NCBI GenBank assembly: GCA_938002665.1
Contig: CALLAE010000004.1
Location: 38,824-102,823 of the forward strand
Length of the DNA: 64,000 nt
Direction: 5' to 3'
From: an uncultured Saprospiraceae bacterium
GTDB lineage: Bacteria; Bacteroidota; Bacteroidia; Chitinophagales; Saprospiraceae
This document shows, in pieces, positions 1-64,000 of the stretch. A program made the position numbers and the translations under genes. How positions within the stretch are numbered: the first letter of the stretch is position 1; every line of letters begins with the position of its first letter. The notes below the pieces were generated by a model. It saw only the letters and a program-made list of their open reading frames with translations, made no database searches and was not told the origin of the DNA.

Positions 1-1
1 G

Positions 2-487
2 AGCGCAGAGGTAATCGCTACCGATGTAAAGGGAATAATCAGTGAAGGCGAATATCTAGCTTCCTTAGCACCTAATATAGTTGTGAAGGTGCCTATGATA
101 AAAGATGGGATTAAGGCTATAAGCTACTTTTCCTCTAAAGGAATCAAAACTAACTGTACACTTGTATTCTCAGCTGGCCAAGCTATAATTGCTGCGAAAG
201 CCGGTGCTTCATACATTTCTCCATTTGTAGGAAGGGTAGATGATATTAACTGGGACGGCATAGCACTGATAGAAGAAATAGCAGAAATCTATGCGATACA
301 AATGTTTGAGACAGAGATATTAGCTGCCTCTATCAGAAATGCGAGACATATTGTGCAGTCTGCAAAAGCTGGAGCAGATATCGCAACGTGTCCTTTACAT
401 ACTATCATGGGCCTGCTTAAGCATCCACTTACAGAAAATGGATTAGAAAAATTCTTGGCAGATTATAGAAAGGGTAATCCGGCCTAA
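2..487 (+). CDS. fsa: Transaldolase / fructose-6-phosphate aldolase family, 5'-truncated by window edge
   Basis: Frame stays open to base 2 (SAEVIATDVKGIISEGEYLASLAPNIVVKVPM...); motifs NCTLVFSAGQAIIAAKAGASYISPFVGR typical of TalC/Fsa. Confidence 0.9.
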   Translation, partial: SAEVIATDVKGIISEGEYLASLAPNIVVKVPMIKDGIKAISYFSSKGIKTNCTLVFSAGQAIIAAKAGASYISPFVGRVDDINWDGIALIEEIAEIYAIQMFETEILAASIRNARHIVQSAKAGADIATCPLHTIMGLLKHPLTENGLEKFLADYRKGNPA

Positions 488-488
488 C

Positions 489-1373
489 TTACAAGCTAGA
501 TATCAGTGCTAAGCTCTGATCTATTAGCCTTTGTACAGTTTTTGATGGATTAGACGAAAACTCGTTAGTAATTCTATTAGCTAAGATAGCGTTAAGAGAA
601 ACAGATCTGTGACCTAGCAACTTGGACATTCCATATATGCCGGCAGTTTCCATTTCTAAATTTGTAGGGATCAGCATTCCCTGCTCGACTGTGTCAGCAA
701 TTTTTCTGAAATCAAAAGAATGTTTGAGTCTTAAGTTTCTAGATTGCGGACCATAGAAGCCATTTGCAGTGATGGTTATCCCAAGAGTTCCTAGACCGCT
801 AAAATGCTCTACCAGCTTCTCATCTGCATCTACAGCATAATAGTTCAGTTGGCTATTAACCTTCTCCTCTAGACTCGTATTGCGTATCTTTTTTGATTCG
901 TAAAAGTTCAATAGGCCATCAAATCCGATTGCAGATTTAGAAATAATAAAACTATCCAGAGGAACTCCTTTTTGAATAGCACCAGAAGTGCCTATTCTTA
1001 TAAAAGTTAATGGTCGATGAATAGGCTTCACTTCTCGAGTCTCAAAATCTATGTTAGCCAGCGCATCTAGCTCATTAAATACAATATCGATGTTATCAGT
1101 CCCTATGCCCGTAGAAATTATAGTTAACTGCTTCCCATCTAGCTCTCCACTGATAGTCTTAAACTCTCTGCTCTGCCTTTCTAAATGAATTTTATCTAAC
1201 CCTTTGGCGACTAATTCCACTCTAGTAGGGTCGCCTACTGTAATGATAGTATCAGCTATTTCATCAGGTCTCAGTTTTAGATGGTAGACACTATTATCTG
1301 GGTTAATAATTAATTCTGAAGAGGGAATAAACATATCTTCGTCGTATGACTTTACAAATTTTCGAAGGTACAT
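489..1373 (-). CDS. Nucleoside phosphorylase (uridine phosphorylase-like)
   Basis: ITVGDPTRVELVAKGLD, ISTGIGTDNIDIVFNELDAL, IRIGTSGAIQ, EMETAGIYGMSKLLGH motifs. Confidence 0.85.
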   Translation of the reverse strand: MYLRKFVKSYDEDMFIPSSELIINPDNSVYHLKLRPDEIADTIITVGDPTRVELVAKGLDKIHLERQSREFKTISGELDGKQLTIISTGIGTDNIDIVFNELDALANIDFETREVKPIHRPLTFIRIGTSGAIQKGVPLDSFIISKSAIGFDGLLNFYESKKIRNTSLEEKVNSQLNYYAVDADEKLVEHFSGLGTLGITITANGFYGPQSRNLRLKHSFDFRKIADTVEQGMLIPTNLEMETAGIYGMSKLLGHRSVSLNAILANRITNEFSSNPSKTVQRLIDQSLALISSL

Positions 1374-1386
1374 AAATTAATAGACC

Positions 1387-1734
1387 ATGATAGCTTACAT
1401 ATTACCTGCATGTTCTACTTGCCAGCGTATCCTAAAGGAAGTCAATTGGACAGGAAAAATACATGACATTAAATCTGATGGAATGCCTGAAAAAACACTT
1501 GATCAAATCGCAAAAGAACATGGCTCCTATGAGTCACTCTTTAGTAGAAGGGCAATGAAGTACAAAAGCCTAGGACTAAGAGATATGGATCTTAAAGAGG
1601 AAGATTATCGGAAATACATTTTAGAAGAGTATACATTTTTAAAAAGACCTGTTTTTGTGATAGGAAATAAAAGCTTTGTAGGTAATAGTAAGAAAGTAGT
1701 ATCTGAGTTGAGTAAATTTTTGTCAGAACAATAA
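1387..1734 (+). CDS. ArsC/Spx-like thioredoxin-fold protein
   Basis: N-terminal PACSTCQRIL and KRPVFVIGNKSFVG, ArsC family pattern. Confidence 0.75.
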   Translation: MIAYILPACSTCQRILKEVNWTGKIHDIKSDGMPEKTLDQIAKEHGSYESLFSRRAMKYKSLGLRDMDLKEEDYRKYILEEYTFLKRPVFVIGNKSFVGNSKKVVSELSKFLSEQ

Positions 1735-2618
1735 TGGTGACTAAGGAACATATCATTGCTGAACTAAAAGCACTTCAGGATCGTATCTGCGACAGTTTGG
1801 AAGAGTTAGATGGCGAAGGTCGATTCGAGCAGGATTTGTGGGAAAGACCAGGAGGCGGGGGAGGAAGAACAAGAATCATCACTGGTAAACATATAGAAAA
1901 AGGTGGTGTCAACTTTTCTGCTGTAGGAGGTAATATGCCGGAGAAGATTTACAAAAGTATAGGCATTGGTCCTAATCGCTTTGTTGCTACAGGTGTTTCT
2001 ATAGTATTGCATCCAGTCAATCCACATGTGCCCATTATCCACATGAATGTCCGATATTTTGAGACTGATAATGGCCTCTGGTGGTTTGGCGGAGGGATAG
2101 ATCTTACACCTCATTATGTGGATCCTAACTTGGCTACCAGTTTTCATACTAGCCTAAAAGAAGCCTGTGACAAGCATGACAGTTCTTTCTATCCAGAATT
2201 TAAGAGATGGGCAGACGATTATTTCTATGTAAGACATAGAAAAGAAACCAGAGGTATAGGAGGAATATTTTTCGATAGACTAGATAAAAGTCGGGGCAGT
2301 AAAGCTGAGATGCTTTCTTATATTCTGGAAGTGGGTAACGCCTTTATTCCTATATATAAAAAGCAATTTTTGGATAATTATCAGGTACAATACTCAGATA
2401 GAGAAAAGGAATGGCAACTGCATAGGAGAGGGCGGTATGTGGAATTTAATCTAGTGTGGGATAGAGGTACTAAGTTCGGTCTGGATACTGACGGCAATAT
2501 AGAATCCATCCTCATGAGTCTGCCACCGATTACAAAGTGGAGCTACAAGTATGCACCTAATGAAAGAGAACAAGAGACTTTAGCTTATTTAGTAAAAGAC
2601 TACAACTGGATAGACTAG
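1734..2618 (+). CDS. hemF: Oxygen-dependent coproporphyrinogen III oxidase
   Basis: GGGGRTRIITGKHIEKGGVNFSAVGG, WWFGGGIDLTPHY, RGIGGIFFD, RRGRYVEFNLVWDRGTKFGL. Confidence 0.97.
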   Translation: MVTKEHIIAELKALQDRICDSLEELDGEGRFEQDLWERPGGGGGRTRIITGKHIEKGGVNFSAVGGNMPEKIYKSIGIGPNRFVATGVSIVLHPVNPHVPIIHMNVRYFETDNGLWWFGGGIDLTPHYVDPNLATSFHTSLKEACDKHDSSFYPEFKRWADDYFYVRHRKETRGIGGIFFDRLDKSRGSKAEMLSYILEVGNAFIPIYKKQFLDNYQVQYSDREKEWQLHRRGRYVEFNLVWDRGTKFGLDTDGNIESILMSLPPITKWSYKYAPNEREQETLAYLVKDYNWID

Positions 2619-2619
2619 C

Positions 2620-3111
2620 TTAATTACAGAGTAGTGTAATATTAGGAGTGCTGATAAGATTACTTTCCTTCCCTGAATCATCTAACAGTTGTATCTCCAA
2701 AACAAGATCATTAGTAGGAAAATCTTCTGAAGGTGTGCAAGGAATAGAGTCCACAAGATTGATACAGCAATCAGAAAAGACCTTAATAATTATTTCACCT
2801 TCTATTCCAGATTGAGCTCCAGCTATATCCAGTTCTGGAACCTTAAAACTTCTATATATCTCATCAGTACGAGAATCTGTCAAAAATATATTTCTATTCT
2901 GGCTCTGCCCCTTAGATCCTAGATCTCCATCCCCATCTCTAAAGCCTATGGTTAAAAATAAAGAGTCTACATTCAAGCCTTGTCGCATGGTGTCCTTAGA
3001 AATGCCTATAAAAGATATTTCAGGAGTATCGCTAAAACCAGGTCCGCCGCCACAGTTGCTAACAAAAAGAGCAATTAATAAAAATGAACTGATTATTATA
3101 AGGTATCTCAA
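2620..3111 (-). CDS. Hypothetical lipoprotein
   Basis: Signal peptide with lipobox-like VSNCGGG; no recognised domain. Confidence 0.6.
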   Translation of the reverse strand: MRYLIIISSFLLIALFVSNCGGGPGFSDTPEISFIGISKDTMRQGLNVDSLFLTIGFRDGDGDLGSKGQSQNRNIFLTDSRTDEIYRSFKVPELDIAGAQSGIEGEIIIKVFSDCCINLVDSIPCTPSEDFPTNDLVLEIQLLDDSGKESNLISTPNITLLCN

Positions 3112-3143
3112 AGCGTAATTACATTTATGTTCTACTAGATTCC

Positions 3144-4142
3144 GTGAAAATACACCAACAAATATTAAATCTGTTTCAAAATGATACAGACGATTCCTTT
3201 AAAAAACTGGCTATATCTGTTTTCAAGACACAAGCCGAACACAATAAAGTATATAGACGCTTTTTGAACTTGATAAATTGTGAAGTTGAGACGATCACTC
3301 ATTTTCAAGATATTCCCTTAATGCCTATCTCATTCTTTAAGAATTATTTAATTCAAACCCATAATTGGAAAGCTGTCAAAGTATTTAGGTCTAGTGGCAC
3401 AGGAGGCATAAGAAGTTTGCATCCAGTCAAAGACTTGTCTTGGTATGATTCAATAACAAAAAGTATTTTCGAAAAAGACCACTGTTCCTTAGCAAAATAT
3501 GAGGTTCTAGCGCTTTTGCCTAACTATATCGAGAATGGAGATTCTTCGTTAGTACATATGGTTGATCATTTTCAAAAGCTAAGTAATACAACTCTACCAG
3601 CTTCATTTTTATATAATCATACTGACTTAGCTGATAGAATTAGTGCAAGTCTCGTTAGTAACAAAAAAATCTTATTAGTAGGGGTAACCTACGCCTTACT
3701 AGATTTTGCAAAAAAGTTTTCGATTTCTAATCCTAACTTGGAAATACTGTTTACTGGGGGCATGAAGAATAAAAAAAAGGAGATGACTTACCAAGCCATA
3801 GCAGAAACCTTACAAAAAAGTTTTTCGTTATCTAAGATTAGTGCTGAATATGGTATGACAGAATTGCTTTCACAAGCGTATTCCGATAAGGAAGGGGAGT
3901 ATTATATGCCTGCAACAATGAGAATAGTAACTAAGCAACTTCATGATCCTGTCTCCAACTGTAAGTTGCATAAAGCTGGGCTGGTAGGTATTATAGATTT
4001 AGCAAATATAGATAGTTGTTCGTTTATCCTAACTGAGGATTTAGGTGTTGTTTCTAGTTCTCGCACCTTCAAGATATTGGGCAGGCAGGACAATAGTGAT
4101 CTCAGAGGATGCAATTTATTGTATGATTCAGAACATAACTAA
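3144..4142 (+). CDS. LuxE/PaaK-like acyl-protein synthetase family
   Basis: FRSSGTGGIRSLHPVKDLSWYDSITKSIF and AEYGMTELLSQAY; GTG start. Confidence 0.75.
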   Translation: MKIHQQILNLFQNDTDDSFKKLAISVFKTQAEHNKVYRRFLNLINCEVETITHFQDIPLMPISFFKNYLIQTHNWKAVKVFRSSGTGGIRSLHPVKDLSWYDSITKSIFEKDHCSLAKYEVLALLPNYIENGDSSLVHMVDHFQKLSNTTLPASFLYNHTDLADRISASLVSNKKILLVGVTYALLDFAKKFSISNPNLEILFTGGMKNKKKEMTYQAIAETLQKSFSLSKISAEYGMTELLSQAYSDKEGEYYMPATMRIVTKQLHDPVSNCKLHKAGLVGIIDLANIDSCSFILTEDLGVVSSSRTFKILGRQDNSDLRGCNLLYDSEHN

Positions 4143-4143
4143 C

Positions 4144-5382
4144 CTACTGAGAGACTTTTATCTTTTGGTATCCGACAATCCCTTCGTATAGCCATTTAGC
4201 TAATGCTTCTCTATTAGAGTTTAGCAATAATCTTTTCTGATCATTGGGGTTTCTAATGTTAGCTAGTTCTACGTAGGCAGCAGTAGGTAAAGTATTATTG
4301 AGCATGTATAGACCTCTAGATCTTACATATCCTTTATAACCTCTGTTCTTTTGGTAGTAATTATATTTTTCTTTAAAAGTATTCTGCAGTGAATTAGCTA
4401 ATTTCTTACTGGCCTTAGAAGTTTTGTGGTGATAGAAGAATACATCTTGACGCTTATCTTCAGTATTGCTATCTACATGTACCATTATAGCTACTTGATC
4501 TTTCACACCTTGTTTTTTGTACTTTTGGTAAAGGTTGTTTATTGCTCCTGCACGCTGTGCTAGTCTTTTCACTTGTTTTCTAGGGATGCTAGCACCAAAA
4601 CAAAATTCGTCCTTATCACATTCTAGCACTTGGTCATCTCTTATTCCATCGTTCTTATCCTGTATGACCATATGGGCCGTGGCACCATGGCTGATCAGCT
4701 CTCGTACTAGTCTAAGGCAGACGTCATATGCATATTCGTCTTCACATAAGGTATTATCACATTCGCAGACAGCTCCTGGATCTGGCCCACCATGTCCACT
4801 CACTATATAATATACTCTACCTTTCAAGGTATTGTCTATAACCTCTACGGTTTTGTACTTGTCGCCAAAAAGGTCTAAAGAGACAAAATTGCCCTTTCCA
4901 GGTTTCTTAGTTTCTTTTTTATCAGAGGCACTATTTTCATTATTTCCAGTAACATTTGTAGTAGAAGAAATAGCTAAGTTTTCATTACAAGCTATTTCAT
5001 TGTGTGGTACCCACAGAATCCGACTATCTAAATATTGTGTTTTCCTAAGCTTCGAGGACAATATTTTTTCATTGTAGTCCTTAATTCTAACGGCAGCTTC
5101 CCAGTTATCTATTCCAATGGTGGTCCTAATGCTTGTCCCGTTGTAATGATAAATGTGAATAGGTAGTTTATACTCTTTTCCTACATGTAATTGGTCATTG
5201 AGACTCAATTGGTTAAGCTCTAGGAAGTGATTTCTGTTACAGCTATTTTCTACTAAATGATAGCGTCTAAGCAATGAAAAAATACCATCACCATCCTTTG
5301 CTTTAGTAGAATGATAATAGGTTTCAAATGCTGATATATCTGAAAATGTGAGCAGTATTAATAATACAAGAGGGAATCTCAT
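4144..5382 (-). CDS. N-acetylmuramoyl-L-alanine amidase (Amidase_3), secreted
   Basis: YYIVSGHGGPDPGA, MVHVDSN, AAYVELANIRNPNDQKRLL; signal peptide. Confidence 0.88.
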   Translation of the reverse strand: MRFPLVLLILLTFSDISAFETYYHSTKAKDGDGIFSLLRRYHLVENSCNRNHFLELNQLSLNDQLHVGKEYKLPIHIYHYNGTSIRTTIGIDNWEAAVRIKDYNEKILSSKLRKTQYLDSRILWVPHNEIACNENLAISSTTNVTGNNENSASDKKETKKPGKGNFVSLDLFGDKYKTVEVIDNTLKGRVYYIVSGHGGPDPGAVCECDNTLCEDEYAYDVCLRLVRELISHGATAHMVIQDKNDGIRDDQVLECDKDEFCFGASIPRKQVKRLAQRAGAINNLYQKYKKQGVKDQVAIMVHVDSNTEDKRQDVFFYHHKTSKASKKLANSLQNTFKEKYNYYQKNRGYKGYVRSRGLYMLNNTLPTAAYVELANIRNPNDQKRLLLNSNREALAKWLYEGIVGYQKIKVSQ

Positions 5383-5559
5383 ATCCTGGCTTTTGGTTAT
5401 CGGTTTCGAAATATGGTTTAAAATTAGGCAAATCCTATAATAAAGTCAAAATGAGATAGTTATACATTGTATAATTTTATAATATATTATTTCATAACCT
5501 TCCTTTTATCTATCACATATAGCAACATAGTGTGATATCTGAAGTACTTTTGGCACAGT

Positions 5560-6213
5560 TTGATAAACAGAATCTATCATATAGCTAAGAAGGACTTGAT
5601 CATGGATGCACGTGACAAGCAATCCTTACTCGCTTCTTTACTTTATCTAGTGACCATAACCTTTGTAATATTCAAGGTTTTCGGTGATATACAAGGCCCT
5701 ACTCGGATAGGAATATATTGGGTGCTATTATTATTCACTGCTGTAAATATTGTGTCTGGATGCTTTGGCACTAATGCTTCAAAAAGAAAATTATACCACT
5801 ATCAGTTGTATGATTCTCTAGAAATATATCTAGCAAAACTCATCACAAATTTTTCAAAAGTTTTTATTGCAGGCTTGGTTCTGATAGTCTTGTTTAGAGT
5901 ATTTAGCGATACCGGCTTAAAAGATCCAGTATTGTTTCTGAAGACCCTTGTATTATCTACTTTGGGTTTAGTAGCAGGCATGACATTCATATCATCATTG
6001 ACTATATATTCTAGTAATCAGGGCTCTTTGTTGTCGATCTTAGCTTTACCCTTACTGATACCTGTTTTGATGATAGGGATGAAAGTATCCCTTGTTTCAG
6101 AAAATATGTTCTTCGATACGGCTGTAGATAGTAACTTATTAATGCTGTTAGGCATAGATATAATAATGCTTGTAATGGGAATGGTATTTATTTCAATAAC
6201 CTGGAAAGCCTGA
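5560..6213 (+). CDS. ccmB: Heme exporter protein CcmB (TTG start)
   Basis: IAKKDLIMDARDKQSLLASLLYLVTITFVIF, six-TM CcmB-like protein followed by CcmC/CcmD-like genes. Confidence 0.85.
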   Translation: MINRIYHIAKKDLIMDARDKQSLLASLLYLVTITFVIFKVFGDIQGPTRIGIYWVLLLFTAVNIVSGCFGTNASKRKLYHYQLYDSLEIYLAKLITNFSKVFIAGLVLIVLFRVFSDTGLKDPVLFLKTLVLSTLGLVAGMTFISSLTIYSSNQGSLLSILALPLLIPVLMIGMKVSLVSENMFFDTAVDSNLLMLLGIDIIMLVMGMVFISITWKA

Positions 6214-6217
6214 CTAA

Positions 6218-7264
6218 ATGAAAAATTGGTGGAAAATACTTTCTGTATTCTTAATGCTCTATACACTTATTGCAGGGTTTCTAATTCCGCTGAAGCCGGG
6301 CATATACGATTTCAATCCAAGGAAAATTACGATAGGAGAGAGTAGCCCTATAGCTATCCTTATCAATACTTATAATACCCGACTGGATGAAGCCAACGAA
6401 AACAATGTTTACCTGAAGACTCCAGCTGACAATCTCCTCAAAGCTTCAAGACTGGAAGTAAAAAGTAGTAATGAAGTAATAGCTCATTTTGAAATACCTG
6501 GACTAATTAAAGATTTCAATACGAAAGAAGAAAGCTTAACGCTTATAGTAGATAATGAACTAGACGGATATAGCTTTTATCCTGATGCGATCAATGTCAT
6601 CATTGGGAATACAGACCCACTATTAGAAAATGAGTATTCCAGCCTGAATGAGATAAAGGAAGTAGAAAAATTCGCTTTCCCGTATCGCCTTATTTTATAC
6701 GAAACCATAAGGAACACTTTCTTTCACGTCGCCATATGGTTTTCTATGTTCATACTATTGATTTACTCTTGTTATCATAGTGTACGTTATCTGATCACGA
6801 AAGATTTAGACTCAGATTCTCGATCTTCTTCTTTGACTACCGTTGCTCTATTTTTTGGTATTGCTGGAATCCTGACTGGTAGCATGTGGGCAAGATATAC
6901 TTGGGGTACTTTTTGGACAACCGATATAAAGTTGAACATGAGTGCGACAGCCTTATTAGTATACTTTGCGTACTGGTTTTTAAGATCTTCTATTAGTGAT
7001 ATAGACACGAGAGCAAGAATAGCGGCTGTATATAACATCTTTGCATTTGTATGTCTTATGATTCTTGTTATGGTCATTCCTAGGTTTACAGATAGTCTGC
7101 ATCCTGGTAATGGTGGCAATCCTGCGCTAGGCGGAGAAGATCTTGATAATACTCTGAGAACTATTTTCTATCCAGCTATTATAGGTTATACTTTATTGGG
7201 CCTCTGGATGGCACAATTACAGTATAGATACTCCCTTATTAAAGACAGGGCTTTAGGCTACTAG
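6218..7264 (+). CDS. ccmC: CcmC/CcsA-like cytochrome c biogenesis membrane protein
   Basis: HVAIWFSMF, GSMWARYTWGTFWTTDIKL (WGxxWxWD-like heme-handling motif), multiple TM, downstream of ccmB. Confidence 0.85.
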   Translation: MKNWWKILSVFLMLYTLIAGFLIPLKPGIYDFNPRKITIGESSPIAILINTYNTRLDEANENNVYLKTPADNLLKASRLEVKSSNEVIAHFEIPGLIKDFNTKEESLTLIVDNELDGYSFYPDAINVIIGNTDPLLENEYSSLNEIKEVEKFAFPYRLILYETIRNTFFHVAIWFSMFILLIYSCYHSVRYLITKDLDSDSRSSSLTTVALFFGIAGILTGSMWARYTWGTFWTTDIKLNMSATALLVYFAYWFLRSSISDIDTRARIAAVYNIFAFVCLMILVMVIPRFTDSLHPGNGGNPALGGEDLDNTLRTIFYPAIIGYTLLGLWMAQLQYRYSLIKDRALGY

Positions 7265-7320
7265 ATATCTTATTATATTCTTTAGTATATGTAAAAAAAA
7301 CACGAGTTTAGCCGCACAAT

Positions 7321-7533
7321 ATGAAACCAAAACTATTAGCAACCTTCATCTTACTTTTCTTTAGTTCTCTTTCCCTGTTTGGTCAAAACGCTTCAGAAGA
7401 TTTTTTCAGAAGTACAGGTAAAATATATACTGTTTTAGCTGTAGTTCTATTACTTTTTGGGGTGATTTTGTTTTTTCTTTTAAGGCTAGAATCAAAGATT
7501 AGTAAGTTGGAAAAACGATTAAAAAATGAGTAA
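7321..7533 (+). CDS. CcmD-like small membrane protein
   Basis: 70 aa; signal/TM followed by short basic coiled tail; position after ccmC. Confidence 0.7.
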   Translation: MKPKLLATFILLFFSSLSLFGQNASEDFFRSTGKIYTVLAVVLLLFGVILFFLLRLESKISKLEKRLKNE

Positions 7534-8941
7534 ACAAGCTAATTTCTATGAAAGTGTAGAAAGGAATTACGATAAGGCTGCTGCCCTAACCAAGCATCCC
7601 AAAGGACTACTAGAACAAATCAAAGTCTGTAATGCTATCTATCAGATGAACTTTCCTATCAGAGTAGGAAAAGACTATAAAGTGATAGAAGCTTATAGAG
7701 TGCAGCACAGTCACCATAGACTACCTACTAAGGGAGGAATTAGATTCAGTCATCTGGTTAATCAAGAAGAGGTTATGGCCCTAGCTACTCTCATGACCTA
7801 CAAGTGCGCAATAGTAGATGTGCCTTTTGGAGGAGCAAAAGGAGGGGTCAAAATCAGCACCAGAAAATATGACGCAGAACAACTGGAAAAAATTACCCGT
7901 CGATATACTGTAGAGCTGGTAAGAAAAAATTTCATAGGTCCTGGAACAGATGTGCCAGCACCTGATTATGGAACAGGGTCCAGAGAAATGGCATGGATTC
8001 TAGACACCTATCAGCAGCTTAATAATGGAGAACTTGATAGTGCAGCTTGTGTCACAGGAAAGCCGGTAGCCCAGAACGGAATCAGAGGTAGAACAGAAGC
8101 CACAGGAAGAGGTGTTTTCTACGGACTCAAAGAAATGTTGAGCAATGAAGCTGATTGCAAAAAATGGGGCCTCGCACCAGGTATAGAAGGCAAGACGATG
8201 GTTATCCAAGGTCTCGGAAATGTCGGATCTTATACTGGTTCTATTTCTATAAAAGAAGGTGGTGTGAAGGTTGTCGGTGTTTCAGAAATGGAAGGCACTA
8301 TATACAGCCCTAAAGGAATAGATATAGATAAGCTTGTAAAATACAGAAAAGCCAAGGGTACTATTATGGGCTTTCCTGGAACAAAAAAAGCAAAGGATAG
8401 AGGAGACTGGGTAGGGATAGAATGTGATATCCTTGTTCCAGCAGCACTAGAGAGTCAAATCACTAAGGCAAATGCAAAACAAGTAAAAGCTAAAATTATA
8501 GCCGAGGCTGCAAATGGACCAGTGACAGCGGATGCAGAAACGATTCTCCTCAAGAAAGGATGTATAGTTGTGCCAGATATGTACCTAAATGCTGGAGGTG
8601 TTACTGTATCATATTTCGAATGGTTAAAGAACCTTTCTCACGTGAGATATGGGAGAATAGAAAAGAGATTTGATCAGAATGCCTATACTAACATTGTAGA
8701 ACTGGTAGAAAGCCTGACAGGTAAGAAGGTAGGGGAAAGAAGAAAGTCATTCATTACCAGAGGAGCGGATGAGGTAGATCTCGTCAGATCTGGTCTGGAA
8801 GAAACGATGATTACATCCTACCAGCAGATACGAGAAGTATTTAACAAAAGAAAGAAAGTGACAGATCTAAGGACAGCCGCATTCATTACTGCAATAGACA
8901 AAATCGCCAATGATTATAAAGCTATGGGGATATTCCCATAA
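7526..8941 (+). CDS. gdhA: Glu/Leu/Phe/Val dehydrogenase (glutamate dehydrogenase)
   Basis: PTKGGIRFSHLVNQEEVMALATLMTYKCAIVDVPFGGAKGGV, GPGTDVPAPDYGTGSREMAWI, VIQGLGNVGSY. Confidence 0.95.
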   Translation: MSKQANFYESVERNYDKAAALTKHPKGLLEQIKVCNAIYQMNFPIRVGKDYKVIEAYRVQHSHHRLPTKGGIRFSHLVNQEEVMALATLMTYKCAIVDVPFGGAKGGVKISTRKYDAEQLEKITRRYTVELVRKNFIGPGTDVPAPDYGTGSREMAWILDTYQQLNNGELDSAACVTGKPVAQNGIRGRTEATGRGVFYGLKEMLSNEADCKKWGLAPGIEGKTMVIQGLGNVGSYTGSISIKEGGVKVVGVSEMEGTIYSPKGIDIDKLVKYRKAKGTIMGFPGTKKAKDRGDWVGIECDILVPAALESQITKANAKQVKAKIIAEAANGPVTADAETILLKKGCIVVPDMYLNAGGVTVSYFEWLKNLSHVRYGRIEKRFDQNAYTNIVELVESLTGKKVGERRKSFITRGADEVDLVRSGLEETMITSYQQIREVFNKRKKVTDLRTAAFITAIDKIANDYKAMGIFP

Positions 8942-9011
8942 GCCCTAAGTAATAAACTTTGAAATCTTAGCGTTAAGAATTCAAGTAAAGAGTTTTTTCA
9001 TAGTTGGTTCT

Positions 9012-9038
9012 AAGCCTTGGATTTCCCAAGGCTTTTTG
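9012..9038 (+). terminator. Intrinsic terminator downstream of gdh
   Basis: GCCTTGG-ATTTC-CCAAGGC followed by TTTTT. Confidence 0.85.
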
Positions 9039-9119
9039 CATTTAAGAATAAAAAGAGGAATTAGCCCTGTCATAAAAAATTTAACTTAGGAAATACTAGG
9101 TATGAATAAAATATTATTC

Positions 9120-9127
9120 TAATTTCG
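9120..9127 (+). promoter_or_regulatory. Candidate -7 box TAATTTCG upstream of Lrp-family gene
   Basis: One mismatch to Bacteroidota TAnnTTTG, 20 nt before the ATG at 9147. Confidence 0.45.
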
Positions 9128-9146
9128 CGTTAAAAGAACAATTGAG

Positions 9147-9620
9147 ATGGCAGAGAAGTTAGATAAGATAGACCTCAAAATACTTAGAATACTACAAGAA
9201 AATAGTAAGATTACTAATCTAGATCTTTCTAAAAAGATAGGTCTTTCTCCTGCACCGACTTTAGAAAGAGTCAAAAAACTAGAATCAACAAATATCATAG
9301 AAAGTTACCACGCTAAAGTCAATCCTGAGAAAATTGGATTGAACGTTGGTACCTTTGTTTTAGTTACTTTAGCTTGGAACAAGGAAAACGCTTTAGAGAA
9401 CTTTATTGAAAAGCTCAATAAAATAGACGAAGTCACTGAAGCCTACATTATTACGGGTGATGGAGATTTCTTGCTTAAGATTATTACTAAAGATATTCCG
9501 AGCTACGAGCAATTACTATTTAAAAAACTATCCCAAATAGAGGAAGTTGAAAGATTAAAAACATTCATGACTTTATCTAAGGTGAAGAAAAGCAAAGTAT
9601 TGCCTTTCGATTATGAATAA
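9147..9620 (+). CDS. Lrp/AsnC family transcriptional regulator
   Basis: LDKIDLKILRILQENSKITNLDLSKKIGLSPAPTLERVKKLE plus RAM domain. Confidence 0.95.
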   Translation: MAEKLDKIDLKILRILQENSKITNLDLSKKIGLSPAPTLERVKKLESTNIIESYHAKVNPEKIGLNVGTFVLVTLAWNKENALENFIEKLNKIDEVTEAYIITGDGDFLLKIITKDIPSYEQLLFKKLSQIEEVERLKTFMTLSKVKKSKVLPFDYE

Positions 9621-9641
9621 AGATGAATTTACCTCCAAAAA

Positions 9642-9675
9642 GTGGCTGTTTCTTCAAGGAGAAGCAGCCATTTTC
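9642..9675 (+). terminator. Intrinsic terminator downstream of Lrp-family gene
   Basis: GGCTGTTTCT-TCAAGG-AGAAGCAGCC followed by ATTTTCATTT. Confidence 0.75.
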
Positions 9676-9699
9676 ATTTCTAGTAGAACCTAATACATT

Positions 9700-10485
9700 A
9701 TGATGAGACACAACTCCTTGTTATGGGAACTGTCTAAAGGTGATAACTCGGCAAGATCATATCTTTTTGGGACGATGCATGTAAAAGATGAAAAAGCTTA
9801 CCAGCACATCAAGAAAGCTCAGAACGCCTTGTGTAAATGCAGTCACTTCTACTCCGAAATCAATCTCGATAAAGCAAAACTACAATTAGATACTAGCCAT
9901 TATCTTTTAGCAGATGAGGCCAGCCTAGATAAAGCTTTAGGACAGAAAAGGTTTGACAAAATGAAAACAATCTTTGATCGTACTTTTAGTTTTGACTTAG
10001 AACGGCACAAAAGATTTTTGCCCCTGATTATTCTTAACATGCTTGCAGAAAGTGTCTTACGAGAAGACAATCATCAGGCCCTGGATGCTTATCTTTGGAC
10101 GGCAGCAAAAAAACTAAAATTAGTTTGTGATGGCTTGGAGACAATAGAAGAACAAGTATCAGTACTTACCGCTCTTGACCTAGATGTTCAGTTAAAAATG
10201 TTAAAAGAGGTTGCTGAAAATATATCTAAATACAGAAAGTCTGTAATAAGTCTAAGTGAATTGTATGTCAATGAAGATATTGTGAAATTATACCAGAAAA
10301 CTAAAAGGAGTTTAGGTGCATTGAGAAAAGATCTATTGTACAAAAGAAATGATATAATGTCTAATCGCATTTATTTCAATATACAACAAGCTAGTTTCTA
10401 TGCAGTAGGTGCAGCTCATTTGGGAGGAGACAAAGGAATCTTAGCCAAACTTAAGAGAAAAGGTATTACACTAAAACCGATATAA
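9700..10485 (+). CDS. TraB/GumN family protein
   Basis: SLLWELSKGDNSARSYLFGTMHVKDEKAY, AVGAAHLGGDKGILAKLKRKG. Confidence 0.88.
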   Translation: MMRHNSLLWELSKGDNSARSYLFGTMHVKDEKAYQHIKKAQNALCKCSHFYSEINLDKAKLQLDTSHYLLADEASLDKALGQKRFDKMKTIFDRTFSFDLERHKRFLPLIILNMLAESVLREDNHQALDAYLWTAAKKLKLVCDGLETIEEQVSVLTALDLDVQLKMLKEVAENISKYRKSVISLSELYVNEDIVKLYQKTKRSLGALRKDLLYKRNDIMSNRIYFNIQQASFYAVGAAHLGGDKGILAKLKRKGITLKPI

Positions 10486-10491
10486 ATTAAC

Positions 10492-10839
10492 ATGAAATCA
10501 GATATCAAAATAACAGTTGAGCTAGATAGTAAAAAACAGCCTGAAAAAATTACCTGGTCAGCTGACTCTCCTGATGGGGTACAGACTAGAGAGAGCAAAG
10601 CCTTACTCTTATCTTTCTTTGATACTGCATCTTTAGAAACATTCAAAATTGATCTGTGGACAAATGAGATGCAGATAGCAGAAATGGATAGATTGATGTT
10701 CCATACCCTACGAGCATTGACTGATACTTATTATAAAGCTACTAAGAACGAGGAGTTGGCTAATCATATGAGGAGCTTTGTAGATCATTTTGGAGAATTT
10801 ACGAGCATAATACCCAAAGAGTCCAAACAATCAGAATAA
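10492..10839 (+). CDS. gldC: Gliding motility protein GldC
   Basis: DIKITVELDSKKQPEKITWSADSPDG...FKIDLWTNEMQIAEMDRLMFHTLRALTDTYYKAT matches recalled GldC pattern. Confidence 0.88.
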   Translation: MKSDIKITVELDSKKQPEKITWSADSPDGVQTRESKALLLSFFDTASLETFKIDLWTNEMQIAEMDRLMFHTLRALTDTYYKATKNEELANHMRSFVDHFGEFTSIIPKESKQSE

Positions 10840-11009
10840 ATAACGTATTACAGATTATTTATATATAATTAATTGTTAATATAAAAGTTATCCACATACT
10901 TTATATTGAATCTTTTGTAATTTATTGATAAACAGATACTTAGGTGTCATGATTTCCACAATGGTCTAATTTGTTACATATTAAATAAAAAATTAATATA
11001 TATAATTTC

Positions 11010-11017
11010 TATATTCG
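11010..11017 (+). promoter_or_regulatory. Candidate -7 box TATATTCG upstream of S24 regulator
   Basis: One mismatch to TAnnTTTG, 22 nt before the ATG at 11039. Confidence 0.45.
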
Positions 11018-11038
11018 TATCTTACTCAATCTAATAGG

Positions 11039-11908
11039 ATGCAAAACAAACTAACTGAAAGATTCATAGAGTGCCTGAATCTGATAAAAGAGCAAAATAA
11101 CATACCCTCTAACAGGCAGTTTGCTAAAGCAATAGGAATCCATAATCAATGTCTTAGCGATATTACAACTGGGAAAAGGCCTGTAAATGCCGATCACATT
11201 CTTAAGCTAGTCACCTCTTATAATATCAATGCCAACTATATTTTCTCAGGTGAAGGCGCCATTTTCGATAATCTAGATGACAACAATAAAAAATCAATTC
11301 CCCATAATGGAATTATTACGATAGTTACAAATGAGGAAGGTCAGGAAAAGATAGTGCATGTCCCAGTCGCTGCGCAAGCTGGATATATTGACCAATTTTT
11401 AGATCCCGTATTCATAGAAGAATTGCCAACATTCAATCTGCCAGACAGAAGATTCTCCACTGGCACGCATAGGTGTTTTGACATTTCAGGAGATAGTATG
11501 GAGCCCTCACTTTTTGCAGGCGAAAAACTCGTTTGCAGCTTTATAGATCCTGAAAACTGGGTTGGAAACCTAAGAAACAACTACGTCTATGTGGTGGTTA
11601 CTTCATCAGGTCTAGTTGTCAAACGTTTAGTGAATTGCATCAAGGATAGCAATGAATTAATCCTAAAGTCAGATAACAGTTTCTATGATAATTATACCAT
11701 CCCTATTGATGAGGTAAAGGAAATATGGCTAGTTACTTACAAGATTTCTCCATTTATGCCATCTCCGAATAATATTAGAAATGCCTTACATAAGGAAGTG
11801 GATAGCCTGAGGTCAACAATTTCTGATCAAAGCAAGATGATTCTTAGCCTCAACACGACCATCGAAAAAATGCTCAAGCAAAACAGGATGACCTCAGCTA
11901 GATATTGA
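11039..11908 (+). CDS. LexA/CI-like regulator: HTH plus S24 peptidase domain, likely self-cleaving
   Basis: N-terminal HTH (NRQFAKAIGIHNQCLSDITTGKRP); candidate Ala-Gly cleavage site VAAQAGY; Ser in SGDSMEPSLFAGE and Lys in VVKRLV. Confidence 0.9.
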   Translation: MQNKLTERFIECLNLIKEQNNIPSNRQFAKAIGIHNQCLSDITTGKRPVNADHILKLVTSYNINANYIFSGEGAIFDNLDDNNKKSIPHNGIITIVTNEEGQEKIVHVPVAAQAGYIDQFLDPVFIEELPTFNLPDRRFSTGTHRCFDISGDSMEPSLFAGEKLVCSFIDPENWVGNLRNNYVYVVVTSSGLVVKRLVNCIKDSNELILKSDNSFYDNYTIPIDEVKEIWLVTYKISPFMPSPNNIRNALHKEVDSLRSTISDQSKMILSLNTTIEKMLKQNRMTSARY

Positions 11909-12135
11909 GAATGAATAAAAGAATAACTGGAATAGTTACATATCATGAACTTGAAGGAGGTTTTTGGGGTATAGACACAGGAGCCGAGAAATACTTACCT
12001 ATCAACCTCCCAGAGCAGCTAAAAAACAACGGCAGTAAAATAAGCTGTTCTATTACAATATTAGAAGATGTAATGACAATACATAACTGGGGTGAGCCCT
12101 GCACAATCTTTTCCTTCTCCACTTTAGACATATAA
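11905..12135 (+). CDS. Hypothetical small protein
   Basis: Overlaps stop of preceding CDS and abuts next CDS; operonic context. Confidence 0.6.
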   Translation: MRMNKRITGIVTYHELEGGFWGIDTGAEKYLPINLPEQLKNNGSKISCSITILEDVMTIHNWGEPCTIFSFSTLDI

Positions 12136-12139
12136 AAGA

Positions 12140-12736
12140 ATGGCACAAGAGACTGTCATATCCATTCCATCCACCTCCTCATCTTCAGCAATAGAAATCT
12201 GCAAAGGAGAACTTGTATATACTAACGATGGTAACTCCTTCAAAAAGCTTGTACACAAAATCCTAGGTAAGGAAGCTAATAACTCAGAAGTACTAGGACA
12301 AAAGTTAGATAACCTTAATACTAAGAACCTAGCCCAACTAAGAAGGCAAATCGCTTATATCAGTGATGACCTTTACTTATCTGAAGTAGTATCTGTGCAG
12401 ACGAATATTGACATATATGCCAAAAGCATAGGTCTCGCATCTCCACCTACCTTTATCAATGCCTGGATGCAGAACACTAAGCTGAGGCAAGAAGATATTG
12501 TCGAGGAACTAAATACAATACAAAAGCATCAACTAAGAATTATAATAGGTCTAGCTAAAAATCCTAAACTGGTCATCTTAGCTAATCCCATTTCTCAAAT
12601 AGATAACTCAGTCTATCTTAAATCTATGGAAGGGTTCTATTCTATGATGATGGAGAAAGGCCTGACACTAATCACGAGCTATTCTAATGCCCAACTAATG
12701 TCCCAATTTCCAGGCCGTGTCATACAGCTGAATTAA
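12140..12736 (+). CDS. Degenerate FtsE-like ABC ATPase (predicted non-catalytic)
   Basis: KGELVY...[27 protein letters not shown]...[18 protein letters not shown]...[10 protein letters not shown] aligns along FtsE, but Walker A, signature and Walker B acidic residues are missing. Confidence 0.8.
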
Positions 12737-14844
12737 TGCTTCATCAAACCAAAAGCTTCAGCTGCACTTTCCACTGGTAGCTTACAGACTTTATTCTGGC
12801 AAACATATATCCGAGTGACACCTTCGATATACTTACTCTTTAGTAACTCCAGTTCCCCTTCTCTTTTACTACCTAGAAATATAGAATTTCCATGATACCT
12901 ACTAGCTAATTCTTTACGCAATGCCATTGCATCCTCACCGACTATTGCCAATTCATAAGGCGTCTTAATATGATCTAGCAATAACTGCATCCAATTACTA
13001 TAAAAACTCAAGTACTCTGTTGTCGACAATTTATCCATCATGTTATTCAACATTTGCTTAGACGTCTCAAGGTACTTCTTATTGTAACTGAGAGTCCCTA
13101 AAGTAAAGAGGCTTCTAGCCATAGATGAGTTAGAAGCTGGAATAACATTATCATTATATTCTGCTTTGTTAGCCACTAGAGGGGGGTCTAGCTTGGAAGT
13201 ATAATCAAACATCTTAGTGCCATCATTGAAGAAATTTGTGTAACAATATGCAGCTAGCTTGTCACTATGTTCTATCCATTTTTTATCAAAAGTTGCTTGG
13301 TACAATTTTAGAAAAGCATGGATAGTCAAGGCGTAATCATCCAAGAAAGCATTGATACTCGACTTTCCATCTTTATAATTTCTATTGAGCCTTCCGCCTT
13401 TTTCCATCTGTTTATCCACAATGAACTCAGCATTCTGCAGAGCCTTTACTAAATATTTTTCTTCTCCTAGAGCATTATATGCATCCAGATAGCCAGCCAG
13501 CATCAAGGCATTCCAGCTGGTCAAGGTTTTGTCATCTGTACCAGGCCTCACCCTCTTAGCTCTTACTGACATCAGCTGAACTTTACTTGCAGTGATTGCT
13601 TTTTCAGCATCAGTGAGAGACATGGAGTTTTCCTTTGCTAGACTTTCTAGGTTCTTCACTTTATTAAGAATAGTAGTATGTTCCCAATTGCCTTCTTCGG
13701 AAACATCATAAAGTTTTTTGAAAAGCTTTGCTTCATTTGTCTGTCCCAATACTGCATCTATTTCTTCTTCCGTCCAGACATAAAATTTCCCTTCCTCTCC
13801 TTCACTATCTGCATCTAAGGAAGAGTAGAATCCATTCTGATCTGACATCAGCTCTCTTTCTATAAAATCTATAGTTTCTACAACTACATCTTTATAGAGT
13901 TGCTTTTGTGTGAGTTGATAGGCTTGTGCATATATACTGACTAGTTGCCCATTATCATATAGCATTTTTTCAAAGTGAGGCACCAGCCATGCTTTATCAG
14001 TTGAGTATCTAGCAAAGCCACCTCCCAGTTGATCATAGATACCTCCGTTAGCCATTTTGTCTAGGCTGAGCAGGGTAGTATTGAGTGCAGCTTCATTTCC
14101 GGTAATCCAGTGGTATTTCATGAGAAACTCGTAGGCATTTGGCATAGGAAACTTAGGTTCACCTTGTCTTCCGCCATCTATCTGGTCATACTTACCTAAG
14201 CACTTATCCACTACATGATCTAAATCTGACATTGTGAAATTAAAAGGATTAGTGTTGACCTCTATCAAGTTTGATCCAGCAATCCCTTCAGTCAACTGAT
14301 TAGCTGACTCTTCCAACTTAGTTGGGTCATTTTGTTTTAGATCTACAAATTGATCAAGCAGTTTTAGCCATTGTTCTTTAGGATAGTAGGTGCCGGCGTA
14401 GATTGGTTTTCCATTAGGTAAGGTAATTGCATTTAGAGGCCAACCACCCCTGCCACTAATTAGTTGAGCAGCTGTCATATACACATCATCTACATCTGGC
14501 CGCTCCTCTCTATCCACTTTGATAGGAACAAAGTGCTCATTCATCAGTTGCGCAACAATAGAATCTTCAAAAGATTCGTGCTCCATAACATGGCACCAGT
14601 GACAAGCAGCATAGCCTACAGAAATAATCATCAGCTTGTCTTCGGCTTTTGCTTTGTCTAAAGCTTCTTTACCCCATGGATGCCAGTCTACTGGATTGTA
14701 GGCATGTTGTAATAAGTATGGACTAGACTCATTGACCAGCTTATTAGCACGTTTACCATCCTGAATGCTGCTTACAGATTTCTTATTACAAGCTATAAAG
14801 CCCAAAAGAGCAAGAAGTAATAAGATATAGTTCTTGAGAGACAT
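12733..14844 (-). CDS. Thioredoxin domain-containing YyaL/DUF255 family lipoprotein
   Basis: [57 protein letters not shown]. Confidence 0.95.
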
Positions 14845-14871
14845 ATGTATTTATTTAAAGACTTAGAAGGG

Positions 14872-14879
14872 CAAATATA
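14872..14879 (-). promoter_or_regulatory. Candidate -7 box TATATTTG (minus strand)
   Basis: Exact TAnnTTTG match, 28 nt upstream of the start at 14844. Confidence 0.55.
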
Positions 14880-14995
14880 GTCTTCTCCTGCTGTTCTTTT
14901 AAGAGACAGAACAAAGGCTTATATTATTCTTAACGGACTGATTATCTGAGACTTACTAAATTTTTACTATTTTACAGATAACAACTTTAGATCTT

Positions 14996-15484
14996 ATGCA
15001 TAGTCAGGTAGATTATAACTGGAGAAAGCTGAGTGGCGATAAAATAGAAGAGCCTCTAAAAGAAGCTGTTATCAGCACCATACTGAGAGAAAGAGAGGCT
15101 GGCAATAAGTTGAAAGTTTGTATTGGATCTGATTCTTTAGATAGAGCTGGAGTGGTGGAGTTTGCTACTGTCATTGTTTTTCTCAGAGAAAAGAAAGGTG
15201 GTTTTATGTTTATATCCAATGATAGGAAAGTTCAAAAGATGTCTATAAAAGAGCGAATGATTGCGGAGGTTGCCAGATCTATTGAGGTAGCTTACTCTCT
15301 TTGTGATGTTCTGGACCTTTACAAAGTAGAGCTGGAAGTCCATGCAGACATCAATACTGACCCTGGCTTCAAATCCAATGTTGCTCTTCGTGAAGCAATG
15401 GGTTATATACTAGGTATGGGCTTCGTATTCAAAGCTAAACCTGACGCCTTTGCTAGCTCTTCATGTGCTGACAAATGTATTTGA
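14996..15484 (+). CDS. YkuK/DUF458 ribonuclease H-like protein
   Basis: KVCIGSDSLDRAGVVEFATVIVFLR ... EVHADINTDPGFKSN. Confidence 0.8.
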   Translation: MHSQVDYNWRKLSGDKIEEPLKEAVISTILREREAGNKLKVCIGSDSLDRAGVVEFATVIVFLREKKGGFMFISNDRKVQKMSIKERMIAEVARSIEVAYSLCDVLDLYKVELEVHADINTDPGFKSNVALREAMGYILGMGFVFKAKPDAFASSSCADKCI

Positions 15485-15615
15485 TCTTAGGTTATTGTTC
15501 TAGGTTATCAGACTGTATTTTTGATATAACCTACTGTGAGCATATAGCTCATAACTTTAATGGTTTTCCAACAATGATTTCAGAATAATTTAGTTTAATT
15601 CGTAAAAATTTTCAG

Positions 15616-16938
15616 ATGAGATTATTAGCCTATGTCATCTTGTTTTTTCTAGGCACCACAGTGCATGCCCAGATGAATAAGATAGAGTTTACAGAATACG
15701 ATCTAGATAATGGTTTGCATGTTATTCTACACCAAGATGCGTCTACACCTATAGTCACCGTCTCAGTGATGTATCATGTAGGATCAAAGAATGAGAAGCC
15801 TGACAAAACTGGTTTTGCACATTTCTTTGAGCATTTACTTTTTGAAGGCTCAGAGAATATTAAAAGAGGAGAGTATGATTCTTATGTAGAGAGTGCAGGA
15901 GGTACCCTTAATGCCAATACCACTTATGATCGGACCTTTTACTTTGAGATACTACCTTCTAATCAGTTAGAGCTAGGGCTATGGCTGGAATCAGAAAGAA
16001 TGCTACATGCAGTAGTAGACATAGAAGGTGTAGAGACTCAGAGACAAGTTGTAAAAGAAGAGAGAAGGCAGAGAATAGATAACCAGCCTTACGGCTCCGT
16101 AGTGGAGGAAAGTATGAAGCGCATGTATTCATCTCACCCTTACAAATGGCCAGTAATAGGCTATATGGAGCATCTCAATGCTGCTGAAGAGGCAGACTAC
16201 AAGCAGTTCTATGCAGACTTTTACGTACCTAATAATGCTGTACTGAGTATAGCTGGAGATATAGATATAAATCAGACTAAAGAATGGATTGCAAAATACT
16301 TTGGCTCAATACCTAAGAGCACTAAGCAGATATACAGACCTTCTATTACGGAACCTAACCTGACAAGTGAAATACGTGATACAATATATGATAACATTCA
16401 GCTACCTGCAGTTATTCAGACTTATAGAATACCTGCCCAAGGTACTCCAGAGTTCTATGCAGTCTCTATGCTCGCTACCTTGCTATCCCAAGGAGAATCA
16501 TCTAGACTAAACAAGGCCTTGGTAGACGAACAACAAAAAGCACTTTTTGTAGGAGCTTTCCCATTTGAATTAGAAGACCCGGGAGTAAGTATCGCCTTTG
16601 CAATATGTAATATGGGACTAGACCCAGCTGATGTGGAAATGGCAATGGATGCAGAGGTAGACAAAGTGAAGAATGAATTAATCTCAGATGAAGAATTTCA
16701 GAAACTTAAAAATCAAATCGAAAATGACTTCATCAGTTCTAATGCTAGAATGTCAGGTATAGCTGAAAGCTTAGCTAACTATCATATGTATTTCGGTAAT
16801 GCTGATCTAATTAATACTGAGATAGATCGATATCTAGCAGTGACTAAAGAAGATATAATGGAAGCTGCAAAAAATTATTTCAATAAGGAGAACAGAGTGG
16901 TTCTTTATTATTTACCTAAGCCTACTGCTCAACCATAA
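15616..16938 (+). CDS. M16 family metallopeptidase, catalytic type
   Basis: HFFEHLLFEGSENIKRGEYDSYVE retains HxxEH; signal peptide. Confidence 0.95.
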   Translation: MRLLAYVILFFLGTTVHAQMNKIEFTEYDLDNGLHVILHQDASTPIVTVSVMYHVGSKNEKPDKTGFAHFFEHLLFEGSENIKRGEYDSYVESAGGTLNANTTYDRTFYFEILPSNQLELGLWLESERMLHAVVDIEGVETQRQVVKEERRQRIDNQPYGSVVEESMKRMYSSHPYKWPVIGYMEHLNAAEEADYKQFYADFYVPNNAVLSIAGDIDINQTKEWIAKYFGSIPKSTKQIYRPSITEPNLTSEIRDTIYDNIQLPAVIQTYRIPAQGTPEFYAVSMLATLLSQGESSRLNKALVDEQQKALFVGAFPFELEDPGVSIAFAICNMGLDPADVEMAMDAEVDKVKNELISDEEFQKLKNQIENDFISSNARMSGIAESLANYHMYFGNADLINTEIDRYLAVTKEDIMEAAKNYFNKENRVVLYYLPKPTAQP

Positions 16939-16948
16939 AATAGACAAG

Positions 16949-19087
16949 ATGAAATTTCAACATATACTCATATTATTTTTTGCAATTCTCCTAGGAACTC
17001 AGTGTACTCCCAAAGTTGCAGAAACAGTTCAAGGGGAAATAACCATGCAGTCCACCAAAGAAACATGGAGGGCTAATGCACCTAAACCAGGACCTGCTAG
17101 AAAAGTACAAATGGGAAACTACAATGTATTTGACCTAGATAATGGGTTGAAGGTTATAGTAGTAGAAAATCACAAACTGCCTCGTGTTTCTTACCAGGTG
17201 TCATTGAATAATCTAGCCTTGTATGAAGGAGATCAAGCTGGATATGTGAGCTTTGCGGGTAGTATGCTCAGTAGAGGAACCAGCTCCAAATCAAAAGCAG
17301 ACATTGATAAAATGGTAGACCAGCTCGGAGCCTCGCTCAGCACCTCTTCTAATGGCGTTTTTGGAAGTGCACTTACTAAGCATCAAGGTACCTTACTAGA
17401 AGTTATGTCTGATGTTCTTCTGAATCCTTCATTTCCCAAAGAGGAATTTGAAAAAGTCAAAACACAAACATTATCAGGATTGCAATCTGCGAAAGATGAT
17501 CCTAATACTATAGCAAGTAATGTTGTCGCAAATGTAAATTATCCTAAGGGTCATCCTTATGGTGAAGTTCAGACCGAAGAAACTGTAAACAGAATAGAAT
17601 TAAAAAAGTGTAAGGAGTATTATGACACCTATTTCAAACCCAATAATGCCTACTTAACTATTGTAGGTGATATAACCTTAGCAGAAGCCGAGGCAAATGC
17701 GGTAAAATACTTTGGTAACTGGAAGCAAGGAAAGATACCTGTCTTAGAGTATAAGCAAGCTATGAGACCGCAAGAACCCAGAGTTGCATTTGCTAACAAG
17801 GATGGTGCTGTCCAATCTGTTGTGAAAATCACCTACCCCATAGATATGAAACCTGGCTCACAAGATGCTTTACATGCTTCTGTGATGAATGCCATTTTGG
17901 GCGGAGGAATATTTCTGGGAAGATTAATGCAAAATCTAAGAGAAGATAAAGCCTTCACCTATGGAGCTAGATCTAGCGTAAATGCTGACCGTCTAGCTGG
18001 AAGCTTTTCTGCAGGAGCCAGTGTAAGGACTGAGGTAACAGATAGTTCCATCGTGGAGTTCCTTTATGAAATGGATAGAATAGCCACAGAACCTGTATCA
18101 GAAAAAGATTTACGATTAGCTAAGAATTCTATGGCAGGTGCTTTTGCCAGATCTTTAGAATCCCCACAAAGTCTAGCCAGATATGCACAGAATATTGTAA
18201 GATATGATTTACCAGAAGATCATTACGATACTTATCTAGAGAGATTGGATGCCGTATCAATTGCAGACGTACAAAACATCGCAAAAAAACACATCACTAA
18301 AGACAATGCTAATATTGTTGTCGTCGGGAACAAAGATGAAATAGCTGAAAAACTCAAAGTCTTCGATGGTAATGGTCAACTCGATTTCTATGACGCTTTT
18401 GGTAATATTATGGAAATTCCAGATGTTAGCTTACCTGAAGACATCACAGCTATATCTGTAATAGAAAAGTATATAGATCGTATGGGGGGAAAAGAAAAAT
18501 GGCAAAATGTCAAGACAATGGCATCTACCTATTCTATGGAGGTCATGGGTATGAAGATGAATGTCGATATTATGAAGAAAGCACCCAACAAGGCAGCTAT
18601 GAAGATAGGCTCTGAAGCGATGACGATGCAGGAACAAAAGTTTGATGGCGAAAGAGCCTTCAGTGCAGCGGGTAATAACGTACAAACGGTTACAGAAGGT
18701 CCACTTTTCGAACAAGCAAAATCTATGGCTGTCATGTTCAAACACTTAGATTACACTGGTGAAGGCTATAATTTAGAGCTAAAGGGATTAGACAATGTAA
18801 ATGGAGAATCTTGTTATAAGATCATCGTGGTTAATCCTTCAGGAAAGAAGACAACTGAATACTATAGTGTCAAGTCTGGATTACTAATGAGAGAAGTGGC
18901 AACAGAAGAAACCATGGGGCAAACAATGACAGTAAGTCAAGATTTTGCAGATTATGAAACGATAGATGGCTTCCCATCTCCTAAAAAAGTGACTACTTCA
19001 GGCATGGGTCCTGCTCCTTTTGTAATGGAACTCAAATCAGTGAAGTACAATCAAGAAATAGATGATGCAGTTTTTATGATTAAATAG
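16949..19087 (+). CDS. M16 family peptidase-like lipoprotein lacking HxxEH, with LolA-like C-terminal extension
   Basis: M16 fold (NGLKVIVVENHKLPRVSYQ, RLMQNLREDKAFTYGARS) but FAGSMLSRG replaces the zinc motif; C-terminal about 220 aa resembles outer-membrane lipoprotein-sorting domains. Confidence 0.88.
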   Translation: MKFQHILILFFAILLGTQCTPKVAETVQGEITMQSTKETWRANAPKPGPARKVQMGNYNVFDLDNGLKVIVVENHKLPRVSYQVSLNNLALYEGDQAGYVSFAGSMLSRGTSSKSKADIDKMVDQLGASLSTSSNGVFGSALTKHQGTLLEVMSDVLLNPSFPKEEFEKVKTQTLSGLQSAKDDPNTIASNVVANVNYPKGHPYGEVQTEETVNRIELKKCKEYYDTYFKPNNAYLTIVGDITLAEAEANAVKYFGNWKQGKIPVLEYKQAMRPQEPRVAFANKDGAVQSVVKITYPIDMKPGSQDALHASVMNAILGGGIFLGRLMQNLREDKAFTYGARSSVNADRLAGSFSAGASVRTEVTDSSIVEFLYEMDRIATEPVSEKDLRLAKNSMAGAFARSLESPQSLARYAQNIVRYDLPEDHYDTYLERLDAVSIADVQNIAKKHITKDNANIVVVGNKDEIAEKLKVFDGNGQLDFYDAFGNIMEIPDVSLPEDITAISVIEKYIDRMGGKEKWQNVKTMASTYSMEVMGMKMNVDIMKKAPNKAAMKIGSEAMTMQEQKFDGERAFSAAGNNVQTVTEGPLFEQAKSMAVMFKHLDYTGEGYNLELKGLDNVNGESCYKIIVVNPSGKKTTEYYSVKSGLLMREVATEETMGQTMTVSQDFADYETIDGFPSPKKVTTSGMGPAPFVMELKSVKYNQEIDDAVFMIK

Positions 19088-19105
19088 AGAAATAGAACTA
19101 ATACG

Positions 19106-19139
19106 AGGCTTGGTCATATAAATGGCCAAGCCTTTTTTT
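19106..19139 (+). terminator. Intrinsic terminator downstream of M16 pair
   Basis: AGGCTTGG...CCAAGCCT followed by TTTTTTT. Confidence 0.85.
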
Positions 19140-19222
19140 CTGCCCCTCATGGTGGAAATTTAGTTCTAGTTATCATTTGCCTTTTATGAACAACTACTAG
19201 AATTAGAATATTCATATAAAGT

Positions 19223-20254
19223 ATGAAAGCAGAAGTCTATCACAGAAAAATGAAGTTCAAAATCCCAAGCGGCACTTCTCGTGGCATACTCAAGACTAAG
19301 GATAGCTGGTTTATAACACTATCTAATGACCAACAAAGAGAAGGTATAGGTGAGTGCTCTATTATAGCTGGGCTCAGCCCTGACTTAGATAATGGACTAG
19401 AAAGTGTATTGGCAAAAATGGAAAGTGAAGCAACATTAGACTGTCTATCGGAAGATGAGCTGAACAAATTACCAGCCTTAAATTTTGCCATAGAAACTGC
19501 TAAACTTGACCTCACAGCTCAAGGTACAAAACAACTCTTCCCATCAGAGTTCTTGTCTGGTAAGGGCATCCCTATCAATGGTCTTGTCTGGATGGGCACA
19601 AAAGAGTTTATGTATGACCAGATAAAATGTAAGCTGTCTGAAGGATATGAGTGCATTAAAATCAAGGTAGCAGCAATAGATTTTGAGGAAGAGCTCAGCC
19701 TTCTTAAATACATTAGAAGCCAGTTTTCTAAGAATGATATTGAGATAAGATTAGATGCCAATGGAGGCTTTGCTGTTAGCTCTGCCTATGAGACCTTATC
19801 CAAGCTCAGCCAATACGAAATACAATCCATAGAACAACCAATAGCAGTAGGCCAACATGAAGAAATGGCTAGACTCTGTGAAAAAACACCAATAGATATC
19901 GCTCTAGATGAGGAGTTAATTGGAATTACTGACCCAGAAGTAAAAAAGCAACTGTTAAAGTCTATCCGCCCGCAATTTATTATTCTTAAACCCAGCTTAC
20001 TTGGTGGCTTTGCTGCTGCTGAGAACTGGATCTCCCTTGCCCAGTCAGAGGATATAGGATGGTGGGTCACCTCAGCTCTAGAAGCTAACATCGGCTTGAA
20101 TGCTATTGCCCAATGGACTGCAAAGCTAGAGAACCCGTTGCATCAAGGACTAGGTACTGGACAACTATTCACTAATAATCTTAGCTCTCCACTATTTATA
20201 GATAAGGGACAGTTGTATTATGGTGGTACATCTTGGCAAAAACTGACCAGCTGA
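19223..20254 (+). CDS. menC: o-succinylbenzoate synthase (enolase superfamily)
   Basis: IKVAAIDFEEELSLLKYIRSQFS, EIRLDANGGF, SIEQPIAVGQ, IALDEEL, ILKPSLLGG; next to menE/F/D. Confidence 0.9.
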   Translation: MKAEVYHRKMKFKIPSGTSRGILKTKDSWFITLSNDQQREGIGECSIIAGLSPDLDNGLESVLAKMESEATLDCLSEDELNKLPALNFAIETAKLDLTAQGTKQLFPSEFLSGKGIPINGLVWMGTKEFMYDQIKCKLSEGYECIKIKVAAIDFEEELSLLKYIRSQFSKNDIEIRLDANGGFAVSSAYETLSKLSQYEIQSIEQPIAVGQHEEMARLCEKTPIDIALDEELIGITDPEVKKQLLKSIRPQFIILKPSLLGGFAAAENWISLAQSEDIGWWVTSALEANIGLNAIAQWTAKLENPLHQGLGTGQLFTNNLSSPLFIDKGQLYYGGTSWQKLTS

Positions 20255-21306
20255 TGGCTTTCATCATTGATAATACTAAAGTCGACTTTGACCATTATAC
20301 TTCCCTGAAAAAATATGAGACTACACATCCATTTGTAAAAGAAATAGTCGATTTTCTGACAGACTGGAACACTGAAACAGTACCAGTTATAAAGGTCAGT
20401 ACTTCCGGCTCTACTGGGTTGCCTAAACTTATGGAGCTCAGTAAAGCCTCTATGATATTAAGTGCTAAAAAAACACTGGCACACTTTGAATTAGTAGGAG
20501 GCGACACTGCACTTCTAGCTTTACCTGTCAAGTATATAGCAGGAAAAATGATGGTAGTCAGAGCATTGGTAGGAAATCTAGACCTCATCTTAGTCCAGCC
20601 TAGTAATACACCTATGACAGGAGTAGATGCTGAAGTAGATTTTTTGCCCCTTACACCATATCAGTTTTCAGAGTCTTATAACAACGATAATGAATGTTAT
20701 AAGAGGGTAGTGACCATTCTTCTTGGAGGTGGGCCTGTAAATCGATCAGCCAAAAATATTGCTAAATCCATCAATACAAGAGTGGTGCATGGCTTCGGCA
20801 TGACAGAAACTATTACGCATATAGCGACTCGGGATATTGATAATGATTACTATAAAGCCCTTCCTGGTGTTACATTTTCTCTAAAGGATCATAAGTTATC
20901 TATTAGCGCTGACCATCTTTCCCAAGTTATTGATACTACTGATCTTGCTGAGCTAGTTAGTACAACTGCATTTATATGGAAAGGTAGAGCAGATAACATA
21001 ATTAATAGTGGAGGCATAAAAATATCTCCAGAGCTACTAGAGGAAAAACTAGCTGGTGTAATAACAGATAATTTCTTTGTAACAGGTGAACAGGATGAAA
21101 AGCTGGGTATGAAAGTAGTACTCTATATCGAATCAGTCTCACCCGCTAAATACCATAACATAGAAAACCGTTTAAGAGCTGAACTGCCACGCTTTGAAGT
21201 ACCTAAAGAAGTATATTTGTTGCCTAGATTTTTAAAAACAGAAACTAGCAAAGTCAAGAGGAAAGAAACTGTGAGCACCTTTAGCGCAAACAAAATCAGT
21301 GTTTGA
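20254..21306 (+). CDS. menE: o-succinylbenzoate--CoA ligase-like AMP-binding enzyme (ATG at 20254, TGATG overlap with menC)
   Basis: KVSTSGSTGLPKLMELS, VVHGFGMTETITHIA, FIWKGRADNIINSGGIKISPELLEEKL. Confidence 0.9.
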   Translation: MAFIIDNTKVDFDHYTSLKKYETTHPFVKEIVDFLTDWNTETVPVIKVSTSGSTGLPKLMELSKASMILSAKKTLAHFELVGGDTALLALPVKYIAGKMMVVRALVGNLDLILVQPSNTPMTGVDAEVDFLPLTPYQFSESYNNDNECYKRVVTILLGGGPVNRSAKNIAKSINTRVVHGFGMTETITHIATRDIDNDYYKALPGVTFSLKDHKLSISADHLSQVIDTTDLAELVSTTAFIWKGRADNIINSGGIKISPELLEEKLAGVITDNFFVTGEQDEKLGMKVVLYIESVSPAKYHNIENRLRAELPRFEVPKEVYLLPRFLKTETSKVKRKETVSTFSANKISV

Positions 21307-21344
21307 ATGTTTAGTAAAGTAGATGGGTAATTTCGGAAGTTACT

Positions 21345-22391
21345 ATGGATAAAGAAGAACTAAAATCAGAAGGTACGATTATAGCCTATTCCATGCCAGG
21401 CACGACAGAATTTATTAATGCTACTGTACGATCTTTAACTATAGCTGACCATAATTCAAGGATAGAAGACTATGATTGGATTTTTTCTCCATTTGATCTT
21501 TCCTCTTCACACAGAATTCTTATTAAAATTTCAAGCTACGCTGCTAGTAGAAAATTTTCATGTAGACCAGTCAGAATTCTTAAAGGTAGTAGTACTTCAA
21601 TCCAGCTCTACTCTCAAAATTTTAAACTAATAAAAGATCTCATCAAATCTGGAGAATATAACAAACTGGTTCTCTCCCGTGTTAAGCATCATTATACAGA
21701 AAATGAAGACCTCTACCCATTCTTTGTAGCCTTAAAGAACCAGAATCCAAGTGCCTTCACTTATCTCATTCATATACCGGAAGTAGGAACTTGGATCGGT
21801 GCTTCACCCGAACAATTACTGAGTGAAACCCAAGAGCACAAGTACCTGACAAAAGCTATTGCTGGCACCTTAGCTCTAGAAGCAGATGCTCTACCAGTAT
21901 GGAGTAACAAGGAAATAGAAGAACATAGATTTATAGAGACTTATCTTTCTGAAGTTCTAGAAGATGAAAAGATTCCATTTGATATAACACCGACTACAAC
22001 TATCAGGGCTGGAAAGATGGCACATATCAGTTCTGAGATAACTATTGAGAAAAGCAAAGTCTCTGAACTCAGCACTTTGCTAAAACTATTACATCCCGGA
22101 CCTGCCTTAAGTGGAATGCCAAAAGAAGCGGCCACAAAGAAATTAGCTAATATAGAATCCCACTCCCGCTCATATTATTGTGGACTGCTAGGCCCACTGA
22201 AAGGGGAGCAAGGCCTAAGCCTATTTGCAAATATCCGCTGCACAGAAGCATTCCAAAATGGATTTAAACTCTATTTAGGTGGTGGTGTAACTATTGAATC
22301 CGAATTGCAAAAAGAGTGGGAGGAAACTGAACTAAAATCTTCTACTATTCTAGATCCCTTATTAAGGTTATTGGAAAATGAGCCTGCTTAA
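21345..22391 (+). CDS. menF: Isochorismate synthase
   Basis: Chorismate-binding motifs WIGASPEQLLS, KAIAGTLAL, EIEEHRFIETYLSEVL, LLHPGPALSGMPKEAA, YYCGLLGP. Confidence 0.92.
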   Translation: MDKEELKSEGTIIAYSMPGTTEFINATVRSLTIADHNSRIEDYDWIFSPFDLSSSHRILIKISSYAASRKFSCRPVRILKGSSTSIQLYSQNFKLIKDLIKSGEYNKLVLSRVKHHYTENEDLYPFFVALKNQNPSAFTYLIHIPEVGTWIGASPEQLLSETQEHKYLTKAIAGTLALEADALPVWSNKEIEEHRFIETYLSEVLEDEKIPFDITPTTTIRAGKMAHISSEITIEKSKVSELSTLLKLLHPGPALSGMPKEAATKKLANIESHSRSYYCGLLGPLKGEQGLSLFANIRCTEAFQNGFKLYLGGGVTIESELQKEWEETELKSSTILDPLLRLLENEPA

Positions 22392-22394
22392 TCT

Positions 22395-24068
22395 ATGCTA
22401 ACTACCAAAAAGAAGAGCATAGCTAGACTAGTAGAGCTATGTCGTAGACATGAGTTGACAAGAATTATCTTTTCTCCAGGCTCTAGGAATGCGCCCTTAG
22501 TTATTGGTTTTAGTGCAGAGAAAGAAATGATCTGTGATACCATAGCAGATGAGAGAGTAGCCGCATTTGTAGCCTTAGGAAAATCTATTGCCTTGGCTAA
22601 GCCGGCCATTATCTGTTGTACTTCAGGAAGTGCAGTTCTCAATTATGCACCAGCAATTGTAGAAGCGTATTATCATAGAGTCCCACTACTTATTCTCACA
22701 GCAGATAGACCTAGTGAATGGATAGATCAAGGAATAGGGCAGAGCATGCGCCAAAAAGACGTCTATAAAAACTACGTAAAAGGCAGCTATCAGCTCATAG
22801 AAGAGGCAAGAACTGATGAGGAGCTAATAGCAAATGATAATGTTATCAATGATGCCATTAACTTAACCATGGAAGGTGCCCCAGGTCCTGTCCATATTAA
22901 TATCCCTTTCTATGAGCCTCTGTACGAGCAAGAAGAGCTTAAAGAGTTTACCCCTAAGCTTCACCTCCAGTCATATAAGAAACCCAACGAAACTATTCTG
23001 AATGATGAGGACAAGGAAATGTGGACGAGGAGTAGTAAGAAGTTAATCTTGGTAGGACTTATTCATCCTAATAAGAGACTGAATGCAATATTAAAAGAGC
23101 TCTCACAGAGAGGAGATCTTGTTGTTATGACTGAGACAACTTCGAATCAATATTTAGATAATTCTATCCAATGTATAGATAGAGTTCTAGAATGCATCGG
23201 AGCAACTCCTGAATTGATACCTGATTTACTTATAAGTATAGGTGGGCCCATAGTCTCGAAAAAAATAAAGCAATACTTCTTTCAACATAAGCCTGCTAAT
23301 CATTGGTATCTTGATCCAGGAGCATTACAAGATACTTTCAGAGCTCGCCCCAAGCATATTAAGGAAGAAGCGGAGCATTTGCTAAGCTTGTTGTTGAATC
23401 TGCAATCACTAAATCATAGTAGGTTCAATAATTCATGGTACAACTTGCAAAAAAATACATCTGCAATAGCATCTTCCTATATACAGGATATTACCTTTTC
23501 CGACCTACTAGTATTTGATACCATCTTCCATCAACTTCCACTGAATAGTCTAGTTCATCTAGCTAATAGTACGCCTGTACGCTATGCGCAGCTATTTGAT
23601 CAGAGACCAGATTTGAGATTTTATTCTAACAGGGGAGTGAGTGGAATAGATGGTAGCACCTCCACGGCTATGGGCATCGCTTCTGAGACGCAAAGCCTTA
23701 ATGTGCTTATCACTGGAGACATTTCATTTCTTTATGACTCTAATGCCTTTTGGCAAAAATCGATTCCTGACAATCTGAAGATAATATTGATCAATAATGG
23801 TGGAGGAGGCATCTTCCGATGCATACCGGGTCCAGACTCTACAGATAGACTAGAAGATGTTTTTGAAGCTCATCATGAGCTTACTGCTGAGCATATAGCT
23901 GCGATGTATAAGCTGACTTACAAGACAGCTGAAAATATTACGCAACTGCATGAAGCTCTAGATTATCTATGGCAATCTAAAAAAACAAGTCTATTAGAAG
24001 TATTCACACCTAGACTCAGCAATGATAAAGTCCTGAAAGGATTTTTCAAGCACATGAAAACGGGTTAG
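22395..24068 (+). CDS. menD: 2-succinyl-5-enolpyruvyl-6-hydroxy-3-cyclohexene-1-carboxylate synthase
   Basis: IIFSPGSRNAPLVIGF, LILTADRPSEWIDQGIGQSMRQKDVY, NRGVSGIDGSTSTAMG, ILINNGGGGIF. Confidence 0.97.
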   Translation: MLTTKKKSIARLVELCRRHELTRIIFSPGSRNAPLVIGFSAEKEMICDTIADERVAAFVALGKSIALAKPAIICCTSGSAVLNYAPAIVEAYYHRVPLLILTADRPSEWIDQGIGQSMRQKDVYKNYVKGSYQLIEEARTDEELIANDNVINDAINLTMEGAPGPVHINIPFYEPLYEQEELKEFTPKLHLQSYKKPNETILNDEDKEMWTRSSKKLILVGLIHPNKRLNAILKELSQRGDLVVMTETTSNQYLDNSIQCIDRVLECIGATPELIPDLLISIGGPIVSKKIKQYFFQHKPANHWYLDPGALQDTFRARPKHIKEEAEHLLSLLLNLQSLNHSRFNNSWYNLQKNTSAIASSYIQDITFSDLLVFDTIFHQLPLNSLVHLANSTPVRYAQLFDQRPDLRFYSNRGVSGIDGSTSTAMGIASETQSLNVLITGDISFLYDSNAFWQKSIPDNLKIILINNGGGGIFRCIPGPDSTDRLEDVFEAHHELTAEHIAAMYKLTYKTAENITQLHEALDYLWQSKKTSLLEVFTPRLSNDKVLKGFFKHMKTG

Positions 24069-24183
24069 ATCTGGCGTTTTTGGGATGGCCTATATCTTAA
24101 CGAAGAGCGAAGATAGTACACTTTAGAAAACAGCAAGATATTCATCAACAATAATCCAATTTATTAAATGAAAAGTCGGCTAT

Positions 24184-25245
24184 CTAACTAATAAGAAGAC
24201 CATTTTTCTCCAAATTATAGTATTCTTCAAAAGAGATCATTCTTTGTCGTTGTTCATCCCAGAGCTTAGCTTGTATTGATTTCAGACTCTCTCTAAAGGT
24301 GATAATATTTGTGTACTTATTTAGGATAGGATTGTCCTTAACACATTTCTCAAGATTATAATTTGGTATTCTACTACTGAGATGATGTATATGATGAAAA
24401 CCAATATTGCCTGTCAACCACTGAAAGAGTTTAGGCAACTTATAATAGCTAGCACCACGAATGGAAGCAAGCAAAAAATCCCAATTTTCCTTCCAGTTAT
24501 TATAACTCGTATCATGTGTATGCTGAATATAAAAGAACCAGAAAGCAATTATAGAAAAAAGAAATATTATCGATAACTGGACGAATAGAAATCTTTGCCA
24601 TCCTACGATGTAAGCAAGAAAGGCATATATGCCAAATATCAAAAGGTTGTTCTTAACTTGAGACCACTTAATCCGCGAAACCATTCCACGAAAAGATCTT
24701 ACTAAAGGGACTCTATTTGATATTGTAAAATAGAAGATTGGCACTACTATAAAAAGGATGATAGGATGTCTGAAAAATCGATACTTGAACCTGCCCCATT
24801 TATTTCGATCCCTAAATTCTTTGACCGTAAGAAAATCTATATCACCTATATCTCTCTCTTCTAGTTGCCCTGTATGACCATGATGATGGTTATGTACTTT
24901 GGCCCAATACTTATAGGGAATACTGCTGAAAAGACTACAGGCATATCCTATGAAATTATTCGCTCTCTGTGACCTGGTAAAGGATTGATGACCGCAGTCA
25001 TGCTGAATAATGAAAATTCTAACTAAAAAAAATGCATTTATAAATGCTAACCCTAAAGCCAGCCATATAGAATAACTGTAGACAAAATACATCAAGATCC
25101 ACAAGGCAAGATAAGGAAGAAAGGTGTTTAGAATTTGAATGCCCGCTTTTCTAGAATCTGGGGTTTGGTATTGCTCTATCAGCTCTTTCCAGTTAGATAA
25201 TTTTGTTCGTATCTCTTGCTCTATATCTATTTCACTAAAAGTCAT
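24184..25245 (-). CDS. Fatty acid desaturase
   Basis: Three His boxes: HDCGH, HNHHHGH, HIHHL; multiple TM. Confidence 0.92.
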   Translation of the reverse strand: MTFSEIDIEQEIRTKLSNWKELIEQYQTPDSRKAGIQILNTFLPYLALWILMYFVYSYSIWLALGLAFINAFFLVRIFIIQHDCGHQSFTRSQRANNFIGYACSLFSSIPYKYWAKVHNHHHGHTGQLEERDIGDIDFLTVKEFRDRNKWGRFKYRFFRHPIILFIVVPIFYFTISNRVPLVRSFRGMVSRIKWSQVKNNLLIFGIYAFLAYIVGWQRFLFVQLSIIFLFSIIAFWFFYIQHTHDTSYNNWKENWDFLLASIRGASYYKLPKLFQWLTGNIGFHHIHHLSSRIPNYNLEKCVKDNPILNKYTNIITFRESLKSIQAKLWDEQRQRMISFEEYYNLEKNGLLIS

Positions 25246-25291
25246 TTAGCTAAAATTTTAGACTGTATAATTGTAACAAAATATAAAATTT

Positions 25292-27349
25292 CTAGACTGT
25301 CTCAAGTCCACTTTTGATATAATAATATATATCATATTGAGATCTAATAGATTGGCCATCATTCTTTTTATATGCGTTTTCTTTCTTTTTACCAAAGACA
25401 CGAGCTTTCACGTTATCATTGAGCTGTATCCTGATAATATTTGTCACAAACTGCTTAAGAACTGGATCCTTCACAGGAAACATTGTTTCTACTCTTCTGT
25501 GTAAGTTTCTCACCATCCAATCTGCAGAAGATAGAAATACTAATTCGTTACCATTGTTCCCAAAAATAAAGACCCTTGCATGCTCTAAGTATTTATCCAC
25601 TATACTGACAGCAGTTATATTTTCGCTTATCTTGGGCACACCAGGTACAAGACAACATATCCCTCTAATTATCATCTTAATCCTGACACCTGCCTTACTA
25701 GCAGTATACAGCAAGTCGATCATCTCATTATCTTGCAGGCTATTCATCTTCAGCGTAATATAGGCCTTCTTCCCAGCCTTGGCATTCGTTATCTCAGTCT
25801 GAATGAGCTCTTTGATCTTTTCTTTTAGATTGAAAGCTCCTACAGCTAGCTGCTTAAATTCTCGAGAAGGTCGCACCTTAGTTTCCAAAAAAGAAAACAC
25901 CATTCTGACTTCTTCATTGATCTTTTTGTCATAAGTAAACAAACCAAAATCAGTATATAACTTAGCAGTTCCTTCATGAAAATTACCAGTACTCAAGTAA
26001 GAGTAATATTCTTCTACACCATCAACTATTTTTCTTACCATAGCTAGCTTAGAGTGCACCTTTAGCCCTGGCATGCTATAGATGACCTTGACACCTTTAG
26101 CTTCTAACTTCTCAGCCCACCTAAGGTTTGCTGCTTCATCAAATCTGGCTTTGATTTCTATAAATGCTGTAACGCTTATTCCGTTCTTCACTGCCTTAAT
26201 AATGGCATCCATTATCTTAGAATTCTTGGCAACTCTATATTGGACGATCTTAATATGAGTTGTGTGAGGATCAGATGCAGCCTCTTCAAAGAACTTGATA
26301 ACAGAACTATATGAATGGTATGGAAAATACAGCAAATGATCCCTCTTCTTAATCTCACCAAAGTAGTCAGTAGAATTAGAAAGTGTAGAATAGCTCAATG
26401 GGGGAATTCCTATATCTTTTAGATGCCCCTTTCCAAAAGATGGAAATTTTGCAAAATCAAAATTATTGTGGTATCGCCCTTCAGGTAACAAGTCCATGTC
26501 TTGAATATCAAAAACCATCTGGAGATAATTCAAAAAATGATTAGGCATAGTCCTATCATAGACCAATCTGGAGGTTGGCCCCTTATCTCTTTTCTTTAAA
26601 CTTTTTTTTATTTTTTCAACTAGATCTCCTTGATATTCATCACCTATGTATAATTCAGCATCTCTTGTGAGTTTGATTGAATAACTATCTACAATTTTAA
26701 AACCAGGGAAAATATTAGGAATAATTTTTCTAACTAAATCATCCAGCATGATTATACTAACATTCTTTTTTGAAGGCAGTTCTATAAATCGTTTTTTAGT
26801 AAAGGATGGAATTTTTACAATAGCGTAATACTTCCCTTTATCCTTTTCGTCATTACTTCTCATATAAACGCCTAAGTACAATGCACCATTCTGCAAGAAT
26901 GGTTTCACCATATTTCCCTTCAGAAGTATAGGCTGAATATCAGGTATCAGATTGTCGTAGAAGTAATTATCGATAAATTTTGATTGGGCATCATTGAGTT
27001 CCTTTATTCTTAGAAGAGAAATACCTTCCCTTTTAAGTGAGGGAACTATATCTTCCTCAAAAATTTTACTGAACTCCAGTTGTTGCTTTGTTACTATCTT
27101 CAGTATTTGAGCCACTATTTTCCTTGGCTCAAACTCTACTTTCTTGAGAGTCTTTTTACCTGCATTTATAAGATTCTTATGATTAGAAACTCTTACTCTG
27201 TAGAACTCACCTAGATTGGATGAGTATATTGCAAGAAACTTCAACTTCTCAAATAGAGGAACATTTTTGTCTTTCGCTTCCTGTAAGACTCTATAATTAA
27301 AGGATAACCAACTAATGTCTCTGTGAATGTATGGATTAGGGTTTTTCAA
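25292..27349 (-). CDS. ppk1: Polyphosphate kinase 1
   Basis: RDISWLSFNYRVLQEAKDKNVPLFEKLKFLAIYSSNLGEFYRVRV; GLKVHSKLAMV; LSTGNFHEGTAKLYTDFGLFTYD. Confidence 0.97.
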   Translation of the reverse strand: MKNPNPYIHRDISWLSFNYRVLQEAKDKNVPLFEKLKFLAIYSSNLGEFYRVRVSNHKNLINAGKKTLKKVEFEPRKIVAQILKIVTKQQLEFSKIFEEDIVPSLKREGISLLRIKELNDAQSKFIDNYFYDNLIPDIQPILLKGNMVKPFLQNGALYLGVYMRSNDEKDKGKYYAIVKIPSFTKKRFIELPSKKNVSIIMLDDLVRKIIPNIFPGFKIVDSYSIKLTRDAELYIGDEYQGDLVEKIKKSLKKRDKGPTSRLVYDRTMPNHFLNYLQMVFDIQDMDLLPEGRYHNNFDFAKFPSFGKGHLKDIGIPPLSYSTLSNSTDYFGEIKKRDHLLYFPYHSYSSVIKFFEEAASDPHTTHIKIVQYRVAKNSKIMDAIIKAVKNGISVTAFIEIKARFDEAANLRWAEKLEAKGVKVIYSMPGLKVHSKLAMVRKIVDGVEEYYSYLSTGNFHEGTAKLYTDFGLFTYDKKINEEVRMVFSFLETKVRPSREFKQLAVGAFNLKEKIKELIQTEITNAKAGKKAYITLKMNSLQDNEMIDLLYTASKAGVRIKMIIRGICCLVPGVPKISENITAVSIVDKYLEHARVFIFGNNGNELVFLSSADWMVRNLHRRVETMFPVKDPVLKQFVTNIIRIQLNDNVKARVFGKKKENAYKKNDGQSIRSQYDIYYYIKSGLETV

Positions 27350-27378
27350 TAAAACTGCTGTAAGGAACTGGTTATTGT

Positions 27379-27386
27379 TAATTTCG
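27379..27386 (+). promoter_or_regulatory. Candidate -7 box TAATTTCG upstream of tpiA
   Basis: One mismatch to TAnnTTTG, 46 nt before the ATG at 27432. Confidence 0.4.
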
Positions 27387-27431
27387 TATTTCAGTGCATT
27401 ATAGGACTATTTACAATAAAAGAAATCAGAA

Positions 27432-28184
27432 ATGAGACAAAAAATTGCTGCAGGAAACTGGAAAATGAATCTCGACAGCCAAAAGGCTAGAGAACTAGTA
27501 ACAGAACTATCAAATACTATGACGCCATCAGGTGTAGAGGTCATTTTGGCTTGTCCCGCCTTGTACCTAGATATGGCAAATACTTTAGCTAGTAAAAATC
27601 GAAAGGTTCATATTGCCGCCCAAAACGTACATGACAAAGATAATGGCGCTTATACAGGAGAGATCTCACATGAAATGCTCACTAGTATTGGGATTAAATA
27701 TGCCTTAGTTGGTCATTCGGAGAGAAGAGAATACTTTGGTGAAAAGCCATCATTCTTGAGAGATAAAGTGAGTACCCTAGTTAACAATGGGTTTACTACT
27801 ATTTTCTGTTGTGGAGAACCACTGAAGGTTAGAAAAAGCAAAAAACACAAATCTTTTGTTGCTAAGCAACTGAAGGATAGCTTGTTCCACCTAAAAGAAG
27901 ACCAGCTTAAAAGTATAATAGTTGCTTATGAGCCTATATGGGCAATCGGGACTGGAGTCACAGCTTCTCCTGCACAAGCTCAAGAGATGCACAAGTTCAT
28001 AAGATCAGAAATAAGGAAAAAATACTCTTCACAGACTGCCAAGAATCTTTCCATCCTTTATGGTGGTAGTGTAAAACCAGCAAATGCAAGCCAACTTTTT
28101 TCTAAAGCCGACGTAGATGGTGGACTAGTAGGAGGGGCCTCTCTAAATGCTGAAAGCTTTAAGAAAATTATCAATTCCTTCTAG
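27432..28184 (+). CDS. tpiA: Triosephosphate isomerase
   Basis: GNWKMN, ALVGHSERREYFGE, AYEPIWAIGTGVTASPAQAQEMH, YGGSVKPANA. Confidence 0.98.
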   Translation: MRQKIAAGNWKMNLDSQKARELVTELSNTMTPSGVEVILACPALYLDMANTLASKNRKVHIAAQNVHDKDNGAYTGEISHEMLTSIGIKYALVGHSERREYFGEKPSFLRDKVSTLVNNGFTTIFCCGEPLKVRKSKKHKSFVAKQLKDSLFHLKEDQLKSIIVAYEPIWAIGTGVTASPAQAQEMHKFIRSEIRKKYSSQTAKNLSILYGGSVKPANASQLFSKADVDGGLVGGASLNAESFKKIINSF

Positions 28185-28665
28185 GGAAAATCTTTGCTAC
28201 AGTGTTATATCTATAGTCAAAAATCCAATTAAGTTTTCTTTTGACATATATGAAATGAGCCAGACGGCCAAAAATTCCTAGTGGTAGGATATATTCTACT
28301 CTATCATGCATGAGCACACCGTCCTCCACTTCCTGAAAGGTATGAGTATGCCTCCATAGTTTATACGGCCCTTTGAGCTGCATATCTACAAAGGAACTGT
28401 GGTCGGTCACATTAAGTATCTCTGTTTTCCAGTATAAAGGAATATTTAAGATTGGCCTGACCTTGTATTCTAATAGTTGACCTTCATACATTTCTGGTAT
28501 TGGCTTCTCCGTTACGATGTTGAAACCCATGTCATCTGGAGTTAACTCTTGTAAGTTCTCAGGCGAAGAAAAAAATCTCCATGCTTTTTCTATAGTGGTA
28601 TCGATTAGTTGTTCTCTTTCTAGTATATAAGGTGTCATATAGTTAATGAACAGACTAGTAGTCAC
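28171..28665 (-). CDS. SRPBCC family ligand-binding protein
   Basis: TTIEKAWRFFSSPENLQELTPDDMGFNIVTEKPIPEMYEGQLLEYKV; 14-nt convergent overlap with tpiA. Confidence 0.8.
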   Translation of the reverse strand: MTTSLFINYMTPYILEREQLIDTTIEKAWRFFSSPENLQELTPDDMGFNIVTEKPIPEMYEGQLLEYKVRPILNIPLYWKTEILNVTDHSSFVDMQLKGPYKLWRHTHTFQEVEDGVLMHDRVEYILPLGIFGRLAHFIYVKRKLNWIFDYRYNTVAKIFPRRN

Positions 28666-28694
28666 GAAGTTTATTCAAAAAAGAATAAAAAAAA

Positions 28695-28735
28695 CCAGTG
28701 AGCTATCTATATGTGTAATTCACTGGTAATCATTT
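28695..28735. terminator. Bidirectional terminator-like hairpin
   Basis: CCAGTGA...TCACTGG flanked by A-run (5') and T-run (3'). Confidence 0.6.
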
Positions 28736-28841
28736 TTTTATGACTAACTCCCCTCGGTCAATAACTTATATATCGAATGATTTTTCTATATGACGTAGGG
28801 GTGACATATCAAAAACATGTCTTATATACAAAGGGTGTTAT

Positions 28842-28882
28842 AAAAAATAGGTTGTCTTTAAAGTAAGGCGCCTATTTTTTTT
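28842..28882. terminator. Terminator-like inverted repeat
   Basis: AAAAAATAGG...CCTATTTTTT perfect 10-bp inverted repeat at the end of the minus-strand gene 28882..29661. Confidence 0.6.
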
Positions 28883-29661
28883 TAGAACCATATAAATTTA
28901 GATCGCTCACCACACCTTGCTTGGCCTACACCTCCTATTCCCCAGTTAAATTCGAATACGATTCCTGCAAAAATAGGGTTAGTTGATGCTGCAGGGCCGC
29001 CATAATTTACAGGTACTCTGCTAGAGCCCCCTTCATTTGATCTACCAGATGCATTGACCACATCCTGGAAACCATATTCTAACCTAAAGCCAAGAATACC
29101 ACTAAATCGACCATCAGGAGGACCTAGAATGTAAGTACCAAAACCTAGGACAGCTGCAAAGTTCTTAGTCTCGTAACTATCTTTGAGATTAGGGGTAGAG
29201 GGGTCTTGATTATCTTTTACGTTATTTATCAAACTAAGCTTAGGTCCCAGCTCTATATATCCTTTGTGCTTGGCATTTCTAAAAAGCATGTATATGTCAG
29301 TAGATGTGATCGTAATTTCATCGTCACGTTTAGTGCCACCGTTTTCTAAATCTACTTCTTGGAATTTACCTCTATGTGTTCCTCTCATAAAGTCGAAAGA
29401 AACCCCAGTATAATTAAAGTTAATACCGATTTTAGCGCCATACTTAGTACCACTTGCCAGGGTATAATCCCATTGTTGATGATTTTCCATTACTGGATCT
29501 GAATTGTTTAGCGTAGTAGCATTAGCATTATACAAGGCTGTAAAACCTGTTTGTATCTTCAGTCCTGCATCTAACCAAAAGTCTAGTTTCTGTGCTACTA
29601 CTGAGTTTATGCTTAAAAAGAAGGTAAGGGCTATAATTAATATCTTTTTCATCTGTATCAA
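28882..29661 (-). CDS. Predicted outer membrane beta-barrel protein
   Basis: Signal peptide, alternating beta-rich sequence, C-terminal barrel-like segments. Confidence 0.6.
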   Translation of the reverse strand: MIQMKKILIIALTFFLSINSVVAQKLDFWLDAGLKIQTGFTALYNANATTLNNSDPVMENHQQWDYTLASGTKYGAKIGINFNYTGVSFDFMRGTHRGKFQEVDLENGGTKRDDEITITSTDIYMLFRNAKHKGYIELGPKLSLINNVKDNQDPSTPNLKDSYETKNFAAVLGFGTYILGPPDGRFSGILGFRLEYGFQDVVNASGRSNEGGSSRVPVNYGGPAASTNPIFAGIVFEFNWGIGGVGQARCGERSKFIWF

Positions 29662-29684
29662 ATTATGTATTACTAATAGTTAAT

Positions 29685-30077
29685 TCAATTTAAGCTAGGC
29701 CAGTCCGAATAGCCGCCTTTCATGTTATAGACATCTTTGAAACCTGCTTCTGTCATAATTTTTGCTGCTTTTGCTGACCTTCCACCGCTTCTACAATAGA
29801 CAACATATGAGCTATTCTTGTCTAAGCTTTCCAATCTATTTTTAAAGTCACTAGCCCTAAAGTCCATTTCTATTGCATTAGCAATTTTTCCTTCTGCAAT
29901 TTCAGCAGGTGTTCTTACATCTAGAAACTTACTCTTATTTGTTACAAGTTTTATTTTGGCATCAGTAGTGCTGATGTCCTTGTAACTAATTTTGGACATT
30001 GAAGAGTTTTGTGACTGCTGATTGCCACAAGAAAAGAAGAAAGTAACAACAATAATTAGTGAAACAAGAGTCCTCAT
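29685..30077 (-). CDS. Rhodanese-domain lipoprotein
   Basis: FLDVRTPAEIAEGKIANAIEMDF, VVYCRSGGRSAKAAKIMTEAGFKDVYNMKGGYSDW; lipobox FFSCG. Confidence 0.93.
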   Translation of the reverse strand: MRTLVSLIIVVTFFFSCGNQQSQNSSMSKISYKDISTTDAKIKLVTNKSKFLDVRTPAEIAEGKIANAIEMDFRASDFKNRLESLDKNSSYVVYCRSGGRSAKAAKIMTEAGFKDVYNMKGGYSDWPSLN

Positions 30078-30183
30078 CTAGTCAGAAATTTCAATAAAAG
30101 TGAAAGGTCAGAAAAATATCTTTAAATCCACTTATATATTACAAATAATTGTCATATAAATTGAGTTGAATGGTTATTTGTGG

Positions 30184-30191
30184 TAGATTTG
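30184..30191 (+). promoter_or_regulatory. Candidate -7 box TAGATTTG upstream of small ORF
   Basis: Exact TAnnTTTG match about 118 nt before the ATG at 30310. Confidence 0.4.
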
Positions 30192-30309
30192 TATTACCCA
30201 TGTCCAAGAGTGCAAAATGTTTTACTAAACGTTAAAATTTAATAAAATCACCAACCTTTTGGCACTAAAATTCGTCTACATATATACACAGCAAATTACA
30301 CCTATATCT

Positions 30310-30426
30310 ATGAACAAATTATTTTCCTTTTTAACAAAATTCTTTAAAAAGTCCTCAAGCAAAATCTCCCCAGTTGCTAAGTTTCAGAGGAATGATGAAG
30401 AGTACGAAGGTTGGTTAGGCATCTAG
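30310..30426 (+). CDS. Candidate small protein, 38 aa (MNKLFSFLTKFFKKSSSKISPVAKFQRNDEEYEGWLGI)
   Basis: ATG-to-TAG ORF in a 440-bp gap, promoter-like box upstream, terminator-like hairpin downstream; absent from supplied ORF track. Confidence 0.5.
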   Translation: MNKLFSFLTKFFKKSSSKISPVAKFQRNDEEYEGWLGI

Positions 30427-30492
30427 TCTAATTTCATACCTCCTACTACACTGAATAAAAAACAAATGACTTTCAGACGAAAGAATAATAGA

Positions 30493-30521
30493 GCCATGTC
30501 TTATGACAAGGCTTTTTTTAT
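30493..30521 (+). terminator. Terminator-like hairpin downstream of small ORF
   Basis: GCCATGTC-TTAT-GACAAGGC (one mismatch) followed by TTTTTTT. Confidence 0.6.
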
Positions 30522-30865
30522 AGGTGTAGCCTAGATTTCTTTTCGAGCAATTCTTCTATAGTTTCCACTCTTTCTTCATCTGGCACACAACAGTCTACCG
30601 GGCATACCGCGGCACATTGTGGTTCTTCATGGAAGCCTTGGCATTCTGTACATTTATCTGGAGAAATATAATAGACATCATCATCTACAGGAGGTTGTGG
30701 AGCAGCAGCATCTACGACTGCGCCTGTCTCTAGGGTATAGTTGCCAGTAAGAGTAGTCCCATCTGCTATGGCCCATTCTACACCGCCTTCGTATATCGCA
30801 TTATTTGGACATTCAGGCTCACATGCACCACAATTGATACATTCATCAGTTATTTTAATAGCCAT
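30518..30865 (-). CDS. 4Fe-4S dicluster ferredoxin
   Basis: [16 protein letters not shown] and [22 protein letters not shown]. Confidence 0.93.
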
Positions 30866-30880
30866 ACTAGATTCAAGTTT

Positions 30881-31558
30881 TTATTTAGGTACTCGGACGC
30901 TGTATATTATCGATAACAACACATAGATAATAACTCCTACAGGCATTGCTAATTTATAGTTCACAAAAGTAAGGCACACAAAGGTTATAAGACTAATAAG
31001 AATGAAAATATTGAAGTTGATATTAGATCCTATTTGCTTAAAAGAAAACATCTTTAATTTACTTAGGTTTAGCATCATTAACATGAGAGGTATACTGACA
31101 TAGATAGAAGGATTCTCTATAAGAGCATTTGTCACCTCACTATCAAATCTTACTCCTATAAATAACCCCGCTAAAAAGAAAGTACTAGCTGGTGTAGGAA
31201 GCCCTGTGAAATATACAGTAGAAGGCCTGAGATTAAATAGCGCCAATCTCAAAGCACTACCAATGAGTATGAAAAACGAAGGTATATACATGACCCAATG
31301 ATCAATAGGTGTCACAAGTGTATATAAGAATGCGGGAGCCACACCGAAACTGACAAGATCAGCAAGAGAATCTAATTCTTTACCAAATTGACTTTGCACT
31401 TTCAGAATCCTGGCTATTACACCATCTATTACATCAAAAAACATCCCCGTAAGCAAAAGCAAGGTGCTGATATGTAGATCAGCAACTAATATTGCAGCAA
31501 ACCCACAGCAAAGGTTCATCGTAGTAAATAAAGAGGGTATTTTCCTTTTAAAACTCAA
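30881..31558 (-). CDS. pssA: CDP-diacylglycerol--serine O-phosphatidyltransferase
   Basis: CDP-alcohol phosphatidyltransferase motif FFDVIDGVIARILKVQSQFGKELDSLADLVSFGVAPA. Confidence 0.93.
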   Translation of the reverse strand: MSFKRKIPSLFTTMNLCCGFAAILVADLHISTLLLLTGMFFDVIDGVIARILKVQSQFGKELDSLADLVSFGVAPAFLYTLVTPIDHWVMYIPSFFILIGSALRLALFNLRPSTVYFTGLPTPASTFFLAGLFIGVRFDSEVTNALIENPSIYVSIPLMLMMLNLSKLKMFSFKQIGSNINFNIFILISLITFVCLTFVNYKLAMPVGVIIYVLLSIIYSVRVPK

Positions 31559-31703
31559 TCAAATTTGGATTTTGATAATTAAAGTTAAAAATAGCTCTAT
31601 TATGAAACTATATTTTTAAATTTTCTTTTCTTGATTTGTGAAGATTCCTGACTAATTCTTCAATAATCTAGCAATTAACCATAATCTGACTCAAAAGTTA
31701 AAC

Positions 31704-33185
31704 ATGAAATTTACCCTTCTTAAACTAGTAACTGCGCTTTTAGTTTTTTTGATCATCAATTCCTGCGCTAGGAATCCTGTAACAGGAAAAAAAGAACTCT
31801 CTCTCATGTCTTCTGCTCAGGAGCAAGCTGCAGGAGATCAGGCTGACCCTAGTATCATTCAGGCTTATGGCCTATATCCAGATCAGAGGTTGCAAGATTT
31901 TATTAACGAAAAGGGTAAGGCTATGGGAAAAATATCCCACAGACCTGATATCAATTATCAATTCAGACTACTAGATAGTCCAGTTGTAAATGCCTTTGCA
32001 GTTCCTGGTGGCTATGTCTACTTTACTAGGGGAATTATGGCACACTTTAATAACGAAGCTGAATTTGCGGGAGTTCTAGGTCATGAAATAGGGCATATTA
32101 CAGCCAGACATTCAGCCAAGCAACAAACTCAGCAGATGTTAGGCCAAGTGCTCTTTATGGGTGGGGTAATTGCAAGTGAGAAATTTAGAAGTGTAGCACA
32201 ACAAGCTAGCCAAGGGCTAGGTCTGATGTTTCTTAAGTTCGGTAGAGATCATGAAAGTCAGTCAGATGAGCTTGGGGTAGAGTACTCTACAAAAATAGGA
32301 TATGACTCTCATGAAATGGCTGATTTCTTTCAAACTCTGAATAGATTATCCTCTAAATCTGGACAAAGTATACCTGACTTCTTATCTACTCACCCTAATC
32401 CTGTCAATAGATATGCAAAAGTGCATGAGATGTCTGATGCTATGCAAAAGCAATTAGGACTCAGACGCCTCAAAGTAAATCGAAATGAATTTCTGAATCT
32501 TATAGACGGATTAACTTATGGCGAAGATCCAAAGCAAGGCTATGTAGATAATAATATTTTCTATCATCCAGAACTACTTTTTCAGTTTCCGGTACCTAGA
32601 AACTGGCAACTACAGAATAGCCCTACTCAAGTCATGATGGGCCCCGAAGATGGTAATGCCTTAATGATATTTACGCTAAGTCCTGAGAAAAACTTACAGT
32701 CAGCCGCACAATCCATAATACAACAATTCAAGTTAACTGAGCTAGAATCTCAAAGAACTACGGTCAATGGATTTTCAGCCTTAGCTATGGTCTGTGATCA
32801 ACAAGCACAACAAGATCAGTCTGGACAGCAAGTAGCTGGCCCAAGAATATTAACCTATCTGATCCAAAAAGAAAATTTTATCTATGTTTTCCATGGCGTA
32901 AGTGAGCAGAATAATTTCAATAATTATACTGGAACATTTAAGAGAACCATGACAAATTTTGATAAGCTAACTGACAGAAGTAAGATCAATGTAGAAGCAA
33001 CTAAAATCAAAATAGCTACTGTCAAAAGAACGACTGACCTAAAAGCCGCATTATTAGCTTTAGGTTCTTCTAATAGGGATCTGGAAGAATTATCTATCGT
33101 AAATGGTATGCAGCTGACTGATCAAGTAGAAGGTGGCCAACTCATTAAGACTTTCAGCAAACAACATAATTCTGGAACAAATTAA
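31704..33185 (+). CDS. M48 family metalloprotease, lipoprotein
   Basis: VLGHEIGHITARHSAKQQ; ARNPVTGKKELSLMS; HESQSDELGVEY. Confidence 0.96.
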   Translation: MKFTLLKLVTALLVFLIINSCARNPVTGKKELSLMSSAQEQAAGDQADPSIIQAYGLYPDQRLQDFINEKGKAMGKISHRPDINYQFRLLDSPVVNAFAVPGGYVYFTRGIMAHFNNEAEFAGVLGHEIGHITARHSAKQQTQQMLGQVLFMGGVIASEKFRSVAQQASQGLGLMFLKFGRDHESQSDELGVEYSTKIGYDSHEMADFFQTLNRLSSKSGQSIPDFLSTHPNPVNRYAKVHEMSDAMQKQLGLRRLKVNRNEFLNLIDGLTYGEDPKQGYVDNNIFYHPELLFQFPVPRNWQLQNSPTQVMMGPEDGNALMIFTLSPEKNLQSAAQSIIQQFKLTELESQRTTVNGFSALAMVCDQQAQQDQSGQQVAGPRILTYLIQKENFIYVFHGVSEQNNFNNYTGTFKRTMTNFDKLTDRSKINVEATKIKIATVKRTTDLKAALLALGSSNRDLEELSIVNGMQLTDQVEGGQLIKTFSKQHNSGTN

Positions 33186-33538
33186 CCTATGTCATGCTCT
33201 ACTTCAAGAATGGCTGCGCTGATATCTGCATGTGAAGTATGGAAAGTTACTTTTCCATTCTCTAGAATAATAAGCTGAGGAGATTCATGCGGAACTGAAA
33301 AGGCAGAAGCTACCCTGTTAGAGATTTCTCGATAAGCTATTAGATCTAAAAAGTAGAATTGGACATTTTCAATTGACTTCATTGTCTTTATATCATTTTC
33401 AAATCTGTTTAAAACTAGCTTACTTATCCCACATCTGGTGCTGTGCTTGAAAAGAACAACTTTATGTTCTTCTGAAGCCAGCATTATGGCTTCTAACTGC
33501 AATTTATCTGTAAGAGGTATCCACTTCATTGACTTCAT
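33182..33538 (-). CDS. ytxJ: YtxJ-like monothiol thioredoxin-fold protein
   Basis: VVLFKHSTRCGISKLVLNRFE...ESPQLIILENGK. Confidence 0.82.
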   Translation of the reverse strand: MKSMKWIPLTDKLQLEAIMLASEEHKVVLFKHSTRCGISKLVLNRFENDIKTMKSIENVQFYFLDLIAYREISNRVASAFSVPHESPQLIILENGKVTFHTSHADISAAILEVEHDIG

Positions 33539-33723
33539 TTTTAGAGTATTTTCTGATTAGCAAAGGACTTCTTTTCTCTTAGATTCGTTAGTAGAATGTA
33601 TAAGACTGTGAAGTAAACACAATTTTTCAAAGTAAAACTCAAAGATTATGCTGGAAAATCGTTCGTATTATAATATTTAATATCTTTATGCTTCTAAAAA
33701 TCAGCACTTTAAAATAAATTATA

Positions 33724-36648
33724 ATGATTCTTCGACATCTTTTATATGCATTTGTTTTCATTGGTCTGACATCCACTGTTACTGTTGCTCAAGAACATTC
33801 TATTGCTCGTGAATGGAATGAAGAATTACTTCACGCAATAAGAAATGATTTCGCAAGACCTACAGTTCATGCTAGAAACCTGTGGCACTCTAGTGTCATG
33901 ATGTATGATATATGGGCCATTATCACAGATGAAGTTGCTGATACCTATTTTCTTGGAAAAGATGTCCGTGGATTTTTCTGTCCTATTGACGAATTGCCTG
34001 TATATACACAAGGGAAAGAAGAAGCAATAAGAACTGCAATCAGTTATGCCATGTATCGTTTTCTTAATCATAGATTTCAGAATGCGCCGCCTGGCAGAAT
34101 AGCCACCATAATTTCAGCTATAAATCAAAAAATGCTGGAACTTGGGTATAGTACGAGCTACACCTCACAAGATTATTCTAATGGTAACCCTGCTGCACTT
34201 GGCAATTATGTCGCTGATCAGATAATACAGTTCGGACTTCAAGATGGTTCTAATGAACTAGGTTTATATGGAAACACTTCATACAGGCCTGTTAATAATT
34301 CTTTAGAATTATTTATTCCTGAAGATTTTGTTCCTATGAATGATCCCAATAGGTGGCAGCCTCTGACCTTAGATACTTTCACAGATCAGTCTGGTAATGT
34401 ACAGTCATTTAATACGCCACCTTTTCTTAGTCCAGAATGGGGGGCTGTAACTCCTTTTGCACTTAAGGATTCAGATAATACAGTTTATACTCGACGAAAT
34501 TTTGACTACAATGTATTTCATGACCCAGGTGCACCACCATATGTCAATCTCAATGAGAAAGATGAAATGAGTGAAGAATTTCTTTGGGGTTTCTTGCTAG
34601 TTTCTATTTGGAGCAGTCACCTAGATCCAGCAGATGGTGTGATGATAGATATCTCTCCTAATAGCCAAGGAAACAACCCTAATCTCCCAAGCTACATTGC
34701 AGAATACAGGAATTTCTATAATCTAATAGAAGGTGGAGATAATAGCCCCGGACATGCTATTAATCCGCATACAAACCAGCCCTATGATATCAACATGGTT
34801 TATAGAGGAGATTATACAAGGGTACTTGCTGAATTTTGGGCGGACGGTCCAGACTCAGAGACACCACCTGGACATTGGTTTACTTTGCTAAACTACGTGA
34901 GTGATCATCCTGAGTTTGAGAGAAAATATAGAGGTATACAACCAGTAGAAGATCCTCTAGAATGGGATGTGAAATCCTATTTTATTATGGGAGGAGCCAT
35001 GCATGACTGTGCTATTTCTGCATGGGGTATCAAGGGATGGTATGATTACCTAAGACCAGTATCAGCTATAAGGGCTATGGCAAATAGAGGGCAGTCCACA
35101 ATAGAGAGTCTACCCAACTACCATCCAGCTGGCGTCCCACTTATTTCAGGGTTTTCTGAAATTGTGACTGCAGGAGATACAATTGCTGGAGATATGGGTG
35201 AAAACATCGGAAAGATAAAATTATTCACTTGGAAGGGTCCTGGCTACATAGAAGACCCAAAAACTGATATTGCAGAAGTAGGATGGATCTTAGCTGAGGA
35301 ATGGTTTCCATATCAGAGACCTACTTTTGTCACACCACCATTTGCAGGTTATATTTCTGGTCATTCTACTTACTCGAGAGCAGCTGCGGAAGTACTTACC
35401 GACATGACAGGTGATGCTTATTTCCCTGGTGGGTTAGGAGAGTTTGTAGCTGAGAAAAATGAATTCCTTGTTTTTGAAGAAGGACCTTCTGAAGATGTTG
35501 TCTTACAATGGGCAACTTATAGAGATGCCTCAGACCAAACAAGCCTTTCCAGAATTTGGGGAGGTATACATCCACCAGCAGATGACATTCCAGGAAGAAA
35601 AATAGGAATCAAGATAGCTGAAGATGTCATGACACTTTCTGAATCTATTTTCTTTGTAGATGCAGACGGTGACGGCTTTTATAATTACGAAGACTGCGAT
35701 GATAATAATGAAATGATTAATCCTTCCATTCCTGAAACCTGCGACGGCATAGATAACAACTGTGCTGGGGGCATAGACGAGGGCTTACAATTGTTCAGAT
35801 ATTTCCTTGATAATGATGGAGATGGCTATGGTAATCAAGCCGTTCCTGTGGATACTTGCAGAAGCATGCCTATAACAGGATATGTAGAGAATGACCTAGA
35901 CTGTAATGATAATGATCCAACAATAAATCCTGATGCCTTTGAAATATGCGATGGGATAGATAATAACTGCTCTGGGGGTATAGATGAAGATTTAACGCTA
36001 TATACCTACTATAGGGACGTGGACGGGGATGGTTTTGGTGATCTCAATTTTCCGGTAGATACCTGCAGAGAGATGCCTATAGCAGGCTATGTAATAGATA
36101 ATAATGATTGTAATGACGCTGATGGCATTATCAATCCTGATATCCCAGAAACTTGTGATGGCATAGATAATGATTGTAATGGAAGAGCGGATGATGGCTT
36201 ACCTGTTACGAGATACTACAGAGACTTTGATAATGATGGTTTTGGCTTAGAAGATGATTTCATAGATACGTGTTTGACCGTAAGTCCTCTAGGATTTGTA
36301 GATAACCCTATGGACTGTAACGACAATGATCCTGATATCAATCCTTCTATAATTGAAATCGCTGATAACAACATAGACGAAGATTGTACTGGAGTAGATC
36401 TTTATGAAATATCTAAAGTTTTTCCAAACCCGTTTCGTAACAGCTTGAGTTTACATTATAATTCCTCTGAACCTATAAGACTGAGAATGTACGATTTCAG
36501 AGGTAGATTAGCTATGAATGAAGTTAGAATATTGGAGGCTAATAATTACTCTTTGGATGTATCTCAGTTGGCAGAAGGATTCTATTTTCTGCAACTTGTT
36601 AATGATCAGTACGAAGAGTTGTACATCGAGAAAGTACTGAAACTATAG
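33724..36648 (+). CDS. Vanadium-dependent haloperoxidase/PAP2-like protein with MopE-type metal-binding repeats and T9SS sorting domain
   Basis: PPFAGYISGHSTYSRAAAEVL and SRIWGGIHPPADDIPGRKIG motifs; four D-x-DGDGF...DCxDNDxxINPxxxExCDGIDNNC repeats; C-terminal VFPNPF...LAEGFYFLQL. Confidence 0.9.
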   Translation: MILRHLLYAFVFIGLTSTVTVAQEHSIAREWNEELLHAIRNDFARPTVHARNLWHSSVMMYDIWAIITDEVADTYFLGKDVRGFFCPIDELPVYTQGKEEAIRTAISYAMYRFLNHRFQNAPPGRIATIISAINQKMLELGYSTSYTSQDYSNGNPAALGNYVADQIIQFGLQDGSNELGLYGNTSYRPVNNSLELFIPEDFVPMNDPNRWQPLTLDTFTDQSGNVQSFNTPPFLSPEWGAVTPFALKDSDNTVYTRRNFDYNVFHDPGAPPYVNLNEKDEMSEEFLWGFLLVSIWSSHLDPADGVMIDISPNSQGNNPNLPSYIAEYRNFYNLIEGGDNSPGHAINPHTNQPYDINMVYRGDYTRVLAEFWADGPDSETPPGHWFTLLNYVSDHPEFERKYRGIQPVEDPLEWDVKSYFIMGGAMHDCAISAWGIKGWYDYLRPVSAIRAMANRGQSTIESLPNYHPAGVPLISGFSEIVTAGDTIAGDMGENIGKIKLFTWKGPGYIEDPKTDIAEVGWILAEEWFPYQRPTFVTPPFAGYISGHSTYSRAAAEVLTDMTGDAYFPGGLGEFVAEKNEFLVFEEGPSEDVVLQWATYRDASDQTSLSRIWGGIHPPADDIPGRKIGIKIAEDVMTLSESIFFVDADGDGFYNYEDCDDNNEMINPSIPETCDGIDNNCAGGIDEGLQLFRYFLDNDGDGYGNQAVPVDTCRSMPITGYVENDLDCNDNDPTINPDAFEICDGIDNNCSGGIDEDLTLYTYYRDVDGDGFGDLNFPVDTCREMPIAGYVIDNNDCNDADGIINPDIPETCDGIDNDCNGRADDGLPVTRYYRDFDNDGFGLEDDFIDTCLTVSPLGFVDNPMDCNDNDPDINPSIIEIADNNIDEDCTGVDLYEISKVFPNPFRNSLSLHYNSSEPIRLRMYDFRGRLAMNEVRILEANNYSLDVSQLAEGFYFLQLVNDQYEELYIEKVLKL

Positions 36649-36690
36649 TTTAACTGGTGACCAATATTATTTCTGATGATAAGTTAAACA

Positions 36691-37599
36691 TTGCAAGCTA
36701 ACGACAAGAAAAAAATCCTCTTTATAATTAATCCTATCTCTGGGTCAAATCAAAAAGAGGATCTACCCCAGCTTATCAAGGACAATCTTGATCACAATAA
36801 ATTCTCCTTTGAGCTCATCAAAACAGAATATAGAGGTCATGCTACTGAACTTTCTAAGCAGGCAGTCGCAGATAAATTAGATTACGTTATTGCTTGCGGA
36901 GGTGATGGCACTGTAAATGAAGTTGCCGAACCACTAGTTCATACAGACATAGCTATGGGTATTATACCCAATGGATCAGGAAACGGCTTCGCTATGCATA
37001 TAGGAATGGGTCGCAACTCCAAAAAAGCAATTCATATTCTAAATGAGGCGAAACAACATACCATAGACACCTGTCTTGTAAATGATAATTTCTTTATTAA
37101 TCTAGCAGGTGTCGGCTTTGATGCGCAAATAGCCTACGAAATCGATAATGGTAGCAAAAGAGGTTTTCAACTATATTTTAGCACTATCACTAGAGAAATT
37201 CTAAAATTCAAGGCTCAACCTTTTACAATTAAGTCTGACAAACAGTTAGACCAAGGGAAGTATACTATCATAGCTGTAGCTAATGCAGCTATGTATGGTT
37301 ACAATTTTACAATAGCTCCAAAAGCAGAACTTTCAGATGGGCTTTTGGATATAGTATTGATCAAAGAAGCTGGACTTATTAAAACTCTAGCTAGCTCCTG
37401 GCGTATGCTCAATAGTTCTTTACACAAAAGTAGTCTGGTAGAAATCATCAAGTCAAAAAAAGTCACTATTACTACAGAACATCCCAGTTACTATCATATA
37501 GATGGTGAGAGTCGAAAATTTGAGTCAGAACTTCACTTTGAGGTTGTACCTGCCTCACTTAATATGCTTTTCCCCAAAAGTTCGCAGCTAGTCTCGTAG
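36691..37599 (+). CDS. Diacylglycerol/lipid kinase family protein (TTG start)
   Basis: INPISGS, ACGGDGTVNEVAEPL, GIIPNGSGNGFAMHIGM. Confidence 0.93.
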   Translation: MQANDKKKILFIINPISGSNQKEDLPQLIKDNLDHNKFSFELIKTEYRGHATELSKQAVADKLDYVIACGGDGTVNEVAEPLVHTDIAMGIIPNGSGNGFAMHIGMGRNSKKAIHILNEAKQHTIDTCLVNDNFFINLAGVGFDAQIAYEIDNGSKRGFQLYFSTITREILKFKAQPFTIKSDKQLDQGKYTIIAVANAAMYGYNFTIAPKAELSDGLLDIVLIKEAGLIKTLASSWRMLNSSLHKSSLVEIIKSKKVTITTEHPSYYHIDGESRKFESELHFEVVPASLNMLFPKSSQLVS

Positions 37600-37676
37600 A
37601 GCAATTCTAATTGTGCTCAGTTTTCCTTTACGTCTTTTGTGATTATATTGCATTTACTTTGAAAACTGATTTTCGA

Positions 37677-40600
37677 ATGAATAAACTACTCTCTCTCACT
37701 CTGATTTTACTGGTACTGAGTGCCTGTGAAGATCTACAAACATCAACAGTACAAAAGTCTACCTTCCAAGATAGTTCTACCATCAAACTCTTTGAAAATA
37801 TTCCATCTTCTGTATCTGGATTAACTTTTTCTAATACCATTACTGAAAACATAGAGCTTAATGCTGTTCTTTTTGATGGTATGATGCACGGATCTGGTGT
37901 AGGTATTCTAGACGCAAATAGCGATGGACTCCCTGACATATACATGGGGTCTAACATGCAAGGCGATAAGCTATTTCTCAATAAAGGTAATTTCAAATTC
38001 GAAGACAGCACACTAAAAGCTGGAATTACACCAACAAATTGGTCAACAGGTATAGCTATTGTGGACATCAATAATGACGGTCATGATGATATATATGTCT
38101 GCAAATATCTCTACGATCAACAGGATCGTCGAGCAAATATGTTCTATCTTAATAACGGAGATGGAACCTTTACGGAAAGTGCAAAACAAATAGGGATTAA
38201 TGACAATGGCTATTCTATCATGGCTAACTTCTTTGACTATGATAGAGATGGAGATTTAGACCTTTATATTGCTAATCAACCCCCAAATTCTCTCAAAGCG
38301 AAAAAGAACTTAAAAGGTAAAGTCGACTACCAATACACAGATAAGCTCTATAGAAATGATAATGGAAAATTTGTAAATGTTACTGAGCAAGCTGGTATTA
38401 AAAATTATTGCTACAGTCTTTCGGCAACCACCTTAGATTATAATCAAGATGGATGGCCTGATATCTATGTAGCCGTAGACTACGATGAACCTGATATGTT
38501 TTTTAAGAACAATGGTAATGGAACGTTTACTGATATCTCTAAAACCTCACTAAAGCACATGAGCAATTTCAGTATGGGGGTGGATATAGCAGATATCAAT
38601 AATGATGGTCATCTGGACATTTATGTCGCAGACATGGTTGCCGAAGATAATCTTAGGCAAAAAACAAATATGAGTGGAATGAATCCAGAGAGATTTTTTC
38701 AGCTTGTGAATGCTGGATACCACTACCAATATATGTTCAATGCTCTGCAACTGAATAATGGAGATGGTTCATTTAGTGAAGTCGCACAATTATCCGGTGT
38801 ATCTAATACCGACTGGAGTTGGAGCCCTCTATTCATGGATATTGATAAGGATGGATATAAAGATCTTACAGTCACAAATGGACTCATAAAGGATATTAGG
38901 AATAAAGATTTTGAGATATGGAGAAGAGAATTTTATCAGAACAAACTAGAAGAAGCCTCTAAATCTGCCAACAAAAGAATTACTATCAGTCCTTTAGAAA
39001 TAGGAGACAAAGCACCTAGTCAAAAGATTAGTAACTATGTGTATCAGAACCAAGGAGATCTAGGTTTTAAGAAAGTTTCTGAGGAATGGGGCTTATCCAA
39101 AAAAACTTGGTCAAATGGCTCAGCCTATGCAGATTTCGATAATGACGGTGATCTAGATCTTGTGATCAATAATTGCAACATGGAAGCAGACCTCTACAAA
39201 AATACTGCAAGTGATAAAGGGCTCAACAATTATTTATGTCTAAAATTAGACGGCCCAGCTTTGAATAAATCTGGTATAGGAGCGAGAATAGAAATTGAAT
39301 ATGACGATCAGATACAGGTTTATGAATGTTCGCCCTATAGAGGGTATATGTCTTCCTCTCAGAGAATAGCACATTTTGGCTTAGGGACCGCAACCACCAT
39401 AAATGAAATAAGAGTTATCTGGCCGGATAATAAAATGAATAAAATAACTGGACAAAAGGCAAATAAATCTATCACAGTTTCATATGCGAAAGCCAATGAA
39501 AAATATACTAGAAAAGGACTTCAAGACAGACAAGTCTTTAAGTCGCACAGAGAAATGGCACTAGTCCATAAAGAAAATATTTACGACGACTATAAGAAAG
39601 AAATTCTACTGCCCTATAAAACTTCTACACTAGGGCCGGTGGTATGTAAAGGAGATGTGAATGACGATGGATTAGAAGATGTATTTTATGGAAGTTCTAC
39701 TGGTAGTAGTTCTACCATCATGCAAAATATGGGTAATGGCAAATTTAAAACTATAGTCAATCCAAGCCTTGCAAAGGATGCGATTCACGAAGATGGTGGC
39801 GCACTTTTTTTTGATGCAGATGGGGATGGAGATCAGGATCTCTACGTCAGCAGTGGGGGCAATGAATTTCCCATAGGCTCCATGAATTATCAAGATAGGC
39901 TATACCTCAATAATGGTAAAGGCCTATTCACAAGATCTGGATCATTACCTTCATTGGTCACAAGTAATTCTGTGGTCACTAGTTTAGATTATGATCAGGA
40001 TGGAGATTTAGATTTATATGTAGGAGGAAGACAGGTGCCCGGGAAGTATGGACTGCCCACTGATAGCTATATCTTAAAAAATGATAAGGGGAAATTTACC
40101 GACGTGACCTTAGCTCTCGCGCCAATGCTAAAAGAGGTGGGAATGGTGACTGCCGCGCAGGTAGCAGATCTGAATGGAGACGGTCAGAAAGAATTATTAA
40201 TTGCTGGTGAGTGGATGCCTTTAAAAGTCATTACCATAGCAAGTAAAATGATAGATATCTCGTCTCAGTATGGACTCTCTGATACAAAAGGCTGGTGGAA
40301 TACCTTAGCTCTAGGAGATGTAGATAATGATGGAGATACAGATATAGTCGCAGGAAACCTTGGTTATAATATTAAGTATAAAGCATCAAAGGAAGAACCG
40401 TTTAAAGTATATGTTGATGACTTTGATCAAAATGGTACGCATGATGTCTACCTAGGCTATTATCAGAATGGTCAGTGTTTCCCAGTGAGAGGACGACAAT
40501 GCTCTTCTGAGCAACTGCCTTTTGTGAAGGAGAAGTTTGGGACGTATCAGGAATTTGGTCTAGCTACTATAGACCAAGTTCTACAAGACCATATATCTGA

Positions 40601-40985
40601 AAAAACAGTTGTCCAAGAAGCTCAAACTTTTGCCACTACCGTCTTCCTAAATGAGGGAGGCACCTTCAGAGGAATAGCTCTGCCTAACGAAACTCAAATT
40701 TCACCTGTCTATGGGATAGCCTTAGATGATTTCGATAAGGATGGCAATCTCGATATTTTCTTAGCTGGTAATATGTACAATAGGGAAGTGGAGACTACAA
40801 GAAGTGATGCAGGAAAAGGTTGTCTTGTGAGTTATCGGGATGGCAAATTTAATGTCAAGAGGTCTGCGGAATTAGGCATCTCAGCAGACAAGGATGTAAG
40901 AGGAGTAAGCACAGTCAAAAGTGGAACCATGAATCTACTAGTTGTCGCTAACAATAATGCTCCTGCCCAAGTGTATAGCTACTAA
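37677..40985 (+). CDS. VCBS/FG-GAP repeat lipoprotein with ASPIC/UnbV domain
   Basis: Repeated DxNxDGxxDIY; GIGARIEIEYDDQIQVYECSPYRGYMSSSQRIAHFGLG; lipobox LSACED supports the ATG at 37677. Confidence 0.92.
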   Translation: MNKLLSLTLILLVLSACEDLQTSTVQKSTFQDSSTIKLFENIPSSVSGLTFSNTITENIELNAVLFDGMMHGSGVGILDANSDGLPDIYMGSNMQGDKLFLNKGNFKFEDSTLKAGITPTNWSTGIAIVDINNDGHDDIYVCKYLYDQQDRRANMFYLNNGDGTFTESAKQIGINDNGYSIMANFFDYDRDGDLDLYIANQPPNSLKAKKNLKGKVDYQYTDKLYRNDNGKFVNVTEQAGIKNYCYSLSATTLDYNQDGWPDIYVAVDYDEPDMFFKNNGNGTFTDISKTSLKHMSNFSMGVDIADINNDGHLDIYVADMVAEDNLRQKTNMSGMNPERFFQLVNAGYHYQYMFNALQLNNGDGSFSEVAQLSGVSNTDWSWSPLFMDIDKDGYKDLTVTNGLIKDIRNKDFEIWRREFYQNKLEEASKSANKRITISPLEIGDKAPSQKISNYVYQNQGDLGFKKVSEEWGLSKKTWSNGSAYADFDNDGDLDLVINNCNMEADLYKNTASDKGLNNYLCLKLDGPALNKSGIGARIEIEYDDQIQVYECSPYRGYMSSSQRIAHFGLGTATTINEIRVIWPDNKMNKITGQKANKSITVSYAKANEKYTRKGLQDRQVFKSHREMALVHKENIYDDYKKEILLPYKTSTLGPVVCKGDVNDDGLEDVFYGSSTGSSSTIMQNMGNGKFKTIVNPSLAKDAIHEDGGALFFDADGDGDQDLYVSSGGNEFPIGSMNYQDRLYLNNGKGLFTRSGSLPSLVTSNSVVTSLDYDQDGDLDLYVGGRQVPGKYGLPTDSYILKNDKGKFTDVTLALAPMLKEVGMVTAAQVADLNGDGQKELLIAGEWMPLKVITIASKMIDISSQYGLSDTKGWWNTLALGDVDNDGDTDIVAGNLGYNIKYKASKEEPFKVYVDDFDQNGTHDVYLGYYQNGQCFPVRGRQCSSEQLPFVKEKFGTYQEFGLATIDQVLQDHISEKTVVQEAQTFATTVFLNEGGTFRGIALPNETQISPVYGIALDDFDKDGNLDIFLAGNMYNREVETTRSDAGKGCLVSYRDGKFNVKRSAELGISADKDVRGVSTVKSGTMNLLVVANNNAPAQVYSY

Positions 40986-42338
40986 CTATCTTCTTGGAAT
41001 GAGAGTTTTAGGATAGACAACTATGCCTTCATTGCCATCCTTTGCTACAGAAACTATCCCAAATAGATAATTATCAATGACGATATTTTCAAGAGTAGCA
41101 TTATCAGTCAAGCCTACCCACTTAGAGTATTCCCACTGTGGAGAAGTCGTCTCTCTCCAATAGATTTTATATCCGGCCAGTCTAGGATCATCAGAAGATT
41201 CCCATTGTAGCTTGGTAGAAGGTTGCACTGCACCACCTATCATGACTGTAGAGGGTGGAGTAGGAGACCAAGCAAGCCCAGCCAGCACTATGGCATTGAC
41301 AGCAGTAAGCTTTCTAGCATAATCAAAATTTACACCTTCCAGTACATCGCCATACTGAATGCCATTCTCAGTTCTTATATCTTGATGTTGTCTATTATAA
41401 TTCTCATGCGTCTCCATTATTCTTACACCAGGAATGCCTACATCATTGAAGGGTCGGTGATGTCCACCTCTTCCAAATCTATCTAACCTATATATCATCT
41501 TAGCCTTTACATCAGAAAAATATGTGCTGGTCATTCTATCCACGTATCTGGCTAATTGTCGGGATGGACCATCCACTTCTCCTCCATAAAAACGGCTCCA
41601 TATCAATTGTTGTTCGTTTGGCTCAGGAGGTGTGGGCTCAGAAAAAACCCTAAAAGAAGAGTTGTCCACGACACCATCTATACCTGAGATATTGCCTATC
41701 ATATCATTGTTAAGTATGCCCATTACCTCCCATCCCTCAGCAAGTATATCTTTAGCGAGAAGTTTTCCTCCGTATAAGCCTTGCTCCTCGCCAGACAAGC
41801 CGAGAAAAACGATGCTACATTCGAAATCATATTTACTGAGAACTCTTGCAGCCTCCAGTACACCAGCCATGCCCGATGCATTATCATTAGCGCCTGGACT
41901 ATCTGAAGTTCCATCTAGAGGATCACTTACCCTAGAATCAATATCTCCTGACATCAGTATGTATCTATTAGGGTAGGTTTTCCCCCGCTTAATAGCTATC
42001 ACATTGACTATCCATGTATCTTCTGGTATTCTACGAGACTCTCCAGCTTTGACTAAGCCTTTGTGAAATTTCACATCTAAACAGCCATTACAAGCCTCAG
42101 AGATGTATTCAAATTCTTGCTTTATCCAACGACGAGCCGCTCCTATTCCTCTGGTTTCAGAAGTCGTATCAGACAAGGTATGCCTAGTTCCAAATCCCGC
42201 AAGCTTAGTTATATCCTTCTCTATTCTTTCTTCTGACACCTCATCGATGATATCATACATTCTATAATCAATCGAAGGAGGAATCTGCCCATAACAAGCC
42301 ATGCTGAAAAAGAAACTTATAACAATGAGACACTTCAT
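40986..42338 (-). CDS. M28 family peptidase
   Basis: GANDNASGMAGVLEAARVL, VFLGLSGEEQGLYGG, GRGGHHRPFNDVGIPGVRIME. Confidence 0.92.
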   Translation of the reverse strand: MKCLIVISFFFSMACYGQIPPSIDYRMYDIIDEVSEERIEKDITKLAGFGTRHTLSDTTSETRGIGAARRWIKQEFEYISEACNGCLDVKFHKGLVKAGESRRIPEDTWIVNVIAIKRGKTYPNRYILMSGDIDSRVSDPLDGTSDSPGANDNASGMAGVLEAARVLSKYDFECSIVFLGLSGEEQGLYGGKLLAKDILAEGWEVMGILNNDMIGNISGIDGVVDNSSFRVFSEPTPPEPNEQQLIWSRFYGGEVDGPSRQLARYVDRMTSTYFSDVKAKMIYRLDRFGRGGHHRPFNDVGIPGVRIMETHENYNRQHQDIRTENGIQYGDVLEGVNFDYARKLTAVNAIVLAGLAWSPTPPSTVMIGGAVQPSTKLQWESSDDPRLAGYKIYWRETTSPQWEYSKWVGLTDNATLENIVIDNYLFGIVSVAKDGNEGIVVYPKTLIPRR

Positions 42339-42359
42339 AATCGTACAATATGTAAATGG

Positions 42360-43196
42360 TTAAGGGAATTTAGGAAATTTATCCCAGTCAGGATCTCTCT
42401 TTTCGAGGAAGGCATTTCTACCTTCTTCTGCTTCATCTGTCATATATCCTAGACGAGTGGCTTCTCCTGCAAAAATCTGTTGTCCTACCAGTCCATCATC
42501 TATGAGATTAAAAGCAAACTTTAGCATCTTGATAGCCATTGGGCTTTTCCCCAGTATCTCTTGTGCCCACTGATAGGCTGTATCTTCTAGTTCATCATGT
42601 GGAATAACAGCATTCACCATCCCCATCTCAAAGGCCTCCTGAGCAGAATAATTCCGACCTAAAAAGAAAATCTCCCTCGCTCGCTTTTGTCCGACTTGTC
42701 TAGCAAGGTAAGCAGAACCATAGCCAGCATCATAGCTAGCTACATCAGCATCTGTTTGCTTGAAAATAGCATGCTCTTTACTTGCTAGTGTCAGATCACA
42801 GACCACGTGCAAGCTATGTCCTCCGCCCACTGCCCAGCCCGGTACTACAGCAATAACTGCCTTATTCATAAATCGTATCTGACGCTGAACCTCTAGAATA
42901 TTCAACCTAGAAATGCCATCAGTTCCTTTATAACCCGTCTTGGCTCTGACTCGCTGATCCCCGCCTGAACAAAAAGCATAGATGCCATCCTTGGGAGAAG
43001 GTCCTTCCCCAGAAAGTAATACGACTCCTATACTTCTATCTTCCCGTGCATCATGAAAGGCCTCCAGCAGCTCCGATACTGTCTGTGGTCTGAAAGCATT
43101 TCTTACCTCTGGTCTATTGAAGGCGATACGAGCCACACCATGACACTTCTTGTAAGTAATGTCTTCATATGCTTTAGATGTTTTCCATTCTATCAT
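42360..43196 (-). CDS. menB: 1,4-dihydroxy-2-naphthoyl-CoA synthase
   Basis: ARIAFNRPEVRNAFRPQTVSEL, FCSGGDQ, GWAVGGGHSLHVVCDLTLAS, DADVASYDAGYGSAYLARQVGQKRAREIFFLGR. Confidence 0.96.
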   Translation of the reverse strand: MIEWKTSKAYEDITYKKCHGVARIAFNRPEVRNAFRPQTVSELLEAFHDAREDRSIGVVLLSGEGPSPKDGIYAFCSGGDQRVRAKTGYKGTDGISRLNILEVQRQIRFMNKAVIAVVPGWAVGGGHSLHVVCDLTLASKEHAIFKQTDADVASYDAGYGSAYLARQVGQKRAREIFFLGRNYSAQEAFEMGMVNAVIPHDELEDTAYQWAQEILGKSPMAIKMLKFAFNLIDDGLVGQQIFAGEATRLGYMTDEAEEGRNAFLEKRDPDWDKFPKFP

Positions 43197-43216
43197 TTAT
43201 AGCTTTTATCTGATTT

Positions 43217-44377
43217 CTATATTAGGCCAGTGGCTTTTTCTAAATAATGATACTCTATCCCAAACTCCTTTTTTAGTGCTGCAATCTGGGCTAGTATCTG
43301 TTGTTTTGCTTTAGGCTTGTCTATTCTGACAGCTGTAATAAGCAAATTCTTTGGGGTATGTTCAGTAGATATAAACTCCATCACTTTTGTCTTGTACCCA
43401 TGATACTCTAAGATAAGCGCTCTTATAGTATCAGTGATGAGTTCAGCCTGCCGCTCTTTCAATATGCCATACTGAGTAACAGCTTGCATAGTCTCTTCTG
43501 CATGCATCTGTTTTCTTATCTGCTTATGACAACAAGGAGAGCAAACTATTAGTTGTGCCTTAGCTGCAAGCCCAGCCGCTATAGCATCATCTGTTGCTGT
43601 ATCGCAAGCATGTAAGGCTATCAAGACCCGGCAAGCACTTGCATCTATATCCGATATATAGCCTGACTGAAAACTTAATCTTTCAAAACCAAGTTCCTGA
43701 GCAAGTCTGTTACCATTAGCCACAAGTGCTTCTCTAAGTTCTATCCCTACAACCTTAACTTGATGTCCCAATGATTCAGTGAGATAGTCATAGAGTGCAA
43801 AAGTAAGATAGCCTTTACCACTACCCATGTCCATTATAGTGTAAGGACTAGTTAATTGTGCCGCTCTAATATCAGCTGCCAGTAATTCTACATACTTATT
43901 TATTTGCTTGTACTTTTTTTGTTTTGCAGATTTTATAATTCCATTTTCATTGGATATCCCCAATAAATTAAGGAAAGGACGACCCTTAGCTACTATTCTT
44001 TGTTTTCGCTTATCATTAGTTTTGCTACTTGCCCTTTTAATAATCGCTTGCGTGGTATCGATTTTTTTCGACTTAGGATTATACTGAGATATAGTATCAG
44101 TTCCTATTATAGTTATGTTTCTAAATCTGCCAGAAAGTTCTTCCTTGATTATATCACAAGCCTCTTCCAGATCGTAGTTTTTTGTAACATCTTTATTTGG
44201 GTAGCTGTAGACAAATTGAAGTTTCAATACCTTTTTGACAACAACGAGTTTAGCCTTTATTTTTTGATAAGGAACCTCAGTTGCTAGTGGACCAGATATG
44301 GTTATTTTAACCAAGGAGCTATCAGTGTAACTCTTTCTAATAATAGCTAGTAGATGATCCAGAGTCGCTGCGGTCAT
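43217..44377 (-). CDS. Class I SAM-dependent methyltransferase
   Basis: YTIMDMGSGKGYLTFALYDYL, LIALHACDTATDDAIAAG, CSPCCHKQIRKQM. Confidence 0.85.
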   Translation of the reverse strand: MTAATLDHLLAIIRKSYTDSSLVKITISGPLATEVPYQKIKAKLVVVKKVLKLQFVYSYPNKDVTKNYDLEEACDIIKEELSGRFRNITIIGTDTISQYNPKSKKIDTTQAIIKRASSKTNDKRKQRIVAKGRPFLNLLGISNENGIIKSAKQKKYKQINKYVELLAADIRAAQLTSPYTIMDMGSGKGYLTFALYDYLTESLGHQVKVVGIELREALVANGNRLAQELGFERLSFQSGYISDIDASACRVLIALHACDTATDDAIAAGLAAKAQLIVCSPCCHKQIRKQMHAEETMQAVTQYGILKERQAELITDTIRALILEYHGYKTKVMEFISTEHTPKNLLITAVRIDKPKAKQQILAQIAALKKEFGIEYHYLEKATGLI

Positions 44378-46104
44378 TTGACATTAGTTTGGAGAGGGTC
44401 TATCGGTCTACAAATGATAACCGAGTTACTGCTATGTATGAGCTCTACTGCCGCGTGCACATTAACATGATGCTTGTCCAATTCCTTTAGTAATCCAGAT
44501 TTCTGCAAGCTATCTCTAACATTGCCTACCGCTCCACACATGTGCAGTTCTATTCCTTTCTTCTTAAGATCTTCATCCAGTTCTTGGAGCATATGCATGG
44601 CTGTACTGTCTATATCACTGATCTGAGTACCGTCTAGTATAACATACTTAACTTGCTCAAAATGGCTGGCTATTTTTTCATAGACAGAGTCTTTGAAATA
44701 AGCAGAATTTCCAAAAAACAACTGGTTCTCAAATCTCAAGATTACAGTATTAGGCAATTCCTCTGCTTGATCAAAACGAGACAAGTTTTTATAATACCGC
44801 GTTCCTGAAATGTTCCCCAGTTCTGCCATCGTAGGGTTAGCACTTTTATAAAGAACTAGTAGGATAGAGAGTATCACCCCGCATATTACACCAGGCTCAA
44901 TACCTAAAATTAAGGTGGCAATGAAAGTAACAGCCATCATGTAGAAGTCATTCCTGTTTGTCTCCCAAAGGTATCTCGCTTCCTTGTAGTCAAAGAGGCT
45001 GAGCACAGCTAATAAAATGATTGCGGCCAGAATGGTTTTGGGTAGATAATAGAATAGAGAGGTTAGAAATAACAAAGTGATGGCTATCATTATCGCTGTG
45101 ATAACACTTACTAGTTGAGTTCTACTGTTACTATTACTGTTTATAGCAGACCTAGAAAAGCTCCCTGAAGTAGGAAGAGCCTGAAAAAAAGAACCACTTA
45201 TTTTCGCTAAGCCTAGAGCAATTAGCTCCTTGTCTGCATTGACAGAATGATCTTTGTGTTTTGCTTCTAAAGCTTTAGCTATTCCTATACTTTCTACTAT
45301 CCCGATCAGCGTAACAGTCAGCACTGTAGGATATAGCACCTTCAGAGTAGCAAGGGAAAAATCTGGAACTATAAAAGCAGGAAGGCCTTTAGGAATATTT
45401 CTTACAAGCTCTACTCCTTTACTTTCTAAATTAAAAAAATAGCTTACGAGTATTCCTACCACAACAACGATAAGAGGTCCCGGTATCTTTTTGCTTATTT
45501 TTTTTAATATAATCAAACTAGCTAAGGCACTCAGGCATATGAATGTTGTAATCCAATGTATACTTCCTAAGGATCCACATGCCGACAGCAAATTTGTTAC
45601 AGTATCTGGGCAATTAGTCATTTGTAGACCTAGAGCATCCTTAAGCTGAGAAATAACTATAATAATAGCTGCAGCTGAAGTAAAGCCAGCGGTAACAGGA
45701 TGTGAAAGAAAATTGGCCAAAAAGCCCATTCTAAAGAAGCCTAATAACAGCTGAAAAACACCAATAAGCAAACCAGCCGTAATGACGTAGGAAATATAAA
45801 GTTCAGAGCCTGGCTCTGCTAGATTACTCACACCTGCTAGAATAAGTAGTGCACTTACTGCAACCGGACCCACCGAGAGTTTTGTAGAAGTAGCAAACAA
45901 TGCATAGACAACAAGAGGGAGGAGCGAAGCATACAAACCATATATAGGTGGCATACCTGCCAGTAAGGCATAAGCCATGCTTTGAGGAATAAGAACTGTC
46001 CCTATTGTAAGGCCTGCAAATAAGTCCGCACGAAATGCCTTACCATTATAGCCAGAAAAAGAATCTAAAAGAGGAATGTATTTATTGATACCTAGTATTT
46101 TAAT
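44374..46104 (-). CDS. SulP family inorganic anion transporter with STAS domain; N-terminus extended past the called ATG, candidate ATT start
   Basis: Called ORF starts inside the conserved motif; upstream in-frame codons give ...YIPLLDSFSGYNGKAFRADLFAGLTIGTVLIPQS-MAYALLAGMPPIYGLYAS with no ATG/GTG/TTG. Confidence 0.85.
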   Translation of the reverse strand: MKILGINKYIPLLDSFSGYNGKAFRADLFAGLTIGTVLIPQSMAYALLAGMPPIYGLYASLLPLVVYALFATSTKLSVGPVAVSALLILAGVSNLAEPGSELYISYVITAGLLIGVFQLLLGFFRMGFLANFLSHPVTAGFTSAAAIIIVISQLKDALGLQMTNCPDTVTNLLSACGSLGSIHWITTFICLSALASLIILKKISKKIPGPLIVVVVGILVSYFFNLESKGVELVRNIPKGLPAFIVPDFSLATLKVLYPTVLTVTLIGIVESIGIAKALEAKHKDHSVNADKELIALGLAKISGSFFQALPTSGSFSRSAINSNSNSRTQLVSVITAIMIAITLLFLTSLFYYLPKTILAAIILLAVLSLFDYKEARYLWETNRNDFYMMAVTFIATLILGIEPGVICGVILSILLVLYKSANPTMAELGNISGTRYYKNLSRFDQAEELPNTVILRFENQLFFGNSAYFKDSVYEKIASHFEQVKYVILDGTQISDIDSTAMHMLQELDEDLKKKGIELHMCGAVGNVRDSLQKSGLLKELDKHHVNVHAAVELIHSSNSVIICRPIDPLQTNVK

Positions 46105-46556
46105 TATCCTGAAGTATGATCAGAAACAATCAGCCACTTACCATCTATTTTGTTCCATAACAAATTGAAATGACCACTGGGACTATCATTATCTCTATGA
46201 AGCGTATATTTTCCAATCATATAAGCTACATCAGAAGAGAGTACTCTGAGTTCTATAACCTCAAAATTCAATTTACCCATTGCTGCTGTATCTGGATAGC
46301 TTTTTTTGTAATTAGCCAATGTATTAGACCATCCCCGTGTTACACCTTTTTTACCGATGAATGAAAGTGCTTCACTATTCCAGTAACCATTCATAAACTC
46401 ATCAATATCTCCTCGGTTCCAGGCCTTTTGCTGTTCTGTTAATACAGATTTAATGATCCTTGCTTCCACTACCTCATCAAATTTTATAGATTTAGATGTA
46501 GAACAAGCTGATAAACAGCAAATTACAGATAAGATAAAGTAAATATTAGCTCTCAA
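46104..46556 (-). CDS. SnoaL/DUF4440-like lipoprotein (TTG start as called)
   Basis: QQKAWNRGDIDEFMNGYWNSEALSFIGKKGVTRGWSNTLANYKKSYPD; lipobox LSACS. Confidence 0.85.
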   Translation of the reverse strand: MRANIYFILSVICCLSACSTSKSIKFDEVVEARIIKSVLTEQQKAWNRGDIDEFMNGYWNSEALSFIGKKGVTRGWSNTLANYKKSYPDTAAMGKLNFEVIELRVLSSDVAYMIGKYTLHRDNDSPSGHFNLLWNKIDGKWLIVSDHTSG

Positions 46557-46742
46557 CTTTATTGATTAGTCTATTTTTAGGTGAGTAGTGTATATATGAC
46601 TACTTTGGTTATCCCAAAGATACCAAAGAGCTAGCTGTAAATTCAGTTATGTCGTGAAAACTATCATGAGTTCGTTAGTAGTTTGTATCTACCATTAGTG
46701 AATCATTTAATTGTTAAATTTATAGAGCCTAGATAGTCGTTC

Positions 46743-49103
46743 ATGAGATTTTACAGTCAACTTTTTCTTGCATTTATCGCAATTGTAATCCTAAGTCCTA
46801 AAACTTATGCTTCTCATTTAGTAGGTGGAGATGGCACTTATTCTTTCGTTCGTTTCAATCCGGACTCAACTCAAGTGACTTTTAACTTTGTTTTCACGCT
46901 GTATAAAGATTCAAACTTTGGAGCTCCATTGAATCCTAGGGAGGAGTTCGGAATTTTCAGGCAGATGCCCGATGGTTCTTGGGAGCATGTTGATACCAGA
47001 GATTTTGACCGAGTAGGAGGAGTACAAGAAATTCCAGCTATAGATGAACCATGCAGAACTGAACCGCCTTCAGATATTGTTGGCGTGCAGAGAGCAAGCT
47101 ATCAGGAACAAATCACCTTAGATGTCATTGATACTGATTATATGGTGGTCTACTTGCGTTGCTGTAGAAATGATGGGATCACTAATATGGTGGGTGATGA
47201 AGCTGGAGCTGTTATAGATCTTATCATTACGCCACTTGCACAAAGAACAGGAAACAATAGTCCTACTTTTAATTTTTTTCCACCCATTTTTATTTGTGCG
47301 GGTTTTGATTTGGATGTAGATCTGAGCTGTACAGATGAAGAAGGAGATGAGATTATTTACAGATTCTGTACACCTATCACAGAGGGTGGACCAGATTTTG
47401 GAGGTGGTTGCTCAAGTCCTGAACCTCCACCACGTGGCTGCCCACCACCTTATGATGAAGTACTATATAATCCAGGTTATACAGAGACAGCCCCTATGGC
47501 TGGTAATCCAATAGTAAATATCAATCCTGTCACGGGCCTAATAACTGGGGTACCTGAGGCAACAGGCCTATATGTAGTAGGTGTCTGTGTAGAGGAATAT
47601 CGTGACGGAGAACTCTTATCAGTGATGAGAAGAGATTTCCAGTTTAATGCCCTTACTTGTATTAAAGAAATATCCGCCAGTCTAGAAGCAGATGAAGTAA
47701 TTATAGATAATTCTACTGGTATCAGTCGTCCTACCAGCATACTGAAAGCTTGTGGCGATAGCCTGGTACAGTTCAAAGGGCTAGATCTCAATACCACCAT
47801 AGTAGATTATACATGGCAGATAACAGATCCCAATGATGAACTGATAATAGATACCTCTGGATTTTTGGTGAGAACCTTAGAAGTATACTTTCCTGAGCTA
47901 GGTGAATATAGCGGTATCCTAATAGTTAGAGACTTTGAAGGATGTATAGATACAGCCTTTTTATCTGTGCTTCGTTTGCCTGATATGGAAACAGCCTTTG
48001 ATTATGAGGTTTTGGATTCTTGTTATCTAGGACCTGTCCAATTTACTGATCTTTCCACTGCAGAACAATCTGAAATTATAAAGTGGGACTGGAATTTTTC
48101 TAATGAAAGTACTTCTACCGAAAAAGACCCCTTGGTAAACTTTGATTCTAGAGGAGATAAAGTAGTTACATTAATTTCAGAGGATTTGAATTCTTGTATA
48201 GACACAGCAATTTACGAGGTGAAGTATTTCCCTCCTCATGATAGATTGCTTACGAGTAGCCCTGATGTACCACTCTGCTACGGTGATTCCATATTCTTTG
48301 ACCAAAGATGGATAAAAACTGCTGGAGATTATTCTGATACTTTACAATATATAGAAACGAATTGTGACTCTGTAGAACGCTTTCTGAGCCTGTCAGTGAC
48401 AGAGCCTCCATTCGAAGACAATCGTATTGATACTGTTCTATGCCCGGGACAAGTGATAGAATTCTTTGGTGAAACTTATTCTGAAAATGGGGTATATATG
48501 CATACCACTTTCACGCGGGCTAATCAATGCGACAGCATATATCACTTTCTTGAATTAGAGTACGAAGTGTTACCTCAGATCACTTTTTCTGAAGATTTCA
48601 TCTATGTACCGGCTAATAAAGATTTCAGTCTACCTATACGAATAATCGGTGATTATCAGAATACAGTCTGGGTACCATCAGAAGGCCTTAGTTGTACTGA
48701 TTGTCCCTTTCCTACTCTAAATTTTGATGAGGACAATACCTATACTATAGATCTAGAAACAGATGATGGTTGTCATATACGTGACTCGATTTCTATTGAG
48801 TTCAAAGTTGTACCAGATGGTTATTATGTCCCTACCATTATAAACCAGAATACTCTTAATGGAGATGATGGATACTTATTTCTGCAGACTTTGGAAATAG
48901 CATCAGAAGATGTAAGCTATAGTCTCAAGGTCTACGACAGGTGGGGAGGACTAATGCATGATGGTAAAAATCTAACTATCAATGATCGCAACGAAGGCTT
49001 TTCAGCACGATTGGCTGAGCCAGGTTCTTATGTATATGTGATGGAAATAGAAGAGTTCTTTGAAACAAAATCTCTTGTCGGTACGATTACCGTCATTGAT
49101 TAA
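46743..49103 (+). CDS. PKD-type secreted protein with gliding/T9SS type-B-like C-terminus (copy 1)
   Basis: SHLVGGDGTYSF, YLRCCRN, C-terminal LKVYDRWGGLMHDGKN...GSYVYVMEI. Confidence 0.82.
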   Translation: MRFYSQLFLAFIAIVILSPKTYASHLVGGDGTYSFVRFNPDSTQVTFNFVFTLYKDSNFGAPLNPREEFGIFRQMPDGSWEHVDTRDFDRVGGVQEIPAIDEPCRTEPPSDIVGVQRASYQEQITLDVIDTDYMVVYLRCCRNDGITNMVGDEAGAVIDLIITPLAQRTGNNSPTFNFFPPIFICAGFDLDVDLSCTDEEGDEIIYRFCTPITEGGPDFGGGCSSPEPPPRGCPPPYDEVLYNPGYTETAPMAGNPIVNINPVTGLITGVPEATGLYVVGVCVEEYRDGELLSVMRRDFQFNALTCIKEISASLEADEVIIDNSTGISRPTSILKACGDSLVQFKGLDLNTTIVDYTWQITDPNDELIIDTSGFLVRTLEVYFPELGEYSGILIVRDFEGCIDTAFLSVLRLPDMETAFDYEVLDSCYLGPVQFTDLSTAEQSEIIKWDWNFSNESTSTEKDPLVNFDSRGDKVVTLISEDLNSCIDTAIYEVKYFPPHDRLLTSSPDVPLCYGDSIFFDQRWIKTAGDYSDTLQYIETNCDSVERFLSLSVTEPPFEDNRIDTVLCPGQVIEFFGETYSENGVYMHTTFTRANQCDSIYHFLELEYEVLPQITFSEDFIYVPANKDFSLPIRIIGDYQNTVWVPSEGLSCTDCPFPTLNFDEDNTYTIDLETDDGCHIRDSISIEFKVVPDGYYVPTIINQNTLNGDDGYLFLQTLEIASEDVSYSLKVYDRWGGLMHDGKNLTINDRNEGFSARLAEPGSYVYVMEIEEFFETKSLVGTITVID

Positions 49104-49127
49104 TTACTGAAAGAAAGAAGCGAGCTA

Positions 49128-51476
49128 TTGAAGAAGATTAGACAAGTCCTTGCACCCTTAATGCTATTGATATTTTTCATGGCAAATTCAGAAGGTATTA
49201 CTGCACGGCATATAGTAGGTGGAGATGTTTCATATCAATTTGTAAATTTCTCCCAAAACAATACTAAGGTAACCTTCCGCGTCATTTTTAATATGTACAG
49301 AGATAGATTTGCAACAGGGGTTCCCTATGATCCAGGGGCTGAGTTTGGCATTTATCAGAAACAGAATGATGGTAGTTGGGCTTATTATGATATGGCCATA
49401 GCCGACCCGCAGAACATAGACACCATTGCATATGTCGACGATCCATGTCTAGAAGAAAGATCAGATGTAGGTGTAGAATCTGCTTTTTATGAAATCTTGG
49501 TCACTCTGGATATCATAGACAGAGACTATATGATAGCCTATCAGCGTTGCTGTAGAAACACCTCCTCTAATAATATACAGAATGATATAGTAGGAACTGT
49601 TTTCGATATTATTATCACTCCAGAAGCTCAGCGGACGGGTAACAACAGTGCTACCTTTACAGAGTATCCACCTATCTTCATTTGTGTCAATTATCCTCTT
49701 TCTGTAGATGTCTCCGCAGTTGATGCAGAAGGTGATGAACTTAGCTATTCCTTTTGTGCGCCTTTCCAGTCAGGAGGGGCTATGTTTACTAGTCCGGACC
49801 CCTGTCAGGCCATAGAACCTGCAGTAGACGGTTGCCTACCACCTTTCCAAACTGTAGATTTTATACCACCTTTTTCACCTGCCAACCCTATGGGAGGTAA
49901 TCCAGCTGTATCTATAAATAATCAAACTGGAATACTGGGAGGAGTGCCCGAGCTAGTAGGACAATATGTGGTGGGAGTCTGTGTAGAAGAAAGACGAAAT
50001 GGCGTTTTGCTGAGTAGAATCAGAAGAGATTTTCAGTTCAATGTGGTTCCCTGTGAAAAGACTATTGCCGCTAGTTTATTTGCTGATTCAGAAGTTAGCG
50101 ATGGCGATGTTATTGAATTATTGAAATCTTGTGGTGATAGTATAGTGGAATTTGAGAGTAGCGGAGTAGGAGCAACAGCCACAAATTTCGAATGGAATAT
50201 AACGCATCCTGATGGTTCAGTCTTTTATGAGGAAGAGGGTTCACAATTAGATAATTTTAGTCTGACCTTTAATGATATAGGAGAGTACTTTGGCTACCTA
50301 GTTGTAAATGATGGATCAGATTGTCAAGATACAGCCTTTTTTAGAATAGGCCGATTTCCAGGTGTGGTATCAGCCTTCTCAGCTGAAGTAGATAGTTGCT
50401 TTGAAGCACCAATACAATTCATAGACCAATCTGTGGCAGAAGAGGCTCAGATAGTTAGCTGGGAATGGGACGTGAATGGAGAATTTATGACCACAGATCA
50501 GAATTTTACTTATGATTTCCCCACCGTTGGAGAAAAGAGCATAAGCCTTATCACCATTGATGATAATAATTGTTCTGATACCTTGACGACGAGTATTATG
50601 TATGACCCTCCACATCCACCAAAAGATGCAGTTGTGATAGACACCACACTTTGTATCGGAGACTCTATTTTCTTTGATGAAAAATGGATAAGCACTGCAG
50701 GTGTCTATGGTGATGTCTTACAATATGTCTCTACAGGCTGCGATTCTGTAGGTAGAGCTCTTACTTTGGAGTATTATCCCTTACCAGATATTGCTCCAGT
50801 TAAGGATACTATGATCTGCACAGGAGAACAGGTAACATTTTTTGACGTAGAATATACCGAGAGTGGTTCTTTCTTGCATTCCATTTCGTCAGTCGAGAGT
50901 GGTTGTGACAGCATTATCTATGAGCTTTCTTTAGAGGTGCAAGAGGATCCTCAGATTTCCTTGGAGTCAAATGTAGTTGTCGCTGGAAATAGGAATTACA
51001 GTATTCCTATAACTATTAGTGGAAACTATGACAGAGTAGAATGGTCTCCAGCTATAGGTCTGAGTTGTACAGATTGTCCTAATCCCATCCTCAACTCCAA
51101 TACTGACACAACCTATAAGGTAAATGTATATACTTCAGCAGATTGCATTTCCTCTGCACAGGTAGCGGTAGATTTTGTTGTCGTGCCAGAGAGCTATTTT
51201 TTTCCTACCAATTTGAGTAGCGACTTTGGTGCAGGAGAAGAGACTAATCTTTATCTGCAGACTTTAGATGAAGCACTGGAATCAGTCACCTATGATCTAC
51301 AAGTGATGGATAGATGGGGTTCGCTGCATTTTGATGGTAAGCAATTACCTATCAATGATGCTGCTAGTGGATGGTCATCAAGAGACGTCCTTCCTGGTGT
51401 ATATGTTTATCGTTTCGTGATACGAGAATATTTCGATACTCTATATGAAGTAGGAACCATTACTGTTATAAAATAA
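49128..51476 (+). CDS. PKD-type secreted protein with gliding/T9SS type-B-like C-terminus (copy 2; TTG start)
   Basis: Paralogue of 46743..49103: RHIVGGDVSYQF, YQRCCRN, LQVMDRWGSLHFDGKQ...GVYVYRFVI. Confidence 0.82.
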   Translation: MKKIRQVLAPLMLLIFFMANSEGITARHIVGGDVSYQFVNFSQNNTKVTFRVIFNMYRDRFATGVPYDPGAEFGIYQKQNDGSWAYYDMAIADPQNIDTIAYVDDPCLEERSDVGVESAFYEILVTLDIIDRDYMIAYQRCCRNTSSNNIQNDIVGTVFDIIITPEAQRTGNNSATFTEYPPIFICVNYPLSVDVSAVDAEGDELSYSFCAPFQSGGAMFTSPDPCQAIEPAVDGCLPPFQTVDFIPPFSPANPMGGNPAVSINNQTGILGGVPELVGQYVVGVCVEERRNGVLLSRIRRDFQFNVVPCEKTIAASLFADSEVSDGDVIELLKSCGDSIVEFESSGVGATATNFEWNITHPDGSVFYEEEGSQLDNFSLTFNDIGEYFGYLVVNDGSDCQDTAFFRIGRFPGVVSAFSAEVDSCFEAPIQFIDQSVAEEAQIVSWEWDVNGEFMTTDQNFTYDFPTVGEKSISLITIDDNNCSDTLTTSIMYDPPHPPKDAVVIDTTLCIGDSIFFDEKWISTAGVYGDVLQYVSTGCDSVGRALTLEYYPLPDIAPVKDTMICTGEQVTFFDVEYTESGSFLHSISSVESGCDSIIYELSLEVQEDPQISLESNVVVAGNRNYSIPITISGNYDRVEWSPAIGLSCTDCPNPILNSNTDTTYKVNVYTSADCISSAQVAVDFVVVPESYFFPTNLSSDFGAGEETNLYLQTLDEALESVTYDLQVMDRWGSLHFDGKQLPINDAASGWSSRDVLPGVYVYRFVIREYFDTLYEVGTITVIK

Positions 51477-51502
51477 AACACATCATTCTTAGTCTGTATT
51501 TT

Positions 51503-51510
51503 TAGCTTTG
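51503..51510 (+). promoter_or_regulatory. Candidate -7 box TAGCTTTG
   Basis: Exact TAnnTTTG match 21 nt before the GTG at 51531. Confidence 0.5.
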
Positions 51511-51530
51511 TATCATAAGCGGAGTTTACA

Positions 51531-52412
51531 GTGGATGAAGTAGTTCTCAATTTTAATAAATCTAGTATTACCTTAATAAATGTCACTTTGGCATTTATAA
51601 TGTTTGGTATTGCGCTAGACTTATCACTTGAGAAATTCCGCTTAGTTCTAGAGGAACCCAAGAAAGTCATTGCTGGCCTCATCTCTCAGCTTTTGCTTCT
51701 GCCACTCTTTACTTATGTGCTCATTGTAATTTTCCAGCCTCAGGCCTCTATTGCCCTTGGGATGATACTCGTAGCGTCTTGCCCAGGTGGTAACATTTCT
51801 AACTTTATCAGTTCACTAGCTAGGGGCAATGTTGCCTTGTCTATTACATTGACTTCTATTACCTCCATTCTATCTATACTTTTCACGCCTCTCAATTTCA
51901 ATTTCTATGGCAAGCTATATGAGCCCGCCAGACAGATACTTATACTAATAAGTTTAGACTGGCTAGAAGTAATGCAGACGATAGGTATGATAATCATAAT
52001 ACCCATTATTATAGGTCTGACAGTAAAAAACAGATTTCCGTTCTTTGCTGAAAAAGTCTCCAAACCCTTAGAAAGAATCTCTATGTTTCTTTTCTTACTG
52101 ATCGTAGTAGGGGCATTATATACGAATCTTAATTACTTTATACAATGTGTAGCAGCTGTCTTTATTTTGGTTCTGTTACATAATGGAGGAGCGCTGGCAA
52201 TAGGATACTGGATGGGGAGACTTGTGGGTGGGACCTTTGAGGATAGGAAATCATTAGCTATAGAAACAGGTATCCAGAATTCAGGTTTGGGCTTATTGAT
52301 TATATTCAGTTACTTTAATGGTCTAGGTGGTATGGCTATCATTACCGCATGGTGGGGAATATGGCATATAGTGTCTGGATTTAGTTTAGCATATATATGG
52401 AAGAGAAGATAA
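51531..52412 (+). CDS. Bile acid:sodium symporter family protein (GTG start)
   Basis: FIMFGIALDL, SCPGGNISNFISSLARGNVALSITLTSI, AIETGIQNSGLGL. Confidence 0.92.
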   Translation: MDEVVLNFNKSSITLINVTLAFIMFGIALDLSLEKFRLVLEEPKKVIAGLISQLLLLPLFTYVLIVIFQPQASIALGMILVASCPGGNISNFISSLARGNVALSITLTSITSILSILFTPLNFNFYGKLYEPARQILILISLDWLEVMQTIGMIIIIPIIIGLTVKNRFPFFAEKVSKPLERISMFLFLLIVVGALYTNLNYFIQCVAAVFILVLLHNGGALAIGYWMGRLVGGTFEDRKSLAIETGIQNSGLGLLIIFSYFNGLGGMAIITAWWGIWHIVSGFSLAYIWKRR

Positions 52413-53446
52413 AGGAATATATATACTTATATGTTAAGTATCTAACGAGAATCTGTATTACATTTTTTTACAGAGGTGTGGAGCAAGTAGGTAAAGAGAA
52501 TGTACCTAGCGAGGGTCCTTTTATCTATGCTGTAAATCATCAGAATGCCTTTTTAGATGCTGTATTAGTAGGAGCTCTTTCTCCTGTTCCTACCTACTTT
52601 ATGACGAGATCAGATGTTTTCAAGCCACCCTTTGGATGGATCTTAAGTGCGCTGAAGATGATGCCCATATATAGAATAAGAGATGGATACAAAACGCTAA
52701 ATAAGAACAATGCCATCTTCGAAACCTGCAAAGAATTACTGGAAAAGAAGCAAGCCATACTTATATTTCCAGAAGGTAATCACGGACTAGAATATTATCT
52801 GAGACCTCTCACTAAAGGCATTTCTAGAATAGCACTACAGTCACAAGCAGAGATGGAATTTCCTATCAAAATTGTTCCAGTGGGACTAAATTATTTCAAC
52901 CACTTTCACGCTGGTCATAAGTTTATAATCAACTATGGCACACCTATCGAAGTAAGTGATTTTCTATCCACTTATACTGCACACAGTCATAAGGGACTCT
53001 TACAACTGACGCGTAAAATCTTTCCAGAAATGCAAGAGACTCTGATCATACCTGCAGAATCTGATACTTACTTTTCAGAAAAAGGTGTTTTCCAACGTAA
53101 AAATGAATCGAGAAGCTTTAATGAACTTAGAAAGTTACGATATGATTCTTCTTCAGTCGCTCCTGAAAAAAAATATCCACTCTTAGCATACTTAGGTGAG
53201 CTATTTGGCATATTCAACTTACCACCCATCTTACTCACTAAATATATACTGCACAAAAAAGTAAGTCAGAAAATTTTTCATGTATCTATAAAATTCGCTT
53301 CACTCTTAATAGTGTTTCCTATCTGGTTTTTGTTGAGTTTCTTAGTCGTTACTCTAATCTACAGATGGGAAACTGCTTTAATATTTCTGAGTATACAAGT
53401 TATAACCTTGCTGATAAGAAGAGAGCTTGTGAGATACAATCATTAA
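52397..53446 (+). CDS. PlsC-like 1-acylglycerol-3-phosphate acyltransferase
   Basis: YAVNHQNAFLDAVLV (H-x4-D) and LIFPEGNHGLEYYLRPLTKGISRIA. Confidence 0.92.
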   Translation: MEEKIKEYIYLYVKYLTRICITFFYRGVEQVGKENVPSEGPFIYAVNHQNAFLDAVLVGALSPVPTYFMTRSDVFKPPFGWILSALKMMPIYRIRDGYKTLNKNNAIFETCKELLEKKQAILIFPEGNHGLEYYLRPLTKGISRIALQSQAEMEFPIKIVPVGLNYFNHFHAGHKFIINYGTPIEVSDFLSTYTAHSHKGLLQLTRKIFPEMQETLIIPAESDTYFSEKGVFQRKNESRSFNELRKLRYDSSSVAPEKKYPLLAYLGELFGIFNLPPILLTKYILHKKVSQKIFHVSIKFASLLIVFPIWFLLSFLVVTLIYRWETALIFLSIQVITLLIRRELVRYNH

Positions 53447-53486
53447 ATTGCAGTTGGAAATATGTCCTTGCCATACATTCTCAAGC

Positions 53487-54098
53487 ATGAGTAAAGAAAA
53501 GAAAAAGAAAAAAGATCCTGAAGTAATCGCAGAAAAGGAGAAAGCAAAAATGAAAAAGTTTGACCCTAGGGGAATCCAGACTTTATTCAGAACGCTGATG
53601 AGAAATCATTATAACCTTCTGAAAATGGTAGATAACAAAGCCAGCATTATTCTGACAGTAAACTCGATTATAATCTCACTAATGATGGGAGTTATATATA
53701 TGGCACCAGAAGATAGTCAGGGAGTGCTAGAGACCGGTTCTAAAGTATTACTGAATTGTGGTATGGCGTCTATGGTTTTTGCACTTATTGCAATGGCCCC
53801 TCACAAGTACATAGGTCTTAAAATGAATGGTACTTCCTATAAAGGCAGCTTGTATGCTTCAAATTTTTCAAAAATGAGCCTGTCAGAATTCCAAAATGAA
53901 ATGCAAAGGATAATTTCAACTGGTGAAACGGTATACAAGGAAATGATCGATGATTTGTATTACTTAGGTAAAACAATTGCTTTCAAACAGAAGATGATTC
54001 TAGTGTCTGTTATCTTCTTTTTCATTGGACTCATTATAGCAATTATTCATACTTTGTCACATGGGATAATGATAGAAAAACTATTTTTTCAAAACTAG
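53487..54098 (+). CDS. Pycsar-effector-like (DUF5706-type) two-TM protein
   Basis: FRTLMRNHYNLLKMVDNKASIILTVNSIIISLMMG matches recalled Pycsar effector-family N-terminus; ATG at 53487 preferred over TTG at 53448. Confidence 0.75.
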   Translation: MSKEKKKKKDPEVIAEKEKAKMKKFDPRGIQTLFRTLMRNHYNLLKMVDNKASIILTVNSIIISLMMGVIYMAPEDSQGVLETGSKVLLNCGMASMVFALIAMAPHKYIGLKMNGTSYKGSLYASNFSKMSLSEFQNEMQRIISTGETVYKEMIDDLYYLGKTIAFKQKMILVSVIFFFIGLIIAIIHTLSHGIMIEKLFFQN

Positions 54099-54114
54099 AT
54101 TTCTCTATCATTAT

Positions 54115-55359
54115 ATGAAATTTGAAGATTACCGCATCCACCCAAAAATAAAAAAAGGCTTAGAATTACTTGGCTTTAAGAGACCCACAGATATACAATT
54201 CAAATCCATTCCTAATATTCTAAAAGGGGAAGATCTTTTGGCCGTCGCGCAGACCGGGACTGGAAAGACTGCAGCTTTTGCTATCCCTGTAATAGATAGA
54301 GTATACAAAGGAAAGTTAGATGAACGCAGGAAGACAGGAACCAAATGCATTATCCTAGCGCCCACACATGAACTGGCAGAACAAATCTCTAGAGTCTTCA
54401 ATGCTATAGGAAAATACACCACTGTAAAGACTCTCGCAATTATAGGTGGAGTAGATCAAGCACCACAGATAGCTCAGCTAGAAAAAGGAGTGGACATCAT
54501 TACCGCCACGCCTGGTCGGATGTTTGACCTTATCAGCCAAGGCTATCTCAAAACACATCAAATAGAATTACTGGTGCTGGATGAAGCTGACCACATGCTA
54601 GATCTCGGTTTTATCAAAGATATCAAAGACCTAATCAGAAAATTACCTAAGCGTCGTCAGACCCTCTTTTTCTCGGCTACCATCAATGATAAGATCAAAA
54701 AAATCGCCTACTCCATAGTCAATCAAAATGCAATACGTATACAACTTTCACCTAAAGATCCTGTGGCAAAGAAGATAGATCACTATGTCTTGTTTACAGA
54801 AATGGATCATAAGCGTTTTTTCTTAGAACGCGTTATCTCTGAAAACGAAGGCAAGAAAATACTGGCTTTCGTAAGAACCAAAGTACGTGCTGAGAGGGTA
54901 GCTAAAGCAATGGGAAGAGTTGACATAGAAGCGCTGACCTTGCATGGAGACAAACTGCAGGAAGAACGTACCCTGATCCTTAATGAATTTAGAGAAGGGA
55001 AAACCAATCTTCTCATCACCACTGACCTGACTGCAAGAGGTATAGATATCCCTGACATAACTATCGTGATAAATTATGATCTGCCTACAGAATCTGAAAA
55101 TTATGTACATCGAGTAGGAAGAACAGGACGGGCAAGTAAGAGGGGATATGCTTATTCCTTTTGTGCTCCTGAGGAAAAGCCTGTTCTCGAAGAAATTCAA
55201 AACTATCTGGAAAAAGAGATAATGGTCTTAGAAGTAAATCAGCATGATTATAAGGACACCTTGAACATTGCTAAAGACCGCAGGCAAGATTTAGATGCCC
55301 TGCTAAATGAGATAGAAGAGTTCGATAGCAAAAAGAAGAGGAAGAAAAGGAAGAAATGA
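54115..55359 (+). CDS. DEAD-box RNA helicase
   Basis: AQTGTGKTAAFAIPV, LVLDEADHMLDLGF, FFSATI, YVHRVGRTGRASKRG; Lys/Arg-rich tail. Confidence 0.98.
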   Translation: MKFEDYRIHPKIKKGLELLGFKRPTDIQFKSIPNILKGEDLLAVAQTGTGKTAAFAIPVIDRVYKGKLDERRKTGTKCIILAPTHELAEQISRVFNAIGKYTTVKTLAIIGGVDQAPQIAQLEKGVDIITATPGRMFDLISQGYLKTHQIELLVLDEADHMLDLGFIKDIKDLIRKLPKRRQTLFFSATINDKIKKIAYSIVNQNAIRIQLSPKDPVAKKIDHYVLFTEMDHKRFFLERVISENEGKKILAFVRTKVRAERVAKAMGRVDIEALTLHGDKLQEERTLILNEFREGKTNLLITTDLTARGIDIPDITIVINYDLPTESENYVHRVGRTGRASKRGYAYSFCAPEEKPVLEEIQNYLEKEIMVLEVNQHDYKDTLNIAKDRRQDLDALLNEIEEFDSKKKRKKRKK

Positions 55360-56522
55360 CACATCCATCCAAAATACCAGAGTTAGGAGAATCTATCTTT
55401 TCTGTTATGTCCAAGCTGGCCAGAAAACATGAAGCTATTAATTTAGGGCAGGGGTTCCCAGATTATGATTGTAATGAGAAACTGAGGAGCTTAGTAGCCA
55501 CTGCTCTTAATAAAGGCAAAAATCAATATTGCCCTATGGCTGGGGCGCTTGAGTTACGTGAAACTATTAAGCAAAAGGTCGCTAGAACGTACAAGGTAGA
55601 TATAGACATAGAAACTGAAATCTGTGTTACAGCTGGAGCTACTCAAGCTTTGTTTACAGCCATTACAGCTTTTGTCCATAAAGGTGATGAAGTCATCATT
55701 ATAGAGCCGGCTTACGATAGCTATAAACCGACTATATTTTCAGTAGGTGGTATTCCTGTAGTCTATGAAATAAAAAGTCCAGATTACAAGATAGATTGGC
55801 ATGCCTTTTCTCAGTTGGTTAGTGAGAAAACTAAGATGATTATTATCAATACACCACATAATCCGACAGGAAGTATACTAGCAAGTGCTGATATCATTGC
55901 CTTAGAAAAACTAGTTGCAAGAACTAACATCGTAGTCATCAGCGATGAGGTCTATGAGCACTTGATCTATGATGGACATCAGCACGAAAGCGTCTTGAAA
56001 TATCCTCAACTATATAACCAAAGTATTGCGGTGTATTCATTCGGGAAAACCTTACATGCTACTGGATGGAAAATGGGTTATGCTATCGGACCACCACACC
56101 TTATGAAGGAATTTAAAAATATACATCAATGGAATGTCTATTGTGTAAGCTCATTTGTACAGTATGGTATAGCGAATTATCTATCCGACCCTAATGTATA
56201 TGAAGACCTAGGCTCATTTTTTGAAGCAAAAAGAGACAACTTGCAAATTGCCTTGAGCGGAACTGGCCTAAAACCTCTTTCTTGTTCAGGGACCTATTTT
56301 CAATTATTTGATTATAGTGCTATCACTGAAGTGGATGACATGAGTTTTAGTAAGTACATGGTAGAAAAAGTAGGTGTGGCAGTCATTCCGATTTCTCCAT
56401 TCTGTGGGAAGAGATACAACTCAAAAGTAGTTAGAATGTGTTTTGCAAAAAGTGACAACACTATAGCAGCCGCTGCAGAACGGATAAGTAAAAAGCTAGG
56501 CCAAAACCTTCCCACTAACTAA
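55356..56522 (+). CDS. Class I/II pyridoxal-phosphate aminotransferase (methionine aminotransferase-like)
   Basis: EAINLGQGFPDYDC, INTPHNPTGSILASAD, VYSFGKTLHATGWKMGYAIGP. Confidence 0.93.
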   Translation: MTHPSKIPELGESIFSVMSKLARKHEAINLGQGFPDYDCNEKLRSLVATALNKGKNQYCPMAGALELRETIKQKVARTYKVDIDIETEICVTAGATQALFTAITAFVHKGDEVIIIEPAYDSYKPTIFSVGGIPVVYEIKSPDYKIDWHAFSQLVSEKTKMIIINTPHNPTGSILASADIIALEKLVARTNIVVISDEVYEHLIYDGHQHESVLKYPQLYNQSIAVYSFGKTLHATGWKMGYAIGPPHLMKEFKNIHQWNVYCVSSFVQYGIANYLSDPNVYEDLGSFFEAKRDNLQIALSGTGLKPLSCSGTYFQLFDYSAITEVDDMSFSKYMVEKVGVAVIPISPFCGKRYNSKVVRMCFAKSDNTIAAAAERISKKLGQNLPTN

Positions 56523-56526
56523 TGCT

Positions 56527-57915
56527 ATGTCTATAATAACGAAAATAAAAGCTGCAATAGGCGAGACCAAAGTGCTGGAAGGATCGCAACTAGCGGAAAG
56601 CTACTACCACATTTGGAAAATGGATGAGCCACTTAAGGCCAAGGCACTACTGTTACCTACAAGCACCTCAGATGTATCAGCCATTATGCGTCTATGCCAT
56701 GCTGAGGGCCAAGCTATCATTGTCTTTGGTGGCAGAACCAATCTAGTAGGAGGGACTGAAACAAAAGGCCATGAACTTATAATCTCCATGGAGAAAATGA
56801 ATAAGATCATAGAGCTAGATGAGGCAAGCCGCACAATGTCAGTCGAGGCAGGAGTTATTCTAGAAAATGTTCATATAGCAGCTCATGATGCACAGCTACT
56901 CTTCCCGCTAAACTTTGGTGCTAAAGGCTCTGCTCAGCTAGGAGGAATCATCGCTTCCAATGCAGGAGGCCTCAGAGTCGTGAGATATGGCATGACAAGA
57001 AATTTAGTGTTAGGCCTAGAAGTAGTCCTTGCAGATGGCACAGTCTTGTCTTCTATGAAAAAGATTATTAAGGATAATTCCGCCTATGATCTGAAACAAC
57101 TCTTTATAGGATCAGAAGGGACGTTAGGGATTATTACTCAAGCTGTCCTAAGACTCTCAGAAGCACCCAAGAGCAGGAACAGCGCCTTCATAGGAGTTAA
57201 TACTTATACAGAAGTCATTGCCTTGCTCAAGCACATGGATGCTGGTCTTGCAGGAACGATGAGTGGCTTTGAACTGATATGGAAAAATACCTATGTTACT
57301 ATGACTTCAGCTCCTGCTTTAGCTAAGCCCCCTATAGAACAATCTTACAATTATTATGTCTTGGTGGAAAGCCTTGGTAGCAACCAAGCGACAGATAGAG
57401 CTGTGATGGAAAACTTGCTAGAAGAAGCCTTAGAAAAAGAACTTATTGCTGATGCGGTACTTGCCGATACTCAAAGTGATCTGGATTGGTTCTGGAAAAT
57501 AAGAGAAGATGTGCATGTTCTGGTTACTGCTTGCACTTATGACCAGCATTTCGATATCAGTTTGCCTATTCCTCTCATAGGACCTACTATAGCTTCTATG
57601 ACTGACAGGCTGTGGCAAGTAGAAGGTGTAGAGCAGGTTTTTCCCTTCGGACATGTGGCTGATGGAAATGTACATTTTATTATCGGAAAAGCCAATGAGA
57701 GTACTGAACTAAAGGATGAGATAAACGATATCATCTACTCACCACTGACCTCAGTAGGTGGCTCTGTCTCCGCAGAACATGGTATAGGGCTACACAAGAA
57801 AAAATACTTAAGCCTTTGTCGCTCAGAAGCCGAAATAGCTCTCATGCAACAACTAAAAAAAACTATGGATCCTCTAGGCATACTCAACCCCGGTAAAGTT
57901 CTAGACTCACTGTGA
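56527..57915 (+). CDS. FAD-binding oxidase (GlcD / D-2-hydroxyacid dehydrogenase family)
   Basis: IIVFGGRTNLVGGT, GGIIASNAGGLRVVRYGMTRNLVLGLEVVLADG, FGHVADGNVHFII, SAEHGIGLHKKKYL. Confidence 0.94.
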   Translation: MSIITKIKAAIGETKVLEGSQLAESYYHIWKMDEPLKAKALLLPTSTSDVSAIMRLCHAEGQAIIVFGGRTNLVGGTETKGHELIISMEKMNKIIELDEASRTMSVEAGVILENVHIAAHDAQLLFPLNFGAKGSAQLGGIIASNAGGLRVVRYGMTRNLVLGLEVVLADGTVLSSMKKIIKDNSAYDLKQLFIGSEGTLGIITQAVLRLSEAPKSRNSAFIGVNTYTEVIALLKHMDAGLAGTMSGFELIWKNTYVTMTSAPALAKPPIEQSYNYYVLVESLGSNQATDRAVMENLLEEALEKELIADAVLADTQSDLDWFWKIREDVHVLVTACTYDQHFDISLPIPLIGPTIASMTDRLWQVEGVEQVFPFGHVADGNVHFIIGKANESTELKDEINDIIYSPLTSVGGSVSAEHGIGLHKKKYLSLCRSEAEIALMQQLKKTMDPLGILNPGKVLDSL

Positions 57916-59114
57916 CCACGAAGTCTATAGCAATAATAGGTGGAGGGCCAGCAGCTATGTCTTTAGCATGCCATCTGGATACTACAAAATATACCGTAAC
58001 GATCTATGAAAAGAACAAGGCACTCGGACGAAAATTTCTAGTAGCAGGGAAGGGCGGTTTTAATCTGACTTATCATGAAGATCTGGACTATCTTTTACAA
58101 CGATATGAACCACCAGCTTTCCTAGCTCCTGCACTCAGATATTTTGATAATAAGGCTTTCAGAAAGTGGTTGGCAGAGCTAGGCATACCTACCTACGTAG
58201 GCAGCAGCTCCAGGGTATTTCCCGAAAGAGGTATCAAGCCCATAGAAGTGCTGAATGCGGTGAAGCAACATATGGTTTCTAAGGGAACAACTATTCTCTA
58301 TGACTCTAAGTGGGTAGGGTGGTCAGATCAAAATCAATTACTTTTCGAAAGTGGGAATAAAGTTATTACAGACTATGTGGTATTTGCCTTAGGAGGAGGG
58401 AGTTGGAAGATCACAGGATCTGATGGGAGTTGGCTAAGTGCATTTCGAGATAAGTCGGTTGCAGTCATTCCGTTCTCAGCAAGGAATTGCGCCTTTGGAG
58501 TAGAATGGCCGAAGGATTTAAAAACTAAATACGCTGGTCAACCGCTTAAAAATATTTCAATATCCGCTGGAGGCAGGTCTCAAAAAGGAGAATTAGTAAT
58601 AACTGAGTTTGGTCTAGAAGGCAATGCTATCTATGCTGTCAGTTCCGAAATCCAGAATCAAATAAAAGAAAATAATACTGCCAATATATTCCTGGATCTA
58701 AAGCCTTCACTCAGCCTAGCTCAACTACAACAGAAATACGAACGAGGGAATGCTTCCAAAACATCTGACATTCTTAGAGAAAGCATAAAATTGGATAATA
58801 CTCAATTGGCCTTGCTGAAAGCTCAGCTAACCAAAGATGAATTCTTAAATAAAAAACACTTACTATACTCCATTAAGAATCTTAGTCTTAAAGTCTATAG
58901 CCCAGCCCCATTAGATGAGGCCATATCCAGTATGGGTGGGATAGATCTAGCAGCTATAAACGAAGATTTCAAAATCAAGAACTTAGTAGAAACATACTGC
59001 ATCGGAGAAATGCTCAATTGGAATGCACCGACTGGAGGTTACTTGCTCCAAGGCTGCTTTTCAATGGGTGCATACCTTGCTAAGTATTTTAATGAATGTT
59101 CTATCTCTTCCTGA
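57912..59114 (+). CDS. NAD(P)/FAD-dependent oxidoreductase, TIGR03862-like flavoprotein (GTG start)
   Basis: IAIIGGGPAAMSLACHL, LGRKFLVAGKGGFNLTYHEDL, SSSRVFPERGIKPIEVL, NAPTGGYLLQGCFSMG. Confidence 0.92.
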   Translation: MTTKSIAIIGGGPAAMSLACHLDTTKYTVTIYEKNKALGRKFLVAGKGGFNLTYHEDLDYLLQRYEPPAFLAPALRYFDNKAFRKWLAELGIPTYVGSSSRVFPERGIKPIEVLNAVKQHMVSKGTTILYDSKWVGWSDQNQLLFESGNKVITDYVVFALGGGSWKITGSDGSWLSAFRDKSVAVIPFSARNCAFGVEWPKDLKTKYAGQPLKNISISAGGRSQKGELVITEFGLEGNAIYAVSSEIQNQIKENNTANIFLDLKPSLSLAQLQQKYERGNASKTSDILRESIKLDNTQLALLKAQLTKDEFLNKKHLLYSIKNLSLKVYSPAPLDEAISSMGGIDLAAINEDFKIKNLVETYCIGEMLNWNAPTGGYLLQGCFSMGAYLAKYFNECSISS

Positions 59115-59163
59115 CAAAAAGCTATCTTAGGATTATCCATTATATAAATTCTAAAGAACAATC

Positions 59164-60513
59164 ATGAAAGGTTTAGCAGCAATTCTATTCTCCTTATTAT
59201 CATTAATCATCTCCTCTAAAGCGTAGAACATAGAGTACACTTATGATTATTCAAAAATAGTTTTATCCTCAGAAGCTGATATATCGGAAAGTGAATGTGT
59301 CTCTATCATTCATAAAGTTCGTTTTTTAGATGACTTTCAGTTTAGGTATGAAGCTGGATTGTTCGAAGCAGAGGATGAAGAATTCGCAATGAAAGCTTCT
59401 GATTTTTCAAGAATCTACAAGACACAAAAAATCAAACCTCGCAACCTCATTCTTTCAAAGTTCTTATCAGAAGAACATCCTGAAATCGAGTTCCTAGGCA
59501 TCTATGACAAGTGGAATGAAATAAAGCACCTAGGCTATATGGGCTGCTATATCCCTATCAAAATAAGGAATAGAGAACCAGTTGTCAGGAATGCAGAAAC
59601 TCGAAAAGTAAATGTAAGTGATGCTGACATGCCTCATGAGCCAGGCAAGTGCTACGCTAGATGTCTTATTCAAGATCAATACGAAGATATATATGAAACT
59701 ATCAGTGACCAAGAAGAATCGACCAAGCTAGAACTTATCGATGCCGTCTACGAAGAAAAAGTAATCAATGGCTACAAGATCGTAGCTGGAGAATCAGATT
59801 GCGATCAGAAGATTATAGATAGTCTAAAAACCAAAGTGAAAATATCTGATGCTGAAACAAGATTAGAGATAAAGGAGGCAATATATGAAATATGGGAAGA
59901 TGAAATTGAGATTGCACCAGCTTCGACTAAATGGATCAAGAAGAAAACCGATAAAAACTGCCTGTCTCCTGATCCTAATGATTGTCTAGTCTGGTGTCTA
60001 TCAGAAACACCAGCAGAATATAAAATAGTAGAAATTCTAGAAAGAGTAGGATGTGAAGATGGCTGGGAGGACAGAGGAGGTGACTGTGCTAGAGAGTATG
60101 AACAAGTTGCTGAGTACACATACACTTTAGATAGTCTCGCAATACTGGAATTGAGCAAGCTCTGCCCTAATCTCAAAATAGAACCTGAAGTGATTATTGG
60201 AACATCTGTTTTAGAACTACAGAGCTCTAAGCTGGTTACTATTCCCGCTACTTACAAAACTGCCCATAATCGTTCTTTAGTAAAAGCTGGAGGATTTACA
60301 GAATGGCGCGAAGTTGTTTGCGAAGCTGATAGAACCCCGCAGCTTATTTCAAATATTAAACAAGCACTAGCTTTAATGGGCTATCACATTGATGTGAATG
60401 AAAATGACTTCGATAGCAGTTTGAATGCAAGCTTGATAAAATTCCAAAAAGATAGAAGTCTGCCTGTTGGGCAACTTGATTATGAAACACTAGAGGCATT
60501 AGGAGTGAAGTGA
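59164..60513 (+). pseudogene. Secreted peptidoglycan-binding-domain protein interrupted by in-frame TAG at codon 21 (59224-59226)
   Basis: ATG 59164: MKGLAAILFSLLSLIISSKA-TAG-NIEYTYDYSKIVLSSEADISESECVSIIHKVRFLDDFQFRYEAG..., same frame as ORF 59359..60513; C-terminus resembles PG_binding_1. Confidence 0.75.
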
Positions 60514-60545
60514 GGACATCAAAATGATAATCTCTGGTAGGGTAG

Positions 60546-60582
60546 AAAAAAAGCGTCCCCGCATCGACGAAAATGCGAGGAC
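60546..60582 (-). terminator. Intrinsic terminator downstream of tRNA-Glu
   Basis: Minus strand: GTCCTCGCAT-TTTCGTCG-ATGCGGGGAC then GCTTTTTTT. Confidence 0.8.
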
Positions 60583-60600
60583 AATGCCTTATTCAAAGAG

Positions 60601-60672
60601 TAGCCCGTACGGGATTCGAACCCGTGCTACCAGGATGAAAACCTGGCGTCCTAACCCCTAGACGAACGGGCC
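60601..60672 (-). tRNA. tRNA-Glu (anticodon TTC)
   Basis: Minus strand GGCCCGTTCGTCTAGGGGTTAGGACGCCAGGTTTTCATCCTGGTAGCACGGGTTCGAATCCCGTACGGGCTA; cloverleaf with CCAGG-TTTTCAT-CCTGG anticodon arm and GGTTCGAATCC T-arm. Confidence 0.96.
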
Positions 60673-60764
60673 AATATTTTAGTTAAGATCGCTTTACTAC
60701 TAAAGCGGCACAAATATATAAAAATTGGTATTTGTTGTAAATGTTTTGCAAAATCTGTTCCTAT

Positions 60765-62336
60765 TTAATTGATAATCACTTTTCTACTCAAGATATTACT
60801 GCAATATCCCTCAATTCTTAATAAATAAGCGCCAGGAGCAAAGCTAGAAATGTCTATAACTCTGTGATTATCAGTGACATAAACTTTCCGGCCCAATACA
60901 TCAAATAACTCTATAGATTTCAAGTGTTCTATATCAGTATCAATATGGAGAACATCATCTGCAGGATTTGGATATATCTCGACAGAGGTAGGCGCTATAG
61001 GACCCAAATCTGGCTCTTTCCTTTGCATACTTGTATTGAGAATTCTGAGCGCACCATTCTTAAGTTCCACTTCTTCCTCTTTTTCATAGTAATCTGGATG
61101 TTCAAATCTGACCTTAAATCTACCTGATTCAGCTATACCAGTTTTGTACTGACCTGTTGCAAGAGATGTTGCCCTATTGGGTTGATCTGCTACTATGGTA
61201 ATTTTGACACCATTGATGACTTGACAATTCTTGTCATCTAAAACTAGACCTTCTAGATGACAGGCACTGACATAGTTAGGTTGTAGCACATAAAGGCCTG
61301 TGGCTTTATCATTAGCCAGGATCAAGCCTGAAGGCAGATAAGGATAGGCACCCCAGCAGCCTTCAAAATTTCCATGAGGACCTTTCCATGTGTCATAAGC
61401 ACCCACTTTTACTATATTGTCTGGATGAGAAACATCAGTTATAACAATGCCATCACTATACCAGGAAGTAATCAGAAAACCGTCTTTGTAATGTGTATTG
61501 TGAGGAACAACCTTTTTATTCTTGGTCTCAGAAGGTTGAAATTTATCTAATCTCTTAATATTTGAGTAATCTGAAAGGTCATAAGAGTCTACAAAGGCAT
61601 TAGCTCTTTCATCTGTGGTAAACACATATTTTCCATCATGAGAAACCCAAGCATTGTGAGTAGCCTCGAAAGAAGTTGTTGTCTCTCCGAGATGTTTGAT
61701 ATCAGTTTTATCTGAGACATCATATAGCACAAGTGATCCTTTTCTAATCTCAGAACTGTACATAACATTTTCCTGAACCATTAGGTCATGTGCATATTCC
61801 ATTTCGCTACCCCCATGTATCCCTACAAGCTTGGGATTCCACTTATCTTCATTTAGATCAAAGATTATTGCCTTATTGGCATTTTTTGGATTACAGCCAG
61901 CTAAATACATAAACCCATTCTCATCTATATAAAGGTTATGACAAGTTCGTAAGAGTTCATTATTTATTTCTGGAGCTATGAATTGAAATTTAATATCAGG
62001 AATACTGCTCATATCTATTATTAGCAGTCCATCATTTCCATCTCCAGTCGTAACATAGATATGGTCTTCCCATGATTTGATATCTCGCCAGATAGAACTA
62101 GAACCCTGTATTAATTTGATAAGTTGAGGATCGGAAGGAATACTGAGATCATAAATTCTAACATTCTTTACAGTGCCGACAATAGCATATTCGATACCAT
62201 CTTCAGAAACGTAGCCCCAGATATCATTCCCTTCTTCAGAATAATTTACATTAGCTATCCACTCAAGATTGAAATCTTCTTGTCCATAGCTTAGATGTAC
62301 ATTGAAGATTATATATAGGATAAATAGTTGTCTCAT
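60765..62336 (-). CDS. Choice-of-anchor B family protein (LVIVD repeats, T9SS sorting domain)
   Basis: GYVSEDGIEYAIVGTVKNVRIYDLS, HNLYIDENGFMYLAGCN, C-terminal VEIYPNPADDVLHID...APGAYLLRIEG. Confidence 0.88.
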   Translation of the reverse strand: MRQLFILYIIFNVHLSYGQEDFNLEWIANVNYSEEGNDIWGYVSEDGIEYAIVGTVKNVRIYDLSIPSDPQLIKLIQGSSSIWRDIKSWEDHIYVTTGDGNDGLLIIDMSSIPDIKFQFIAPEINNELLRTCHNLYIDENGFMYLAGCNPKNANKAIIFDLNEDKWNPKLVGIHGGSEMEYAHDLMVQENVMYSSEIRKGSLVLYDVSDKTDIKHLGETTTSFEATHNAWVSHDGKYVFTTDERANAFVDSYDLSDYSNIKRLDKFQPSETKNKKVVPHNTHYKDGFLITSWYSDGIVITDVSHPDNIVKVGAYDTWKGPHGNFEGCWGAYPYLPSGLILANDKATGLYVLQPNYVSACHLEGLVLDDKNCQVINGVKITIVADQPNRATSLATGQYKTGIAESGRFKVRFEHPDYYEKEEEVELKNGALRILNTSMQRKEPDLGPIAPTSVEIYPNPADDVLHIDTDIEHLKSIELFDVLGRKVYVTDNHRVIDISSFAPGAYLLRIEGYCSNILSRKVIIN

Positions 62337-62424
62337 TAAGTATGTTCTATTTCATGTAAGCTATTGCATAAGAATGAACTAATCAAATCACATTACGCTT
62401 TTATATGGACATATGTCTCCACAA

Positions 62425-62462
62425 ACAAAAAGAGGCTGAACTCGTACCCTTGAGCCAGCCTC
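62425..62462 (-). terminator. Intrinsic terminator downstream of second choice-of-anchor B gene
   Basis: Minus strand GAGGCTGGCTCAAGGGTACGAGTTCAGCCTC followed by TTTTTG. Confidence 0.8.
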
Positions 62463-62491
62463 ATACTAATTGTAATTTTTCAACAAGATGC

Positions 62492-64000
62492 TTATTTAAT
62501 AAGCACTTTCGTTGTGATTTTTTCTCCACTCTCCCTTAATATACTCAGTATATAAGCACCTTCCGCATAGGCTGAAATGTCAATATTGTTGACCAGCTTA
62601 GAAGAATATATTCTTTGGCCTAGTTCATTAATCAAGGCGACACTGATTACATCTGTAATTTCTGTCTCTATATGAAGTATTGACTCAGCAGGATTAGGGT
62701 AGACCTTTACTTTGGTACTTTCTTCAATGTCAGTAAGATTAGATGGTTCTCCTTCTTCTATAACTCTAAACACGTCCAGACCACATTCTAACAAATTACC
62801 ACCTGGCACATCTGAGGCAGAGAAGATGATCCTGACAGGAGTAGTCAGATCTAAAGATGGATAATCACTCAATTTTATCTGTAGCTTGTCTGTCCAGTCT
62901 ACCGTATTCTCAGTGATCACTATTACTTCTTCCGTTACGAGACTCTCATCAGTAACCCATATTTTCAGAGAATCATTAGGATCATCATTGCCTCCATCAT
63001 TGTAGAAGTAGGTTCTGAACTGTATAACAGGATCATCATATATGGTAAGATCCATTTCAGGTGAAACAAGATTAGTCGCTCCTCCATCCACATCATCTTC
63101 ACGAGCTTCACCTCCACCATTGCCAGTCACATAAGCCAGTACACCTATATCACCTTCCACATCTGCACCAATATTAGATGTTACACCTAAGAATTCGGTT
63201 CTGACTGGAACACCACGTTCCCATATTCCTGCTGTAGCATCACCTGTGACTAACCAGCCCTGATCTAGGACAAAATCATCCATATATCCTGGTTCCATAA
63301 CTAAGACCAGGTCTTCACTTCCCGCTGGCTCGTACGTTTGTACCAGATGCTTATAGCCCCAGGCTGCTGCTATTATGTCATGAGATTCTGGATTGACATT
63401 AATCGTAAACCTTCCAGTACCATCAGCTTCTAATTCTAAGTTTCTATCAGCAGTGGTTATAGAGACTACACCATTGGGAATGATTGCATTTGTACCTGCC
63501 TCTACCATCAGCCCACTTATAAGAAAAGGTGGTTTTGTCATTTGTACATCTAGTATAGTGAGTTCTCCATTCTCTAAGATGGCCTCTGCCGTAACTTCAT
63601 TATAAACTGGATGTGTAAATGTCACCTGATATGTTCCCGCTGTCGCCAACCCTGTCTTATAAGCACCAGTAGCATTAGTCATACCTCCATTCAGCTCATC
63701 AGCAAGAATGCTCACCTCTACACCATTTATTTCAGCGCCTGTTGCGGCATCCGTTACTACTCCTTCTAGATAGCATGCTCTTACATAATTAGGCTGCAGA
63801 ACATACAGACCTGTCGCTCTATCATTAGCTAGAATAAGTCCAGAAGGCAGATAGGGGAAAGCTCCCCAGCAACCTACAAAACCCGTATCCTCACCAGGCC
63901 ATGAATCAAAAGACCCCACTTTGATCAGGTTATCTGGTCGAGCAGCATCTGTTATAACAACTCCATCTGAGTACCATGAAGTAATCAGGTACTCATTCAT
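62492..64000 (-). CDS. Choice-of-anchor B family protein, 5' end beyond window
   Basis: Paralogous to 60765..62336 (ITSWYSDGVVITDAARPDNLIKVGSFDSWPG...CWGAFPYLPSGLILANDRATGLYVLQPNYV); carboxypeptidase-like repeats and T9SS C-terminus. Confidence 0.88.
   Translation of the reverse strand: MNEYLITSWYSDGVVITDAARPDNLIKVGSFDSWPGEDTGFVGCWGAFPYLPSGLILANDRATGLYVLQPNYVRACYLEGVVTDAATGAEINGVEVSILADELNGGMTNATGAYKTGLATAGTYQVTFTHPVYNEVTAEAILENGELTILDVQMTKPPFLISGLMVEAGTNAIIPNGVVSITTADRNLELEADGTGRFTINVNPESHDIIAAAWGYKHLVQTYEPAGSEDLVLVMEPGYMDDFVLDQGWLVTGDATAGIWERGVPVRTEFLGVTSNIGADVEGDIGVLAYVTGNGGGEAREDDVDGGATNLVSPEMDLTIYDDPVIQFRTYFYNDGGNDDPNDSLKIWVTDESLVTEEVIVITENTVDWTDKLQIKLSDYPSLDLTTPVRIIFSASDVPGGNLLECGLDVFRVIEEGEPSNLTDIEESTKVKVYPNPAESILHIETEITDVISVALINELGQRIYSSKLVNNIDISAYAEGAYILSILRESGEKITTKVLIK

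What the first reader, a model, noticed from the sequence alone, without database searches (positions are those of the whole stretch)
45979..46104. SulP transporter with no ATG/GTG/TTG before its conserved N-terminus: candidate ATT start overlapping the upstream stop
The called start (ATG at 45978) is inside the hallmark SulP segment. Reading the minus strand upstream gives KILGINKYIPLLDSFSGYNGKAFRADLFAGLTIGTVLIPQS-MAYALLAGMPP, clearly native SulP sequence, so translation must begin earlier. From the in-frame TGA at about 46122-46120 to 45978 there is no ATG, GTG or TTG. The codon at 46104-46102 is ATT, and its A is the last base of the upstream gene's TAA (TAATT), the same geometry as a coupled TAATG junction. 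ATT would give fM-KILGINKYIPLLD. Rare ATT initiation is known (for example infC) and is self-limiting, so this could be a low-expression or regulated start, or an ATG-to-ATT mutation.
Basis: partly seen in the sequence, partly recalled or inferred. Interest (0 to 1): 0.6.

Follow-up and report, generated by a model that had tools for sequence, protein, structure and literature searches.

The report
SulP transporter gene lacking normal start
A bacterial anion-transporter gene has no ATG, GTG or TTG where its protein must begin, and distant relatives lost theirs independently, so this transporter family seems to tolerate or favour weak start signals that gene finders miss.

Summary
The SulP frame is open from the TGA at 46122-46120, and it has no ATG, GTG or TTG for 46 codons before the called ATG at 45978, which lies inside conserved SulP sequence. 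It is not a lone sequencing error. The closest orthologue (another species of the genus, 60% identical) has the same upstream gene and also lacks a canonical start. Across 139 homologues, 9 lack one, against 7 of 574 control genes; these 9 need five origins on a tree. In 8 of the 9 a codon one base from ATG (ATT, ATC, CTG, ACG) followed by AAA/AAG sits where others have their start. One Flavobacteriaceae clade keeps CTG-AAA in all four genomes seen. Best explanation: near-cognate initiation, in the window most likely at ATT 46104-46102, by termination-reinitiation at the upstream TAA, giving low, coupled SulP output. ATT has the best start context, but ATA 46107 (the position of the ATG in two sister species) and ATC 46089 are not excluded. 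AUU and AUA starts are a known kind (infC, S. aureus cvfC1 and ccpN). Their recurrence in one transporter family of Bacteroidota, a phylum that lacks Shine-Dalgarno signals, appears new. There is no protein-level evidence.

The parts
44374..46104 (-). SulP-family anion transporter (Sulfate_transp + STAS), CDS if translation starts at ATT 46104
   Evidence: Pfam PF00916 E=4.8e-107 and PF01740; TIGR00815 sulP above cut-off; open frame 581 codons
46102..46104 (-). ATT, favoured near-cognate start; overlaps the upstream TAA by 1 base; followed by AAA
   Evidence: best context score of all candidates, 8.3 bits, 97th percentile of 197 homology-supported starts, above essentially all of 6423 internal Ile codons
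46105..46107 (-). ATA, alternative near-cognate start; positional homologue of the ATG that overlaps TGA in sister species G001 and G011 (-4 overlap geometry)
   Evidence: DNA alignment of the junction, codons; context 5.4 bits
46087..46089 (-). ATC, alternative near-cognate start, 5 codons before the conserved Pro; aligned in protein with ATT of G004
   Evidence: alignment, start-offset distribution, context 5.9 bits
46096..46098 (-). ATA, less likely alternative start
   Evidence: context 4.5 bits
46120..46122 (-). in-frame TGA that limits the SulP frame upstream
45976..45978 (-). ATG called as start by ORF finding; inside conserved SulP sequence (LIPQS-MAYALLAG)
46104..46556 (-). upstream gene: DUF4440/SnoaL-like lipoprotein (lipobox LSAC), TTG start; its TAA stop overlaps ATT
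   Evidence: PF14534 E=6.5e-10; same gene directly upstream of sulP in G004, G001, G011
43217..44377 (-). downstream gene: class I methyltransferase; its ATG overlaps the SulP stop (ATGA), so SulP lies in a chain of overlapping genes
   Evidence: PF13679; junction overlap also in G004, G011, G001
42360..43196 (-). menB, 1,4-dihydroxy-2-naphthoyl-CoA synthase, next gene of the same strand
   Evidence: TIGR01929 above cut-off
46101..46132 (-). possible RNA hairpin that would hide TAA/ATT until the upstream gene is translated; weak evidence
   Evidence: MFE fold, z=-1.42, 16 of 200 shuffles as stable; not seen in G004, G011, G001

Best explanation
The gene is a functional SulP-family anion transporter whose translation starts at a codon one base away from AUG, most likely AUU at 46104-46102 (giving fMet-KILGINKYIPLLD...). 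Ribosomes that finish the DUF4440 lipoprotein at UAA 46106-46104 reinitiate on the overlapping AUU with fMet-tRNA. The A-rich context helps, because there is no Shine-Dalgarno signal in this phylum. The weak codon keeps SulP output low, ties it to translation of the upstream gene and makes it sensitive to IF3. Shown by sequence: absence of any canonical start, coding constraint upstream of 45978, a sister species with the same lack, overlapping-gene geometry on both sides of sulP, and recurrence in the family. Inferred: that initiation occurs at a near-cognate codon, which one, the reinitiation, low output and IF3 sensitivity. My split: ATT about 0.5, ATA 46107 about 0.2, ATC 46089 about 0.15, other about 0.15.
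For: No ATG/GTG/TTG for 46 codons. N-terminal segment under coding constraint and part of the conserved fold region. Closest orthologue G004 (L005) reads TAA ACC GCA ATA ATT AAG AAG TAC TTT CCC with no canonical start for 40 codons, after the same upstream gene. G001 and G011 have an ATG overlapping the same gene's TGA. Upstream and downstream junctions overlap or nearly so in the relatives, so sulP sits in a coupled chain. ATT has the strongest start context. Family-wide: 9/139 homologues without canonical start against 7/574 controls, and non-ATG in 45/139 against 60/574; five origins on the tree; near-cognate codon + AAA/AAG at the start position in 8/9 of these against 18/119 of canonical homologues, p=9e-6; CTG-AAA kept in four Flavobacteriaceae genomes where the sister has ATG-AAA. 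SulP paralogues of the genus use ATG in 19/20. Literature: conserved AUU and AUA starts in S. aureus cvfC1, ccpN and infC lower output (PMC13009471); -4 and -1 overlaps mark termination-reinitiation, and ATT is cited there as the 7th best start codon at about 0.3% of ATG (PMC10666635).
Against: No protein, ribosome-profiling or transcript data. ATT lies 10 codons before the conserved Pro, where only 1 of 81 single-start homologues begins; offsets 5-9 are usual, which favours ATC 46089 or ATA 46098. G004's ATT has a mediocre context (0.9 bits) and is not aligned in protein with ATT of the window. ATT is expected to be very weak, so the gene could be nearly silent. The genome is a 180-contig draft of 87.5% estimated completeness, and a base error in it cannot be excluded directly.
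Confidence: 0.75

Rival explanations
1. Near-cognate initiation, but at ATA 46107-46105, the direct descendant of the sisters' ATG: one G-to-A change turned GGATGA into GGATAA and altered the start codon and the upstream stop together.
For: Junction alignment places this ATA on the ATG of G001/G011 in the same frame; -4 overlap geometry kept; AUA starts are known in S. aureus infC and ccpN.
Against: Context 5.4 bits against 8.3 for ATT; 11 codons before the conserved Pro, a rare offset; which state is ancestral is not established.
Confidence: 0.2
2. Near-cognate initiation at ATC 46089-46087, the homologue in protein alignment of ATT in G004, 5 codons before the conserved Pro.
For: Offset P-5 is among the commonest (15 of 81); fMet-NKYIPLL resembles MKQYLPIL of relatives; aligned with G004 ATT-AAG-AAG-TAC.
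Against: Worse context than ATT; 14 bases beyond the upstream stop, less favourable for reinitiation.
Confidence: 0.15
3. Start-codon loss or sequence error: the gene is dying or misread and the true start is a canonical codon.
For: Draft genome; single-genome data for the window itself.
Against: The 581-codon frame is intact with conserved N-terminus, and the sister genome at 60% protein identity lacks a start too; four other independent lineages as well.
Confidence: 0.06
4. Translation starts at ATG 45978 and the protein is genuinely shorter.
For: It is the first canonical start.
Against: It would remove the first 43 residues or so, which are conserved and under coding constraint, and part of the Sulfate_transp domain; homologues with solved structures align from residue 8-30.
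Confidence: 0.03
5. SulP is made as a fusion with the upstream lipoprotein by frameshifting or stop readthrough.
For: The frames abut.
Against: The relation of frames differs between species: -1 in the window, in frame with an intervening TAA in G004, separate ATG in G001/G011. A lipoprotein signal would export the N-terminus (inference from the lipobox). No slippery motif seen.
Confidence: 0.02

Closest known systems
infC AUU start of E. coli (and AUA start of S. aureus infC)
   Same: Third-base near-cognate start that lowers initiation and is discriminated by IF3 (PMC2268962, PMC13009471)
   Different: infC is autoregulated by its own product; sulP is a transporter with no such loop. infC in this genus appears to start with TTG
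S. aureus cvfC1 (AUU) and ccpN (AUA) conserved non-canonical starts
   Same: Conserved near-cognate starts that limit output, supported by comparison across species (PMC13009471)
   Different: Those have strong extended Shine-Dalgarno motifs; Bacteroidota mRNAs naturally lack them (PMC6847099). Here the start is at a gene overlap, and the codon changes between lineages (ATT, ATC, CTG, ACG)
Termination-reinitiation at -1 (TAATG) and -4 (ATGA) gene overlaps
   Same: Same geometry: TAATT or ATAA (PMC10666635)
   Different: Canonical overlaps use ATG, GTG or TTG
SulP/SLC26 family (TIGR00815); DauA and BicA subfamilies
   Same: TIGR00815 above cut-off; Sulfate_transp plus STAS
   Different: DauA and BicA equivalog models match far below their cut-offs, so the substrate is not assigned

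Membership tests
SulP (TIGR00815) transporter | Full-length match above curated cut-off | tested here: met
   490.8 bits against 380.45
SulP (TIGR00815) transporter | Sulfate_transp core plus C-terminal STAS domain | tested here: met
   PF00916 29-398 and PF01740 452-555
BicA bicarbonate transporter | NF050096 cut-off | tested here: not met
   153.9 bits against 880
DauA C4-dicarboxylate transporter | NF008660 cut-off | tested here: not met
   212.9 bits against 614
Genes with a near-cognate (non-NUG) start codon | No ATG/GTG/TTG between in-frame stop and conserved N-terminus | tested here: met
Genes with a near-cognate (non-NUG) start codon | Conservation of the lack in a related species | tested here: met
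   G004; different codon context
Genes with a near-cognate (non-NUG) start codon | Initiation at that codon shown by protein or ribosome data | not testable with these tools
   no such data held
Translationally coupled overlapping gene pair | Overlap of -1 or -4 with the upstream stop | tested here: inconclusive
   met if ATT or ATA 46107 is the start; not met if ATC 46089 is; G004's candidate is 9 bases beyond the stop
Translationally coupled overlapping gene pair | Dependence on upstream translation | not testable with these tools
   needs a reporter
IF3-autoregulated infC-type start | Product is IF3 | tested here: not met
   product is SulP

The most novel reading that the evidence does not exclude
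One transporter family in Bacteroidota is under repeated selection for sub-optimal start codons. Lineages independently replace AUG by UUG/GUG and then by AUU, AUC, CUG or ACG, using start-codon strength (possibly read out through IF3 and upstream-gene coupling) as the main control of SulP dose in bacteria that lack Shine-Dalgarno tuning.
Probability: 0.4. Interest if true: 0.68.

Novelty: new variant of a known kind. Interest (0 to 1): 0.5.

Why it matters
Near-cognate starts in bacteria are known for a handful of genes, mostly regulators with strong Shine-Dalgarno signals. Here a transporter family in a phylum without such signals lacks a canonical start in five separate lineages, including a clade that keeps CUG. 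That gives natural replicates to test how AUU, AUC, AUA and CUG starts work without Shine-Dalgarno pairing, and whether start strength sets transporter dose. It also shows a systematic annotation gap: gene finders limited to ATG/GTG/TTG cut the N-terminus off these proteins, as happened here.

Tried and rejected
Sequencing error or private mutation: set aside because of G004 and four other lineages. Internal start at 45978: set aside by conservation and constraint. Fusion by frameshift or readthrough: set aside because the frame relation differs between species. All SulP paralogues using weak starts: no, 19/20 in the genus have ATG. infC as an ATT precedent in this genus: no, readable infC genes start with TTG. 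A conserved RNA hairpin over the start: weak in the window (z=-1.4), absent in relatives. A sigma-70-type promoter scan gave only about chance numbers and does not cover the Bacteroidota promoter. One search read minus-strand loci on the wrong strand and is superseded. Literature searches found no paper joining 'sulfate permease' with 'non-canonical start codon', nor 'CUG start codon' with 'Bacteroidetes'; the library holds open-licence papers only.

Full report
The observation. The SulP gene on the minus strand has no ATG, GTG or TTG between the in-frame TGA (46122-46120) and the ATG at 45978. The codons are TCA TAC TTC AGG ATA ATT AAA ATA CTA GGT ATC AAT AAA TAC ATT CCT and so on. The upstream ORF, a DUF4440 lipoprotein, ends with TAA at 46106-46104, so ATT at 46104-46102 shares one base with it. 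The protein is SulP: TIGR00815 at 490.8 bits against a cut-off of 380, with Sulfate_transp and STAS domains. BicA and DauA equivalog models fail their cut-offs, so the substrate is left open.

The stretch before 45978 is translated. It aligns with orthologues residue by residue, belongs to the domain model from residue 29, and differs from the nearest orthologue with a coding pattern (0.39, 0.21 and 0.61 differences per codon position, against 0.34, 0.18 and 0.61 in the rest).

The nearest relatives. Of 14 genomes held for the genus, four carry this orthologue at 57-100% identity, all behind the same DUF4440 gene. In G001 and G011 the ATG overlaps that gene's TGA (GGATGA). In the window the same place reads GGATAA, so the homologue of their ATG is ATA 46107-46105, and the base that differs also changes the upstream stop from TGA to TAA. 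G004, the sister of the window's protein on the tree (60% identity), reads TAA ACC GCA ATA ATT AAG AAG TAC TTT CCC and has no canonical start for 40 codons. Two diverged genomes with intact genes make a base error or a dying gene unlikely. In all four species sulP also overlaps the next gene, a methyltransferase, by ATGA, TTGA or a longer overlap, so it sits in a coupled chain. In some sister genomes (G002, G007, G009) the DUF4440 gene has no sulP behind it; in G007 and G009 the methyltransferase follows it directly.

Which codon. A start-context matrix from 197 homology-supported starts of four genomes of the genus, tested against 6423 internal Ile codons, gives ATT 46104 8.3 bits (97th percentile of true starts), ATC 46089 5.9, ATA 46107 5.4 and ATA 46098 4.5. 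On the other side, ATT stands 10 codons before the conserved proline, while single-start homologues mostly begin 5 to 9 codons before it, and the protein alignment pairs G004's ATT with the window's ATC. I therefore hold ATT as the best single candidate, about one in two, within a well-supported claim of near-cognate initiation.

The family. Using 139 homologues from Saprospiraceae-like and other Bacteroidota genomes and a few others, and 574 other genes from the same stretches with the same rule, 9 SulP genes and 7 controls had no canonical start before the aligned N-terminus. At least 4 of the 7 controls are alignment overruns with a normal start a few codons on. ATG was absent in 45/139 SulP against 60/574 controls. 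Some rows are near-copies (134 distinct). The nine fall in five places on the tree: window plus G004; L011 plus L123; L142; L173, L186 and L188; L194.

In eight of the nine, a codon one base from ATG followed by AAA or AAG lies 5-11 codons before the proline: ATT-AAA (window), ATT-AAG (G004), ATC-AAA (L142), CTG-AAA (L011, L173, L186, L188), ACG-AAA (L194). The same motif occurs in 18 of 119 homologues that have a canonical start (p=9e-6). The Flavobacteriaceae clade is the clearest case: L173, L186, L188 and, from a further search, L326 all have CTG-AAA exactly where the sister L157 has ATG-AAA. CTG is only 5-6% of leucine codons in three of these genes and 17% in L186. L173 and L186 have an ATG or TTG two codons after the proline that could serve instead; L188 and L326 do not. 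L327 repeats L188 and is not counted. SulP paralogues of the window's genus use ATG in 19 of 20, so this belongs to the one clade.

Mechanism. Bacteroidota mRNAs lack Shine-Dalgarno sequences, and initiation there depends on upstream adenines and low structure (PMC6847099). Overlaps of -1 and -4 are the hallmark of termination-reinitiation, and ATT is cited as the seventh best start codon, at about 0.3% of ATG in E. coli (PMC10666635). Raised IF3 inhibits non-canonical starts and reduces reinitiation (PMC2268962). In vitro, AUU on the CAU anticodon is a weak pair disfavoured as IF3 rises (PMC10158994). In S. aureus, conserved AUU (cvfC1) and AUA (ccpN, infC) starts lower output (PMC13009471). 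The model is that ribosomes leaving the DUF4440 gene reinitiate on the near-cognate codon at its stop, giving low, coupled and IF3-sensitive SulP. Coupling, output level and IF3 dependence are inferred. A hairpin over the stop and start is not significant and not conserved.

Verdict. Observation confirmed. This is a new variant of a known kind: near-cognate starts, recurrent in a transporter family of a phylum without Shine-Dalgarno signals. Everything rests on sequence comparison.

Noticed in passing
L142:1368-1457 (+), EamA-like gene upstream of sulP in Saprospiraceae UBA7328: A second gene of that genome also has no ATG/GTG/TTG before its conserved N-terminus (TAA ATT ATC AAT AAA AAT AAA GAA CTT), so near-cognate starts may not be confined to sulP there.
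   Followed up: no
L250, minus strand, ORF offset 2496 (G002, same genus): An ABC-transporter ATPase frame (ISEPIIQIKDYSLDL...) has its first ATG at codon 34, after conserved sequence begins; one hit only.
   Followed up: no
L212, L213, L214, L220 and other infC loci: infC in this order is read with TTG as the likely start in the genomes where the N-terminus could be located, a conserved weak start but not ATT.
   Followed up: partly
window 46104-46556 (-): The DUF4440 lipoprotein upstream has no ATG start either; its first canonical start is TTG 46556, while G004's orthologue has ATG.
   Followed up: partly
window 42360-46556 (-): sulP is present between the DUF4440 gene and the methyltransferase/menB pair in some species of the genus and absent in others (G007, G009), so it was inserted into or lost from an existing operon.
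   Followed up: partly
L186, L188, L326, L095, L094, L103 upstream of sulP: Where sulP stands alone, a TAnnTTTG-like promoter element lies close before the start, suggesting very short leaders (seen by eye).
   Followed up: no
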